Positions 1-64,000 of a stretch of DNA of 64,000 bases are shown here, piece after piece. The position numbers were made by a program, and so were the translations under genes. The notes beneath the pieces were generated by a model. That model did not search any database. It was not told the DNA's origin and saw only the letters and a list, made by a program, of their open reading frames with translations. The DNA is from Candidatus Bathyarchaeota archaeon (lineage in GTDB: Archaea > Thermoproteota > Bathyarchaeia > Bathyarchaeales > Bathycorpusculaceae), in the NCBI GenBank assembly GCA_026014595.1, contig JAOZHY010000016.1, forward strand, positions 1 to 64,000. The letters are read 5' to 3'. Position 1 is the first letter of the stretch. Every line of letters starts with the position of its first letter.

Positions 1-579
1 CATATCTGCTTCAGAAAAAGTCTCGGTTATTCCGAATGTTATCACAAAGGGATTATCATCGATTTCGTCAATTTTCTCGCGTATCGCTTCAATTATCTTA
101 TTGAATTTTTCTTCCTCTTCTGATGAGAAAAGCCTTGTTACTTCCAAAAAGACTTGGACTGTGTCGAAGGCAAGTTTAACGTCACCGACTTTGGTTTTGC
201 CAGGAATGGCCGGTTCGAATTCTACCTTGAAGGTATCATTCTCTTTTTGCTTGTAAAATGACAAGACCTCTATTTCCGGAATAAAACTGTAAAATTCGTT
301 TTCTCCCCTCTTCTCTTTCAGCATGTTTACAATCTTGACAAATTTCGTGTCTGGGAGCGTTCTTCTTAGAGTCAACAGCCATTCTTCTAATTTCTTGAAT
401 TTCACCTCATCCAGAAACATCCAGAACATTACATGCTTCTTAGCCCGCTCTTCCTTGTTGAGAAGGTTGCTATTGATCCATTCTTTCCCAAAAGACTCTG
501 AAATTGTTGGTGTGGTCTCAAGCCTTTTTTTAGCTATTTCAATTTCCGCGTCATCAACAAAGACTCGCATTTTCAGCAT
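1..579 (-). CDS. Hypothetical protein, partial (C-terminus outside window); weak PD-(D/E)XK-like pattern (GDVKLAFDTVQVFLEVTRL)
   Basis: Manual translation of the minus strand from 579 gives an uninterrupted frame MLKMRVFVDDAEIEIAKKRLETTPTISESFG... to the window edge; absent from ORF track because its stop is outside. Confidence 0.75.
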   Translation of the reverse strand, partial: MLKMRVFVDDAEIEIAKKRLETTPTISESFGKEWINSNLLNKEERAKKHVMFWMFLDEVKFKKLEEWLLTLRRTLPDTKFVKIVNMLKEKRGENEFYSFIPEIEVLSFYKQKENDTFKVEFEPAIPGKTKVGDVKLAFDTVQVFLEVTRLFSSEEEEKFNKIIEAIREKIDEIDDNPFVITFGITETFSEADM

Positions 580-599
580 ACTCCTCTTGTAGGGTCAGA

Positions 600-1148
600 T
601 TAAAGCTCCACAATATAGATGTCAAAACTTGCATCCCTTATCCTTATAGAAATCTCGGGGCTGCTTATCCTCTTTCCTGCTGCCTCAACTACGCGGCTTA
701 GATGTTTGGAAACGAATGTTTCGTAACTCTCTTCGTACATAGGATAAAAGGCGAACAACACAAATTTCCGGCATCCTAAATCGCTAATTTTCTTTAATCG
801 CGAGATGTCCTCGATGACTCCGTCTACACCGTTTGTGATTGCTTTGGCATGACCAGGTTTTCTGTAGTTTGTTGGGCGTGTCTTGATTTCGAGCCAGTAT
901 TCTGCATCCTTTGTCTTAAACCAGAAATCACATTTTTCCTTGCTTTCCGAATTATAGGGTTTCTCGGGTAAATAATCCACAGTTTCAGGCATGTTAGAGA
1001 TTATATTCATAGTCTCTAACTGAAGTAATTTCTCGTTTGCAAATCGTTTTTGAATTAGAAATGAAAGGTATGCATGCCTCTTCTCGATCAAGTTCAGCCT
1101 GTTGGATAGGTGCTGGATTAAGTTGGCGATTAGTATATCTTTGACCAT
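600..1148 (-). CDS. Hypothetical protein with PD-(D/E)XK nuclease-like motif
   Basis: 182 aa ORF; segment KCDFWFKTKDAEYWLEIKTRP resembles D-x(n)-ExK core. Confidence 0.7.
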   Translation of the reverse strand: MVKDILIANLIQHLSNRLNLIEKRHAYLSFLIQKRFANEKLLQLETMNIISNMPETVDYLPEKPYNSESKEKCDFWFKTKDAEYWLEIKTRPTNYRKPGHAKAITNGVDGVIEDISRLKKISDLGCRKFVLFAFYPMYEESYETFVSKHLSRVVEAAGKRISSPEISIRIRDASFDIYIVEL

Positions 1149-1188
1149 AATTGTTAGTTAGCTGATTACAAATTTATCATTTAGCCCG

Positions 1189-2772
1189 TTAGGTCTTTTC
1201 GAGCATCTTCTCAAAGTCATAAACGTCTTTGTTTTTGCTAACGGCTTTTGAAAGAATTTCACTGCTTTTTTCGGGATTTTCCCATATCGCTTGAAGTAAT
1301 TCTCTGACCTCTTTCTCGTCCTTTGCGGTTTTGCAGACTGCCTGAACAGTTATTTCTTTTGGAACTGCCCTGTCTCTGAGCTTTTCGTTAAAGTCCGATG
1401 CCTTCAGCAATTGAATGTTGATTCTTGCTGCGTATGTTGCAAGGCTCATCTCGGTCTCGTCCTTCAGTTTAACTTTTTCCTGAGGGTTGAACGCCGAACC
1501 TGCGAACACGCCCACAACACCTTGTTTTATTTGCCTTCCCTCTGACGTGCTAACTCCGAATTCGTTGCTCCACCTAAGAACCTCAAGAAAATCGTCCACT
1601 TCCCGTTTTCGGACTAACCCCCACTTGCATTCCAGAACATAGGTGATGGGCTGAGCGAACACGCCCGGCGTTACGCTCCAGACCCTGTCAACCTCTGCGT
1701 TCTGCCTTCTTCCTCCTACGCCCTTCAACAGATGCAGCGTTATTCTCCGCGGATCCATGACTTTCGTTCGATGATTCTGGGTCTGGAAGACCGCGCCTGT
1801 CGTGTATTTGTCGATAAACCATTCCACGCATGCCTCCCAGTTGTGGCCTATCCGATTTTGTCTTCCCTTCACGATCCTAACATAGTTCTGCTTCAGAGCA
1901 ATGGCTGCCCTCAAATCTTCCTCACTGATGGAAGCATGGTAATAGTACTTGTAAGCATCGAACAATTTCGTTTCTCTGAGGTCAGGATAAATCTGAAGTG
2001 CCCTAGCAACCGCGTTTTCAGCTTCATACAAAGAACAGCCAAGCCTGTTCTGAAGGAACTCGAAGCTTACAAGGTCTCTGAGTTTTGTAGCCTCAAGAAT
2101 CAGGTCCCTTATCAAATGGATTCTTTCAATAACTGGGCTGGTCGAGTGCTCGCTCTCTAAAACCATGTTCGTCCTCTTAACCGCTTCTTCAATCGCCTGC
2201 TCTCGGGGCTTTTCCTGGTCAATCCATGTAAGAATGTAGCCGTTTTTGAAAGGGGTCTGTCCCTGTTCAGTCCTGTAGCCCCGAACATAAACGAGACTTT
2301 CGTATCTTCTTATGGTTGCCATAACATCACGGATTTTCACGGCTTTGTCAGCAAGAGTCTTGGCAATCTCCACTGAGAAGAACGCCTTGTCATTATTCTC
2401 TTTCAAGAAATCTAGGATCATTTTGGCCTTGCTGGTCTCTCTCGCTCCGCGTGAGTCTAAAAGCTCTTTCCTGAAAGAAACGAATTTGCGGCCTTCGATA
2501 TGGAGGGACGACCTCTCCTCAGGCTTTAAGACGTAAAGGTAGTAAGTGCGAGTATTTCTCGTCAACCCGCCTCTTCCTTTGAAAACCTCTACGTTGTCAA
2601 AGGCTGGCTTTTCAGAACGCAGAAGCAAGCCTCTTTTCCACCAATAGGACAAGCCATTCCAGACCCTCAGCTCTTTCAGGCCTGTGCAGGCAACGACGTC
2701 CTTGGCAGATCTCGGTTTGCCGTCGCTGAAGACGGACAGGACCTTATTCTTGATTGAAACCCGAGAGCCCAT
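1189..2772 (-). CDS. Large protein with N-terminal winged-helix-like region and restriction-endonuclease-like (PD-(D/E)XK) motif
   Basis: 527 aa ORF; NAEVDRVWSVTPGVFAQPITYVLECKWG matches a D...ECK nuclease core; N-terminus looks like repeated HTH segments. Confidence 0.7.
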   Translation of the reverse strand: MGSRVSIKNKVLSVFSDGKPRSAKDVVACTGLKELRVWNGLSYWWKRGLLLRSEKPAFDNVEVFKGRGGLTRNTRTYYLYVLKPEERSSLHIEGRKFVSFRKELLDSRGARETSKAKMILDFLKENNDKAFFSVEIAKTLADKAVKIRDVMATIRRYESLVYVRGYRTEQGQTPFKNGYILTWIDQEKPREQAIEEAVKRTNMVLESEHSTSPVIERIHLIRDLILEATKLRDLVSFEFLQNRLGCSLYEAENAVARALQIYPDLRETKLFDAYKYYYHASISEEDLRAAIALKQNYVRIVKGRQNRIGHNWEACVEWFIDKYTTGAVFQTQNHRTKVMDPRRITLHLLKGVGGRRQNAEVDRVWSVTPGVFAQPITYVLECKWGLVRKREVDDFLEVLRWSNEFGVSTSEGRQIKQGVVGVFAGSAFNPQEKVKLKDETEMSLATYAARINIQLLKASDFNEKLRDRAVPKEITVQAVCKTAKDEKEVRELLQAIWENPEKSSEILSKAVSKNKDVYDFEKMLEKT

Positions 2773-2931
2773 CGTTCATCAATCCCAAATAAACCATCGC
2801 AACCAACAAAATAAGCTTTATGAGTTTAGACGCCAAAGAAAAATCCAAAAAATACGCAGAATTAAAGCTCAAATTGTAGCCGTTCTATAGCCAAAAAGAG
2901 CTCAAAACACGCTTATTTCAGGAGAGTTGTA

Positions 2932-3033
2932 TGGTAGCGGGGACTAGATTTGAACTAGTGATCTCTGGGTCTCTCACGCGCCCAAGGCGCCGTTATGAGC
3001 CCAGCGGGTTAATCCTGGCTACCCCACCCCGCT
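2932..3033 (-). tRNA. Initiator tRNA-Met (CAT) with 23-nt intron at 37/38 and encoded CCA
   Basis: Reverse complement AGCGGGG T GGGGTAGCCAGGATTAACCC G CTGGG CTCATA[intron]A CCCAG AGATC ACTAG TTCAAAT CTAGT CCCCGCT A CCA; A1:U72 and three G:C pairs in anticodon stem are initiator hallmarks. Confidence 0.93.
2971..2993 (-). other. tRNA intron (bulge-helix-bulge type)
   Basis: ACGGCGCCTTGGGCGCGTGAGAG interrupts the anticodon loop; GCGCC-TTG-GGCGC hairpin inside; removal restores CTGGG-CTCATAA-CCCAG. Confidence 0.85.
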
Positions 3034-3170
3034 GCGAGAACGGTTCAGCGTTACTTGCTGAATCCTTTTTAGTACTACCGCTCGTCAAATATTAATAGTT
3101 TCTTTTTCGCTTCTCGGCAAAAGCATTTTAGTGTCGAATAATCTACTCTCTAAGCATGGTGCAGTAGCTG

Positions 3171-3815
3171 ATGGACAAGCCGTACCTGCGTGAACTATTC
3201 AAACCTGCTCTTGAAAACCCAGTTTTCGTCCAAGGGCTTCCCGGCTTCGGCAACGTCGGGAGAATAGCGGCGCATCTTCTGATAAAGTTTTGTGAAGCCA
3301 AACCGTTTGCGGAGTTGTATTCGCCTTTTTTCCCAGACTATGTTTCCGTGAGCACGAAGGGAATATGCTACTTGCCCAAGTACGAGTTTTATGCTGCGCC
3401 CATGGAAAACAACAACTTGGTCATCATGACGGGCGAAACTCAGCCTTCATTCGACGATGTGTTGGCGCACTACGAAGTCTGCGGTGACATAGTGGATTTC
3501 GTCGAGAAACTCGGCTGCCACTTCATCATAACCATGGGCGGTGTCCCCATAACCGAAGACAAAACCCAAGTGTACGTGGCTGCTACCTCACCGCGGCTTG
3601 CGACGGAGTTCATGGAGAAAGGCGCTGTCATCTACAGCAAAGGCAGAGTAGTCGGTGGAACTGGGTTGACGTTGGCGCTTGCAAAAGAGCGCGAGCTTGA
3701 GGGCGTCTGCCTGTTGGGCTCTACGACAGGGTTTAAGGCGGATCGCGGGGCTGGATTCATGGTTTTCAAGTTCTTAATGAAGGCTTTAGGAAAAGAGATA
3801 AAAGAAGGGTTATAA
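3171..3815 (+). CDS. PAC2 family protein (proteasome assembly chaperone-like)
   Basis: VFVQGLPGFGNVGRIAAHLLI...TMGGVPITED...GGTGLTLALAKE; 214 aa. Confidence 0.8.
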   Translation: MDKPYLRELFKPALENPVFVQGLPGFGNVGRIAAHLLIKFCEAKPFAELYSPFFPDYVSVSTKGICYLPKYEFYAAPMENNNLVIMTGETQPSFDDVLAHYEVCGDIVDFVEKLGCHFIITMGGVPITEDKTQVYVAATSPRLATEFMEKGAVIYSKGRVVGGTGLTLALAKERELEGVCLLGSTTGFKADRGAGFMVFKFLMKALGKEIKEGL

Positions 3816-3847
3816 GAAAAACAGTCACCTAAACAGTAACAACGGTC

Positions 3848-4087
3848 GTGTATGGCATGAACGAAAACACCAGCATCGGCGGATTGGACATGAGTTCAAA
3901 ATTCTGGAGAGTCTTTTTAGTGGTGGTGGCGGCTTTCCTCATTTTCGCGGGTCCAACCTACGTCTCCTATGTGCTCTCTGACATTCTCAAAGTGAACTAT
4001 GTTGCCTCGATAGTTTCCGGGCTTGTCCTGTTCGCACTGGGCTTAGTGTTGATGGCTTTTCTTATCCGGAAGAAAATCATAGTGTAA
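3848..4087 (+). CDS. Small membrane protein
   Basis: 79 aa, two hydrophobic segments. Confidence 0.5.
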   Translation: MYGMNENTSIGGLDMSSKFWRVFLVVVAAFLIFAGPTYVSYVLSDILKVNYVASIVSGLVLFALGLVLMAFLIRKKIIV

Positions 4088-4209
4088 GGGTGCCTCAGAT
4101 ACCCCAGGGTGCATCATCAGATTCAGCTTTTAGGATTCTTCATCGGCATGGTCTAGGATTCGGATGGGTTTTATTAAGTCTTCTTTTGGCTCGTCCTTAG
4201 AAAGGCATA

Positions 4210-4230
4210 TAAGATATACCCTAAGATATA
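4210..4230. promoter_or_regulatory. Tandem 9-bp direct repeat TAAGATATA-ccc-TAAGATATA in promoter of the following gene
   Basis: Exact repeat at 4210-4218 and 4222-4230, 6 nt before ATG at 4237. Confidence 0.5.
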
Positions 4231-4236
4231 TTAAAT

Positions 4237-4833
4237 ATGCAAGAAGAGAAGCGGAAGCGGCTGGAGGAAATCGCAAGCAAGAACGGGGAAACCACAAAGA
4301 GGACAACCATCATACTGGAAAAAGAAGAACGCGAATACATAGACTCACTCATAAAAGAGGGCAAAGAACCCGGCATCAAACCGCTCATCAGCAAAATGCT
4401 CGACGTGTACAGAAGCATGATGATCTACGATTGGCGCTTCCCAGGAGAATACTACTGCGGAATAAGCCGCATCGCCTTCGTCAACGTGGAACTCCTGAAC
4501 ATCCTCATCCAGCAAATCCCAAGGGAGAAATGGCATGAAATCGGCAGAAAAATGGGCGACGCATTGAAAGTGTCAATGGAAACCACGTTGGGACTGGACA
4601 CCTCACAACGCGAGAACTGGGAAAGCGTCTTTAAAAGACTGCGCGTGCAGGGTTTCGGCGACTTCTTTCTAAAAGACAAGTACCTCCTCATTAAGACACC
4701 GTTCATCGGCAACGCTGAAATCTGGCAGGGAATCCTCGAAGGACTGTTTGGAGTAGAGTTAGACATGAAAGCATCGGTGCCTCCGCTAGTTTTTGAGATA
4801 AAAACAAAACAATCTACCCCAACAACCACGTAG
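4237..4833 (+). CDS. Ribbon-helix-helix-like hypothetical protein
   Basis: 198 aa; N-terminus TTKRTTIILEKEEREYIDSLIKEGKEPGIKPLISKMLDVY looks like an RHH motif; preferred over overlapping frames by amino-acid composition. Confidence 0.65.
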   Translation: MQEEKRKRLEEIASKNGETTKRTTIILEKEEREYIDSLIKEGKEPGIKPLISKMLDVYRSMMIYDWRFPGEYYCGISRIAFVNVELLNILIQQIPREKWHEIGRKMGDALKVSMETTLGLDTSQRENWESVFKRLRVQGFGDFFLKDKYLLIKTPFIGNAEIWQGILEGLFGVELDMKASVPPLVFEIKTKQSTPTTT

Positions 4834-5185
4834 ATACAGGGCTGCAATTTCTGTGTTTGATAATCTGCAGTTCAGAGAATGTCATATTGTAAGGCTTCAT
4901 AAGCGGGGCATCGATCAGTACTATTGACGGTTATCACATGGGGGTATTGCCTATTCCGAGTTACCTATTTCTTTGGCGTCCTTATATTTGGATGCAAAGG
5001 CGATTCTATAGTTACTCCAGTAATTTAATTTACACCTCAGGTACCCCATGTCTCAAACGTTTGATGAATTATAAACGCTGGCTCGAGTAGTTTATCAAGA
5101 CCTCGTCCACAATTTTATCGTTTTTGGGAAATTCATAAACTATTTATCATATACTTTTATATATAATATTAAGGATGGCGGTCGC

Positions 5186-6565
5186 ATGGAGGCTAACAGT
5201 GCCCTATCTGTTGTTTTATTGTCAGTTGCTCTTCTATCGTCATCGTTGTTTGTTTATGTTGAGCCTGCTTTAGCTGTGGCTGATGGTGAGAATTCTTGGG
5301 AGATTAAGGCTCCTATGCCTAAGGGCATAACAGTCGGTGGACCAGGGGCCGCAAGCGGTGGAGTGGCTGCAGTGGACGGAAAAATCTACGTTATGCACAG
5401 TACGACTAATTATCTGTATGACCCAGAAAATGATTCTTGGACTGCAAAGACGCCTATGCCTACGCCGAGAATATTTTTTGCAATAGCTGTTTGCCAGAAC
5501 AAAATCTATGTTATGGGTGGCTGGAGCTGGAACAAGACCACTAACTCGGGTGCAGAAGCCATTAATGAGGTTTATGATCCCTATACTGATACGTGGGAAA
5601 CTAAGGCACCAATGCTACAAGCTCGACTTGAGTCAAGCGCAAGCGTTGTTGGTGACGAAATTTACGTTATAGGTGGACGGCTACAGAACGACCCATTTTC
5701 AAATCAGGTATATAATGTTACAAGTGACTCTTGGTGTACGAAAAAGCCGTTGCCTTATCCTTCTGTGGGTTTTGCATCTGTTGCTATCGGCGGCAAGATT
5801 TACATAATGGGTGAACGAAGCGACAAAGCAGGGGTCTACTTTAATCAAATATATGATCCTCGGAATGATTCGTGGAGTATGGGTGCTACTATGCCCAAAG
5901 GCGTGCGCTATGCTGCGGCTGGCGTGACAACTGGTTCTTTGGCGCTGAAAAGAATTGACCTCGTGGGCGGTTATCATGGGGGTCTCGGTTTTCTAGCTGA
6001 ATCTACTGTGCAAATGTATGATCCGGAAAAGGACACTTGGACGGTTGGACAACCTATGCCTACTCCACGTTATGGTTTGGCTGTTGCCGTTGTTGATGAT
6101 AGACTGTATGCTTTCGGCGGCTATTCTTACTGGGCTCCTGGTGGAGACTATAGTCATGTAAGTAATAATTTTACCGAGGTGTATACGCCGTTTGGTTATG
6201 GTACGCCTGATCCAGTCTATGTTCTTGAGCATACACCGCCAAAGATTGTGCTTGCACCGTCGCTGAATGGATCATCTACAAACTCGACTGTTCCTTTGGT
6301 TTTTTCAGTGGATAAAGCGGTGAGTTGGATTGGTTATAGCCTTGATGGACAACGAAACGTAACCGTGACGGGCAACGTCACTTTAACTGGGCTTCACAGC
6401 GGCACACACAGCATCATAGTGTATGCTAATGACACGTATGGCAATATGGGTGCTTCTGAAACCATGATTTTCAGCGTTTCCGAGGGGTTTCCATGGACGG
6501 TTGTTGCTGTGGTTTCAGCTGTTGCGGTTGTTGGCACGGTTGTTTTCCTGAAAAGACGCCGATGA
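5186..6565 (+). CDS. Secreted/membrane-anchored Kelch-repeat protein
   Basis: Signal-like N-terminus, repeated YDPxxDSWxxxxPMPxPR / KIYVMGG units, C-terminal TM followed by KRRR. Confidence 0.85.
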   Translation: MEANSALSVVLLSVALLSSSLFVYVEPALAVADGENSWEIKAPMPKGITVGGPGAASGGVAAVDGKIYVMHSTTNYLYDPENDSWTAKTPMPTPRIFFAIAVCQNKIYVMGGWSWNKTTNSGAEAINEVYDPYTDTWETKAPMLQARLESSASVVGDEIYVIGGRLQNDPFSNQVYNVTSDSWCTKKPLPYPSVGFASVAIGGKIYIMGERSDKAGVYFNQIYDPRNDSWSMGATMPKGVRYAAAGVTTGSLALKRIDLVGGYHGGLGFLAESTVQMYDPEKDTWTVGQPMPTPRYGLAVAVVDDRLYAFGGYSYWAPGGDYSHVSNNFTEVYTPFGYGTPDPVYVLEHTPPKIVLAPSLNGSSTNSTVPLVFSVDKAVSWIGYSLDGQRNVTVTGNVTLTGLHSGTHSIIVYANDTYGNMGASETMIFSVSEGFPWTVVAVVSAVAVVGTVVFLKRRR

Positions 6566-7171
6566 GACAGAAAATATTTCAAAAAAGTCATGAATCGCTG
6601 AAGTGCAGGTTAGCTTATCTACAAACGTTGGATGTTCAGCTGCCTTACGGAAGCAACTATCTCGACTTCACGAACGGCCCAATCGGAGGGTACTTCATGG
6701 AAGCATACAACCACGCTGATTCATCCACGCACTACTCTTCCGCTGACACGTATTGGACTGGATACGGCACCTCAATAGACGTCTTGTGGACCTGGTAAGC
6801 CTAAATGGAAACGTGATTTCCATTTCCTTCCTTTCTTCCTTTTTTAGAACTGCTGCAATGTTTATTGTGCTTAACTGAGCGCGCGCCCTGAGAAGGGGTC
6901 AGTGTTTTTTCTGAAAACATCGAATGATACTCAAAGGTAGGTTTATTAGAGGCAACCCCATACATGAGAAAGCAGTGGTTAGCGATGAGGGATCGCGTTC
7001 ATGCAAGGCGATTGCGTTCATCAACAGTAAAGGCAATATACGCCTAACAGCGAAAGCTTATTCTGAACCCCGCATGACCCCTCAGAAAACCGCCATTCTC
7101 CCCAAAAACACCCCGTCCAGCAGACCAACTGAACAAGATGTTTATTTAACCAGAAAAAAGAATGATATGTT

Positions 7172-8170
7172 ATGGAAAAAGTGAAATTTGCTATACCAGC
7201 GGGCTCTCTTTCCAAGGCAACGTTTGAGATACTTCAGCGTTCAGGATACAAAGTGTCAGGGCAAGAACGCACCTACCGCCCCACCATAAACGACCCCAAA
7301 ATCGAGTTAAAAATCCTAAGACCCCAAGAAATCCCCGTGTTCGTCGGTGAAGGCTTGCAAGACGTAGCCATCACTGGACAGGACTGGATAAAGGAAACCT
7401 GCGCCGACGTGGAGGTGCTGCAGGATTTGGAGTACGGGAAGATTAGGCTGGTCGTGGCTGTTCCCAAAAGCTTCACGACCAACTCGATAACCGACCTGAT
7501 GGAGGACATATGGGCTAAAGGCAGGAACTTTCGAGTCTCAACCGAATACCTGAACATAGCCGCTGAATATATAAAAAGTAACCCTGCCTACCAGAAGCGC
7601 TTCGGCGACGCGGAACCCTTAATCGTGACGCCGTGGTGGAGAAAAGGCAACAACCCAAGAGCAAAAATTTTCCTCTCATTCGGCGCCACAGAAGCCAAAC
7701 CACCCGAAAACTCCGACTGCATCATCGACGTGACCGAAACAGGCTCCACCATAGAAGCGAACAACCTGAAAATCATCGACACCGTCATGCGCTCCTCAGC
7801 GGTGCTGATAGCCAACAAAACCGCGCTGCGAGACCCAGAAAAGAAGGAGAAAATCTACGACATCCTGACCCTGCTGAAAGGTGTAGTGGACGGCTCCAAG
7901 AGAATCCACATATTCGTCAACGTGGAAAAATCAAACCTGCAGAAACTGCTCGCGGAGCTGCCGGCGCTGAAGAACCCGACGATATCCCCGCTTGCGGATG
8001 AGAACTGGTGCTCAGTCAACACAATAATCGAAAAAGACCAACTCATAGAGTTGCTGCCCAAAATCCGCAAACTCGCCCAAGGCATTGTCGTGTACGAGCC
8101 GAGGCAGGTGCTGGCTTTAGACCAGATAACAAGGAGAGAAACAGACAAATGCCCAAGCAAGCCCAGGTGA
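7172..8170 (+). CDS. hisG: ATP phosphoribosyltransferase
   Basis: FAIPAGSLSKATFEILQRSGY...DVAITGQDWIKE...DVTETGSTIEANNLKIID; first gene of his cluster. Confidence 0.93.
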   Translation: MEKVKFAIPAGSLSKATFEILQRSGYKVSGQERTYRPTINDPKIELKILRPQEIPVFVGEGLQDVAITGQDWIKETCADVEVLQDLEYGKIRLVVAVPKSFTTNSITDLMEDIWAKGRNFRVSTEYLNIAAEYIKSNPAYQKRFGDAEPLIVTPWWRKGNNPRAKIFLSFGATEAKPPENSDCIIDVTETGSTIEANNLKIIDTVMRSSAVLIANKTALRDPEKKEKIYDILTLLKGVVDGSKRIHIFVNVEKSNLQKLLAELPALKNPTISPLADENWCSVNTIIEKDQLIELLPKIRKLAQGIVVYEPRQVLALDQITRRETDKCPSKPR

Positions 8171-9453
8171 GAATCTGGAAAGCCTCGGCACTGCCGCCAG
8201 ACTGGTTCAAAAGACAACCGACAAGCGACAAATTGGATGAGCGAATCGAAAACGACGTCAAAGCCATAATCACAAAAGTGGTGAAGGGCGGCGATTCAGC
8301 ACTGGTTGAGCTTACCGAGAAATTCGACAAAGCACGCGTAGACGCCAAAAACCTCCGAGTCACCGCCGCAGAAATCGAAGAAGCCTATCGTGCGGTCGCA
8401 GCGGAGCAGGTTTCCGCCTTAAAATTTATGAAAACCAAAGTAGCCGCCTTCGAGAAACGCGTCTTGGAACGCGCGGAATTCTCGACTTCCAAAGATGGCA
8501 TCACGATTAAAAGCGCACTGCGACCAATCGAGAGCGTCGGCTGCTACGTTCCAGGTGGACAAGCGTCGTATCCAAGCACTCTGGTCATGACTGCGGTTCC
8601 AGCAAAAGTGGCAGGGGTTCCCAGAGTGGTGGTTTGTTCGCCGCCCAACGCTGAAGGCAAAGTTAACCCGTTGGTTCTGGTAGCCGCTGACATCTGCGGT
8701 GTGGACGAAGTCTACAGGGTTGGGGGCGCTCAAGCCATCGCCGCCTTGGCTTACGGCACAGAAACAATCCGTCCAGTGAAGAAAATCGTGGGTCCAGGCA
8801 GCAAGTACGTAACGGTGGCGAAGATACTCGTTTCAAAGGATGTGGCGATTGACATGCCCGCTGGTCCCAGCGAAGTCCTCGTTCTGGCAGATGAGACAGC
8901 GAACCCGCGGCTAATCGCTTTGGACATGATTTCTCAGGCTGAACACGGCGCAGACAGCGTCGCTGGGCTGATCACCACCTCAGAGAAGCTTGCAGAAGAG
9001 GTGCAGGGTTTGCTGGCGGAAACTGCTGCCTCCGTGGAGCGTGGCGAAATCGTTGCGAAAGCGCTGGAGAGGTACGGTTTCATAATCACCTGCAAAGACA
9101 TGGCTGAGGCGGTTGAGTTGGCGAATGCCTTTGCTCCTGAACACATCGAAATCATGACCCGGAACCCTGACAAAGTAGCGAAGAAAATCACGTCAGCTGG
9201 GCTTATCCTTGTTGGCGCGTGCAGTCCCGTCGCGTTGAGCGATTACGCAAGCGGCACCAACCACGTTTTGCCCACAGGCGGGTTTGGAAGCGTCTATTCA
9301 GGCTTGTCGGCGCTCGACTTCACAAGAAGAGTCAGCATAGTCGAGAGCTCAAAGGAAGGATTGCAAAGCGTGCAGAAACACGTTAAGGTTATGACGGAAG
9401 CAGAGAATCTTCCCAATCACTACAAAGCTGTGGCAGCGAGGTTTGAAAAATGA
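8149..9453 (+). CDS. hisD: Histidinol dehydrogenase
   Basis: CYVPGGQASYPSTLVMTAVPAKVAGV, GPGSKYVTVAK, DMPAGPSEVLVLAD; start set to ATG 8149 rather than 8008. Confidence 0.95.
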   Translation: MPKQAQVRIWKASALPPDWFKRQPTSDKLDERIENDVKAIITKVVKGGDSALVELTEKFDKARVDAKNLRVTAAEIEEAYRAVAAEQVSALKFMKTKVAAFEKRVLERAEFSTSKDGITIKSALRPIESVGCYVPGGQASYPSTLVMTAVPAKVAGVPRVVVCSPPNAEGKVNPLVLVAADICGVDEVYRVGGAQAIAALAYGTETIRPVKKIVGPGSKYVTVAKILVSKDVAIDMPAGPSEVLVLADETANPRLIALDMISQAEHGADSVAGLITTSEKLAEEVQGLLAETAASVERGEIVAKALERYGFIITCKDMAEAVELANAFAPEHIEIMTRNPDKVAKKITSAGLILVGACSPVALSDYASGTNHVLPTGGFGSVYSGLSALDFTRRVSIVESSKEGLQSVQKHVKVMTEAENLPNHYKAVAARFEK

Positions 9454-10565
9454 ACACGAAATGCAAGAAGTGGCTGGAGCAGAAACTGGCGAAGATAGGG
9501 GCACTCGAAAGCTATGCACCTGAAAAAACCATCGAAAACGTAGCGAAACAGTACGGGCTGTCTCCTGCCGACGTCGTGAAGCTGAACTTTAACGAAAACC
9601 TGTACATGCCAAGGGAGAAGTTGGTGGCGCTTCTGAAGGAGGTTGCAGACGAATGCGACTTACGGCTTTATCCGCAGGAGGAAGAGGAGAAACTGCGCGA
9701 AGCGATAGGTGAATACCTTAAGTTGCCGCAAGCTTGCGTCGCCGTCGGGAACTCAAGCGACGAAGTCATGGACAGGATTATTCGGTTGTTCTTGGAGCGA
9801 GGCGACCGGGCAGTCACTTTTGCGCCCACGTTCAGCGTCTTCAGATACAGCGTGAAGTACCAAGGCGCGGAGTACGTTGCGGTGCCGCTTCGAGAGGGCT
9901 TCACGCTTGATGTCGAGGCGATGCGTGCCGCGTTCACGCCTGAAACGAAGCTGCTTTACCTCTGCTCGCCCAACAACCCGACTGGCAACCAGTTTGAACA
10001 AGACGCGGTTGAGGCGTTGATTGAAGACTTCCCAGGGTTGGTCATGGTCGACGAGGCGTATGGTGAGTACGCGGATTATTCCGTGGTGCCGTTGATAGAC
10101 AAGTACGAGAACCTCGTAGTGCTGCGGACGTTCTCGAAAGCCTTCGGCTTGGCAGGGCTCAGGCTCGGCTACGCTGTGGCTAACCCGTTGCTGGCGAACG
10201 CTGTTAACAAGATTCCCGCACCTTACGCGATTAACGTTGTATCGTTGACGATGGGCAGAAAGCTGCTGGAGAACGCAAACGTGGTCAGGGAAGCGGTTGC
10301 GGCGTTGAAGACGGAACGGGGGAAACTGATAAACAGACTGAACGAGATAAGAGGTGTGGAAGCGTTCGATTCGCGGACAAACTTCGTGCTGTTCAACACC
10401 GCCAAGCCGTATGAGGATGTTTACGTGAACATGCTGAAGCGTGGCTTAATCCTTAAGAAGCTTGGGAAACTGTTGATGTACGAGAACTGCCTCAGAGCCA
10501 CGGTGGGGCTGCCCGAGATGAACGCCAAACTCCTAAACGCGTTAAACGAGTACATGGGTGACTAA
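9450..10565 (+). CDS. hisC: Histidinol-phosphate aminotransferase
   Basis: LNFNENLY, LCSPNNPTGN, VVLRTFSKAFGLAGLRLGY. Confidence 0.93.
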   Translation: MNTKCKKWLEQKLAKIGALESYAPEKTIENVAKQYGLSPADVVKLNFNENLYMPREKLVALLKEVADECDLRLYPQEEEEKLREAIGEYLKLPQACVAVGNSSDEVMDRIIRLFLERGDRAVTFAPTFSVFRYSVKYQGAEYVAVPLREGFTLDVEAMRAAFTPETKLLYLCSPNNPTGNQFEQDAVEALIEDFPGLVMVDEAYGEYADYSVVPLIDKYENLVVLRTFSKAFGLAGLRLGYAVANPLLANAVNKIPAPYAINVVSLTMGRKLLENANVVREAVAALKTERGKLINRLNEIRGVEAFDSRTNFVLFNTAKPYEDVYVNMLKRGLILKKLGKLLMYENCLRATVGLPEMNAKLLNALNEYMGD

Positions 10566-10567
10566 AC

Positions 10568-11143
10568 ATGAGAAAGGATGAAGTGTACAGGAAAACGAAG
10601 GAAACAGAAGTCAGCGTAAAAGTAAACCTCGACGGAGAAGGAAAAGCCGACACAGACACAGGTGTGCCCTTCCTAGACCACATGATAACCTCGCTGGCGA
10701 CACACGGCATGATAGACATAACCGCCAAAGTCAAGGGCGACCTGAGGCACCACTCGGTTGAAGACCTCGCCATCGGCTTGGGCGAAGCGTTGAACAAGGC
10801 ATTGGGCGCCAGAGAAGGAATCGCACGGTTCGGAAGCGCAGCGGCGCCCATGGACTGCTCCCTCGCGTTTGCAGCAGTAGACCTCGTCAAACGCCCATAC
10901 TTCAAAATCGACCTGAAACTCCGCGGCAAAAAAGTCGAAGACATGCCCACAGAAGACATCAACCACTTTTTCGAGTCGCTGGCAACTTCGCTTTGCGCCA
11001 ACGTCCACGTGTTCGTCCAGTACGGCAGCAACGACCACCACAAGGCGGAAGCCGCCGTCAAAGCCCTTGCGCTGTCGTTGAGGCAAGCGGTAGCAATTGA
11101 CCCGAGGCGGAAAGGAGTGCCAAGTTCCAAGGGAGTAATCTGA
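10568..11143 (+). CDS. hisB: Imidazoleglycerol-phosphate dehydratase
   Basis: TGVPFLDHMITSLATHGMIDI, HHSVEDLAIGLGEAL, NDHHKAEAAVKALALSLRQA. Confidence 0.95.
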   Translation: MRKDEVYRKTKETEVSVKVNLDGEGKADTDTGVPFLDHMITSLATHGMIDITAKVKGDLRHHSVEDLAIGLGEALNKALGAREGIARFGSAAAPMDCSLAFAAVDLVKRPYFKIDLKLRGKKVEDMPTEDINHFFESLATSLCANVHVFVQYGSNDHHKAEAAVKALALSLRQAVAIDPRRKGVPSSKGVI

Positions 11144-11748
11144 TGCCTGAAGCAGTGATTTTCGATTATGGAGTCGGCAACCTCCTAAGCCTCAAGTGCG
11201 CGTTGGAAAAGGTTGGGTTAGACGCGAGAATCACCGTTTCACCGAAGCAGTTGCAGAAAGCGGACGCTATCGCGCTGCCAGGCGTGGGAAACTTTTCCGC
11301 CGCCGTCACCAAACTCGACGCGGTAAAAGAAACGCTGTTGGACGCTGTGGACAGCGGCACACCACTAATCGGAATATGCCTTGGCTTACAGCTTTTCTTC
11401 CCAGAAAGCGAAGAAGGACCCGGGAAAGGCTTGGGACTTTTCGAGGGCAAAACCGTCAGGCTCCAAGGTTCCGTGAAGGTGCCGCACATGGGCTGGAACA
11501 CGCTTCGCATAGTGAAGCCGAACGCGTTTTTCGACGGCGTCGCGGACGAGTCTTACGTGTACTTCGTGCACTCGCTTTACCCCGTGCCCGAGGACAAGAA
11601 GATAGTGACTGCAGAAACAGAGTACGGCACCACGTTCACTTCAGCCATAGCCAGCCGCAACGTTTTTGGCACTCAGTTTCACCCCGAAAAATCAGGCGAT
11701 GTAGGCTTAACGATTCTAAAGAACTTTGCGAAAACAGTAAAAAGGTGA
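11143..11748 (+). CDS. hisH: Imidazole glycerol phosphate synthase subunit HisH
   Basis: DYGVGNLLSLKCAL, GICLGLQLFF, FGTQFHPEKSG. Confidence 0.95.
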   Translation: MPEAVIFDYGVGNLLSLKCALEKVGLDARITVSPKQLQKADAIALPGVGNFSAAVTKLDAVKETLLDAVDSGTPLIGICLGLQLFFPESEEGPGKGLGLFEGKTVRLQGSVKVPHMGWNTLRIVKPNAFFDGVADESYVYFVHSLYPVPEDKKIVTAETEYGTTFTSAIASRNVFGTQFHPEKSGDVGLTILKNFAKTVKR

Positions 11749-11755
11749 CGCAATA

Positions 11756-12481
11756 TTGCAAGTAATTCCAGCCATCGACCTGATGAACGGCAAAGTCGTC
11801 CGCCTGTCACGCGGCGACCCAAAAACCGCCAAAACATATGCTCAGTTCGGCGGTCCATTGGAAACGGCGAAGAAGTGGAAGCAAGACGGCGCCAAGAAGC
11901 TGCACATCATCGATTTGGACGCGGCATTGGGTGCAGGCGACAACCTCGCAGTCATCGCGGAAATCGCGCGAAGCGTGTCGTTGCCCATTCAGGTTGGCGG
12001 CGGCATCCGAACCGTTGAGGCTGCCGAGAAACTTCTCGCTTCAGGAATCAGCCAGGTTATTCTTGGCGCGCTCGCATTCAACGATCCAGAGGCGATACCG
12101 CGGATTCGGGAAAGGTTCAGCGCGGAATCCGTAATCGTTGCCTTAGACAACAAGGACGGCAGAATAATGGTTGAGGGATGGCAAACTCCGACTGCCCTTA
12201 ACGTGCGAGAGGCGCTGCAAAAGTTCACCACACTCAGCGTCAAGACATTTCTTGTCACGTCGATAGCGAAGGACGGCATGCTCTCTGGACCCGACGTTGA
12301 AACGCTTAAAGAAGCATGCACGTACCAAGGCATCGAGGTTATCGCAGCAGGCGGCATAAGAAGCCTATACGATTTGGCAGTACTGAAGCGGATCGGCGTG
12401 GCGGGCGTGGTCATAGGCAAAGCACTCTACGAGGGCAGATTCACTCTGAAAGACGCCATAAACGCGGCAGGAGGTTCTTAG
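11756..12481 (+). CDS. hisA: ProFAR isomerase (TTG start)
   Basis: [29 protein letters not shown]; 241 aa. Confidence 0.95.
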
Positions 12482-12483
12482 CA

Positions 12484-13287
12484 GTGCCGCTTGCGAAACG
12501 TATAGTGCCCTGCTTGGACGTGACCTGCGGCAGAGTGGTTAAAGGCATAAATTTCCTGAACCTGAAAAACGCGGGCGACCCTGTAGAACTGGCGAAGCGC
12601 TACTCAGATGAGGGCGCGGACGAACTGGTTTTCCTCGACATAACCGCCTCCGCGGATAACAGGAACATACTGCGCGGCGTCGTGGAAGGCGTCGCCAGAG
12701 CCATAAGCATCCCGTTCACGGTGGGCGGCGGAATCCGCAACGTCTCCGACGCCCGTCTGGTGCTGTGCAGCGGCGCGGACAAGGTTTCAGTAAACACAGC
12801 GGCGGTTGAGAATCCTCAGGTGATAACACGGCTTGCGGACGTGTTCGGACAGCAGTGCGTGGTCGTGGCCATTGACGCGAAAAGAAGGCGCTACAAGGCA
12901 GAGGGCAAGATAACCGTGGAAACCCGCGAGGGACCAGTATGGTTTGAGGTGTACACTTACGGGGGAAGAAAGCCCACGGGAATAGACGCTGTTGGCTGGG
13001 CGCTGCGGGCTGCGGAGCTCGGCGCCGGCGAGTTTCTGGTAACTTCGATGGACAGGGACGGCACCGAAGACGGCTACGACATCGAGTTGACGCGTGTCAT
13101 TTCTGAGCGCGTTAAAGTTCCAGTCATTGCAAGCGGCGGCGCAGGCATACCTGAGCATTTTCTTGAAGTTTTCACGAAGGGCAAGGCAGATGCGGCGCTG
13201 GCGGCATCGGTTTTCCACTACAACAAGTATCCTGTCCAAGTTGTGAAAAAGTTCTTGCGGGAGCAGGGGGTGAATGTGAGACCATGA
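12484..13287 (+). CDS. hisF: Imidazole glycerol phosphate synthase subunit HisF (GTG start)
   Basis: [36 protein letters not shown]; start 12484 in frame with track ORF 12316. Confidence 0.95.
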
Positions 13288-13619
13288 CGAACGAGGAACT
13301 GCTGAAAAAGCTGGATTTCAAGAAGGGCAACGGACTCATCCCAGTGGTCGTGCAAGACGCCGAGTCCAAAGCACTGCTTATGCTGGCTTACGTCAACGAG
13401 GAAGCCCTAGAGAAGACGCTGAAGACGGGTTACGCGCACTATTGGAGCCGTTCACGCGGCAAACTGTGGATGAAGGGCGAAACCTCAGGACACACGCAAA
13501 AAATCAAGCGCGTCGTGGCAGACTGCGACTACGACACGCTGTTGTATGTGGTAGAGCAGAAAGGACCAGTATGCCACACAGGCGCAGAAACGTGCTTCCA
13601 CCACGAGTTTGAGTGCTAG
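13284..13619 (+). CDS. hisI: Phosphoribosyl-AMP cyclohydrolase
   Basis: [47 protein letters not shown]; no HisE domain. Confidence 0.95.
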
Positions 13620-13661
13620 CCGAGATTTTTTAGGCTCTGCTGCTGGGGAAATGCTTCCTCT

Positions 13662-13714
13662 CTACCCTCTATAGATTTCTGCAATGAACCTCTATTAGGC
13701 TCCAAATATGCTGG
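13662..13714 (+). repeat. Dispersed intergenic repeat, copy A
   Basis: CTACCCTCTATAGATTTCTGCAATGAACCTCTATTAGGCTCCAAATATGCTGG; aligns with copies at 60101-60153 and 42811-42862 (reverse). Confidence 0.7.
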
Positions 13715-14539
13715 TTAGCCGCTTTCCTCGTTCAGAAAAGCAAGGACGTCTTCGTCAAACTTTTTTCCCATAATATTCATGTGACCCTTGCCTTCGTAAA
13801 GGACAAGCTTAGCATTCGGGATTTCAGCCGCTGTTTCACGGAACCGCTCCACTGGGCAATAGTAGTCTTTGTCGCCGCCAATCACCAGTGTAGGCGCTTT
13901 AATCTCCGCAAGCCTGTTTTTTGAGTTATGCGCCATTTCCGCCTTGCCTTCCACAAGCAAATCTACAGGATTGCCGACTGTGAGCCACATTAAAGGAGCA
14001 ATGTAACCCATGAAAAACTTCATGAACGCTTTCGTTATTCTGCCACCTTCTATTAGGGGATACATAGTTTTGAGAGCCTCCCTCTTTTTGCCTTCACTAA
14101 GCAGCTGCGCATATTTCATGTCTAATTCGTTTCCTTCCTCGCTGAATCTGTAAACAGACATGGCAATGACTAAGCGGCGGATTAGTTCAGGGTGGTCAGC
14201 GGCCAAATGTTGCGCAATCAACCCGCCATACGACATGCCCATCACATCAACAGGTCCACCATCAAACTCGTCTCTGATTATTGCCGCATAGTCTTCAGCC
14301 ATATCTCGTGTGGTGTAACTCTGTGGAAGCTCATTCTTCCTGGACATGGCGTAAATCACAAAATTCTTGGATAGGTGCTTAAATTGACCAAACACTCGAA
14401 TCATGAAGCCTGATGGAAGAGTGATGCCGGGTCCACCGCTGAAAACAAGCAAGGATTTCTCGCCTTCACCGAAGCAGACATAAGGAACCCCGTTGCTAAA
14501 CACTCCTTTCTCAACCATAATTCTAAACTCCGCAACCAT
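13715..14539 (-). CDS. Alpha/beta hydrolase
   Basis: VMGMSYGGLIAQHLAADHPELIRRLVIAMS, APTLVIGGDKDYYCP, EGKGHMNIM. Confidence 0.88.
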   Translation of the reverse strand: MVAEFRIMVEKGVFSNGVPYVCFGEGEKSLLVFSGGPGITLPSGFMIRVFGQFKHLSKNFVIYAMSRKNELPQSYTTRDMAEDYAAIIRDEFDGGPVDVMGMSYGGLIAQHLAADHPELIRRLVIAMSVYRFSEEGNELDMKYAQLLSEGKKREALKTMYPLIEGGRITKAFMKFFMGYIAPLMWLTVGNPVDLLVEGKAEMAHNSKNRLAEIKAPTLVIGGDKDYYCPVERFRETAAEIPNAKLVLYEGKGHMNIMGKKFDEDVLAFLNEESG

Positions 14540-14734
14540 TTACCTCTCTGACAAATAAGCCTTAGTACCTTTCGGCACTGTTATCATCAGCGATAGCTAA
14601 AAAATTGTCTGCGCCGCTGCTGCGCATTCTCAGTGTCAAGCGTCGATGAGGGGCTAATAGTTTTTAAGAAATAAGCTTCATATTATGAGTGAAGTTCACA
14701 CCAGAAGCGTTTTAGCAGAATAAGGTGAAGTTGC

Positions 14735-15790
14735 ATGTCTCTGCATGAAGCCATGCTCTACGAAAGGCAAGCTGACCGAAAAGTCAAATGCTGCCTGTGC
14801 GCTCGTCGCTGCCTCATAAGCGACGGCTCAACTGGGTTCTGCTTGGTCCGCAAAAACGAGGGCGGAACACTTTTCACTATCAACTATGCTAAGGCTGTTT
14901 CCGCGGGTGTCGACCCGATAAGTAAGAAGCCGCTTTCGCATTTTAACCCTGGCTCGCTGGTTATGTCCATTGCGGCGACGGGATGCAATTTCCGCTGTCA
15001 ATTCTGTGACAACTGGATGATAAGCCAAGACCGCGAAGTGGCGGGCAACATTTTTCCACCAGCCGCGGTCGTGAAGACAGCGCGAGAGCGTAACTGTCAG
15101 GGAATAAGCTACACGTACACGGAACCAACGATATTCATGGAATATGCATACGACACGGCAAAAATTGCGCGCGAAGCAGGGCTATTCAACACGTTTGTAA
15201 CGAACGGATACATGACACCTGAAGCCGTGAAGACCATCGCGCCATACCTAGACGCGGCGACAGTGGACTTCAAAGGCGGAGGAGACCCAGACTTCTACAA
15301 GAGCGTTTCCACAGTGCCCGACGTCAAGCCGATTTATGAGACGCTGAAGGAGCTGAAGGGAAACGGCGTTCACGTAGAAATCACGAACCTGGTCATCCCG
15401 AAAATCGGAGACTCGATGGAAAAGATAAAGGAACTGGCAACTTGGATTAGGGACACGCTGGGCAGAGATACGCCTTTCCACCTGCTGCGTTTCCACCCAG
15501 ACTACAAGATGACAACAATCCCAGCCACATCCATCGAAACCATGGAACACGCATACATGACTGCAAAAGACGCCGGCCTCAATTACACCTATCTTGGAAA
15601 CGTGCCAGGACATCCAGCTGAGAACACCTATTGCCCGAACTGCAACGAACTTTTAATTAAGCGGTATAGCTTCGAGATTACACGCTGGAACCTCACGAAG
15701 GACATGCGCTGCCCAGTCTGCGGAACCACCATTCCCATAAAGGGCACGTTTCATCCTGCGGGCGGAGGTTTTCCATACGCCCTGTTTTAA
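14735..15790 (+). CDS. AmmeMemoRadiSam-system-type radical SAM enzyme (PflA-like)
   Basis: CCLCARRCLISDGSTGFCLVRKNEGG and ATGCNFRCQFCDNWMISQ motifs. Confidence 0.87.
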   Translation: MSLHEAMLYERQADRKVKCCLCARRCLISDGSTGFCLVRKNEGGTLFTINYAKAVSAGVDPISKKPLSHFNPGSLVMSIAATGCNFRCQFCDNWMISQDREVAGNIFPPAAVVKTARERNCQGISYTYTEPTIFMEYAYDTAKIAREAGLFNTFVTNGYMTPEAVKTIAPYLDAATVDFKGGGDPDFYKSVSTVPDVKPIYETLKELKGNGVHVEITNLVIPKIGDSMEKIKELATWIRDTLGRDTPFHLLRFHPDYKMTTIPATSIETMEHAYMTAKDAGLNYTYLGNVPGHPAENTYCPNCNELLIKRYSFEITRWNLTKDMRCPVCGTTIPIKGTFHPAGGGFPYALF

Positions 15791-15821
15791 TACGTGCTTA
15801 AGCATTGATTATATGTAGAGA

Positions 15822-16913
15822 GTGATGTGGAGACTTCTGAGACCCGACGCTACCACCGTCATCGATGACGCGGTGGTACGGAAAAGTTTGGCCCGATACT
15901 TCGCCGTTATGCAGGACAAGAAAACAGCAAAGTTTCTAATCGCAAAGAAGCTCCCAGCCGATTTCAGCAAGAGCGATTCGTTAGATGCGCTTTGGAAGCA
16001 GCATGAGCGATGCGTTGAGGAGTTCCGTGTGATGGAGCAGACGGTTGATGCGAGCGAAGATTTCAGCGAAATCCCAACACCAGAAAAGTCCTATTTTGAC
16101 CTGAAAATCGAAATCGCAAACCGAATCATGCGGAGCTGCCATTTTTGCAATCGCCGATGTGGCGCCGATAGGACAAGGAGCAAGCGGGGCTACTGCGGCT
16201 GCGGCGACACGATGACGGTTTCAAGCATCTTTGAACACATGGGCGAAGAACCGGAGCTCGTGCCCAGCGGAACCATATTCACCATGGGCTGCACCATGCG
16301 CTGCCGCCACTGCCAAAACTGGACCATCAGCCAATGGAAGGAACCCGGCGCCGAAAGCAAGCCAGAAGAATTGGCGCTGGAAGTGACACGTTTGCGTTTA
16401 AACGGCTGCAGAAATGTGAACCTCGTGGGCGGAGAGCCCACACCCTGGCTTCAGCAGTGGCTGGAAACCTTCAAGCATGTAAGCGTTAGCGTGCCTGTGG
16501 TATGGAACTCCAACACCTACTACAACGCAGAAACCGCCAAACTCCTCGCAGGCTTCGCGGACGTTTACCTCTTAGACTTCAAGTACGGACCCGGCGACTG
16601 CGCGGAGAGAATCTCAGATGCCCCAGATTATTGGCAAGTGTGCACCAGCAACCATTTGGAAGCCAAACAGCACGGCGAACTGATAATACGAGTGCTGGTT
16701 CTGCCAAACCATCTGGAGTGCTGCACCAAGCCAACGCTCAAATGGATAGCTGAGAACCTTGGCGCCGAAACAAGAGTCAACCTGATGTTCCAGTACAGAC
16801 CCGAATGGCGCGCCCACGAAATCTCAGAACTGCGCAGGAGGCTCACAGAAGACGAGCGGAAAAGAGCCGTTGAACTGGCTGAGAAAGCAGAATTAAAAAA
16901 TTATATCACGTGA
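15822..16913 (+). CDS. Radical SAM protein, PflA-like
   Basis: CHFCNRRCGADRTRSKRGYCGCGD and MGCTMRCRHCQNWTISQW. Confidence 0.87.
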   Translation: MMWRLLRPDATTVIDDAVVRKSLARYFAVMQDKKTAKFLIAKKLPADFSKSDSLDALWKQHERCVEEFRVMEQTVDASEDFSEIPTPEKSYFDLKIEIANRIMRSCHFCNRRCGADRTRSKRGYCGCGDTMTVSSIFEHMGEEPELVPSGTIFTMGCTMRCRHCQNWTISQWKEPGAESKPEELALEVTRLRLNGCRNVNLVGGEPTPWLQQWLETFKHVSVSVPVVWNSNTYYNAETAKLLAGFADVYLLDFKYGPGDCAERISDAPDYWQVCTSNHLEAKQHGELIIRVLVLPNHLECCTKPTLKWIAENLGAETRVNLMFQYRPEWRAHEISELRRRLTEDERKRAVELAEKAELKNYIT

Positions 16914-16928
16914 AAATGAGGCTAAGCA

Positions 16929-17699
16929 CTAATTGAAACGGAAAGCAGGTTCAGCAGCAACCGACATCAGCAGTTTCTCAGCGTTTTCTTCTTGCTCTTT
17001 TGTTCCGCTGACGGCCAGCCAGCAACAACCTTCTGCCCCGCAAACGCCCCCAGCTGCAATCAGTTCCGCAGTAGCGCCAGTTAAAAGCTGCACAGCCTCA
17101 ATCTCAGTGAACACTTGACCTGGCACTGGAAACAAGCGAAAGCCGCCTGCACCAGGCAAGTTTACCTTTTCCGCCAAGCAGAATAAATCGCTGCTTACGC
17201 GTTTCTCTAAGCCAACGGGCATAATCAGTCGAACCCGACGCCCTAAAACAGCCTGCAACGCCACTACAATGGTACCGGCTTTAGGATGACCTATAAGAAT
17301 AGCTGCCTGTTTTCTGTGCAGGTCCACCGCGTTTGCCCCCTTCAAAATTACGTCTCCTTCTTTGAGCTCGTCGATTACGTCAAAAATGGTCTTGCCTTTT
17401 CGCCATTTGCCTCTGGTTATTATCACGTCGCCGGGAAAATCGCTTTCATCAATCAATCTTCCTTCGGAGGTTACGGCGGAGCAAGGCGGCAAGGTAATTC
17501 CGCGGAAAAAACGTTTTCGAGAAAAACCCTCTGAAATCTCCAGCGATTTCAAAATTTCTTCAGCCACGTAACCGCTTGTAGTGCCTGCAATGATGGCGAC
17601 AGTCCCATTTTTTAGTGCCTCTGACACCGCCGTATGTGACACTAACGCTTTTGCGATTAGGCGTTTACCCGCAGACGGGGTAACCACAAATTGCTTCAA
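16929..17699 (-). CDS. Conserved hypothetical protein, unknown function
   Basis: 256 aa ORF with sound composition; no motif recognised. Confidence 0.6.
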
Positions 17700-17979
17700 A
17701 CTCTATCCACTCCTCCACATCGAATATTCAACTATATTAACAGTCAACAGTAATTAAATATAAGTTCCTAAACCGACACGTTAACGTCTAGTTGAAATAG
17801 CTTCATTTTATGTAAAGGGGCGATAGATTGAGCCGAGCAGTAGTTCTAAGAAAAGCATTGTTTCACGGCCGCTTGCGCACTGCTTTAGAAGTTGTTAACA
17901 GCCGAAGCTCAATATGCTTGCACTGTTCCATTCTAAAAGTAAATAAATAAGCTGCGGATAAAAATAGAGAAACCTGAAC

Positions 17980-19758
17980 TTGGTGAATATACAGGTGAAG
18001 AGAACCGTAATCCTCATCGCGCTCACAGCGGTCCTATTGACTGCACTGCTGCCTCTGTCACTAAGCGTCCACACCGTCTCTGCTCAAAACGCATATACTA
18101 TCCAAAGGGTAGACCACCAAGTGCACGTCATGTACTCAGGACACATCGTCATAAGCGATACCATACACATAACAGGTTCACTGTCAAACGGTTTCCTTAT
18201 AGGCTTCCCCTACCAATACGGCGTAAACGTCCTCAAAGCAGTAACCTACGACCAAAACCACAACGTCTATCCAATGAGCCTTGGCGTACCGCTCGAAAAC
18301 CGAGTGGGATATTACGGTGCAAAAATAGACTTTGGGCAATCAAACCCGCAGGTTTTCACAGTCGTCTTCGTCCTCTCAAATAAGCTACTTACCCAAACCT
18401 CCAGCGGTGGCGCAAGCACCGTAACCTTCAACCTTGATTATCCGGCTTATCCCAGTTTCGTGCAGGACGCTGGCACCTGCAACGTCTCCATCGTTCTCCC
18501 AGAAACGCCCACTTTCATCAGCATCACCAAGAACGACGGTTCAGTTGAAACCACTACCAACTACATTAAAAACAACCTGCCAGCTTTTACCTACTCACCA
18601 GCTACCGCCACGTTCACGGTTCACTTTGGCAACCTCCAACTCCTCACCATAGAACAGCTAGACCGCCAAGTCACCTTAGGTCCAGCAGGCGAATTAGCGT
18701 CCACGGATACTTACCGCTTTAAGAACAATTCTCCAGACTCGATTAGCTCACTTAAATTATGGTTACCTATCCAAGCCTCAAACATCGTTGCCAGAGATGA
18801 ATTCGGCAGAACCCTGACAACGTCAACTCTGGCTACAAGCGGCACCATGGTTACCATGAACGTCACGCTCGTTTCGTCTCTGGCAGGCAGCGGTCCTTCT
18901 ACGGTTTCGGTAAGCTATAACCTTCCAAGCGCTACATCTTCACAGGGCACGCGTTTCTCCATTGATTTTGTGCTGTTTCCAGCTTTTGATTATTATGTTG
19001 AGAAGGCAACTGTGACTTTTGTTCCTCCCGAGGGAGCGCGATTTGTAACGCCTAACCTTTCCGAGCTGGGTACTTCTTTGAGTTTGACAAGGGAGATTTT
19101 CCAGGAGACTCTGTCCATGAAGCGGGAAGGTGTCAGCTACGTGGATTATGATGTTTCTTCCGCGGATGTCTTACAGATTACGTATGATTACAATGTGCTG
19201 TGGCTGTCTTTTCGCCCCACCATGTGGATTTGGTTGCTAGCCATCGTCGGCGTAGTTGTTGTTGCTGTTTGGAGAAGACCTAGACGGAAAGCGGCGGCGC
19301 CAGCGAGAATTGTGACGCCGAAGGTTTCGGTCGGTTTGACTCCGGATGACGTGCGGTCTTTCACGGAAGCGTATGCGGAGAAGAATAGGATAGCTTCGGA
19401 GCTGAAGTCTCTTGACACAAGAGCACAGAAGGGCAGGATTCCGAGGCGACAGTACAAGGTTCAGCGGAGAACATTGGAGCTTCGCTCTGAAGCCTTGTCC
19501 AAGAACATCAGTGGGTTAAAGGTAACGTTCCGCAGTGCTGGCGGTGTCTACGCGGATTTGGTGCGGCAGCTTGATTTTGCTGAGACAGAGCTTGTTGAGG
19601 TTGAAACGAACATTCGGACGATTGAAACGCGGCAAAACCGGGGTGAGCTTTCGCTGGAGGAATACAAGAAAATGATGGCGGATTATCAGCGGCGTAAAGA
19701 GAAAGCGGAGACGACGATTAACGGAATCTTGCTGCGGCTTCGTGAAGAACTGCATTAG
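17980..19758 (+). CDS. Hypothetical membrane protein: signal peptide, extracellular region, single TM, C-terminal coiled coil
   Basis: LIALTAVLLTALLPLSLSVHTVSA signal; MWIWLLAIVGVVVVAVWRRPRR TM; charged helical C-terminus. Confidence 0.75.
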   Translation: MVNIQVKRTVILIALTAVLLTALLPLSLSVHTVSAQNAYTIQRVDHQVHVMYSGHIVISDTIHITGSLSNGFLIGFPYQYGVNVLKAVTYDQNHNVYPMSLGVPLENRVGYYGAKIDFGQSNPQVFTVVFVLSNKLLTQTSSGGASTVTFNLDYPAYPSFVQDAGTCNVSIVLPETPTFISITKNDGSVETTTNYIKNNLPAFTYSPATATFTVHFGNLQLLTIEQLDRQVTLGPAGELASTDTYRFKNNSPDSISSLKLWLPIQASNIVARDEFGRTLTTSTLATSGTMVTMNVTLVSSLAGSGPSTVSVSYNLPSATSSQGTRFSIDFVLFPAFDYYVEKATVTFVPPEGARFVTPNLSELGTSLSLTREIFQETLSMKREGVSYVDYDVSSADVLQITYDYNVLWLSFRPTMWIWLLAIVGVVVVAVWRRPRRKAAAPARIVTPKVSVGLTPDDVRSFTEAYAEKNRIASELKSLDTRAQKGRIPRRQYKVQRRTLELRSEALSKNISGLKVTFRSAGGVYADLVRQLDFAETELVEVETNIRTIETRQNRGELSLEEYKKMMADYQRRKEKAETTINGILLRLREELH

Positions 19759-19818
19759 CAGACCTAAACGCTTTTATTTTACTGCTGGTTTTTGAAACAG
19801 AATTACGAGGTATGAAAC

Positions 19819-20001
19819 ATGGTAAAAATAGTAGTTGATAACGCCAAATGCACCGGATGCGAAACCTGTGTAAACACGTGCCCAGTCGGCGTCTATGAAG
19901 TCAAAGACTCTAAGTCTGTGCCTGTCAAAGTTGACGAATGTCTTGTCTGCAGAGCATGCGAAGCCCAGTGTCCCGAAGGTGCAATTCAGGTAATCGAGTA
20001 A
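19819..20001 (+). CDS. Ferredoxin, 2x[4Fe-4S]
   Basis: CTGCETCVNTCPVGVYEV and CLVCRACEAQCPEGAIQV. Confidence 0.93.
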   Translation: MVKIVVDNAKCTGCETCVNTCPVGVYEVKDSKSVPVKVDECLVCRACEAQCPEGAIQVIE

Positions 20002-20047
20002 GCGAAACCTGCAATCCTCGATTCATCCTGTGAAGTGTTCGTGTTGC

Positions 20048-20069
20048 CTCTCAAAAAAGTATTTGAGAG
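20048..20069. other. Perfect 8-bp inverted repeat (hairpin) downstream of ferredoxin gene
   Basis: CTCTCAAA-AAAGTA-TTTGAGAG. Confidence 0.5.
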
Positions 20070-20436
20070 CTTAATCCTATCTTTATCCACAATCTCAGTC
20101 TGCGCTGACGCAATTTTTTGTCTGTAGCTTTTTTAAATATACTGTAAATAATTCTGAAAGCTCTGTCTGGTCGGAGCAGACTCAATCCATTATTTAAAGG
20201 TGAATAGCGTTTCTGTATAGCTCTATGTCGATGTTTGATGCATTCAACACTACTCGGCATAATAAAAGGGGGGCTATAGTTTCTTCCATGCGCTACTTCT
20301 ATACATTTTTCGCGTGTTGTTCCTGACCCGCAACAGCATCAGTATTTGGAAAACACAGTACATAGACTAGGTTATTAAGCGCGAACTTGAAAATAAAACT
20401 GCCTAAACCCTTAAACTAATAAGGGGAACCAAACGC

Positions 20437-21222
20437 ATGCCGCAACCAAAAATCGGCTTATCCATGCTCTACTGCTTAAGCAAACCGTTCAGCAAGATGA
20501 TTCAATACCTCGCCAACGTGGAAACCACGTACATAGAGATTGTTGACGATGGTTTGCACGCCTTAACTGAGAAAAGGGTGGCAACGCTCAAGGAAATCGC
20601 AAAGTCAAAGGGCATAAAGTACACCGTGCACGCGCCGTTCGCCGACATGAACATTGCTTCGCCCTCCAAACCCGTACTCAAAGCCACACTCAAACGGCTA
20701 GAAGAGTCTCTCAGCTACGCAAGTGGGTTAGACGCTAAACTTTGGGTTTTTCACCCTGGAAGCCAAACGGGCATCAGTAGCTTCTATCCAGGCGAAGAGT
20801 GGAAACAAAACCTCGAAAGTATACGCGTACTGCATGAAACCGCAGAAAACTTGGGCGTGAACTTAGCCATGGAAAATCTGCCCCAAAAATACGGTTTCAT
20901 AATGAAAAACGCAGAGGACTTCATCAAGTTCTACAGGGAAACAAGCCTAAACGACATAGGAATGGCGCTCGATGTGGGGCACGCAAACCTGGAAGGCACT
21001 ACAGAAAACTTCCTCAGAAAACTGCCGGACAAAATCGTGCACATTCACCTCAGTGATAACATGGGCATGAATGACCAGCACCTGGGCGTTGGGTACGGCA
21101 AAATAGACTGGCAACGGTTCGCAGAAACCCTCAAGGACATAGCATACGACAAAACGTTGATGATAGAATCTGTGGAACACGTCAAAGAAAGCTTCAAAAA
21201 CCTCAAGCAACTACTCGCTTAG
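20437..21222 (+). CDS. Sugar phosphate isomerase/epimerase-like TIM-barrel protein (AP endonuclease family 2 fold)
   Basis: YTVHAPFADMNIAS, LAMENLP, GMALDVGHANLEG, IVHIHLSDNMG. Confidence 0.8.
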   Translation: MPQPKIGLSMLYCLSKPFSKMIQYLANVETTYIEIVDDGLHALTEKRVATLKEIAKSKGIKYTVHAPFADMNIASPSKPVLKATLKRLEESLSYASGLDAKLWVFHPGSQTGISSFYPGEEWKQNLESIRVLHETAENLGVNLAMENLPQKYGFIMKNAEDFIKFYRETSLNDIGMALDVGHANLEGTTENFLRKLPDKIVHIHLSDNMGMNDQHLGVGYGKIDWQRFAETLKDIAYDKTLMIESVEHVKESFKNLKQLLA

Positions 21223-22142
21223 CCCTCAGAAAGCGGCAACTCCAACTCCAAGAAATCCTCAGCCACAATTACGTTCCCAAAAATTTTCCGCGCTTGCTCC
21301 AAAAGCAACCCTGCATCAGGGTATCTCGCGCTAATATGCGTCAAAACTAGGCGCTCGGCCTTAGCACGCAAGGCTTGGTCCGCTGCTTCACTCGGCGTTG
21401 AATGCCCATCCGCAGCCGCCTTCTCAGCAAGTGCATCATCCAACGTAGCGTCATGAATAACCAAGTCCGCACCAACCGCGAAACTGGCGAAGCCTTCAAA
21501 CGGTCTGGTGTCACCCGTGTAAACAATTTTTCGCCCTTTTCGCGGCGGACCCAACACATCCTCAGCACGCACGGTTCTGCCATCACTCAGCTTGACCTCG
21601 TAACCGCTTTGAAGTTTTGACCATAACTCGCCTTCAGGAACACCGAGCGCGCGCGCTTTCTCGGGGTAAAATTTTCCTGGTCTCGGCTTCTCCACAAGAG
21701 CGTAAGCCAGACTCGGCATCACATGATTTGATCCTACGGCTAAAACCGTGTATTCTTCCTCGTCACAGACGATGCTGGCATTGTATATTTCGCGGATTTC
21801 AACAGGAAACGTCAAACCAAACTGCAACGTCTCCTTAACACACTGCAGAAAATTGGCTATCCCTTCTGGACCATAAACTTCAAGTTTTCTCTGCCTATCC
21901 ATTAACGCCATGGTCTGCAGTAGCCCAGGCAAACCCAGCACATGGTCGCCGTGCATGTGAGAGATGAATATCTTCATTTTTTTGTGGAAACCTGTCTTCG
22001 CCCGCAGCATCTGCCGTTGCACGCCTTCACCGCAATCAAACATAAACTGTTCGTTCCCACGTTGAACAAGCACAGCGGGCAAACTCCGCTCCAGCGTCGG
22101 AACGCTCCCGGCAGTTCCTAGAAACAACACACGTATGCTCAC
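21219..22142 (-). CDS. rnz: Ribonuclease Z
   Basis: FLGTAGSVPTLERSLPAVLV, FDCGEGVQRQML, FISHMHGDHVLGLPGLL, YTGDTRP. Confidence 0.93.
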   Translation of the reverse strand: MSIRVLFLGTAGSVPTLERSLPAVLVQRGNEQFMFDCGEGVQRQMLRAKTGFHKKMKIFISHMHGDHVLGLPGLLQTMALMDRQRKLEVYGPEGIANFLQCVKETLQFGLTFPVEIREIYNASIVCDEEEYTVLAVGSNHVMPSLAYALVEKPRPGKFYPEKARALGVPEGELWSKLQSGYEVKLSDGRTVRAEDVLGPPRKGRKIVYTGDTRPFEGFASFAVGADLVIHDATLDDALAEKAAADGHSTPSEAADQALRAKAERLVLTHISARYPDAGLLLEQARKIFGNVIVAEDFLELELPLSEG

Positions 22143-23191
22143 GCCATCGCACCTCGTGGCTTCTCGAAAACGGCAATCTCCCGTGTCAAGGTCCTGTGGA
22201 CGTAAGCGAAATGAGACTCCAAATGCTTGTACCCCAAATCAGCGCCTAACTGAGCGATGTTTAATGTTTTCGGCGAAGCAATACAAATCCGTTGCCCCTC
22301 ACCCAGCAAAGGAAACGCCGAATTTAACAAACCTTCAACTATTTGCTTGGTAGTTGACTTCATCGTGGAAGCCGACCTGCCGTAAGGCGGATCAGTAACC
22401 AAACAACCCAAACCCCGCAAAGGAAGCTTTCTTGAATCAGCAATCACCAAGCCCTCTGCGTCAACGTCGAAGTGCTTGAGGTTGCTGCGGCATCCCACAA
22501 TCATGCGCCTTTGGATGTCTAAGCCGAGGACGCGGCAACCGATGAAAGCGGCTTCAATCATCACGCTTCCAGTTCCGCAAAACGGGTCCAGCAGCAACTC
22601 TCCTGTTCTTGCACGTGCCAGGTTGGCCATGCAACGCGCTAGTTTGGATGGCATGGCGGACGGGTGAAAGAAGGGTTTTTTCCTTGGTCGCCGCTCAGAG
22701 AAGGTTTTAGGCTGGATTTCCGCCTGTTTCACTCCGAAGACCAGTTTGTTGCTGGTTAGGATGCCGATGAAGGTTTTGTCGGGGTTTTTCAAGTTAACCT
22801 TGGCTTTTGGCGCGCTGCGTAGGACGAGTTTGCCCAGTTTCGCTTCAAGAGGAACTGTTCTGAGCGTTTCTGCGTGTTCTTTTATGCGTCTTATGCGAAC
22901 CTCGAAGCTTTCCCCTGCTTTTAGTATATCTGTGAAGTCCGTCTGTTCAGCCGTTTCCGTGATGGAGGCTTCCTCAGCTGGGCAAGTGAACAGTTCGGTG
23001 GCGCTCATCATGGTGTACGCTGACCTGCGGTGAACCGCTTGCACGCTGCACAAGTCTGCTTCAAGCCGTATAACTTGGTCGAGTTTCTCCTTGACTTGGA
23101 AATCTATGTTTTCGGCTTCGAGTATGGCGATTAACTCTGCAGCAGGCAACGTCTCGTTTTCGCCTGAGAGCAGGAAGAAGAGTTTAGCCAC
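22139..23191 (-). CDS. THUMP-domain tRNA/RNA methyltransferase (Trm-G10 type)
   Basis: HPSAMPSKLARCMANLARARTGELLLDPFCGTGSVMIEAAFIG, VTDPPYGRS. Confidence 0.87.
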   Translation of the reverse strand: MAKLFFLLSGENETLPAAELIAILEAENIDFQVKEKLDQVIRLEADLCSVQAVHRRSAYTMMSATELFTCPAEEASITETAEQTDFTDILKAGESFEVRIRRIKEHAETLRTVPLEAKLGKLVLRSAPKAKVNLKNPDKTFIGILTSNKLVFGVKQAEIQPKTFSERRPRKKPFFHPSAMPSKLARCMANLARARTGELLLDPFCGTGSVMIEAAFIGCRVLGLDIQRRMIVGCRSNLKHFDVDAEGLVIADSRKLPLRGLGCLVTDPPYGRSASTMKSTTKQIVEGLLNSAFPLLGEGQRICIASPKTLNIAQLGADLGYKHLESHFAYVHRTLTREIAVFEKPRGAMA

Positions 23192-24068
23192 TTTTCTGCG
23201 CCCTTAACCATTCAGCGAACAGCGGTGCGAGAGTGACTTTGCTGGTGTGGCTTGGGATGCTGTCAGTTCCCACGATTTCCTCGACACCAGCGTCCAAGAT
23301 GCGCGTTTCAGCGTCGCCAATTAACAGCGGGTGCACGCAGGCAGCGAAAACATGTGTCGCGCCGAGTTCCCTAAGGATCTTTGCGGCGCCCACGATTGTG
23401 CCGCCTGTGCTGATGATGTCGTCGAATATTATGACGGTTTGCCCCTTTACGTTGAGGTCTTTGCCAGTGTGGCTGGTCTTTCCAGTGTAGCGGTCACGCT
23501 GCTTCTCCAAGTGCCCTGCTTCGCCGCCTAAAACGGCTTGCGCTTGCCTTGCGATGTACATTGCGCCTTTGTCTGGTGCCAACGCGAACGCTTTTCTGTA
23601 GCCTCTCTTGACGAAGTACTCAGCTAATAGCGGGACAGCGCTGAGGGTTTTGGCTGGAAACGGGAATTTGCTGAGTGCGTCTTCGGCGTGTATGTTCACC
23701 GTGACCAAGGCGTCAACGCCTGCTGCTTTGAGCATGGCTGCGACTGTTTCGATGCTTATGTTTTCACCTTGCAGGAACATCTTGTCTTGGCGTGCATACG
23801 CGAGGTATGGCACTGCCGCAGTGACTTTTTGCGCACCGTTTCTTTTTGCGGCGTTTGCCATGAAAGCGAGCTGCATGAGCCGCGTGTCCTGTGGAGTGCT
23901 GGTAGTTTGCACGATTACCACATGCTCGTTTTGCACGCTGCCTTCTAAGCGAACGTAGCTTTCGCCGTCTGGAAACGTCCTGTGCGCGACAGATACTTTT
24001 TCGAGACCTGTTAAGTCGGCGATTTTTTCGCCGAGTGCTGTCGAAGCAGAACCTAGAATAATCTTCAT
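23184..24068 (-). CDS. prs: Ribose-phosphate diphosphokinase
   Basis: FPDGESYVRL, PYLAYARQDKMF, VIIFDDIISTGGTIVGAA. Confidence 0.93.
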   Translation of the reverse strand: MKIILGSASTALGEKIADLTGLEKVSVAHRTFPDGESYVRLEGSVQNEHVVIVQTTSTPQDTRLMQLAFMANAAKRNGAQKVTAAVPYLAYARQDKMFLQGENISIETVAAMLKAAGVDALVTVNIHAEDALSKFPFPAKTLSAVPLLAEYFVKRGYRKAFALAPDKGAMYIARQAQAVLGGEAGHLEKQRDRYTGKTSHTGKDLNVKGQTVIIFDDIISTGGTIVGAAKILRELGATHVFAACVHPLLIGDAETRILDAGVEEIVGTDSIPSHTSKVTLAPLFAEWLRAQKSG

Positions 24069-24247
24069 GTTTGTTCCTCTTTGGTGTGGTTGTTTAGGTT
24101 TTAAGCGGTAACTCTATTTAACCTTGTCATGCACGTAGAAGAAACTGAGTGCCTTGTTTCGCGGCAGAATGCGGGTGACTTTGGAAATACTTATATTTTG
24201 ATTTGGGTGCTGCTTAAGGCAAGCAGAAGAAGAAACGAGGATCTGTT

Positions 24248-24589
24248 ATGGAGTTTTGCCCAGAATGCGGTTCCATTTTTGAGCCTAAAAAGGATGGAAC
24301 AGCAATAATGCTCGTATGCTCCAAATGCGGGTACAAGAAGTCAACAGCAAGCAAAAAAGTCAAGCCGAAAATGAGCAAAGTCATCAAACACGACATCAAG
24401 CAACAGGTAACGATTATAGGGAAAGAGGAACAAAAAATCAACACGCTGCCAACGCTTAAGGTGGAATGCCCCAAATGTGGGAACAACCTTGTATACGTTT
24501 GGCAAGTGCAGACCCGCGGAGGCGACGAATCCTCAACGCAGTTTTTTCGCTGCACAAAATGCAGCTACACATTCAGAGAATACACCTAA
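24248..24589 (+). CDS. Transcription factor S (TFIIS/RPB9-like)
   Basis: N-terminal CPECGSIFEPKK...CSKCGYKK and C-terminal CPKCGNNLVYVWQVQTRGGDESSTQFFRCTKCSYTFREYT. Confidence 0.92.
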   Translation: MEFCPECGSIFEPKKDGTAIMLVCSKCGYKKSTASKKVKPKMSKVIKHDIKQQVTIIGKEEQKINTLPTLKVECPKCGNNLVYVWQVQTRGGDESSTQFFRCTKCSYTFREYT

Positions 24590-24618
24590 ATCCAGCCCGC
24601 AAAATCACTCAGTTTGTT

Positions 24619-24720
24619 ATGAGCAAAAATCAGCAACCGCCCAACTCTGCGCTTGGAATATCTGCAGTTGCCATCATCGTCCTAGTGCTTGAGATGGCTG
24701 CGTTACCATTTGAGAACTAA
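24619..24720 (+). CDS. Candidate 33-aa single-TM microprotein
   Basis: MSKNQQPPNSALGISAVAIIVLVLEMAALPFEN; short hydrophilic N-terminus then hydrophobic helix. Confidence 0.35.
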   Translation: MSKNQQPPNSALGISAVAIIVLVLEMAALPFEN

Positions 24721-24737
24721 GGAAAATGTGACTCTGC

Positions 24738-25550
24738 TTAAACGGCGGCTTTCTCCTTCTTTTTCTTTAATGATTTTCGGTATTCTCTGAGCCTGTGCAT
24801 GTCAAAATCTATGCTCATCACCGAGTCTTCAACTGCGTCGGAGACTTCTTGCTCTATGCCCCATGGCGTGATAAAGGCGCTTCTTCCACCTCTGGCGTTG
24901 CTGCTGACGTTACCCACTTTAACCACGTAAATGCCGTTTTCCGAGGCAAGCTTCTCCGTCAGCGGGTGCCCCGTCACGTGCGGATGCGTGCCCATGGCTG
25001 CAACTGGCAAGAACACGAGTTCCGCGCCCAAGTCAACAACCGCTTTTATAGTGGGCGGGTCGAACATATCGGCACAGACGAGCACACCGACTTTGCAGTA
25101 GTCCGTAGTGAAGACGGCTGGCTTGTCACCGCGGCTTACGCCTGCCTTCAACTCGGCGGCTATCGGGTTTCTTTTGCGGTACTTGCCGATTAGAGCGCCG
25201 TTTCTCCACAGGGTGCTGGTGTTGTAGAATACGCCGTGATCTTCTTCGAGTACGGTGCCGCCTAAAATATAGACGCTCGGAAACTCTTTGCTGGTGCCCG
25301 CGAGGAACTTCATGGTTTCTTCGTATGTTTCTTTGCTGATCTTTTCTGCGGAATCGAAATGTTCCATGTTGTTTGGAACGGAAAAGTATTCTGGGAGTGC
25401 GATGAATGCTGGTTTTTGTTCAGCGGCTTTGCAGATGGCGGCTGAGGCTGCTTCAAGATTTGCTTTTAGGGATGTGCGGACTTTCATGTGGATTAAGCTA
25501 ACCCTCAATAGTGTTTCGTGCTTCGAAGCGTTTTGCTGGGTCACTGGCAT
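24738..25550 (-). CDS. Carbon-nitrogen hydrolase (nitrilase superfamily)
   Basis: FIALPEYFSVPNN, GKYRKRNP, VGVLVCADMFDPP: Glu-Lys-Cys motifs. Confidence 0.88.
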   Translation of the reverse strand: MPVTQQNASKHETLLRVSLIHMKVRTSLKANLEAASAAICKAAEQKPAFIALPEYFSVPNNMEHFDSAEKISKETYEETMKFLAGTSKEFPSVYILGGTVLEEDHGVFYNTSTLWRNGALIGKYRKRNPIAAELKAGVSRGDKPAVFTTDYCKVGVLVCADMFDPPTIKAVVDLGAELVFLPVAAMGTHPHVTGHPLTEKLASENGIYVVKVGNVSSNARGGRSAFITPWGIEQEVSDAVEDSVMSIDFDMHRLREYRKSLKKKKEKAAV

Positions 25551-25722
25551 CGTACCTTTGATATGAACGGGCTGCTAAAACTTTTAAAGTTAACTGCGTT
25601 GAAGTAAAATTAGTTCTGCGGTTGAGTGTTCAGTTTTTTCTCCATTTTTCTTACACACGTTTACAATTTTTTGCCTTTTATATTCAGACGGATAAACTTA
25701 TATACCCGCGGGGCGACAAATT

Positions 25723-26724
25723 GTGTATCCCGAGGGAAACAACGTGACGCTTGAAAAACAAGAATACGCCAACCTTCTGCCACAAGTCCGCGCCTTAGTG
25801 AACAAGGTTGTAAAGAAAAACATGGCTGACGCCATGCTGTTCTCGGCGGGAACAGACACGCAAATCATAGCTTATGAGGCAGTGAAGTATAAACCGAACA
25901 TTCCGTGCTTGACGATGTATTTTAAGCATGGAAACCCAGCGGACACGGAATACGTGAAGAAAATGGTGGCTTTCCTGAAGCTTAACCATGAAACCCACGT
26001 GTTCGACCGTGACGATGTTCTCAGCAACGCTCCGAAAGTGGTGAAGGCATTGAAGAAGTTTGACCCAATGGAAATCAGGAACAGCATGCCCGTTTACATA
26101 GGCTTAACAATCTTCAAGCAAAAAGGCTTAAAGAGCGTTTTCACGGGCGACGCCTTAGACGAGCTTTTCGGGTACCCATGGCAATTCCATCTAACCGAAG
26201 CAGAGTTTGCCCAGAAACAGCAGGAGATGTGGGCGGAGATGGGTTTCTCTTCAATACCGATGGCTGAATCGCTTGGAATGACCGTCAAAGCGCCTTACTT
26301 GGACCTAGAATTCATGGACTGGGCGAAGAAACTGCCGATTAAGTTTAAGATAAACATGCACGACGGTGTGAAATACGGCAAGTGGATAATGAGAAAAGCC
26401 TACGAAGACGTAATCCCGAAAGAAGTCATCTGGCGACCGAAAGCTCCTTTGGAACAGGGAACAGGCACCGAAGTGCTGCGAACCTTCTTCAACGACATGT
26501 TCTCTGACAAGGAATTTGAGGAGAAGAAGAAAAAGATTCTCGCCGACGACAACGTGCAGATACAGGACAAGGAGCAGCTACTTTACTACGAGCACTTCAG
26601 GAAAATCTTCGGAAAACCCTCAGAGGTTTACCCTGACAACGGCGGAATCCAGTGCCCCTACTGCAAAGGTTACGTGAAAACAAAGATTCAGTTCTGCAAG
26701 ATATGCGGAGCTTACCCCATCTAA
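25723..26724 (+). CDS. Asparagine-synthase-like protein (synthetase domain only) with C-terminal zinc ribbon
   Basis: AMLFSAGTDTQIIAYEA PP-loop-like, FTGDALDELFGYPW, KAPYLDLEFMDWAKKLPIKFKI; CPYC...CKIC tail. Confidence 0.8.
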   Translation: MYPEGNNVTLEKQEYANLLPQVRALVNKVVKKNMADAMLFSAGTDTQIIAYEAVKYKPNIPCLTMYFKHGNPADTEYVKKMVAFLKLNHETHVFDRDDVLSNAPKVVKALKKFDPMEIRNSMPVYIGLTIFKQKGLKSVFTGDALDELFGYPWQFHLTEAEFAQKQQEMWAEMGFSSIPMAESLGMTVKAPYLDLEFMDWAKKLPIKFKINMHDGVKYGKWIMRKAYEDVIPKEVIWRPKAPLEQGTGTEVLRTFFNDMFSDKEFEEKKKKILADDNVQIQDKEQLLYYEHFRKIFGKPSEVYPDNGGIQCPYCKGYVKTKIQFCKICGAYPI

Positions 26725-26796
26725 ATTTTTTTCCACTCCAATTTCCTATCCCGCGTGAAAAACAGGTTGGACGATAAAAAAAGTTTGAAGGTGAAG

Positions 26797-27120
26797 TTAC
26801 TCTATCTTCACTTTCTTTCCTTTGAGAATCTTTTTTATGGGAATTTCGATGTTTAGCAAGCCGTCCTCGAATTTAGCCTTGGCATTCTCGGCATCTGCGG
26901 GATGCGCCAGAACGAAACATCCCAAAAGCTCAACGTCTTCTCTCGTGCCTCTAACGCAGAAGCTCTGGTCGGAGACTGAAAGTTCTACGTTTTCTTTCTT
27001 CACGCCTGGCATTTCAACCTGAATGTAGTAGTTTTTATCGTCGTGATCCATGTACGTGGTAGGCGCTAAAGTGGGTTTCTGCTTTTTAGCTGGTGGTTTA
27101 ACAACTTTTTTTGATGACAT
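26797..27120 (-). CDS. Hsp20/alpha-crystallin family small heat-shock protein
   Basis: YYIQVEMPGVKKENVELSVSDQSFCVRGTRE...AKFEDGLLNIEIPI. Confidence 0.87.
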   Translation of the reverse strand: MSSKKVVKPPAKKQKPTLAPTTYMDHDDKNYYIQVEMPGVKKENVELSVSDQSFCVRGTREDVELLGCFVLAHPADAENAKAKFEDGLLNIEIPIKKILKGKKVKIE

Positions 27121-27249
27121 GCAGTTTGCTCCTTAAAAAACCAATATTATACTGTGCTGCCGCTTTTTTAAATGTTTTTGGATCCAAATTCACGCCGCGA
27201 TGGCAAATTTCAAATACAAGACAACTAATCTACAACGAGGTGCAAACTA

Positions 27250-28314
27250 ATGAGCGAACCATACTTCACTAAAAAACTTGAACCAATCAGAGTCAAAGAG
27301 AAAACTATCTCGCAACTCCTAGCTGAGATGAGTCGAACCGCCTACCAAGGCAGGAAACTGGGCGAGGCAGTTGACGTCTGGGAAAACATGGTTAAAGAAA
27401 AAGATTTGACTATCGTCATGGGCTTGGCAGGCTCCATGAGCACCGCTGGGCAATGGACGATAGTTAACTGGCTTATGGAGAACCGCTTCATCGATGTGCT
27501 GGTCTCCACGGGCGCTAACGTGTCTGAGGACATCGTGGACGCCATGGGCTTCGGCTACTGGCAAGGCAGCCACCTTGTAAACGACGAAGAACTGTTAAAA
27601 GCAGACATTAACAGGTACTACGATGTCTTCGGCAAAGAAACCGACTACCGCAAAATGGAAGAACTAGTCACAGATTTCGTCATGACCCTGAAAACCGATT
27701 ACCCCTACTCATCCGCAGAATTCTTCCACTTGCTCGGCAAATACCTCAGCAACAGAAAAATCCCAGCCATCGCCGCAGTCGCCTACGAAAACGGCGTCCC
27801 AATCTTCAGCCCGGCCATGGTTGACAGCGCATACGGCGAAACGTTCCTGATGGCTAAAAATCGGGGACACAACGTAATCCTTGACAGCGTAAAGGAATTT
27901 GACCAGTTCGTCACCATCGGCACCAAAACTAAAGACATCGGCGTAGTCTACATCGGCGGGGGAGTACCGAAAGATCTAACGCAACTCATCGCCATCTCGG
28001 TTTCACCGATGACCCAAGACAAAGGCGTAGAAGGCAGAAAAGGCGGCTTACGCAAAAGCCTACAGGAATACTATTACCCGCACAAGTACGCCATACAAAT
28101 CACCACCGACTCGCCGCAATGGGGGGGCTTAAGCGGCTGCACGCTGGAAGAGGCGATAAGCTGGGGCAAAATCAACAGTCAAGCAGGCACACGTGCGGTA
28201 TGCTACTGCGACGCCACCATCGCGTTGCCGCTGATTGCACACGCGCTCTGCGAGAGAGTGAAAACCAAGCGCAAGGCACCAGACATGTCTTGGCTCTTTA
28301 AGAACGTAACTTAA
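27250..28314 (+). CDS. Deoxyhypusine synthase family protein (paralogue 1)
   Basis: TIVMGLAGSMSTAGQW; EAISWGKINSQAGTRAVCYCDATIALPLIAHAL with catalytic-lysine WGK motif. Confidence 0.9.
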   Translation: MSEPYFTKKLEPIRVKEKTISQLLAEMSRTAYQGRKLGEAVDVWENMVKEKDLTIVMGLAGSMSTAGQWTIVNWLMENRFIDVLVSTGANVSEDIVDAMGFGYWQGSHLVNDEELLKADINRYYDVFGKETDYRKMEELVTDFVMTLKTDYPYSSAEFFHLLGKYLSNRKIPAIAAVAYENGVPIFSPAMVDSAYGETFLMAKNRGHNVILDSVKEFDQFVTIGTKTKDIGVVYIGGGVPKDLTQLIAISVSPMTQDKGVEGRKGGLRKSLQEYYYPHKYAIQITTDSPQWGGLSGCTLEEAISWGKINSQAGTRAVCYCDATIALPLIAHALCERVKTKRKAPDMSWLFKNVT

Positions 28315-28316
28315 GC

Positions 28317-29279
28317 CTAGCGCAGCCGGCTCAACAAAGCACTCGCCATCAACGGCAGAATAACCGAGGCGTCGCCCTCCACCATTATGCGCTTCGCCTT
28401 TTCGCTTATTTTTCCCCATGAAACTGCTTCGCGCGGTCTGGCGCCGCTGAGGCTGCCGTCCCACTCATCAGCCGTGCTGACGTACACGACGTAGTCTAAG
28501 CCGTCTTTGAACTGGTTCCACCAAATCGTGTGGTGCTTACTGATGCCGCCGCCCACGATCAACGCGCCCGTTTTTTTCGCTGTGAAGACGAGGTCGCTGA
28601 GCTCGCCTTCATCCTTGAGCAAGTTAAGCTTGAAGCTGTGGTCTTGGCTGAAAAGCCATGTCTGGTAGCCGACGGCGCCGTCCGTGATGCCTGGCACATA
28701 AACTGGAACGTCGTTCCGTGCTGCCCAGTAGAGAATTGAGGTTTCGTTGCAGCAGCGTAAACCTATCTCGCGGCACAGCTCCTTGCCCGAGACCTCTTTT
28801 TTGCCCTCTTTCCACAGATCCCGCAGCAGCGCTTGCATCTTCTCCTCTATTATGGTGCCGTAGCTGTCGTTTGGAACCAGTACGTTGCCAAGACGGTTTA
28901 CGCCTTCACGGTGGAGTTTGGTGTCGTTCATGATGAAGGAGCCCTTGTAATAGTTCCGCCAGCAACGTGCCATGTCGTGGTCCAGTGTGCCACAGGTGGT
29001 GATGACGACGTCAACAAGCTTTCTCTTGACAAGCTCCCGGAAGACGCCTCTTGTACCAGTCGCCACCAGATTTCCAGTTAACGAGAGAAACTTGATGCAG
29101 TTAGGTGTTTGAATCATGCGTTCCAAGATGTTCACGCCGGCGGCGAGTTTTCCCGCGGTGAAGCCCCATGCCTCCTCCATCTGACGGACAAGCTCGTCCA
29201 CGGACATTGTTTTTTTGAATTCGTAATCTTTGACTGGTTCTTTTAGCATGCAGCACGCCTCTTTTTTACGGATTGACAA
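28317..29279 (-). CDS. Deoxyhypusine synthase family protein (paralogue 2; start possibly 29249)
   Basis: FLSLTGNLVATGTRG; TADEWDGSLSGARPREAVSWGKISEKAKRIMVEGDASVILPLMASAL. Confidence 0.92.
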   Translation of the reverse strand: MSIRKKEACCMLKEPVKDYEFKKTMSVDELVRQMEEAWGFTAGKLAAGVNILERMIQTPNCIKFLSLTGNLVATGTRGVFRELVKRKLVDVVITTCGTLDHDMARCWRNYYKGSFIMNDTKLHREGVNRLGNVLVPNDSYGTIIEEKMQALLRDLWKEGKKEVSGKELCREIGLRCCNETSILYWAARNDVPVYVPGITDGAVGYQTWLFSQDHSFKLNLLKDEGELSDLVFTAKKTGALIVGGGISKHHTIWWNQFKDGLDYVVYVSTADEWDGSLSGARPREAVSWGKISEKAKRIMVEGDASVILPLMASALLSRLR

Positions 29280-29318
29280 TGGTTTGGTTAGGATAAATAT
29301 GTGTCGAAAGAAGCGCGG

Positions 29319-30209
29319 TTACGCGGATAGGTAGTCGATGATTTTCCTGTAGAGGTCTTTGTCAAGTCGGTCTTCGTAGCCTGCGTAGATGCTTGGGTTA
29401 TCATTGACCTCCACCACCACGAATTCGCCGTCCGCTTCCTTAATGTCCACACCGTACAGCCCTTTGCCAACCACGCTGCACGCCTTCAATGCCGCTTCCT
29501 TGACCTGTTGAGGCGCGTTCTGTTTTTTCAGCGAGACTGTTCTGCCCCAGACGACTGTAGGTTTGCCTCTGAGTTTGGCGCCGTGCTTCCATTTGCCCTT
29601 CGGAATCATGTACTTACACACGTACAGGACCTCGTTGTTGAGGACGCCGACTCGCCAGTCGAAGGCTGTGGGCACGAACTTCTGCACTGCCAAAACATCA
29701 GATTTTCGGAAGTATCTTTTGGCGACTTCTCTGAAGCTGGTTTCGCAAGCGGCTTTCTCCACGAAACGGGAGAAGCTGGTGTAGGGCGCCTTTATCACGA
29801 CAGGCTTTCCCAGCGTGCGGAATATTTGTGCGATTTTTTTGTGGTGCAGCTCGTCCTTGTTCAGGAAGACTGTTGGGATTCGGGGCACGTTGTATTTCTC
29901 GAACAGCGCGTACTGGTGGATTTTGTTGGCGCATATCTGTATGGATTCAGGGTCGTCGATGACTCTTAACCCTAGTTCCCAAGCGGTTTTTGAGACGATA
30001 TATGCGGTGTTCAGCGGATCCGTGGTTGCCCGTATGAAAACAGAATCGTACCGTGGAATTTCCGAGATGTCCTCCCTAAAAAGGAAATGAAATTCCCGAC
30101 CTGACTCTTCTGCCGCATGCTTAAAGTTTTGAAGGGCAGCTTCTTCCCTAGGGTCAGAGAAATTGTATTTCTCGACGAAACAAGCGATTTTAGGCACCGA
30201 AGTTGTCAC
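29319..30209 (-). CDS. RimK-like ATP-grasp protein
   Basis: FIRATTDPLNTAYIVSKTAWELGLRVIDDPESIQICANKIHQYALFEKYNVPRIPTVFL, KPVVIKAPY, VVEVNDNPSIYAGYED. Confidence 0.88.
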   Translation of the reverse strand: MTTSVPKIACFVEKYNFSDPREEAALQNFKHAAEESGREFHFLFREDISEIPRYDSVFIRATTDPLNTAYIVSKTAWELGLRVIDDPESIQICANKIHQYALFEKYNVPRIPTVFLNKDELHHKKIAQIFRTLGKPVVIKAPYTSFSRFVEKAACETSFREVAKRYFRKSDVLAVQKFVPTAFDWRVGVLNNEVLYVCKYMIPKGKWKHGAKLRGKPTVVWGRTVSLKKQNAPQQVKEAALKACSVVGKGLYGVDIKEADGEFVVVEVNDNPSIYAGYEDRLDKDLYRKIIDYLSA

Positions 30210-30882
30210 CTTGCTGCATGAGCAGCATAACCTCTCTTTGAATAGTTTTCATGTCTAACGGAGAAAACTCGGCCGTTCTCAGGGGCTGAAGACCGCAGAG
30301 ATACGTTTTATCCTCGGCTTTTTGGACGTGCAGTTTGCAGACTGGGATTTTGAAAAGCGAGTAAACTTGCTCAGAGATTCTCCTGGTTTCCTCGTCTTGC
30401 TCGCATTTGCCGAAGAACGATTTGAAGGAGACCATTTTGCCCCTGAGCGGCTGGGCGCACACGGCGAACTTGTAATTCATGCCCAAGCTTTTCACTGCAC
30501 GGTACAGTGCGCTCCGGTTGTGGGCTGTCTTGTATCCGTCATAGATGAAAGGGTTAACGGCGAAAACGACCACTGGAAAGCCAAGTTCAGAAATTATTTT
30601 CTTCACCGAACCCGTCACAGTAGCCGGCAATGTGGGAATCCCAGCCTTTGATGCTCTTAGCAGGAGGATTGGGGTTCTGTTGGCGTCGATGATGTTCTCG
30701 GTTGTGGGAATCACCTTGTTGCCGAGGACTTCCGCGTGTAGGGACACGTAGTAGCCTGTTTTGAGGTAGCGGTAATCAGTGTTTATGTTGAGAATTGCGC
30801 TCTTGATTGAAGAGTCTAGAAACGTTGAAGGCTTTATCGCGTGTAAGTCTTTTGTTAGGTCGATGCTTGAAACGACCAACAC
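30190..30882 (-). CDS. RLAN-like (RimK-like ATP-grasp N-terminal) domain protein, stand-alone
   Basis: SAILNINTDYRYLKTGYYVSLHAEVLGNKVIPTTENIIDANRTPILLLRASKAGIPTLP resembles the RLAN signature; overlaps the ATP-grasp ORF by 20 bp. Confidence 0.75.
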   Translation of the reverse strand: MLVVSSIDLTKDLHAIKPSTFLDSSIKSAILNINTDYRYLKTGYYVSLHAEVLGNKVIPTTENIIDANRTPILLLRASKAGIPTLPATVTGSVKKIISELGFPVVVFAVNPFIYDGYKTAHNRSALYRAVKSLGMNYKFAVCAQPLRGKMVSFKSFFGKCEQDEETRRISEQVYSLFKIPVCKLHVQKAEDKTYLCGLQPLRTAEFSPLDMKTIQREVMLLMQQGDNFGA

Positions 30883-31204
30883 TCATAGGACACCAGGTAA
30901 CAAAAGGCGAATAACAACGCAGGCGTATTTAAAATTAACTATGCGTTTTACTCACGTTCTGAAGAAAATCTGGTCTTCTTTAGACTATTCGCCCTCAAAT
31001 AAGACCCCTCTCTACACTTCTATGTAAGGCGTCAATACACATGAGTGACACTATTTTTTCGATAGCGTCATGTTGCTGCTTTTTTCTCAGCTGAAAAGTG
31101 CTAAACGATGGGATGGTCTGCACCATCCAATTATCTGTGGAAATTCGAGTTTTAGGAGGAAGTTTTATATCGAATATGTTTATCTAGCTTTGTCTGTGAC
31201 CTTG

Positions 31205-32263
31205 ATGGCTTCGAAAAAGGCACCATTATACATGGTGACTTGGCGGTGTACCAGAAGATGTGTTGGCAGCTGCCTATATTGCAGTTACACTCCTGAATAC
31301 GCCAAAGACACCGAGATAGATACCAAAACCGCCTACAAGATGGTTGACGAAATTCACGATTTCGGCTCGCCATGGTTCGGCATAAGCGGTGGAGAACCAC
31401 TTGTAAGGAAAGACATTTTTGACGTCATAGCGTACGCTGAAAAGGAGTACGGAATGGAAGTCAGTCTGATAACCAGCGGGTTTGCTTTCGACCAAGAACG
31501 CCTCGACAAGCTCGTGAAGTACGAGGTACATACGGCGGTCAGCGTGGACGGTAACAGGGAATCAAACGACATAATCAGGCGCAAAGGCAGCTACGATAAG
31601 GCTATTTACGCAATGAAGAAACTCTCTGAAAACGGCATCCTCGATTGCATAGTAACCACGATGACAAAGTACAACATCAAAGATATGGCTCATCCAGCAG
31701 CGCTCGGAGAAGAATACAAAGCCCGAATGGTCGTCTACCACAATCTGGTTCCAGTGGGCAGAGCAGGCTCCAACATGCCTGATTTAGCGCCTACACCAGA
31801 AGAGTACGAAGCAGCCTTCAACGAGATCTACGATCTGCAAGTGAAGCTGGCTGGAAAAGTTAAAATCAACGTTTACGCGCCTTTCTACGCGAGAATCGTG
31901 CGCCAGAAAAACCCCACATACTTCTGGGACTGGTTCCAAGAAGGCTTCCTTGGAAAATGCACCATCGGCGGAAACTATGTAAGCGTAACTGAGAACGGAG
32001 ATTACAGGTCATGCGGCTTCCACGAAGGCTACAGACTTGGAAACCTGAAGGATAAAAAGCTCACACAAGTTTGGGATGAACTCCAGCACAGTGAACTGCA
32101 CCTCAAACTACGTGACAAGAGCAACCTGAAAGGAAAGTGCGGCGTATGCGAGTATCGCGAAATCTGCGGCGGTTGCAGGACGCGCGCCGAATACTACACT
32201 GGCGACCTGTTCGAATCTGACCCAGCGTGCGCGTACATTCCGAAAGTGCTGCGTGAACAGTAA
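31205..32263 (+). CDS. Radical SAM/SPASM domain protein
   Basis: TWRCTRRCVGSCLYCSYTPEYAKDTEID and SPASM-like C-terminus CGVCEYREICGGCRTRAEYYTGD; start set to ATG 31205 instead of 31070. Confidence 0.87.
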   Translation: MASKKAPLYMVTWRCTRRCVGSCLYCSYTPEYAKDTEIDTKTAYKMVDEIHDFGSPWFGISGGEPLVRKDIFDVIAYAEKEYGMEVSLITSGFAFDQERLDKLVKYEVHTAVSVDGNRESNDIIRRKGSYDKAIYAMKKLSENGILDCIVTTMTKYNIKDMAHPAALGEEYKARMVVYHNLVPVGRAGSNMPDLAPTPEEYEAAFNEIYDLQVKLAGKVKINVYAPFYARIVRQKNPTYFWDWFQEGFLGKCTIGGNYVSVTENGDYRSCGFHEGYRLGNLKDKKLTQVWDELQHSELHLKLRDKSNLKGKCGVCEYREICGGCRTRAEYYTGDLFESDPACAYIPKVLREQ

Positions 32264-32345
32264 ACATTTCCTTCTTTCTTCTGAACTTTAAACGGTAATT
32301 AGTATTCGTTCTCTTTCTGAAACTGTCTTTAAGATACACTTTGCT

Positions 32346-34667
32346 TTAAGAAGTGGCTTTTATCCGGAAGATGACGTATCGGTCATTCGCGTAGATCAGC
32401 TCTAGCAGCTTGCAGTTGACGATTTTGGTGTCAAGCTGATTTTTGTCGTACACTATGAATTTTATGTTGTTCGCGTTGATGTAGTCATGGTAATCTCGAC
32501 TGCTGACCACAAATGTTGTCGCAGGCTTAGTGTCGAACATGTTTTTCAACTCGTTGGGTTGTTGCATAGCTGAATAGCTGTTCTTCGAGAAAGTTAGAAC
32601 CTGATAAGAGAAAGATACTGTTTGGTTGACGCTTATCTTGTCGAAGTTGTACTGGAACCGCACCGCGTCAATCTGCATGTTGGCTAAGGCGCCAACATTG
32701 CCCCAGTCAGGCAACTCCTCGAACCTGAGCCCGAAAGCAACCGCGTTCTCATCGTCGTAGAACCCAACATAGTTGTCTGTTAAAGTTGAGCGAGTAAAGT
32801 TTACGACTGCCCACTCATTCCCCTGAGAGTTTGAAGGATTGCTCCATGGGTTCTGCCAATCCAAAATACCTGGCACATAAGCTTTCAGGAATGAGAATTG
32901 CAAATCAAAGAAGTTGCTCACGTACAGGGATACATTTGTGATGTCGCTTCTGAGAGCGGTCACTGTCCAAGTAACGTTCAGCGGATAACTGTCATTTTGC
33001 ATAAGAACTGTTTGAGACACAGCTACCTCGCCGTTGGAGTAGCTGATTAACAGCTTCTTCGGCATGCCGTCGTCTTCAAAAGTTATCTCCCGGCTGAAGA
33101 TGGACAGCTTCAGGTCGTTGTAAGCGACGCCGTTTTTCTGATACGACACAGTGTCTCCGTCGGCTGCTGAGTACGAAACTCGCTTCCAGACATCGTTTAT
33201 GGACACGTAGTTTTCGTCCGAAATGGCGCCCTTTGCTTCATAAGCTTGCACCAGAGTTAACGGATGCTCCATCTCGTAAGATAAATCTAAAACAGACTCC
33301 GCAATCTGGTTCCGTTCTATGACAGGGTCTGTTGCTGCTATAACATTTTTTCCTGAAAACATCGTGAACCAGAACCCAGGGATGTTTGTAACAACCACTG
33401 TTGCGTTGCCGGGATAATGGGTGCTAAGCCAAACGCCCGCGTCGTACGCCTTCAAGTCGGAGGTTGAATAGTACACGCTTCCTTCCATGATTTTTCCGTA
33501 AACTGTCCCAAAGCGAAACACAAACAGCAAGCACACCAGTATAATCACGGTAGCGGTCACTGCTCTCAACCGGAGTCTTTTCCAGCTTTTCCTGTGGTTA
33601 ATGTAGAAAACTGAAACCTGTTTCCCTGCGAAGCTGAGTGTAACAGCCGCGAGAATAACCATGGGCGGCATCAAGTAATAAATAAACCATTGGAAAGGCA
33701 AGTACAGCCCGAACAGGTGAGATTCAGCCAAAATGAACGGGACAAGAAAACTTAAAAACAGGATAATGAAAAAAAGTGTTTCCTTTTTTGCTCTCAAGTT
33801 AAAGAAGGCAAAGAAAATGCCAGCGAGGGCAATTATGAACACGAAGCCGAAATTTATCATAAAAGCGTTGAGAGTTGTGGCTGGGACCTGATACAACGTT
33901 GCCTTCTGCATTAGAAAAACGTGTTCGATGAGCACGCCGAGGTAAGGCAGCATCGCCTGAAGATAGTAGAGAGAGAACGCTATTCCCCCGCCTAGAATCA
34001 CGGCGATGAGCGCCTTAAGATGGGTACCTCTGGACTTTATGAGCATATACAAGATAATCGGCGGCAGAATCAGGACTGTTAGAAACGTGGTTAGCTGATG
34101 AGACAAAACCAGAGAAAACGCCGCAAAAAAAGCCACCACAATGTACCCGAAGTCCATCGCTGCTAGCGGCAGGTACAGGAGCAGCAAAAACAGGAACGCC
34201 AAACCGAGCACCGTGGTATAACCACCCCACAGGTTTAGCTCGTACATTGGAACACAGAACAGCAGCAAAACCGCCGCGATGCCCCCGATTTTCCTGCCGA
34301 AAAACTTAGAACCTAACAGATAAACCGAGAAGAACAGCAACCAGTCGATGAGTACAGCTAGCGTCTTCTCAAGTAATATCAACTGCGTAAAACTGGTTGT
34401 GCCTGTGAAGGAGATAAGCATGGCGAGTAGAATCTGGAACAGAGGCGGAGTCCATCCAAGGTTTTCCAACGGTATTTTTCCTGTCTCAAGGAAAATCTGG
34501 GCTTTTTTCAAGTGGACAGCGGGGTCATTTCCCAAGACCAGACCGTTCATGGATATGACGGCGTAGAAGAGGACAAGAATTAGGGCTGAGAAAACTGCCG
34601 CAAACGTGATCTCGAGGAGCTTTTTCTTCTCGCTGGTAAGCGTTAACGAGATTACGCTGTTCCCCAT
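32346..34667 (-). CDS. Large multi-pass membrane protein with C-terminal extracellular domain (GT-C glycosyltransferase-like)
   Basis: 773 aa; many TM helices; loop LGNDPAVHLKKAQIFLETGKIPLENLGWTPPLF. Confidence 0.65.
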   Translation of the reverse strand: MGNSVISLTLTSEKKKLLEITFAAVFSALILVLFYAVISMNGLVLGNDPAVHLKKAQIFLETGKIPLENLGWTPPLFQILLAMLISFTGTTSFTQLILLEKTLAVLIDWLLFFSVYLLGSKFFGRKIGGIAAVLLLFCVPMYELNLWGGYTTVLGLAFLFLLLLYLPLAAMDFGYIVVAFFAAFSLVLSHQLTTFLTVLILPPIILYMLIKSRGTHLKALIAVILGGGIAFSLYYLQAMLPYLGVLIEHVFLMQKATLYQVPATTLNAFMINFGFVFIIALAGIFFAFFNLRAKKETLFFIILFLSFLVPFILAESHLFGLYLPFQWFIYYLMPPMVILAAVTLSFAGKQVSVFYINHRKSWKRLRLRAVTATVIILVCLLFVFRFGTVYGKIMEGSVYYSTSDLKAYDAGVWLSTHYPGNATVVVTNIPGFWFTMFSGKNVIAATDPVIERNQIAESVLDLSYEMEHPLTLVQAYEAKGAISDENYVSINDVWKRVSYSAADGDTVSYQKNGVAYNDLKLSIFSREITFEDDGMPKKLLISYSNGEVAVSQTVLMQNDSYPLNVTWTVTALRSDITNVSLYVSNFFDLQFSFLKAYVPGILDWQNPWSNPSNSQGNEWAVVNFTRSTLTDNYVGFYDDENAVAFGLRFEELPDWGNVGALANMQIDAVRFQYNFDKISVNQTVSFSYQVLTFSKNSYSAMQQPNELKNMFDTKPATTFVVSSRDYHDYINANNIKFIVYDKNQLDTKIVNCKLLELIYANDRYVIFRIKATS

Positions 34668-34668
34668 T

Positions 34669-37008
34669 CTATGCGAAGCCTCTTTTCACCATGAATACTG
34701 CAACGGCATCGTTAATAAACACCAAACCAAAAGCTGGGTCATCTGCAAATTTCGGCATAATTTCAGAATCTCGGCAAGCGATGTATGAGACGTTCCAGTC
34801 GGCGACAGCTTTCCGATAGTCAAAAACGTCAAGGGCAGGAGAATCTGGAGCTATCTTTTGGTATGTGTTTAGGTTTTCAATGATAATTTTGTTAAAATAG
34901 TCTGCTGTTACTTCTGGGCTCTGATAATACTCCAAGCGATCGGTGACTGAGTAGGCGGTTGCTGAAAATTGGATTTCTCCGCGGGTTTTTCCTTGCATGT
35001 TGTAGTCTAATTCAAAGATGCAGGGATTTTCACGATTAACCACGTCCACATTCGGCTGTTCCTTGGCGAAGATTAGTTGGCTGAAAGCTTTCACTCCCTC
35101 ATCCAGTAGGGCAATTGTGTTGTTCTGCTGGGTCAGCACCCTGCCATTGCTGTGCACGATGAAGTCAAGCCAGTCTAGAGAAACACCGGTAGCTGCAGTT
35201 AACGTGATTGACATGTTCACGAACCGTGATCCTCTGTAGACTGTGATTAACTCAGTGTAGTTGAAATAGTTGTTTCCTTTTGTGACGGTTACTGTGGCGT
35301 GGTCAGAGTCGTTTTCCATATGCATTTCTTTCACCGTAAGCTGGTCTAAAGTTATCGACATTGGGCTGTCACTAACGCGATATTTGACCTGGGTTTCGCT
35401 GTTGTTGAAGTTCAGGAACGAGTAGGGGAAGTACGTCCAGTTGAGCTTCGCCACGATAACTGGGTTGTGTCGCGCGATGTATCCGCCGTCCTCTCGGACT
35501 TGAATTAAACCGTTATCTATCATGTAGTCCGTGTCAAGCAGCAGCTTCGCAGCCTTTGCGGGTTCAAACTCGCGGGCAAGTGTCAGGTACTGTGGATCAA
35601 CCGCACTCAAGGTTGGGCGTTGCGCGAAGCCTGAGAACCACCAGCCGTAAAGGGCATCGGAAACGAAGACTGAGCCGATGGGCGTGTTTTGCCTTGCCCA
35701 TTGTATAGCCTCGTATTCTGGGTCGTTCATGACTTGGTAGAAACTCTGCACCGTCACGCCCTGCGATGGTGTTAGGAAGATTGGCACGGCAAAAAAAGCC
35801 ACCAGCAGTAACCCGACGACGAAGGAAGAGTAGAGGTTCTTGCGGGTCAAGCGGGGCATCAGCCACTTTGTGACTCGGCTACTCTTTGCGGCTTGAGACG
35901 TTTGCTTTGTGAACGATAGGTACGTGTCCACTATGCGCGCGAAGAACCCGGAGCCGTGGTCAATTCCTAGCGCGATAATGATAATGACTGGCAGAACCGT
36001 GTAGTACAGGAACCGATTGTAATCCGTGTAAAGCCCAACCAAGAACGTTTGGGTGAAGAGCAATGGAACCAGAATCCAAATAGCCATGAACAAACTTGGA
36101 ACGGTGAAAAAGTGGTTTCTGTACTTCTTCGAGAAGAAAAAGAAGAAGGGAACACAAATCAGCGGCGGCAACACAAGCTCCAGAGGAAGCACCCTCGTCG
36201 AGAGAAGCGCCTGCCTAATGTCAGCTATGCCACCCGTGAATGTATCAGCGTTCGCACTCAAGTATGCAGGCGCAGCATCTATGAGGAACGGAGAAACAAG
36301 GAGAGCTCCAAGGAAAAGGGGCACAAGCCAAACGAGCGCATATGTTCTCGGCACACCGAGTTTTTTCGAAAAAGCCGTTACCAACATCACGGTGAGGAGC
36401 GTTATCAAGACGAAAATGACCGCGCTGAGGGAATGGGTCAGGAAAATGGAACCAGATAAAATCGCTGTCACAGCAAGAAACGGAACGAGAGAGAAGCGAT
36501 CTCTTTGAAGGAATAAATAAAAAACTAGGGGAATCAGCATAAGCGTCACCGCATTGGGGTAGCCGCCCCAGAGAAGCATTTCCACGTCAAAACGCGAGAT
36601 TGCCACCAGAAAAGCCACGATTAAAGCGGCTGGTTCTCCCTGTATCGTTCGAACTATCAAGTAGGCGCACAGGACTATGAGCGAAGAGAACAACGAGACA
36701 ACCACGGAATGCGCCAAGTAATCTGGCATGCCAGTCATCATAATGACGTACGAAACGAAAATGTGGTAGCCGGGGAAAGTTAGCGAAAGCCCGCCGCCCA
36801 TCTGATAGTAATTCCAAAGGAAATTCGTGTTGCCTGACCCTGTTATAGAGTAGATGACGCTCTGATGCAGCCCAATGTCTGCTCCAGGAGGATAAGTAGC
36901 CCAATGCATCAGCAACATGCGATAGGTGAACGCGAACGCAAAAATTAGGAGTAGCAAGAGATATTTTCGCGATGTTCCGAACATGTGCTGCGTTCCCCGA
37001 ATCATCAT
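34669..37008 (-). CDS. Large multi-pass membrane protein, similar organisation (GT-C-like)
   Basis: 779 aa; loop PPGADIGLHQSVIYSITGSGNTNFLWNYYQMGGGLSLTFPGYHIF; many TM helices. Confidence 0.65.
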   Translation of the reverse strand: MMIRGTQHMFGTSRKYLLLLLIFAFAFTYRMLLMHWATYPPGADIGLHQSVIYSITGSGNTNFLWNYYQMGGGLSLTFPGYHIFVSYVIMMTGMPDYLAHSVVVSLFSSLIVLCAYLIVRTIQGEPAALIVAFLVAISRFDVEMLLWGGYPNAVTLMLIPLVFYLFLQRDRFSLVPFLAVTAILSGSIFLTHSLSAVIFVLITLLTVMLVTAFSKKLGVPRTYALVWLVPLFLGALLVSPFLIDAAPAYLSANADTFTGGIADIRQALLSTRVLPLELVLPPLICVPFFFFFSKKYRNHFFTVPSLFMAIWILVPLLFTQTFLVGLYTDYNRFLYYTVLPVIIIIALGIDHGSGFFARIVDTYLSFTKQTSQAAKSSRVTKWLMPRLTRKNLYSSFVVGLLLVAFFAVPIFLTPSQGVTVQSFYQVMNDPEYEAIQWARQNTPIGSVFVSDALYGWWFSGFAQRPTLSAVDPQYLTLAREFEPAKAAKLLLDTDYMIDNGLIQVREDGGYIARHNPVIVAKLNWTYFPYSFLNFNNSETQVKYRVSDSPMSITLDQLTVKEMHMENDSDHATVTVTKGNNYFNYTELITVYRGSRFVNMSITLTAATGVSLDWLDFIVHSNGRVLTQQNNTIALLDEGVKAFSQLIFAKEQPNVDVVNRENPCIFELDYNMQGKTRGEIQFSATAYSVTDRLEYYQSPEVTADYFNKIIIENLNTYQKIAPDSPALDVFDYRKAVADWNVSYIACRDSEIMPKFADDPAFGLVFINDAVAVFMVKRGFA

Positions 37009-37066
37009 TTTTGTTCTTGAATGGACAGAGGAGTGATAGAGTTAAAGTTTAAATATAGAGTTCGAA

Positions 37067-37091
37067 TATAAAAACCGAGGGTATAAAAACC
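37067..37091 (+). promoter_or_regulatory. Tandem TATA-like elements TATAAAAACC x2 upstream of corrinoid-protein/mtrH cassette
   Basis: TATAAAAACC at 37067-37076 and 37082-37091, 15-nt period, ahead of ATG 37115. Confidence 0.5.
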
Positions 37092-37114
37092 AAAAATAGA
37101 AAGTTGGTGTGTAA

Positions 37115-37543
37115 ATGTCATGGCTTAAATCTATGATGGAAAAAGAACCTCCTGAACCAGAGAAACCAATCGGCACAGTAGTCATCGGCAACATTGAACC
37201 TGACATGCACGACACAGCTAAAGAAGCCGTCAGACGAGCACTGAAGAGAGCTGGATTCAAAACCGTTGACGTAGGCAAGAGCGTTGCTCCACAAGTCTTT
37301 GTAGACAAAGCAAAGGAAACCAATGCAAACGTAATTGCTATTTCAGTAAATACCGTACCTGCAAAAAACAACCTGGCAAAACTAGATGAAGCATTGAAAG
37401 CAGCCGGATTGAAAGGCAAAATTGGACTAATCATGGGCGGCGCAGCTGTCAAAAAGGAAGACGCAGATGCAATCGGCGCACTTTTCGGCAAAAACAAAGA
37501 AGAAGCACCTGAATTAGCGAAGAGAGCAATGGGCTTGAAATAA
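37115..37543 (+). CDS. Corrinoid (B12)-binding-like protein
   Basis: TVVIGNIEPDMHDTAKEAVRRALKRAGFKTVDVGKSVAPQVFVDKAKETNANVIAIS resembles the DxHxxG corrinoid motif region (with A in place of G). Confidence 0.8.
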   Translation: MSWLKSMMEKEPPEPEKPIGTVVIGNIEPDMHDTAKEAVRRALKRAGFKTVDVGKSVAPQVFVDKAKETNANVIAISVNTVPAKNNLAKLDEALKAAGLKGKIGLIMGGAAVKKEDADAIGALFGKNKEEAPELAKRAMGLK

Positions 37544-37566
37544 ATTTACAGTTCAGATGAGGCAAG

Positions 37567-38475
37567 ATGATAAAATTCAACACGAAACAAAATATCTACG
37601 AAATAGGGAAAGTGAAAGTAGGCGGTCAACCAGGGGAGCTTCCAACCTTTCTGATAGGTTCTATTTTTTGGCTTGGCCAGAAAATGGTGCAAGATGCAAA
37701 CAAAGGAATTTTTGATGCAAAACAAGCTGAAGATATAATCAACAGAATGCAAGTCCAAAGCGACATAACCGGTGTTCCATTTGCTTTCGACATTGTCGGT
37801 ACGACCGAAGAAGCCTTTGCAAAATACGTCGATTTCGTTGCCAAACACAGCGATGCTCCATTAATGCTGGATGCGATGAGCCCGAAAGTTCGCATGGCAG
37901 CTTCAGAGATGGTAAAGAACGCTGGGCTGCAGGACAGATGCTTGTACAACTCAGTCTACAAGGGCGTAACAGACATGGAACTGGCAAAGCTGAAAGAAAG
38001 CGGAATCAAAATGTCCATCGTACTCGCTGACAATCCAAGAGACAACAGCTTAGACGGAAAAATGGCTGTACTACAAGAAGCCTTGGCGCTAGCGGACAAA
38101 GCTGGAATCACTAAACCACTGATAGACACCGCGATTCCCGCATTCGCTCCAGACATGGGCACAGCAGTCAGAGCTATTCCAAAGATAAAGGAGAAATTCG
38201 GCCACCCCACAGGACTCGGCACTGGAAACGTCGTTACCACGATGGGATGGGTCAAAGCAAACGTCGCTAAAGAGTTCAGAAAAGGACCTGTCACTGCTAC
38301 CAACGCAATAATGCAAACGGTAGGCGCAAACTGGCTAATGTTCGGACCGGCGGAACAAGCGGAATGGGTCTTCCCTGCTGTAGCTATAGTCGACACTTAC
38401 GTAGCGTCTGCAATGGCTGACTTGGATATCCGTCCACTGGAAGAAACCCACCCGATATTCAAAGTCTTCCTCTAA
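37567..38475 (+). CDS. mtrH: MtrH-like methyltransferase (tetrahydromethanopterin S-methyltransferase subunit H family)
   Basis: YEIGKVKVGGQPGELPTFLIGSIFWLGQKMVQDANKGIFDAKQAEDIINRMQVQSDITGVPFAFDIVG... continuous MtrH-like sequence. Confidence 0.92.
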   Translation: MIKFNTKQNIYEIGKVKVGGQPGELPTFLIGSIFWLGQKMVQDANKGIFDAKQAEDIINRMQVQSDITGVPFAFDIVGTTEEAFAKYVDFVAKHSDAPLMLDAMSPKVRMAASEMVKNAGLQDRCLYNSVYKGVTDMELAKLKESGIKMSIVLADNPRDNSLDGKMAVLQEALALADKAGITKPLIDTAIPAFAPDMGTAVRAIPKIKEKFGHPTGLGTGNVVTTMGWVKANVAKEFRKGPVTATNAIMQTVGANWLMFGPAEQAEWVFPAVAIVDTYVASAMADLDIRPLEETHPIFKVFL

Positions 38476-38526
38476 ATCCTCCATCCTTTATTTTTTAACT
38501 TAAGGTGAACTGTTGAAGGGCTGGAA

Positions 38527-38919
38527 GTGGAGCCCACTCATTGGTTTGAAATAATTACCCTGTTCACAGTTTTAACAATACTAATTGTTTATTTCGTTCC
38601 AAGCGATTCGCCGTTCTTCATAATTCGCTACGTGTTCAGCTTCGTTTTCATTGCATTTCTCCCAGGCTACTGCCTTGTCAACATACTGTTCACTAAGAAA
38701 AACAGGCTTGACGTTGTTGAAAACTCGGTGTTGTCAGTGGCTTTGAGTTTTGGCGTAGCTGGACTCCTCGGATTGTTTTTAGGACTTTCCCCAATCGGGA
38801 TTAATTTCACTTCGATAACTTACTCGCTGACGTTGATAGTGTTGGTTTTGTCAGCTATCGCGTTCATTGTAAAAAGAAGAGAATTAAAAGAGCCTCAAGT
38901 GCAAAGCACGGGCATGTAA
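38527..38919 (+). CDS. DUF1616-like membrane protein (GTG start)
   Basis: 130 aa, about four TM segments; FIIRYVFSFVFIAFLPGYCLVNILF...LDVVENSVLSVALSFGVAGLLGLFL. Confidence 0.7.
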   Translation: MEPTHWFEIITLFTVLTILIVYFVPSDSPFFIIRYVFSFVFIAFLPGYCLVNILFTKKNRLDVVENSVLSVALSFGVAGLLGLFLGLSPIGINFTSITYSLTLIVLVLSAIAFIVKRRELKEPQVQSTGM

Positions 38920-39189
38920 GCAATGTGGATCTTCAGGGCTGAAACCTCATGCATACCGCCTTTTCTAACATTCTAATTACATAGCCTAGTCTCAGACAGA
39001 ACTGCTGATGCACCTTGCAACATATTTTCTAAATTTCGCACCGTATGGCTTCTTTATAAGAGTTGTCGTCTAGAACCACACGTCGATTTGACAAGCTCGT
39101 AGCAAGCGTAGAATCGCCAATAACCAACAATCAAAAACGGTCTGGAACATAGAAATCTTTAGATACCTCATGCAACTCAAATATCAGAA

Positions 39190-39807
39190 ATGCCATCATC
39201 CAAATTCGAACAAAGAAAATTCGTTTCAGTTGACCCAAGCAAGTGCACAGGTTGCGGAATCTGCGAGTACGCCTGCACAATCGAAAAGAATGAAACCATC
39301 TCAAACCCCATACATTCACGAATCCGCGTAGTCCGCATGGCCCCACTTTTCAACTTCGCCCTAGCATGCCGATTCTGCGAAGACGCCAAATGCGTCAAGG
39401 CTTGCCCAGAAAAAGCCCTCGTTCAATCTGAGAAGAATGGCATTCTCATGGTCAAAGAAAAACAGTGCAAAGGCTGCGACTGGTGCGTTCAAGCCTGCGA
39501 ACACGGGGCAATTGCCATACACTCCGAAACAGGTAAAGCTGTGGCTTGCGACCTCTGCGACGGCGAACCAAAATGCGTCGAATTCTGCCCAGAAGAAGCA
39601 CTGGAAATGGTCGCCACCGACAAAGAAGCAGATGAACGATTCAACAGCGCACTGGAGAAGCTCCCAGCACAAGTGGAACGTTTAACCAACACCATCAAAA
39701 GCAAAGATTGGAAACCGCTCTTGGCGGAAGCAGAAGAAAGATCCATGAAAGTCAACGAGAAACTCGAAGCCCTGAACAAGAAAGCGGCTGCTAAGAAGCA
39801 AAAATAG
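39190..39807 (+). CDS. 4Fe-4S dicluster (polyferredoxin, HycB-like) protein
   Basis: CTGCGICEYACTIEKNETISNP, CRFCEDAKCVKACPEKAL, CKGCDWCVQACEHGAI, CDLCDGEPKCVEFCPEEAL. Confidence 0.9.
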   Translation: MPSSKFEQRKFVSVDPSKCTGCGICEYACTIEKNETISNPIHSRIRVVRMAPLFNFALACRFCEDAKCVKACPEKALVQSEKNGILMVKEKQCKGCDWCVQACEHGAIAIHSETGKAVACDLCDGEPKCVEFCPEEALEMVATDKEADERFNSALEKLPAQVERLTNTIKSKDWKPLLAEAEERSMKVNEKLEALNKKAAAKKQK

Positions 39808-39871
39808 TCTCTCGCTCGCGCCTGTTCCTAACCAACACGAAATATTTTTTCCAATTTTTAATAAATGGAGA

Positions 39872-40720
39872 TTACCGTTCGCCCTCGTAACCTCTCAAAA
39901 ACTGGTCAATGTCTTTCCCGTTCTTCTCACCCATGTAGCCGCCTTCCAGAACAAAAAACGTCGGCTTACCCAAGGCGGCGATCTTCTTTCCGATTTCATT
40001 ATAGGTGTTTTCTGTCAAGCCAAGAGACGCCAAATCTCCCGCATGCGTGTCGAAGCCAACCGAAACCGCCACGATCTCGAGCTTGCCCATGTCAACCATC
40101 GCCAACGCCTTGTCCAGCGTTTGCAGATAAACAGTTTCGCCGCAGTTAGCGGGCAAGGGAAAATTCAGGCAGTTCCCCTCAGAACGTAAACCAGTGCCAG
40201 GATAATGCGGGTAACGGTGCAGCGAAACGTAAACCACTTTCTTGTTGCCCTGAAAAATCTCCTGCGTCCCGTTCCCATGATGCCCATCAACATCCAAAAT
40301 CAACGCTGCCTTGCCAATGGCTTTCACTGCAACCGCCACGTTGTTCAAGTAGCAGAAACCTCGCGTGGGGACTCCAAGCGCCGCGCCGCTTCTTCCCGCG
40401 TGGTGTCCAGGTGGCCGCATAAGTGAAAAGCCGTTTATCTCAGCTGCCAATAATGCTCCTCCAGCCGACAGCCGCGCAAACTCGTAGATGTTATCGTACG
40501 CGGGCGTATCCGAATCCTCAACTAACCCCTTTTTGAGGTTCCAGATGTACTCGGCGTCATGCACTCTGAGCAAGTCCTCTTCAGAAGCCGGGTTAGGCTC
40601 CACGAACTCGTAGCCTCTCTCCTTCAAAAACTCATGTGCCAGCTTAACTCTTTGTGGCCCTTCTATGTGCCATGTGCCATAACCCAAACTTTTTTCCGAA
40701 AACACGATTTTCGTCTTCAT
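39872..40720 (-). CDS. Histone deacetylase family protein
   Basis: RPPGHHAGRSG, GFCYLNNVAVAV, LILDVDGHHGNGTQEIF, VSVGFDTHAGD. Confidence 0.93.
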   Translation of the reverse strand: MKTKIVFSEKSLGYGTWHIEGPQRVKLAHEFLKERGYEFVEPNPASEEDLLRVHDAEYIWNLKKGLVEDSDTPAYDNIYEFARLSAGGALLAAEINGFSLMRPPGHHAGRSGAALGVPTRGFCYLNNVAVAVKAIGKAALILDVDGHHGNGTQEIFQGNKKVVYVSLHRYPHYPGTGLRSEGNCLNFPLPANCGETVYLQTLDKALAMVDMGKLEIVAVSVGFDTHAGDLASLGLTENTYNEIGKKIAALGKPTFFVLEGGYMGEKNGKDIDQFLRGYEGER

Positions 40721-40816
40721 CGTATTTCATCCATGCATATAGATAAGCGACGGTTTTCACATTAAAATACAACCTCCTCTTAAAGGTTTACCGCATTCCG
40801 CAAGGATGACGAAAAC

Positions 40817-42775
40817 ATGAAGTCAGCCATGCCTTCAGAAAACCCGTTTGCACTCTTCCGCAGCGAATGCGAAACCGCCTTAACACATGCGCTGCAGAAG
40901 GTTCTACCTGGAATAAAAGTTGAGACGCTAACATTTAGCAAGCCACCGAATATCGAGTTTGGGCAACTTGCCTCTTCGCTATGTTTTGAGTTGGGGAAAA
41001 AACTCAACCAAAAACCCGGTGACTTGGCTACACACTTGGCTAAAACTGTTGGCAAACAAAAATTCACACTGCTCAACAAGGTTACGGCTGTAGGCGGCTA
41101 CATCAATTTTCACGTAGATTTTCCCAAATTTTCTTTTTTAACGCTGGAATCCATCAGGCAGTTGGGATCGGTGTACGGTTTTGTCAAAACGGAAAAACCC
41201 TTGAAAATCATCGTGGAACACACCAGCGTCAACCCGCTCCATCCAATACACATCGGGCAAGCCAGAAATCCCATGCTAGGTGATGCGTTGGCACGGATTC
41301 TAAAGCAGAGGGGACACATGGTTTCTCGCCACTACTACATCGATGACGTTGGTCGTCAATCCTCGGTAATTGCTTACGGCTACCAAAAACTCGGTTGCCC
41401 CGAACCTGACGAGAAGGCAGACCATTTCGTGGGCAAAATATACACCATAACAAGCTGTTTGGTGGAGATTAACCGTTTGAGAAAGAATTTGGAGCTTGCC
41501 AAAGCTGTTTCACCCGCTGACGAGGTTGCGAGAATCACCAAGGAAATTGACGAATGGATGTCTATTGCCGCTGAACTTAAAGAAAAGTATCCGGCGCTGT
41601 TCGAAAAACTGATGACAAAAATCAGCGAAGACGAGAACCCTGAGGAAGAAATTAACAAGTTAAATCGCGCTTATGAAGACGGAGAACCTGAAGCGAAGCG
41701 ACTTATCCGCGAAGTCAGCGAGCTATGCCTAAAAGGTTTCAGGGAAACGCAGGCGCGTGTGGAAGTTTATTACGACTCATGGGATTGGGAAAGCGACTTT
41801 GTCTGGAGCGCCCAGGTCACCGAGGTTCTCAGGAAACTGAAGAGTTCTCCGTTTGTTTATAGTGAAAACGGAGTTCTGGAGTTTGACGCTGAAAAGGTGG
41901 TTCGCATCCTCAACTTGAAAACCAAGCTGGGGTTGGGAGAAGATTACGTTGTTCCGCCCTTGACTCTTGTTCGGGCTGACGGCACCACACTCTACACCAC
42001 ACGTGACATAGCTTACTCGCTGTGGAAGTTTTCGCGAGCGGAAAAAGTCATAAACGTGATTGGTATGGAGCAGTCTCTGGCGCAGTTGCAGCTAAAAATC
42101 GCCCTGTACGCTTTAGGCTACGACAAGTACGCAGACAACTTTGTTCACTTCGCCTACAACTTGGTCACGCTTCCAGGCTACAAGATGAGCAGCCGCAGAG
42201 GACGCTACATTACCTTCGACGAAGTCCTAGACGAAGCAGTTGAACGAGCCTACGAAGAAGTCTCAAAGCGGTCACCCCAACTGAGCGAGGCTGAAAAACG
42301 CGAAATCGCTAACTTTGTGGGCATCGGCGCAGTGCGCTACGCGCTGGTTGACGTTGACGCCTCGAAGCCCGTGGTTTTCACCTGGGACAGAGTGCTCAAC
42401 TTCGAAACCAACAGCGCACCCTACGTGCAGTACACACACGCCAGAGCCTGCAGCATCCTGCGCAAAGCGGAAAAGAAACCGGAAAAACCTGCGTTTGAAC
42501 TGCTGACGGAGAAGCTGGAGCGCGAACTCGTCTTAGCTTTAGCCAGTTTTCCCGACACATTCATCGAAGCCGCAGAATTCCTAAAACCCAACTTCCTCGC
42601 GGACTACGCGAACTCGCTGGCAGACAAGTTCAACACCTTCTACAACGCGCTGCCAGTCATCAAGGCGGAACCGCGAGGGCTCAGCGATGCAAGGCTAGCC
42701 CTGACAGACGCCATCCGCATAGTGCTCCACAACGCGCTCAATTCAATCGGGATTCTGGCACCAGAACGAATGTAA
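40817..42775 (+). CDS. argS: Arginine--tRNA ligase
   Basis: VEHTSVNPLHPIHIGQARNPMLGDALARIL (HIGH-like), YKMSSRRGRYITFDEVLDEAVERA. Confidence 0.95.
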   Translation: MKSAMPSENPFALFRSECETALTHALQKVLPGIKVETLTFSKPPNIEFGQLASSLCFELGKKLNQKPGDLATHLAKTVGKQKFTLLNKVTAVGGYINFHVDFPKFSFLTLESIRQLGSVYGFVKTEKPLKIIVEHTSVNPLHPIHIGQARNPMLGDALARILKQRGHMVSRHYYIDDVGRQSSVIAYGYQKLGCPEPDEKADHFVGKIYTITSCLVEINRLRKNLELAKAVSPADEVARITKEIDEWMSIAAELKEKYPALFEKLMTKISEDENPEEEINKLNRAYEDGEPEAKRLIREVSELCLKGFRETQARVEVYYDSWDWESDFVWSAQVTEVLRKLKSSPFVYSENGVLEFDAEKVVRILNLKTKLGLGEDYVVPPLTLVRADGTTLYTTRDIAYSLWKFSRAEKVINVIGMEQSLAQLQLKIALYALGYDKYADNFVHFAYNLVTLPGYKMSSRRGRYITFDEVLDEAVERAYEEVSKRSPQLSEAEKREIANFVGIGAVRYALVDVDASKPVVFTWDRVLNFETNSAPYVQYTHARACSILRKAEKKPEKPAFELLTEKLERELVLALASFPDTFIEAAEFLKPNFLADYANSLADKFNTFYNALPVIKAEPRGLSDARLALTDAIRIVLHNALNSIGILAPERM

Positions 42776-42810
42776 AAAAAGCCTAAAACATGATACTGTC
42801 TCTTAGCCCA

Positions 42811-42862
42811 CCAGCCTATTTAGAGCCTATTGATGGTTCGTTACAAGAACCATAGAGGAGAT
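42811..42862 (-). repeat. Dispersed intergenic repeat, copy C
   Basis: Reverse complement ATCTCCTCTATGGTTCTTGTAACGAACCATCAATAGGCTCTAAATAGGCTGG aligns with copies A and B. Confidence 0.7.
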
Positions 42863-43145
42863 CGCTTCAAAGCAGAGGACTTCGTTGTTTATAGAGGGGC
42901 TATAGCCTCCGCGCGCCAGCACCGAACCCTGACCGAAACCAGCCACAGCAGCCGCAACTTAAAACATTCAAATTGCAAAATAACAGAGTGCAAAAGTCAT
43001 TCATATGGAAAACCGACCTGCTTCACGCTACCACTGTTTTCTGGTGAATCATGTTAAGGCTTCATGTTTTTTATCCAAAAATGTACCAAAAGCTGATAAA
43101 CCCCTTTTTTCTCTACACACAGGCATCGTCAGAAGGGAATAAAAA

Positions 43146-44627
43146 ATAGGCTGCGGCATCTTCGGGGCAATAAACTTCGAAAAACAACCTGTCTTCCCAT
43201 ACGTTTACTGGGGTCTCCGCGCCCAAAACCACCGAGGACACCAGTCCCACGGCTTCCTAACCTACAACGAAGGAAAATTCTGCATCTACAAAAACCTTGA
43301 TTTGGTGCCTAAACTGCGAACAAGCGCCATGCAGGAGTGGTTCGGGCGTCTGCCGGGACACATCGGCATCGGCAACGTTCGTTACACCACATCAGGTAAA
43401 TGCGATGATACGTCGCTGTTGCAGGGCACGCAACCAGTCACTGGGAAAGCAGACGGAATTGAACTGGCAGTTTCGTTTAACGGCAACATCGTCAACACCG
43501 CTTCACTGAGAAAAGAGATGGAGCAGCAGTTCCCAGATTTCATGTACACTTGCGATTCAGACCTGGTCTGCCACAAACTGCTTCTCGAACTGAAAAGAGG
43601 CAAAAACTTAACATCAGCCGTGGGCGCATGCATCGAAAGCCTCGATGGCGCGTTCTCCGTGACTGGCATAACTGGGAACGGTGACTTCTTCGCCTTCAAA
43701 GACCAACACGGCATCAAGCCTTTGTGCGCTGGACACAGCCCAGACGGAAAAACTTGGGCATTCGCCTCGGAGACCGTGAGTTTAGATATAAACGGGTTGA
43801 TAAGGGATTTTGAACTGGAGCCAGGCGAACTCGTCACGGTTTCAGAAAACGGTTTTAAACGCACACAAATCATCAAGAACCCGCGCAAGGCGTTTTGCGC
43901 GTTCGAGTACGCTTATTTCGCCAGACCCGATTCACGGTTTGACGGCAAATACGTTTACGAAATCCGAGAGGAATTCGGAAGAAACATCGTACGCGAGTAC
44001 CCTGAAATTGTAAAAGACGCAGACATCATACTCTCCGTGCCAGAGACAGGCGACGACCCAGCCATGGGCATCCACGAAGAATCTGGATTGAGGTGGGAAA
44101 GGGCATCGCGCAGGCACCGTTACGTGACAGAGAGAGCCTTCATCCTGCTCAACAAGGAACGATACAACACCATAGACCACAAAGTCAATATTTTGGGCTC
44201 CAAGGTTAACGGAAAACGTGTCATAATGACCGAGGACAGCATAGTCCGCGGCGACACCACGAAAATCATAATAAAAAAAGTGCGCGCTGCAGGTGCTAAA
44301 AAAGTCTACATGTTCGTCACCTTCCCACGCATAATTGGTCCTTGCTTCTACGGCATCGACATGGCCACTTACGGGCAACTCATCGGCTCAAGGCACAGCG
44401 CAGAGGAAATCGCGAAAATCATAGGTGCAGACGCTGTTTGCTACCAGTCCATAGACGGGCTTGTACATGCTACAGGTCAGACCAGAGACCAGCTATGCCT
44501 CGCATGCATCACAGGCGAATACCCGACGCCGTTGGCGCAGAAAATGGCTGACGAGATGAAGCAGAAGTTCCTCAACGGGTACGAGGAAAAGGGCAGAATC
44601 TACGAGCTCGATGAGGCAGCCACGTAG
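43146..44627 (+). CDS. purF: Amidophosphoribosyltransferase; conserved N-terminus lies upstream of the track ORF, apparent ATA start
   Basis: In-frame upstream translation IGCGIFGAINFEKQPVFPYVYWGLRAQNHRGHQSHGFLTYNEGKF precedes the TTG at 43302; PRTase motif IMTEDSIVRGDTTKIIIKKVRAAGAKKVY; TAA at 43140-43142. Confidence 0.85.
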   Translation: MGCGIFGAINFEKQPVFPYVYWGLRAQNHRGHQSHGFLTYNEGKFCIYKNLDLVPKLRTSAMQEWFGRLPGHIGIGNVRYTTSGKCDDTSLLQGTQPVTGKADGIELAVSFNGNIVNTASLRKEMEQQFPDFMYTCDSDLVCHKLLLELKRGKNLTSAVGACIESLDGAFSVTGITGNGDFFAFKDQHGIKPLCAGHSPDGKTWAFASETVSLDINGLIRDFELEPGELVTVSENGFKRTQIIKNPRKAFCAFEYAYFARPDSRFDGKYVYEIREEFGRNIVREYPEIVKDADIILSVPETGDDPAMGIHEESGLRWERASRRHRYVTERAFILLNKERYNTIDHKVNILGSKVNGKRVIMTEDSIVRGDTTKIIIKKVRAAGAKKVYMFVTFPRIIGPCFYGIDMATYGQLIGSRHSAEEIAKIIGADAVCYQSIDGLVHATGQTRDQLCLACITGEYPTPLAQKMADEMKQKFLNGYEEKGRIYELDEAAT

Positions 44628-44689
44628 CGCCAAGCGGTAAAGCAAATTAAGCGTTCCAATTAATCCTTTAACATGCATGGTGACCTCTG

Positions 44690-46105
44690 ATGGATAAAGT
44701 TGGTATACTCGTCGTTTCATATGGCGCCCGCGAAGCCGCCATGGTTGACGCCTTCACAAGAAGCCCAAACTACAAAGTCGAGCTTTACGTCGCGGACAAG
44801 CAGCGCAATCCTTTTAACGTGGAAAAAGCCGCCAAACACGTAGTTATTCCTGATTTGAATGTCGAAGAAATCTGCAAGTTCGCCGAAGCCAACAAGGATA
44901 AAATCGACTTCGCCATGGTGGGTCCAGAAAAACCCATAATCGAAGGCGTGCGCGACCAGGTGGAACGGCTAACAGGCATACCAGTCATCTGTCCAAGGCA
45001 GGAGTACGCCATAGAAGTCAGCAAGGTGGAGCAGCGCCTACTTTTCCAGGAGATAGCGCCCGAAGCCAATCCGCGCTTCAAGATTTTCAGCCCAGACGAC
45101 TACAAAAGCGGTGGCGACGTAAAAAGAGATGTTTACAGGTGGCTTGACGAGTTAAAGAACGAGGCAGTAGTGAAACCTGACAAGCCCGCGGCTGGAAAAG
45201 GCGTCGGTGTCTGGGGCGACCACTTCACCACACGGGAACAGCTCTTCGAGCACTTCATGTCAAACTTCCAGTATGGCTCCGTCATTATAGAAGAGAAAGT
45301 GGACGGCGAAGAATCCAGTTTCCAAGCACTTTGCGACGGAAAACACTTCGTTCCGCTGCCTGACACGCGGGACTACAAGCGAGCGTTTGACGATGATAAG
45401 GGACCGAACACGGGCGGAATGGGCTCCTACAAAGACGCGGATGACAAGCTGCCTTTTCTAACCGCCGCAGACAGAGAAAACGAGTTAGCTCTCGCCACAA
45501 AAATTTTCCAAAAATGGAAGGCAAAAATAAGCGATGACACGGCTTTGAGGGGCATACCCCTGTATCTGGCTTTCATGCACACTGGCGCTGGAATTAAGGT
45601 TCTTGAGAACAACAGTCGCCCAGGAGACCCCGAAATCATAAACCTCCTCCCAATTTTGAAGGATGATTTTGTGGATGTCTGCTTCAAAATCTTGGACGGC
45701 AACCTGACCCGCGTTGATTTGGAGAAAGCGGCGACCGTTCTGACCTACAAGGTTCCGCCCAGCTACGGCGGCTACGCCGATGTCTATCCAAACTTGGTAA
45801 ACAACGCGGCGGTTGGCACTGCGGTGGATTTCTCTGTGGTTCAGGCGTTAGAGAGCAGGTATGGTGATAGAATCCGTGTTTATCCAGGCGCCATGGAACT
45901 TAGAAACGGCAAAGCGTATGCGCTGAAGTCTCGAGCCGTCGGCGTGTTGGGCATTGGAGAAACTATCGAGGAAGCGCGGAAAACTTCTCTGGAGGGCGCT
46001 CGAGCGATTAAAGGCGGAGCTTTATGGAATAGGACTGACATAGCGTCGAAGGAGCACATAGCTAAAAGCGTAAGCCACATGGACAGGTTGAGGCGCAAGC
46101 CGTGA
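44690..46105 (+). CDS. purD: Phosphoribosylamine--glycine ligase
   Basis: VVKPDKPAAGKGVGVWGD, GPNTGGMGSY, FMHTGAGIKVLENNSRPGDPEIINLLP. Confidence 0.93.
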   Translation: MDKVGILVVSYGAREAAMVDAFTRSPNYKVELYVADKQRNPFNVEKAAKHVVIPDLNVEEICKFAEANKDKIDFAMVGPEKPIIEGVRDQVERLTGIPVICPRQEYAIEVSKVEQRLLFQEIAPEANPRFKIFSPDDYKSGGDVKRDVYRWLDELKNEAVVKPDKPAAGKGVGVWGDHFTTREQLFEHFMSNFQYGSVIIEEKVDGEESSFQALCDGKHFVPLPDTRDYKRAFDDDKGPNTGGMGSYKDADDKLPFLTAADRENELALATKIFQKWKAKISDDTALRGIPLYLAFMHTGAGIKVLENNSRPGDPEIINLLPILKDDFVDVCFKILDGNLTRVDLEKAATVLTYKVPPSYGGYADVYPNLVNNAAVGTAVDFSVVQALESRYGDRIRVYPGAMELRNGKAYALKSRAVGVLGIGETIEEARKTSLEGARAIKGGALWNRTDIASKEHIAKSVSHMDRLRRKP

Positions 46106-47184
46106 AACGCGTCTTCATTTCCGACTGTGAGGGACCCATAAGCAGAAACGACAACGCGTTCGAGATAACAGCCCGCTTCGTGCCAGACGGCGACAAACTC
46201 TTCACCCTCATAAGCAAGTACGATGATGTGCTCGCTGACGTTCTCAAGAAGCCAGGTTACTCGGCTGGAAGTACGTTAAAGCTAATTTTGCCCTTTCTGA
46301 AAGCCTACAACATCACAGACAAACTTATGGAAGAGTTCTCTGCCAAAACCCTAATCTTGATTGCCAGCAGCAAAGAAACCCTGCGGCACGTGAGGACAAT
46401 CGCAAGCGCCTTCATCGTTAGCACAAGCTACGAGCACTACATTAAGGCTCTCTGCAAAGCACTGGATTTTCCCTTCGAAAACACATACTGCACCCGACTC
46501 AGCATCGACAAGTACGCGATAACCACGCAGGAAAAAGCGCGGCTACGAGAGTTGGCACGAGAAATCGCGCAGATGAAGCTGATTAACATTCCACCTTCAG
46601 CCACATCAATTCAGGATTTTTTCGGCGAGGATCAAGAAACAATCACGCGGCTTGACGAAATTTTCTGGACCGAGATTCCCCAAATGGGCATCGGTGACAT
46701 TTTTTCTGAAGTGACAACCGTCGGCGGCGAACAAAAAGCGGAAGCCATCGCAGACGCCCTGTCGAGGCTACAAGCACGCTTGAGCGAAGTGATGTACGTC
46801 GGAGACAGCATAACCGACGTGGAAGCTTTCAAACTCGTTAAAGAGAACGACGGCTTAACCGTCTCCTTTAACGGCAACAGCTACGCGGTGAAAAACGCAG
46901 AAATAGCCGTACAATCCGAAAACAGCATCGTGACAGCCTTAATCGCTGACCTCTTCTGCACTCATGGAAGAGAGCGAACGCTGCTGGTGCTTGAAAACTG
47001 GAACAGAGAAACGCTTCGGAAGAGTCAGGTCAGCCAGCCGCTGCTTGACAAGTTTTTGGCGCTGTACCCTGAGGCTTTGCCCAAGGTTCAAATAGTGACA
47101 CCTAGAAATATGGAATTAATCGCAAAAGAAAGCAGCGAGTTTAGAAAAAAAGTCAGGGGAGAAGCCATTGGGAAGCTCGGATAA
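46102..47184 (+). CDS. HAD-like protein of the EhaR/COG4030 type
   Basis: [49 protein letters not shown]. Confidence 0.75.
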
Positions 47185-48097
47185 AACGCCTGTAAACGCC
47201 AATGTTGATGACACGTACGCCGAAGCCTTTGCCGGCGTTTTCTGCCGAGTCATAGTCACCGCTGACGATGCGCGAATAGTGCGTGCCGCAGCGGAGGATG
47301 CGACTGCCACGCCCTCCGTGGTCATCGGCAGAGTGGAAGGCGGCGTGGAGGAGTGGCTTGACGAAAATGAGACGCCTGACCACCGCAAAGGCGCGCTTCT
47401 GCAGTTCTGGGGAGGATTAAACCCGAATAAACCCTTTTCTGACTCATTGAAAAAGTTTGAGGCTGAACTCTCTTACAGAATCCGCCAAGACATACTGGTT
47501 AAGCCTTTCACAGCGGTTTTCGACGCACTACCCGATGCTGAAGGGAAACTGGACATGATGACGCGGGTGGGGCACTGCGGCGACGGGTACGAGTGGGTTG
47601 AGAAACGAAGCGGCAGAGAAGTCATCGTCGTGCCGTTGATGGTTCCAGACTTCGTCATCGAACGTTACTTGGGTTATGCGCGCGGCGTCATGGGCGCGAA
47701 CTTCTGGGTGATGTGCAAAACAAAGAAGGCACTGCGGAAGGCGGGGAGAAAAGCTTTAGAGGCCATACATAAGGTGAACGGCGTTGTCACCCCGTTTGAC
47801 GTTTGCTCGGCGGGTTCAAAGCCTGAGACACAGTATCCCATAATTGGTCCAACAACGAATCACTCGTACTGCCCGAGCCTGAAGCCGCGGTTGGGCGAAG
47901 CCGTCAAGGTGCCTGACGGCGTGCGCTACATCCCAGAAATAGTGATAAACGGGGTTTCGCTGGAAGCGGTCAAAGCTGCCACCAAAGCAGGAATCGAAGC
48001 AGTCCTCAACATCGACGGCGTCTTGCGGGTTTCAGCTGGCAACTACGGCGGCAAGCTGGGCGCTTATAGAATTAACTTGCGGGAGCTGTTCCCATGA
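47168..48097 (+). CDS. ftr: Formylmethanofuran--tetrahydromethanopterin formyltransferase-like protein
   Basis: [101 protein letters not shown]. Confidence 0.9.
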
Positions 48098-49005
48098 GCG
48101 GCTTTGACGTCGTCGGTTTCGGCGCCCTCAACGTGGACAAACTCTTCAGAGTAAACCGCCTTGCCAAGGCGGAAGAGGAAAGCTTCATTGAGGACACGGC
48201 TGAGGCATGTGGCGGTTCAGCCGCCAACACCGCGGTTGGCTTGGCGAGGCTCGGATGCAAAGTGGGCTTCATAGGCAAGGTGGGCTGCGACAGGGAAGGC
48301 GACCTGCTCATCAACGATTTCGTCAAGGAAGGCGTGGACACAGCAGGCATAATCCGTGCTGCAAGTGGCAAGAGCGGCTCGGTGCTGGGTTTTGTGGACA
48401 AAAAAGGCGCGCGGGCGTTGTATATCGACCCAGGCGTCAACAGCACGATAGCGTCAGATGAGGTAAACAGCAGATATGTTGCCCGAGCGCAGTTTTTGCA
48501 TTTAACATCGTTCGTCGGAGATACATCATTTCAAACACAGAAAAAACTCTTAGACACTATTCCAGACAGCGTCAAGGTCAGCTTCGACCCCGGTGCCTTG
48601 TACGCAAGGAAAGGCTATGCGGCTCTGGAACCCATTCTGAAGAAGACATACCTGTTGATGCCTAACGCCATCGAACTTGAACTCTTGACGGGAAAATTGG
48701 ATTACTGCCAAGGCGCCGACTTAATGGTTGGACGAGGCTGCAAACTTGTGGCTGTCAAACTGGGCAAGGATGGCTGTTACGTGACGGACGGTCGTGAACG
48801 GCACCTGATAGAACCGTTCAAAGTGAAAGTGGTGGACACTACCGGGGCGGGGGACGCGTTTTGCGCGGGCTTCCTCTATGGCTTAATCAAAGGCAAAGGT
48901 CTTGCTGAATGCGGTCGGTTGGGTAATTTTGTTGCTTCCAGAAGTGCCATGGCGATGGGTGCACGTGCTGGCTTGCCCTATGAAAAAGATTTAGTAACGG
49001 TTTGA
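48094..49005 (+). CDS. PfkB-family carbohydrate kinase
   Basis: [51 protein letters not shown]. Confidence 0.9.
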
Positions 49006-49024
49006 GTTAAAGCTACTCTGAAGA

Positions 49025-49368
49025 TTAACGGAAAATCAACTTGAGTGCCTCTACTTTGCCAAAATGTTTTTGGTCATTAGAATAAACCTCAGTAACTCCT
49101 AATCGCATCATCAAAGCAAGGTTCACACCATCATTAAAATCCAAATTCTCAGCTATCATGTTATTCGCTCCCACCAGCAAGTCATCGCTGCTGAAACTGA
49201 CGACTTCTAAGGCCTTGTAAGACATCATCTTTTCGACAGCACCAATGTGGAAGTTATGGCTGCCTCACCGTTTTCTATACGTTCAAGAATCTTCTTAGCG
49301 GTTTTTCCAAAAAGGGGATGAGCTGTGAGAGCGTAGATAAACACGTTGGTATCTACGAACCGAGCCAC
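49025..49368 (-). pseudogene. Degenerate PIN-domain (VapC-like) toxin, frameshifted and probably internally deleted
   Basis: GTG at 49368 gives VARFVDTNVFIYALTAHPLFGKTAKKILERIENGEAAITSTLVLSKR then TGA at 49227-49225; the C-terminal half MMSYKALEVVSFSSDDLLVGANNMIAENLDFNDGVNLALMMRLGVTEVYSNDQKHF is in another frame. Confidence 0.8.
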
Positions 49369-49631
49369 TACAAACCCTCAACTAACTTTCTCCGAAGGTG
49401 CTCTCTTGCCACACGCTTTGGCTCAGCTATAGGCTTCTCTAACTTTACGGCGCCATATAGCGCTTCAGTTGGCTTTTCATACTTTTTGACGGGAACAAGA
49501 CAGATATGTCCCATATGCTCGGTAATTATAAGTCGAATGCCTTCATCCACGCCGTATTTTCTGCGGAGCTTTTTAGGCAGCACTATACGCCCATACTTTC
49601 CAACTTCCACAGACAGATTAATCACCGACAA
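49368..49631 (-). CDS. AbrB/SpoVT-type antitoxin-like protein
   Basis: SVEVGKYGRIVLPKKLRRKYGVDEGIRLIITEHMGHICLVPVKK; stop overlaps toxin GTG. Confidence 0.85.
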   Translation of the reverse strand: MSVINLSVEVGKYGRIVLPKKLRRKYGVDEGIRLIITEHMGHICLVPVKKYEKPTEALYGAVKLEKPIAEPKRVAREHLRRKLVEGL

Positions 49632-49746
49632 GAATTATATTATGAGGCAATATATAGAATTATTGCCATTTTTTAATTTATTTTGCCTAAAAAAATATTC
49701 TTGCCAATTGCTGAACAGAGCTTTATACGTACTTTTGCCTGCCTGC

Positions 49747-50565
49747 TTAAAATTTCTTGGCTAAGTAGTCGATTAAGCTTTCGAAGAAGAGTTTTCCGTC
49801 GCCATACTGCGGCATCTGCTCCCGCCGTGTCCAGTCAGGCTGCTGCCACCAGTAAAGCGCGCGTTCAGGATGCGGCATCAAACCGAATATCGTGCCGTCC
49901 TTGTTGCAGATGCCTGCGATATCGTGGAATGAGCCATTCGGGTTTGTTGGGTAGCTGCCTTCCGCGTATTCGCCGTTCTCGTTGCAGTACCGCAGAACCA
50001 TCATGTCGTTCTCGTACAGTTTGTCAAGCAGCTGCTGCTCCTTCTCTTTTGGGAACAGGAACCTGCCTTCCGAGTGTGCAACGGGTATGTGAAGCACTTT
50101 TCCCGTCGGGATTTTGCTTGTGAATATGCATTTGCCCTTGTTCTCGTGTTTGAGGTGGATCCAGCGGCAGTTGTAGCCTTGCGGAATGTTCGTAGCAAGC
50201 GTTGCCTCAGGATAGGCGCTTACGCCCTCGAATCCGGGCAGCAAACCGTACTCGACGAGAACCTGAAAGCCGTTGCAAATGCCCAGAATCGGCCTGTTCT
50301 CTTCGATGAAAGTTTTCAGCTCTTTGCCCAACTCAGCGGACAGCCACCTTGCGAGTATGACGCCTGCGCGCACGTAATCGCCGAAGGAAAAGCCGCCTGG
50401 AAAAACAAGAACCTGATAGTCCAAGAGGTTCCGGCGTTTAATCAGCTCGTTTAGGTGCAGCGTCTCGGCTTGCACGCCCAGTTCTTGGAAGGCGCGTTGG
50501 GTTTCGGCGTCGCAGTTTGTTCCGCCCACGCGCATGACACAGACTTTTATCTCTTCCCGCTTCAT
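49747..50565 (-). CDS. purQ: Phosphoribosylformylglycinamidine synthase subunit I
   Basis: VLVFPGGFSFGDYVRAGVILARWL, ILGICNGFQVLVE, IFGLMPHPERAL. Confidence 0.95.
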   Translation of the reverse strand: MKREEIKVCVMRVGGTNCDAETQRAFQELGVQAETLHLNELIKRRNLLDYQVLVFPGGFSFGDYVRAGVILARWLSAELGKELKTFIEENRPILGICNGFQVLVEYGLLPGFEGVSAYPEATLATNIPQGYNCRWIHLKHENKGKCIFTSKIPTGKVLHIPVAHSEGRFLFPKEKEQQLLDKLYENDMMVLRYCNENGEYAEGSYPTNPNGSFHDIAGICNKDGTIFGLMPHPERALYWWQQPDWTRREQMPQYGDGKLFFESLIDYLAKKF

Positions 50566-50568
50566 GTG

Positions 50569-52953
50569 CTACACCCCGCTGCTCAGAGTTCGTTTCCAAC
50601 TTGCCCGCAAATCAGCAATCGGCGCATCCACGACTGCAGGGCGCTTCAACCCTTGAATTATGAGCCGTGTGTTCTTGGTGACCTTGCCTATTTCCGCGTG
50701 AACCTTGCCTTTCATCAACTTTTCAAATTCTTCACGGTCTTTCTCCGCGACTTCTACGAGGAAGCGACTGTTAGACTCAGAAAATAACAAAAAGTCATCT
50801 CGCGCTATCAACTTGCTCGGCACCGCTCTCAAATCCATCTCCAAGCCGTAACCGCCCGCAAACGCCATCTCTGCGGCAGCCACCGCCAACCCGCCTTCCG
50901 AGAGGTCGTGACAAGATTTTACAATGCCCTCGCCCATGGCTTTCGTTAAGGCGTAATAGGTTTTGCGTGCCTGCGTCGCACGCGTTTTCGGTACTGATTT
51001 GCCTAAGAACCCCTTTAGCTTATAGTATTCTGAGCCGCCCAGCTCAGGATAAGTGTTGCCAACAAGATAGAGCAGGTTGCCCGGCGTTTTCAGATCCATC
51101 GAAACAGCCGAGCGAATGTCAGGAACAATGCCCACCGCCGTGATAAGCAGTGTCGGTGTGACTGGACCCATGGGCGACTCGTTGTACAAACTGTCTTTGC
51201 CCGAGATGAACGGCGTCCTGAACGCCGTGGCGATGTCGTAGCAGGCTTCGCAAGCTCGCACGAGGGAACCTAAACGCTCGGGTTTTTCAGGGTTTCCCCA
51301 GACGAAATTGTCCAGCAACGCGATTCGGCGTCCACCAACCGCCAAGTTGTTCCGTACCGCCTCGTCTATGGCGGCGGCTGCCATCCAGTAAGCGTCGATT
51401 TTTCCGTAGTTCGGGTTCATGCCGCACGAGATTGCGACGCCTTTCCATGAGTTGTCGAGTGGCTTGATGATTGAGGCGTCGTTGGGTCCAGCGTACTTGC
51501 CGTGCAAAGGCTTTAGCGCCGTGTTTCCCTTCACCTCGTGGTCGTAGGTGCGTACTACGCTTTCTTTGCTGGCTATGTTCGGTGCCGACAGCAACTGCAA
51601 CAGCGTTTCGGTGAGGTTTGTGGGTTCAGGGAACTCTGGTTCTTCAAGGCTGACGGCTGGGTAGGTTGCGGTTTTCATGCTTTCTGGTGGCTTAAAGAGG
51701 AATTGCATTTCGATGTCCGCAACGGTGATGCCCTCAAAACTGAGTTGGAGCCGCCTTTCTCGGGTGAGCTTTCCCACTGCGGTGGCTTCAACGTCCTCTT
51801 TCTCGAAAATTGCCAAAACCTGTTCGAGGTTTTCCAGCGGAACGGTTAATAGCATGCGTTCTTGTGATTCGGAAACGTAGATTTCCCATGGAGCTAAACC
51901 CGCGTACTTCAGTGGTACTTTGCTTAGGTCTACTGTGGCGCCGCAGCCGAATCGTTCTGCTGTTTCTCCGACGGCGCTTGACATTCCTCCGCCGCCTAGG
52001 TCGGTGGTGGCTGAGGCGAGTTCGCGGTCTCGGATTTCCATCAGGGCACGCTTCAGTTTTTCCTCTTCAATCGGGTCGGCGATTTGCACGGCGGGTCGGC
52101 TGACTTCTTCAGATTTCTCGGTGAGTTCCGCGCTGGCGAATGTGACGCCGTGTATGCCGTCGCGTCCTGTTTTTCCACCCGCCACAACGATTACGTGACC
52201 TGCTTGGGCGTTTTTTCTGAACTTGCAGAGCGGAAGCAAGCCGATGCAACCGCAGTAAACGACCACATTGCCCGTGTACGTCTCATCGAAGTATATGGCG
52301 CCGTTGACGGTGGGGATGCCCATGTTGTTGCCGTATGCGCCGATGCCTGCGGTGACGCCCATGTAAACGTACTTCGGGTGCTTCACGCCCGCTGGAAGCT
52401 TGTTGTAATCATAGTCTAATGGTCCAAAGCCCAGCACGTCAGTGCAAGCAATCGGGTCTGCCCAGACGCCGAGTACATCGCGGATTACGCCGCCCACGCC
52501 CGTGGCTGCCCCGCCAAACGGCTCCACCGCGGAAGGGTGATTGTGGGTTTCGACTTTGGCTGCGATGGCGTAGCCGCGGTCGAAGCTGATGATGCCTGCG
52601 TTGTCTTCAAAGACGCTGACGCACCAGCGTGGGTTGATTTCGTGTGTGGCTTTGGCGATGTAGGTTTTGAAGAGGCTGTTGATTTCTTTGCCGTCGATGC
52701 GGATTTTGCCTTTGAAGGTTTTATGGTAGCAGTGCTCGCTCCACGTCTGTGCTATGGTTTGAAGTTCCACATCCGTTGGGTTTCGGTTTTGGGTTTGGAA
52801 GTAGGCTTGGACTTGTTTCATTTCTTGCAGGTTTAAGCATAGGCCGAGCTCGCTGCTGACTTCGAGGAGTTGCTGGTCGGATGCTTTTTGTGTGTTGATT
52901 TCGTGCAGGCTGAACGGTGTATCTCTGCGGCTGTAGAGGCTGCTCTGCGTCAT
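50569..52953 (-). CDS. purL: Phosphoribosylformylglycinamidine synthase subunit II
   Basis: TIAQTWSEHCYHKTFKGKI, VETHNHPSAVEPFGGAATGVGGVIRDVLG, CHDLSEGGLAVAAAEMAF. Confidence 0.95.
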   Translation of the reverse strand: MTQSSLYSRRDTPFSLHEINTQKASDQQLLEVSSELGLCLNLQEMKQVQAYFQTQNRNPTDVELQTIAQTWSEHCYHKTFKGKIRIDGKEINSLFKTYIAKATHEINPRWCVSVFEDNAGIISFDRGYAIAAKVETHNHPSAVEPFGGAATGVGGVIRDVLGVWADPIACTDVLGFGPLDYDYNKLPAGVKHPKYVYMGVTAGIGAYGNNMGIPTVNGAIYFDETYTGNVVVYCGCIGLLPLCKFRKNAQAGHVIVVAGGKTGRDGIHGVTFASAELTEKSEEVSRPAVQIADPIEEEKLKRALMEIRDRELASATTDLGGGGMSSAVGETAERFGCGATVDLSKVPLKYAGLAPWEIYVSESQERMLLTVPLENLEQVLAIFEKEDVEATAVGKLTRERRLQLSFEGITVADIEMQFLFKPPESMKTATYPAVSLEEPEFPEPTNLTETLLQLLSAPNIASKESVVRTYDHEVKGNTALKPLHGKYAGPNDASIIKPLDNSWKGVAISCGMNPNYGKIDAYWMAAAAIDEAVRNNLAVGGRRIALLDNFVWGNPEKPERLGSLVRACEACYDIATAFRTPFISGKDSLYNESPMGPVTPTLLITAVGIVPDIRSAVSMDLKTPGNLLYLVGNTYPELGGSEYYKLKGFLGKSVPKTRATQARKTYYALTKAMGEGIVKSCHDLSEGGLAVAAAEMAFAGGYGLEMDLRAVPSKLIARDDFLLFSESNSRFLVEVAEKDREEFEKLMKGKVHAEIGKVTKNTRLIIQGLKRPAVVDAPIADLRASWKRTLSSGV

Positions 52954-53201
52954 TTTTGCTCCTCAACGTTGATTGTGTAGTTATCCTTGGTCGGGTTTGC
53001 GAGGAGCCGTTTCGCCATCTCCTCTGCTTTCGCCTTGGCTTCCCTGAGCGTTTGCGCATCGATAAGGATGTTGTAAACTTTGCTTACGTTAACCGCATCG
53101 ACCATGTAGCCGAGTTCTTTCAGTAATCGTGCTGTGGTCTCGCCTTCAGGGTCGCTGTGACCCGGTTTGAGGCTGACTTCGATTTTCGCGCGGTATTTCA
53201 T
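52950..53201 (-). CDS. purS: Phosphoribosylformylglycinamidine synthase subunit PurS
   Basis: 83 aa; YRAKIEVSLKPGHSDPEGETTARLLKELGY; overlaps purL by 4 bp. Confidence 0.92.
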   Translation of the reverse strand: MKYRAKIEVSLKPGHSDPEGETTARLLKELGYMVDAVNVSKVYNILIDAQTLREAKAKAEEMAKRLLANPTKDNYTINVEEQK

Positions 53202-53258
53202 GGGCTAAAATGTCAAGCGTACGGATTTAAACACTTTCATCACTAAAACTGCAAAGCA

Positions 53259-54338
53259 TTATGTCAAAACGAAGCTTTTGTTTCCGTAGTGAATCTCTAT
53301 TTGTTGCTTGTCGGTCACTTTGCCTATTAGCTCAGGTTGTGCTCCAGCGTTTTCCAGCGCGGCGATTGCTTTTTCTTGGTCTGTTTTGTTCACGATTATA
53401 GCAAAGCCCCATCCCATGTTGAAGGTTTGGAACATCTCCTTGTCGGTTATGGTGTAGCCGAGCTCCAGCGCGGTTCGCTGAATCAAGCTGAAAACAGGTT
53501 GGGGCTTGAAGTTGTTAAATTTGAAGCCTATGCCCGGCGAGAAAGCTGTGAGGTTGTTAAATTTTAAGTAGCCGTCGCCCGTGATGTGCACGGCGGCTTT
53601 GATTCTGGCTGTTTCCGCGGCTTTGAGGAGCGGTTTCACGTAGATTCGCGTGGGCTCCAGCATCTCGGTGATGATTTCTCTGTCGAGGGGTTCTGGTTTG
53701 TCGTGGGGTTCATGTTTTCCGCCCCATTGTTTGAGGAGAATTTTGCGCGCAAGAGTTATCCCATTGCTGTGCAAACCTGAGCTGGGCAAGCCGATTATCG
53801 GGTCGTCTGGTTTGATGACTGCGCCAGTGATTATCTGGTGTTTGGCGACGTGTCCTATGGCGGCAACTATCATGTCGAAGCCAGCGCCTTCCGCGATGCC
53901 GTTTATTATTTCGGCTACGTCGCCGATTTCGCCGCTGACGACTGGGCACTCCGCCATTTCAGCGCCGCGAGCTATGCCCTCGAGCCATTCCTTGACCAGT
54001 TTGGGATTGCTGGCTTGAGCATGGATATTGTCTGAGATGGCGAGCGGAGTGGCGCCTGAGCGTATGACGTCATTCACCGCCATGGCGACGGCGTCAATGC
54101 CTATGGTGTCATATTTGCCGGCGAGTTGAGCAAGGAGGACTTTGGTGCCGACGCCCTCAATGGTTAAGTCGAGATACATGTCTCTGGACAGCGGGAAGAT
54201 GTTGCTGTATGGCAAGTGTATCACGGGTCCAAAGTGGCTGAACTTGTACGTTTTCTGCAGGGTTTGCAGTGCTTTTTTGGATTCGTGACGTTGTTCGCGG
54301 TTCACGCCGGCGTCGGTGTAGGTGTAGTTTTTGGGCAT
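53259..54338 (-). CDS. purM: Phosphoribosylformylglycinamidine cyclo-ligase
   Basis: GVGTKVLLAQLAGKYDTIGIDAVAMAVNDVIRSGATPLAISDNI, AHITGDGYLKFNNL-type C-terminus. Confidence 0.93.
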   Translation of the reverse strand: MPKNYTYTDAGVNREQRHESKKALQTLQKTYKFSHFGPVIHLPYSNIFPLSRDMYLDLTIEGVGTKVLLAQLAGKYDTIGIDAVAMAVNDVIRSGATPLAISDNIHAQASNPKLVKEWLEGIARGAEMAECPVVSGEIGDVAEIINGIAEGAGFDMIVAAIGHVAKHQIITGAVIKPDDPIIGLPSSGLHSNGITLARKILLKQWGGKHEPHDKPEPLDREIITEMLEPTRIYVKPLLKAAETARIKAAVHITGDGYLKFNNLTAFSPGIGFKFNNFKPQPVFSLIQRTALELGYTITDKEMFQTFNMGWGFAIIVNKTDQEKAIAALENAGAQPELIGKVTDKQQIEIHYGNKSFVLT

Positions 54339-54513
54339 CGCGGGTTTTCTCCTGTCTGTGTGTTCTGTTGGCGCTGGATGTTGATAACGATTTTGCTCTG
54401 CCTGGAGTCTCTCCCCCTTCCCTTATATAAATCCAGAATAGGCTCGCCTTCGACCAAAAGACTAAAAATACAGAAGTCGCCATTGACCTAAAACAGCCAC
54501 GGCGAGAACAAGG

Positions 54514-54590
54514 GCGGTCTTAGTCTAGTTTGGCTAGGACATCAGCCTCCCACGCTGACGACCCGGGTTCAAATCCCGGAGACCGCACCA
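54514..54590 (+). tRNA. tRNA-Gly (CCC) with encoded CCA
   Basis: GCGGTCT TA GTCT AGTTTGGCTA GGAC A TCAGC CTCCCAC GCTGA CGAC CCGGG TTCAAAT CCCGG AGACCGC A CCA. Confidence 0.93.
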
Positions 54591-54803
54591 CCAAAGCGTC
54601 CCAGTCGTACAAGTCAGAGTCAAAGAAAACATGCATCTTTTTAATTATAGAGAATTTTTCAACAATGCAAGCGACTGACTAAAAACGGTTAAGGTGCCAA
54701 ATTGAGTCTAAACCCCACAAGTGTCTCAGGCAGCGACATGTGTCATGCAGTCTTGATAAATTTTAATAACTATTTCAGCATCAGTGTGTATGCGTGAAAC
54801 TAT

Positions 54804-55076
54804 ATGAAAAAGAAGTTAATGGACATCCTCGCTTGCCCAATAGACAAGTATCACCCGCTTGAACTCCACGTTTTCGAAGAGAAAGACGAAATCGTCGAAG
54901 GATTAATCGTCTGCCCCAAATGCTTGAGATGGTATCCCATTCGCGACGAAATTCCCGAGATGTTGCCCGACGAGCTGCGGAAAGAAGCAGAAGACTTGCC
55001 GTTCCTGAAGAAGTGGCAAGCCAGCATTCCTGAGAAAATCGTTAAAGAAGGCAAACCCTTCCATCTGAAACAGTAA
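54804..55076 (+). CDS. Trm112 family protein
   Basis: KKKLMDILACPIDKYHPLELHVFE...GLIVCPKCLRWYPIRDEIPEMLPDELR. Confidence 0.87.
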   Translation: MKKKLMDILACPIDKYHPLELHVFEEKDEIVEGLIVCPKCLRWYPIRDEIPEMLPDELRKEAEDLPFLKKWQASIPEKIVKEGKPFHLKQ

Positions 55077-55077
55077 A

Positions 55078-56028
55078 TTACGGCTTCAGTTTCATAACCC
55101 TGTTTTTCGCCGAAGACTGCAACGCAGCCTCAGCAATTTTCAGCGCTCTCAAGCCGTCATTGCCAGTTATCATCGGCTTCTCCTTTTTTGTAATGCAGTC
55201 AGCAAAATGTTGCAGCTCAAGCTTCAAAGGCTCCTGAAACGGGTATCTTGGCTGCAGGGTTTTCTCTGCGCTTTCAATCCACAACTCCTGCGTGATGTAA
55301 TCGAGCCTCATTATTGCATCGCTTCCAGTAACCGTCAACGTTCTCGTCTTATACGGCGTCAACCAGTTCGACTCGATAAACGCGCTTTTTCCATCCTCGA
55401 AAGTGAGCATTATCTGCGCGTAATCCTCAAACTTCCTGTGCCTCATGCTTCCAGCCTTCGCGTAAACGCTGCAGGGTTCTTCACCAGAAATGTACCGCAT
55501 GATGTCGATGTCGTGAATTGCCGTGTCCTTCACCACTCCGACGTCGCCGATTCTTTCAGGCCACTGCGAAACTCGCTTCGCTGTAGCGCACACGAGTTCC
55601 CCGATCTTCTTGTTCGCAACTGCCTCTCGAATCTGCCGCAGTCCTGGAATGAACCTCATCAGAAAACCAACTGTCAAGTGCAGACCGTTTTTGTCAGCGG
55701 TTTCCAGAAGCTTCTCCGCCTGCCTCGTGTTGGTAGCCATGGGTTTCTCCACCAAAACGTGTTTTCCGGCCTTCAGGGCTTTGAGGGCTTCTTTGGCAAG
55801 CATGGTTGACCACGTGCACACGCTCACCGCTTCGATTTCCGGGTTCTTCAGCATCCGCGTGCTGTTTGTGTATGCTTTCGCGCCGAATTGGTTAGCCACG
55901 TTCTTGGCTCTTTTAGCATCCGTGTCGCAGACAGCTATGAGTTCGGTGGCTTCGAGTTCTTGATAGACTCTGGCGTGATTTTTCCCCCAGAAGCCTGTTC
56001 CGATAACTGCCACGCCAAGTTTCTTCAT
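55078..56028 (-). CDS. Gfo/Idh/MocA-family oxidoreductase
   Basis: GVAVIGTGFWGKNHARVYQELEATELIAVCD, VEKPMATNTRQAEKLLE. Confidence 0.92.
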   Translation of the reverse strand: MKKLGVAVIGTGFWGKNHARVYQELEATELIAVCDTDAKRAKNVANQFGAKAYTNSTRMLKNPEIEAVSVCTWSTMLAKEALKALKAGKHVLVEKPMATNTRQAEKLLETADKNGLHLTVGFLMRFIPGLRQIREAVANKKIGELVCATAKRVSQWPERIGDVGVVKDTAIHDIDIMRYISGEEPCSVYAKAGSMRHRKFEDYAQIMLTFEDGKSAFIESNWLTPYKTRTLTVTGSDAIMRLDYITQELWIESAEKTLQPRYPFQEPLKLELQHFADCITKKEKPMITGNDGLRALKIAEAALQSSAKNRVMKLKP

Positions 56029-57371
56029 TTCTTCATGTCACCTTTTCCCAGGCAACGATATATGAAACCTTCTTTTTCAACTTTCTGCGGTTCAACAAGC
56101 TCCACCAAATCCACGATCGCCGCAGGCATCCTCATCACAGCCCGCAGTTTCTGGAAGTTTAAACGTTTAAACTGGTCATAACCATTAAGTATTATCACGC
56201 AGTCTGCGCTTTCCACTGCCTCATTCAGGCTTCGCTTAAGCGCATGTGAGGTGCTTAAGGTTTCGCTTTTTCCGAGCAGCGGATCATAAAGACTCATCTT
56301 TGCACCTTTCTTTTCTAACATTTTGACCAAGCGGTCTGCGGCTGTTTCAGGTTTAACAGTTCCAAGTGCTGCAACTCGTGCTCTTCTCAGTGTCTTCCCG
56401 CAGCTTCTCAGTGTGTCCTGCAATAGGTTAACTGTGTGCTTCACCATGTCCTCGTTGATTTGCCTAGCCAACTTTGAAAGCCTAAGCTTGGTGTTAAGGT
56501 TCTCCGCGTTTTCAAGCAGAAAGTAGGCTTCCTTTCGGTTTCTTTCCTCCGCGATGGTTGGAGAGAAGCTTGAGCCTTGAGGGTCCAAGAGTTTTACCAC
56601 CGCAGAATAGTCCACTCCAGCGCTTTCACAGAAAACGGCCAACTCGTTAGCTAAAGCGGTTTCTGCATCCTGTTTGGCGGCTGTGAACAACACGGCTAAT
56701 TCCACTGTTTTAAAGTCCATTATCTTCCTGACGCATTTGTTGAGCGTCGCCAAAATCGTTGAAGCAGCTTCCAAGCTTTTCTTGTCCAAAGCTGCCACCC
56801 AAAACTCTTGACTGCTGGCTGGACTGACTGACTGCTCGTCTGAACATAGCATGTGGTTGTAGGCTAAACCGAAATCTTCGCCGACTCTGAGCCCTGACGT
56901 GTTTTCCAAAGTTTCTTTGATGACGCTTTCAGTGAAGCCGAAACCTACTGTGCCCATGTAGATGAACAGTGCGCCGTGGCGAAGTGCGGCTCCAACCTGC
57001 TTGCAACTGTTTTCCACCTCCGCATAATTCAGGCTTTTTTTGTCGTCAATCTTCGCCGCAACAGTCATGACTATTATGTCGCTTTGTGAGACTGCGCTTT
57101 TCAATTCGCTTGTTACGCTGAGCTGTTTAGTTCCTATAAGGCGTTTCAATTTGGCTTCTGTTTCTTTTTCCGAGAAATCAGTTTTTCCTTTTGCCACTCG
57201 TTTAACGATGCTTTGGTCAGAGTCTGCGCAGACGACCTTGAAGCCTGCTTCAGCAAAGGCAACTGCGTAAAGAATGCCCTTTTTCCCGCATCCTATAACA
57301 CTCACCGTGTATTTTCCGCGTTTCTCCGCTGTGTCTATTTCTTCTGGTTTAAGGTTTAAAACTGCGGACAT
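56025..57371 (-). CDS. UDP-glucose/GDP-mannose dehydrogenase family protein (nucleotide-sugar dehydrogenase)
   Basis: VSVIGCGKKGILYAVAFAEAGFKVVCADSDQSIVKRVAKGK; RRARVAALGTVKPETAADRLVKMLEKKGAKMSLYDP. Confidence 0.82.
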   Translation of the reverse strand: MSAVLNLKPEEIDTAEKRGKYTVSVIGCGKKGILYAVAFAEAGFKVVCADSDQSIVKRVAKGKTDFSEKETEAKLKRLIGTKQLSVTSELKSAVSQSDIIVMTVAAKIDDKKSLNYAEVENSCKQVGAALRHGALFIYMGTVGFGFTESVIKETLENTSGLRVGEDFGLAYNHMLCSDEQSVSPASSQEFWVAALDKKSLEAASTILATLNKCVRKIMDFKTVELAVLFTAAKQDAETALANELAVFCESAGVDYSAVVKLLDPQGSSFSPTIAEERNRKEAYFLLENAENLNTKLRLSKLARQINEDMVKHTVNLLQDTLRSCGKTLRRARVAALGTVKPETAADRLVKMLEKKGAKMSLYDPLLGKSETLSTSHALKRSLNEAVESADCVIILNGYDQFKRLNFQKLRAVMRMPAAIVDLVELVEPQKVEKEGFIYRCLGKGDMKK

Positions 57372-57396
57372 GGATGAGCGTTCTCCGCGTCCTCTG

Positions 57397-58767
57397 CTAA
57401 TAAACGGCTGCGAGGATTTTTCTAAGCATTGCGCTATAGTCTTTAACTAGCTTTAATGCTTTTTCATGACTCTTAGCTTCCGCGTATAACCTGTAAACGT
57501 TCTCGGTGCCGCTTGGTCTGATGAGTATGGCGCTTTTGTCCTCAAACCAGATTTTCACTCCGTCAATGGTGCTGACGTTTGCGTCTTTCACCTGCTCGAG
57601 CAGTTTTTTCAGCAGCTTCTCTTTTTTATCTTCTGGGCATTCCACGCTTCCTTTCTCTATGAAGTACTGCGGTTGCTCCGCGATGAGTTTCGAAAGTTTC
57701 TTTCCAGTCTTGGACATTATTTCTAGGATTAGCGCTGTAGTCATGGCTCCGTCGCGGACTGCTTGGTGTGGACCATAAAAAACTCCGCCGTTTTCTTCTC
57801 CGCCTAGTTTGGCGTTGACTTCTTTCATTTTCTGTGAGACAGTGACGCTTCCAACTTTGGTCCACACGATTTCGCCCCTGTAAGCTTCTGCGATTTCTTT
57901 AATTAGCGTCGAAGAACTTACGGGAGTGACGATTTTCGCGCTTGGGTTTTCGATGAGGAAGTATTTTTCAACCACCGCGAAAGTTTTGTCTCCCATGTAA
58001 ACCTGTCCTTTTTCATCGACAAAAATGGAGCGGTCAGCGTCGCCGTCGAAAGCCACGCCTAAATCTGCGCCTACAGCTTTCACTGTTGCAGCTAGCACGG
58101 TCAGGTTTTCTGGTCGCGGTTCCGGCAGTCGTCCTGGGAAGGTTCCGTCGATGTTAGCGTTTATGCTTGTGACTTTGCAGCCTAGTTCTCGCAGAAGCTG
58201 TGGTGCGGTTAATCCGCCGACGCTGTTCGACGCGTCAACTACGACATGGTAATGTTTTTCTGCGATTTGGCTGGTGTTGACGTGTTTTTTCACGGCTTGC
58301 ACGTACTCGTCGTTTACCATTGGCATCTCGTGAGTTGTGCCAAGCTTGTTCCACTCGGCGAAAACTGGCTTGTTTTCGTAGTAGATTTTCTCTATGCTGG
58401 CTTCCTGTTCGTGGGAAATCTCGATGCCGTCGTTCCAGATGACCTTTATGCCATTATATTCAGGCGGATTATGCGAAGCGGTAATTATCACGCCACCAGC
58501 CATGCAGTGATTCTTGACTGCAAACTGCAGCGCGGGTGTGGGAGCCATTCCGGCGAAGAACACATTGCATCCTGTGGCTGTTAAGCCTGCGATTACTGCC
58601 TTAGCGAGCATGGGACCGCTGGTTCTGGCGTCGTGTCCTACGAGTAGGTTTTTTTTGTTGAAGAATGTTCCGATGGCTGTGGCTATTTTCGCGGCTGTTT
58701 CAGGTGTTAATTCTTTGTTGGTGAGCCCGCGGATGCCGTTTGTTCCGAAAAGTTTTTTTGAGCCCAT
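57397..58767 (-). CDS. glmM: Phosphoglucosamine mutase-like
   Basis: LFGTNGIRGLTNKELTPE, GGVIITASHNPPEYNGIKV, GVAFDGDADRSIFVDE, ILIRPSGTENVYRLYAEA. Confidence 0.9.
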   Translation of the reverse strand: MGSKKLFGTNGIRGLTNKELTPETAAKIATAIGTFFNKKNLLVGHDARTSGPMLAKAVIAGLTATGCNVFFAGMAPTPALQFAVKNHCMAGGVIITASHNPPEYNGIKVIWNDGIEISHEQEASIEKIYYENKPVFAEWNKLGTTHEMPMVNDEYVQAVKKHVNTSQIAEKHYHVVVDASNSVGGLTAPQLLRELGCKVTSINANIDGTFPGRLPEPRPENLTVLAATVKAVGADLGVAFDGDADRSIFVDEKGQVYMGDKTFAVVEKYFLIENPSAKIVTPVSSSTLIKEIAEAYRGEIVWTKVGSVTVSQKMKEVNAKLGGEENGGVFYGPHQAVRDGAMTTALILEIMSKTGKKLSKLIAEQPQYFIEKGSVECPEDKKEKLLKKLLEQVKDANVSTIDGVKIWFEDKSAILIRPSGTENVYRLYAEAKSHEKALKLVKDYSAMLRKILAAVY

Positions 58768-58785
58768 GTTTTCAGGTCTCCTCGT

Positions 58786-59871
58786 TCAACAGATGATTTT
58801 GGATTTTAATATGTTTTCAGAGACTTCTTTGGCGGGGCAGACTGCTGCTTCTGCTGGGAGTGTGATGTTGTCTCTGATTTTTGCTTGGTCTGCCACGATG
58901 CAGCCTTTGCTGATTTGTACTTTTTTTCCGATTACGGCGCCTTCGCCGATTATGGCGCCGTTTATGATGGCGTAATCGTCTATTTGTGCGTCTGGGAAGA
59001 TTACTGTGTCGCTTATGTGAACGTTTTTTCCGATGGTGACGTTTTTTCCGAAGATGGCGTATGGTCCTATGACGGATTTTTCGCCGATGGAGACGCCTTT
59101 GTCGAATGCTACGGGTTTTTTGATTTCAAATTTGCCTGTTCTGATTCTATGTGTTTTGCCGAGTGTGTCGAGTATGATTTTGTTTGTTTGGAGATATTCT
59201 TCTGGTTTGCCGATGTCAATCCATATGCCGCGGATGATGTGTCCGAAGAGCTTTCCTTGCTGGGCTAGTTTCGGGAAGATCTCGCGTTCCATTGAAATCT
59301 TTTTTCCCTTTGGTATGAGGGTGAAGATTTCGGGGCTGAGGACGTATATTCCAGCGTTTATGAGGTTGGTTGGCGCTGTGCCCTTTGCTGGTTTCTCTAT
59401 AAATCGTGTTATGCGGTTGTCATCTGCCAGTTCCGCCACACCGTATCTGCTTGGGTCTTCGACTTCGCAGAGGGCGATTGTGGCTAATGCTTGGTTTTTT
59501 TTGTGTTCTTCTATGATTTCACTGTAGTTGACGTTTTCGAATATGTCGCCATTCAAGACTAAGAAGGGTTCTGAGTTTCCTAGGAGTTTTTGGGCTTTTT
59601 TTACTGGTCCTGCGGTTCCGAGCGGCTTTTTGGGCGGGTCGATGGAGTATTTTACGCGTAGTCCGTTTTTTGGGATTCGCTGCCGTTTTATGTAGAACTC
59701 GGTTTGCAGGTTAACGGCTAATATTGCTTCTTTGATGTTGTTTTTGGCGAGGCGTTCGAAAATCCATTGGAGCAGCGGCTTGTTGACTATGGGGAAGAGG
59801 GTTTTGGGTCTCGTGCAGCTTAATGGCCTTAAGCGTGTGCCGAATCCACCTGCAAGGATTAAGGCTTTCAG
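58786..59871 (-). CDS. Bifunctional-type sugar nucleotidyltransferase (GlmU-like), apparent CTG start; track ORF lacks ~105 N-terminal residues
   Basis: Upstream frame reads (CTG)KALILAGGFGTRLRPLSCTRPKTLFPIVNKPLLQWIFERLAKNN...LVLNGDIFENV; GGTGA at 59879-59883 is 7 nt upstream of CTG; C-terminal left-handed beta-helix hexapeptides. Confidence 0.88.
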   Translation of the reverse strand: MKALILAGGFGTRLRPLSCTRPKTLFPIVNKPLLQWIFERLAKNNIKEAILAVNLQTEFYIKRQRIPKNGLRVKYSIDPPKKPLGTAGPVKKAQKLLGNSEPFLVLNGDIFENVNYSEIIEEHKKNQALATIALCEVEDPSRYGVAELADDNRITRFIEKPAKGTAPTNLINAGIYVLSPEIFTLIPKGKKISMEREIFPKLAQQGKLFGHIIRGIWIDIGKPEEYLQTNKIILDTLGKTHRIRTGKFEIKKPVAFDKGVSIGEKSVIGPYAIFGKNVTIGKNVHISDTVIFPDAQIDDYAIINGAIIGEGAVIGKKVQISKGCIVADQAKIRDNITLPAEAAVCPAKEVSENILKSKIIC

Positions 59872-60100
59872 TTTAGCGTCACCTTGGAGCTTATACTATT
59901 TGCGTGTTTTAATATAAACAGTTATGGTGAGAAGCCGTTTACTGGGCGACTTGTAATTCGGGTCTTCGGGAATGTGGCGAGTTGGCTTGGTTTGTCGCTG
60001 TTGGTTGCTGCTGACTGCGATTCTGTTGTGCGATTTTTCGTCTGCAGCCCGCCCTTATTCAAAGACGCATGGATAGCGCTGACAAACCAGCAAGCAGACC

Positions 60101-60153
60101 CTACCCTCTCCTAGTTCCTGCATAGAACCACTAATAGGCGCCAAATAGGCTTC
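60101..60153 (+). repeat. Dispersed intergenic repeat, copy B
   Basis: CTACCCTCTCCTAGTTCCTGCATAGAACCACTAATAGGCGCCAAATAGGCTTC. Confidence 0.7.
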
Positions 60154-60289
60154 TGTGCTATCAGCGCGGGGACATCTGCCCTCCCCTTTTAAGGGAAAAA
60201 ACCGGTTGCGAAAACGGAATAAACGTTGCTAGAAAGATTATTCCTGTTGCGTTTTTGAAGTAGACCAGCAGGGTCTCAACCGATTATGG

Positions 60290-60907
60290 CTATTTTCTTG
60301 ACATTTTAGCGAACAGTTTTTCAGCTATTTCCAGCTCTTGCACCGTGTTGATGTTAACGGCAACCTCCTCAAGGTCCAGCAGGAAGACTTCTTGGTCGAG
60401 CTCTTTCTCGTCGATTCTGCGTCCGTCAATCACGTTGATTCCCGCGGGAACCATGCGCCTGTTCGCCATCACAAAGGAGTAATCTCCAGCCAAGCCCAGC
60501 TTCTCCTTCGTTTCCATCGGTACCACCACCGCCAGCGCAGGCTTCCCGCACCGCTCATAACGCTCTATGATGGCGTCCACGATTTCGCCTGTGATTAACG
60601 GAAGGTCAGCTGCCACAGCCATCACGGTCTGCAGCTTCAGCGCTTTAACGGCGTAGCCCAAGTCAAAAACGTATTCTCTTCCAGGAGTCTTAACCACCGT
60701 GACTGGGAACCCAGTCATCAATTTTTCGGTTTTAGGTGTGTAATCGCTGACCGCAACCACTATGGAATCAATTTTCCGCGCGTTCCCCAGTGCCGCAAGA
60801 ACATGCTCGATGACGGGTTTGCCGCCGACTCGCAACAGAGGCTTCTCTTCCGAACTCGCCATGCGGGTGCCTTTTCCGCCAGCCATGACAAGTGCCGTTA
60901 CGCCCAC
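60290..60907 (-). CDS. cobY: Archaeal-type adenosylcobinamide-phosphate guanylyltransferase (GTG start at 60907)
   Basis: VTALVMAGGKGTRMASSEEKPLLRVGGKPVIEHVLAAL; directly precedes cobS/cobT block. Confidence 0.87.
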   Translation of the reverse strand: MGVTALVMAGGKGTRMASSEEKPLLRVGGKPVIEHVLAALGNARKIDSIVVAVSDYTPKTEKLMTGFPVTVVKTPGREYVFDLGYAVKALKLQTVMAVAADLPLITGEIVDAIIERYERCGKPALAVVVPMETKEKLGLAGDYSFVMANRRMVPAGINVIDGRRIDEKELDQEVFLLDLEEVAVNINTVQELEIAEKLFAKMSRK

Positions 60908-61650
60908 GCAATCACCGCCAACAAAACGATTAGCGAAGACATGCGTACAAGCTCGTTCGTGGCGCCCAAAACGTCTCCTGTTACGCCTTTGAAGTGCCTG
61001 TGCGCTATTCCGACAATGACAAGGCTCGCCACGACGGCTGCAATCACGGTTACCGCGCCTGCCAACCACAACAAAGGCACTGATATGGCAAAAGCAATTA
61101 TTAAGGCGGCGACTAGGCGCGCATTGCCTTTCCCGCCGTGCATGGCTTCTAGGAACGTGGAAGCCATGCCTTGATGCACTGCTTTTCCAGCCCAAGCTCC
61201 AACAACCATTGCCAGCTTCGCCGCGACTTCAACCACCACGATACTCTGAACAATTATGCCCTGGTTCAGTTCGGCTATGGCTAAGGCAGTGACTAGGAAA
61301 GTCATGATGCCCAAGGATAAGCCTCCCGCGCCAGTCAACTGGTCGTGCATTATCTCGATTTTTCTTTCGGGTGTGCCGTGAGCCATGACGCCGTCGCCGA
61401 AATCCAACAAACCATCGGTGTGGTGAAGTCCCGTGATGAGCAGCAGGACTCCCAGCACCAAGGCGCCCACAACTAAGCCTGGGAGAAACTGGTAAGCCAC
61501 CCAGCCAAAAACGCCAGCTAGCAGTCCGATGAACGCGCCTACAAGGGGAAAAACAAACATGTATCTTGCAGCGTCGGTCAGCATGTCCTTGTCCATGCTA
61601 ACTGGAATGACCGTGAGAAACGAAAAAATGTTCTTAATCTCTTTAAGCAC
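60898..61650 (-). CDS. cobS: Adenosylcobinamide-GDP ribazoletransferase
   Basis: FSFLTVIPVSMDKDM...FPLVGAFIGLLAG...LLITGLHHTDGLLDFGDGVMAHGTPERKIEIMHD. Confidence 0.93.
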   Translation of the reverse strand: MLKEIKNIFSFLTVIPVSMDKDMLTDAARYMFVFPLVGAFIGLLAGVFGWVAYQFLPGLVVGALVLGVLLLITGLHHTDGLLDFGDGVMAHGTPERKIEIMHDQLTGAGGLSLGIMTFLVTALAIAELNQGIIVQSIVVVEVAAKLAMVVGAWAGKAVHQGMASTFLEAMHGGKGNARLVAALIIAFAISVPLLWLAGAVTVIAAVVASLVIVGIAHRHFKGVTGDVLGATNELVRMSSLIVLLAVIAWA

Positions 61651-61663
61651 AGCCTCAGCCTCA

Positions 61664-62764
61664 TCACTTCGCTCCCATCAATATCGCATAGTTCCGCTCA
61701 ATCTCTTTAAGCAGCATGTCTTTAGTTACTGCGCCACCAAGTTTTGCCATCGCCGCTATAGCAGCGCCGCCAGCCCCGACACCTTCCTTCACGACTCCTC
61801 GCTCATAAGCCTTCAACCCGTCAAACTTGGAAGCGCTGAAATCTATGTCAGCCGCCAGAATCGGCACGTCCGCAATCTGGCTGACAATGCCTTTAATGTC
61901 TGATGAAGTGTCACTTTCAACCCATCTTGTGGTGCCTATAGCCACGTTGCAGAGAACATCCGGATTTAAGGCTTCGACAACCGCTAGCACAGCGGTCATC
62001 TGAGTCCCTCCAGCCATCAAAACCGGAACCTCAGCAGCTGCGCCTATGACTAATCCTGCAAAAGCAGGCATCATAGGGTCACCCAGACAGGAAATCGCCC
62101 TCATCGGGTTCCCAGCGAGGCTGCCGAAACTCTCGCCAGCTGCATCCAGCCCCGCCATGACTGTTTCCGCCTTTAAACCGTGCGGGTTATCGGGCATGCT
62201 GCTGCTGACTTTTCCCTCCGCCTTAAAGCCCATGGCTGATAAGACGCCCAGCGCCGTGGTGGTGCCGCCAGGTATGCTCTCGCCGATGACAAGGTAATCC
62301 GCAGTCTTAGCCAAATTCTCTCCTGCAAGGGTGGCTCTTTGGATGACCTCTGCCACGTTGTCCACTGCGTTTCCGGTTCGTATGTCTCTGCCTGGTTTTC
62401 CGCCCAAATCCAAAAAAGGAATTTGAGGCTTGACTCGTAACCCGCCGCTTGCTACCAGCACAGGTATGTCCGCCAACCGCAAAGCCGACATGGAAATCAA
62501 CGCGGGCGTGGGTATCCCCTCAGGCGTCACAGGCACGCCGTTGATGCATTTGCACCTGCCCAGAAGCAGGAGTTCCGCGTCTGCGGGCGGCGTGTAATCC
62601 GTGAATTCCGGGTATTTCCCCGCGGCGGAGATTCCAGAAATCTTGGCGGTTTCCGTCGTGGCTATCGTGCAGACGAAAAGCGGGTTTTTTCCTTCCATCT
62701 CCTCGAGGAACGCTTGAGCTTTTAACTCGTTATGCGCCAGCAGCACATCATATATCCGTTTCAT
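61664..62764 (-). CDS. cobT: Nicotinate-nucleotide--dimethylbenzimidazole phosphoribosyltransferase family protein
   Basis: GESIPGGTTTALGVLSAMGF, LMAGGTQMTAVLAVVEAL, GVGAGGAAIAAMAKLG. Confidence 0.88.
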   Translation of the reverse strand: MKRIYDVLLAHNELKAQAFLEEMEGKNPLFVCTIATTETAKISGISAAGKYPEFTDYTPPADAELLLLGRCKCINGVPVTPEGIPTPALISMSALRLADIPVLVASGGLRVKPQIPFLDLGGKPGRDIRTGNAVDNVAEVIQRATLAGENLAKTADYLVIGESIPGGTTTALGVLSAMGFKAEGKVSSSMPDNPHGLKAETVMAGLDAAGESFGSLAGNPMRAISCLGDPMMPAFAGLVIGAAAEVPVLMAGGTQMTAVLAVVEALNPDVLCNVAIGTTRWVESDTSSDIKGIVSQIADVPILAADIDFSASKFDGLKAYERGVVKEGVGAGGAAIAAMAKLGGAVTKDMLLKEIERNYAILMGAK

Positions 62765-63444
62765 TTGTTGAAACCTCTTTTCTCCTTAACCTCAAATCGG
62801 CTGATTTCTAAGCGGCCAAAGTCGTTCAGCGTTGTCTTGCGGCTTTCAAGAATTTGTATGCGCTTGTTGAATAGTGGGCCATCCGTTACGAACGTGTGGT
62901 ATTCGCCGCCCTCACCGCATGGGTCAACCCCTGCAATCTTCGTTATGTCCGCGAAGAACGCCTCATTCAATTGCCTTCCGAGCCATTCCAAGCCGAGCAC
63001 TTTGGTGTTGACTCTGACCACGACGGCTTCGAAACCTGCGGCTATGAATTCAAGGAAAATCTGCTTCGTGTCTTGCATCCACAGGGGCTTAATCGGTCTT
63101 AAGCCGACTTCTCGGCAGATGCGGTTCAGCCAGCCCTCCTCGTGCATGGGAACCTCGTAGATATCTCCCGTTACCAAGCCCTGCACGCCAGCCGCTTTCA
63201 GCTGTTGCAATGCGCTCTTGAAATCTTGCTCGTAAGTGCCGGGCGTGGTCGTGTGTTTTGTCAATGGAATCCCCATTGCATCCGCCTGCGCGTCCAGCAT
63301 ATCCGCTCGAATCATGTGGAAATTTGATGTGCTCGCGCTGGACATCATAGTAAAAAGGTTACTTACCTCGAAACCCTCTTGAATCGCCTTAAAACATGCG
63401 AAGCAACTGTCTTTGCCGCCGCTCCACGAAGCCACCACTTTCAT
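62761..63444 (-). CDS. Diphthine--ammonia ligase family protein (Dph6-like PP-loop ATPase)
   Basis: VVASWSGGKDSCFACFKAIQEGFEV, GLVTGDIYEVPMHEEGWLNRICREVGLRPIKPLW, DPCGEGGEYHTFV. Confidence 0.87.
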   Translation of the reverse strand: MKVVASWSGGKDSCFACFKAIQEGFEVSNLFTMMSSASTSNFHMIRADMLDAQADAMGIPLTKHTTTPGTYEQDFKSALQQLKAAGVQGLVTGDIYEVPMHEEGWLNRICREVGLRPIKPLWMQDTKQIFLEFIAAGFEAVVVRVNTKVLGLEWLGRQLNEAFFADITKIAGVDPCGEGGEYHTFVTDGPLFNKRIQILESRKTTLNDFGRLEISRFEVKEKRGFNK

Positions 63445-64000
63445 TTTTCCGTTCCTCCTGCTGCTTTTTCAGGTTTGAAGGTTATATCACTTTCTTCATG
63501 AGACCTGCCGGGTTTCAGGTGGTTGAAGATTCTGGTTGGTGCCTCTTTCGCCAGTCTCATTTTTTCTTCAGAAACGTTTAACAGCGATAAAAGTTCATTT
63601 TGGTCTTTCACAAACACGGCACCTTTCCGTTTCAGCTCGGCAAACAGCGCTGTTGCGGTTCCGTTAGTGAAATCTCGGCTTTCAATGGGAACCTCGTCAA
63701 CCACAAAAACCGGGATACCCATCTCGAGAGCTTCAATCGACGCCCGCAGGTTCTGCAGGTTTCCGTGACCAAACGGAACCGAAGTCAAAACTATGGTGCT
63801 TGCCTTGCGCATCATCGCCAAATTGGCTTTCTGGGTTTTTTCAGTTATAGGCGAAAAAGGCGCTTCGGTGGTTACGGGTATTTTCAAAAACTGAGCTGTC
63901 TCAAAATCCGTGTCTAAAACGTTGAGGACGCCCGCGGTGACGCTGTAGCCTTCGTCTAGCAGAATTTTCATGAGCGCAGTTCCAGTGCCAGCGCCACATA
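63441..64000 (-). CDS. C-terminal part of a cobalamin/iron ABC transporter ATP-binding protein (BtuD-like), open at window edge
   Basis: Frame continues upstream of track ATG as CGAGTGTALMKILLDEGYSVTAGVLNVLDTDFETAQFLKIPVTTEAPFSPI, an archaeal BtuD-type C-terminal extension. Confidence 0.65.
   Translation of the reverse strand, partial: CGAGTGTALMKILLDEGYSVTAGVLNVLDTDFETAQFLKIPVTTEAPFSPITEKTQKANLAMMRKASTIVLTSVPFGHGNLQNLRASIEALEMGIPVFVVDEVPIESRDFTNGTATALFAELKRKGAVFVKDQNELLSLLNVSEEKMRLAKEAPTRIFNHLKPGRSHEESDITFKPEKAAGGTEK

Follow-up and report, generated by a model that had tools for sequence, protein, structure and literature searches.

A modular intergenic repeat at junctions of chromosomal rearrangement in a family of Bathyarchaeia

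The window, which is the whole 64-kb stretch of DNA analysed here, carries three copies (A, B and C) of a short repeat in intergenic positions. On sequence grounds the window is assigned to Bathyarchaeia; its argS protein is 95% identical to that of the congener A05DMB-2 (G001). The earlier note had placed the three copies essentially correctly, and profile search adjusts their boundaries to those given here.

13284-13619, plus strand, hisI, left neighbour of copy A
13660-13716, plus strand, copy A, right module only, profile E=3.9e-14, at a synteny breakpoint
13715-14539, minus strand, alpha/beta-hydrolase gene, right neighbour of copy A
40817-42775, plus strand, argS, with copy C just downstream
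42809-42865, minus strand, copy C, right module with a degenerate left part, profile E=8.6e-8, at a synteny breakpoint
60094-60155, plus strand, copy B, right module only, profile E=1.4e-10, at a synteny breakpoint
60290-61195, minus strand, MobA/IspD-like nucleotidyltransferase gene, with copy B downstream of it

The three copies are members of a much larger family. A 27-bp pattern made from them matches three times in the window, against 0.02 matches expected from shuffles, and 57 times in the whole 2.06-Mb genome (31 on one strand, 26 on the other). The reversed pattern, used as a control, has no match, so that the copies are not merely three chance-level resemblances. The profile search proposed in the earlier note was run with a sequence-only profile built from 39 complete copies, and gives 91 matches in the genome at E<=0.1, of which about 85 fall below 1e-3. 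When the 11-mers in 304 kb of the genome are ranked, those at the top are without exception from this family, and no other repeat found in the genome exceeds it in abundance. Copies share ~0.80 identity within the genome (~20% divergence), and some are arranged in tandem. Judged by simple longest-ORF gene calls, the cleanly placed copies lie between convergent (14), divergent (8) and tandem (26) genes, and both orientations of the repeat occur. The literature searched contains no description of this repeat. It is a previously undescribed, modular, intergenic dispersed family of about 90 copies in an uncultured archaeon. The earlier view of an unnamed dispersed intergenic family was right, and the candidates listed with it were put forward cautiously.

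Alignment of the copies shows that a complete element is ~98 bp long and consists of a left module, a C/T-rich spacer and a right module. The left module, TTTTCAACATGG-TTTGGCG-N8-CGCCAATAGCGAC (also written TTTTCAACATGGTTTGGCG…CGCCAATAGCGAC), is present in 43 of the 57 pattern matches. The right module (CCCTCTATAGGTTTCTGCAACNAACCACTAATAGGCNCCAAATAGGCT) is ~50 bp long and is the best conserved part; its conservation extends across genera. All three window copies belong to a truncated minority that retains only the right module, the left part of copy C being degenerate; the length of ~50 bp first proposed is therefore superseded by ~98 bp for most copies, which have the left module upstream. The right border is sharp, and the flank upstream of the left border tends to be C/T-rich. 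In the right module the first TAGGC and the CAAATA hardly differ between copies and the second GGC is variable, such that the tandem AATAGGC-N4-AATAGGC described from the window holds only in part for the family. Two left modules fused in inverted orientation occur at G001:C37:35155-35253 (L224:15155-15253), possibly as an aberrant product of recombination.

Conserved RNA structure does not characterize the family. RNAalifold places 0 consensus base pairs over 39 copies, and the GTTC/GAAC hairpins seen in individual window copies are not conserved. The covariation check that had been suggested, run in the same way, detects no covarying structure. The only palindrome, TTGGCG/CGCCAA in the left module, has weak support (paired in 83% of cells; 28 of 500 shuffles equal or better), and neither this nor the RNAalifold result indicates a conserved palindromic unit of the REP/REPIN kind. 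An Rfam search of the window gives no match at the three copies. A structured RNA family is thus disfavoured, as are the small RNA and structured terminator among the candidates of the earlier note, given the missing covariation and Rfam match and the occurrence of the element in both orientations and in every type of intergenic region. A regulatory protein site, also on that list, may remain a candidate.

High copy numbers occur in several genera belonging to a single Bathyarchaeia family (genus and family labels are those of the search tool), as the search of relatives called for at the outset has shown. The element is present in high numbers in our genome (G000) and in G001, G002, G018, G025, G033, G042, G045 and G048, whereas other genera of that family have few copies or none. 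Outside that family it was not found at E<=1e-5 in 151 genomes drawn from the phylum. Copy number also varies within a genus, with 41, 45 and 0 copies in genomes of g18. A copy follows argS in several genera; those just behind argS in L070, L072, L076, L077 and L094 are on the strand opposite to that in the window genus. In one genome with only two matches, a copy (G003:C42:3633-3726, L151) approaches the consensus almost as closely as our own copies do, which may reflect a recent transfer or a contaminating contig.

Each window copy marks a point where collinearity with A05DMB-2 ends. The left flank of copy A (hisI) corresponds to G001 contig C15 and the right flank to C44, with an element at both places, and the remaining two ends of these junctions meet in our genome at C27:79578. 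Our genome therefore reads hisI, element, hydrolase and X, element, PCNA-like gene, where A05DMB-2 reads hisI, element, PCNA-like gene and X, element, hydrolase (the PCNA-like label is a reading of the start of the downstream gene, made without a family search). The flanks in this four-way set are 87-92% identical, and the set is a closed reciprocal exchange within right-module-only copies of ~57 bp. On the argS side of copy C, collinearity with G001 extends over C37:87531-91329 as far as an element at 91262-91319; the other side maps 50 kb away at C37:141937. The left flank of copy B is collinear with C37 up to an element at 158698-158750. Its right flank is found on C1:52164, where no element was detected.

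This behaviour is common over the portion compared, which comprises 304 kb of our genome (about 15%) and ~800 kb of A05DMB-2, a single congener; both genomes are draft assemblies in many contigs. When 6-kb pieces of A05DMB-2 centred on elements are matched to our genome, their two sides usually fall at two different element loci. Both flanks of 22 A05DMB-2 elements could be traced to positions beside our elements; 20 rows (18 distinct junctions once tandem copies are merged) join different elements, and two are unchanged. Flank polarity is kept in all 65 matches, left to left or right to right, with none inverted. Each element thus keeps one orientation with respect to either flank, and exchange runs through it; new insertion at the breakpoints would give mixed polarity, and is argued against. 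For 14 of 40 collinear-block ends on the larger contigs an element is found <=50 bp away, compared with a mean of 0.48 (maximum 6) under rotation and of 2.1 (maximum 8) for random intergenic positions, each over 2000 rounds. Testable intergenic gaps are broken in 10 of 11 cases with an element and in 21 of 64 without (Fisher p=0.0004). About a third of element-free gaps are therefore broken as well, and element-free breakpoints exist, for example on contig C30 near 39043-39079 and 141505-141581. Breakpoints at repeats, partner copies and kept polarity, the marks of repeat-mediated junctions, are all observed. Between C17 and A05DMB-2 C78/C20 blocks have been exchanged and inverted elements stand at their edges, a pattern that two successive inversions would give, the order of steps being inferred. 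Between the two species, which share ~90% DNA identity, almost all traceable sites have switched partners. The tRNA genes show no general enrichment near elements. A further motif, TTTAAA-N(2-6)-GGGGGCTATA, recurs near genes and breakpoints (window 20250-20300; L205 on G001 C15; G000 C17:169400) and may represent a promoter (TATA-box) or a different short repeat.

The pattern is repeated in a second genus. In g25, eight elements have a strong flank match between G042 and G025. The opposite flank is matched in two of these and unmatched in six, which were scored as rearranged; for some of the six it was compared with the partner locus only, and loss of the flank is possible instead. In two of them (L317 and L342) both flanks were found beside different elements, and polarity is kept in all strong matches. 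Tandem copies are common in G025. Contigs C15, C47, C48, C64 and C109 of this genome begin or end at an element or within 25 bp of one, consistent with an assembly broken by repeats or with alternative junctions coexisting in the population.

The copies appear to be points where this Bathyarchaeia lineage reshuffles its gene order, a role that was not among the candidates of the earlier note and that is invisible from a single sequence. We consider it probable, at roughly 60%, that the dispersed intergenic repeat is a crossover site of chromosomal rearrangement, most likely homology-directed, and that its copies are the crossover points. Two copies would pair in register and exchange would occur inside the repeat, so that what lies left of one copy ends up joined to what lies right of the other; copies in opposite orientation would yield inversions. 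Such pairing and exchange would explain both the polarity and the reciprocal products. The process would be homology-directed and accompanied by gene conversion. The comparisons demonstrate the family and its range, breakpoints that coincide with copies, kept polarity, one closed reciprocal exchange and a recurrence in a second genus pair. We infer that the repeat causes the exchange rather than marks permissive sites, and that the enzymes are of a RadA-type, annealing or template-switching kind. Nearby inverted pairs in our genome have a right-module identity of 0.918, against 0.847 (p=0.0004), and two such pairs stay identical past the repeat and on into the left flank, a feature suggestive of gene conversion. 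A05DMB-2 does not show this homogenisation, and general homogenisation of recombination partners is not significant. In parental mapping, the interior of junction elements follows neither parent, with little signal and no step or crossover point; recurrent exchange or conversion would have such an effect. Ordinary homologous recombination does not fit easily, since the repeats are short and imperfect (~0.80 identity) and fall well short of the length of identity, 500 bp, reported for the process in Thermococcus kodakarensis (PMC5495485). An archaeal integrase, by comparison, can invert segments as short as 104 bp (PMC5495485). Homology-directed exchange is favoured here, with a dedicated recombinase kept as a serious rival.

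That the repeat is the recognition site of such a recombinase, for example a tyrosine recombinase, is possible but doubtful. The ~50-bp right module would then suffice and no long homology would be needed, in keeping with exchange inside a ~57-bp imperfect repeat, with the strict polarity and with the conservation of the right module across genera; the 104-bp inversions by the archaeal integrase also speak for it. All ten tyrosine-recombinase genes found <=2.5 kb from an element are on its right side. However, most of these integrases border on tRNA genes, and at some loci chromosomal genes intervene between integrase and element. Low-copy genomes frequently encode tyrosine recombinases too, and the identity of some inverted pairs beyond the repeat suits conversion better than site-specific exchange. 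A serine recombinase was rejected, as no serine resolvase exceeds the family cut-off in the high-copy genomes. Only tentatively, then, can one picture a genome-wide dedicated site and a putative archaeal recombinase through which the family actively reshuffles the chromosome in blocks of roughly 5-25 kb. If true, this would be a natural counterpart of engineered loxPsym shuffling.

A mobile element of the MITE or REP-like type that is still inserting, with the rearrangements secondary to transposition, is unlikely. High copy number, intergenic bias, the patchy numbers in g18, the tandem copies in G025 and copies missing from the orthologous site in A05DMB-2 would all fit. Yet at the two sites where one species has the element and the other lacks it, the difference amounts to ~257 and ~590 bp rather than to the element alone, and junction polarity is preserved. 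The MITE-like candidate of the earlier note, in its classical form with terminal inverted repeats and target-site duplications, is unsupported: the ends TTTTCAACATGG and AAATAGGCTGGTT are not complementary, and over 47 copies the mean shared flanking word is 0.85, compared with 1.30 for shuffled flanks. Y1_Tnp (PF01797, RAYT) is absent from our genome (G000) and from G001, G002, G018, G025, G042, G045 and G048. This leaves G033, with 2 matches, as the one genome encoding it among the eight further high-copy genomes searched, and mobilisation by RAYT is rejected. The longer element pattern also matches no virus contigs, where 15-mers occur at chance level only. More unlikely still is a functional chromosomal site, bound by a nucleoid or regulatory protein, that coincides with breakpoints because its surroundings tolerate breakage and both keep clear of genes and operons. 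Such a site might well display the strong conservation of sequence in the absence of RNA structure, the position behind argS in several genera and the direct AATAGG repeats about 11 bp apart, but random intergenic positions and element-free gaps are far less often at breakpoints and the junctions run from copy to copy in register. Repeat-induced mis-joins in draft assemblies, suggested by G025 contigs that end exactly at elements, are barely credible as an explanation: typical reads are longer than the repeat, whose copies diverge by ~20%, the pattern recurs in independent assemblies and in two genera, and the four-way exchange is reciprocally consistent.

Repeats that drive rearrangement are familiar, and are usually kilobase-long insertion sequences or rRNA operons; here an imperfect repeat of ~50-98 bp lies at most traceable junctions. 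The family resembles bacterial REP/BIME and REPIN sequences with their RAYT in being high-copy, short, intergenic, modular, present in both orientations and sometimes tandem. It differs from REP/REPIN in its unrelated sequence, in the absence of a whole-unit palindrome and, G033 excepted among the genomes searched, of RAYT, and its defining behaviour is location at rearrangement junctions. The pneumococcal BOX and the Neisseria NIME/dRS3 are likewise modular intergenic repeats, the latter linked to recombination, but the present family has another sequence, belongs to another domain of life and lacks conserved RNA structure. Prokaryotic MITEs are also short non-coding repeats (reviewed in PMC10969869), although with terminal inverted repeats and target duplications not found here. 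An archaeal parallel is provided by the IntpTN3 inversions of Thermococcus, which likewise occur between short inverted sequences of the chromosome. The breakpoints there are located in tRNA genes and other, unrelated pairs of paralogous genes (PMC5495485), whereas here there is one dedicated repeat family with no integrase tied to it. With this repeat, genome plasticity in an abundant, little-cultured archaeal lineage acquires a defined molecular handle, and archaeal recombination of short diverged sequences becomes a testable question.

The tRNA genes are the usual attachment sites of integrases. The element was not counted as such a site, since tRNA genes mostly lie between or beside the integrases and chromosomal genes intervene at some loci. 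The integrases at L281, L282, L283, L284, L285, L253, L286 and L280 form a diverse family (35-52% identical), placed mostly beside tRNA genes and on the right side of the nearby element. Several of them have weak N-terminal zinc-ribbon matches. An integrated replicon next to tRNA-Gln, encoding a tyrosine recombinase, a D5-like helicase and an AEP primase, adjoins an element; it is present in our genome (L063:10009-14809, G000 C17:210009-214809) and in A05DMB-2 (L278:8573-13311, G001 C43), and the two integrases are 94% identical.
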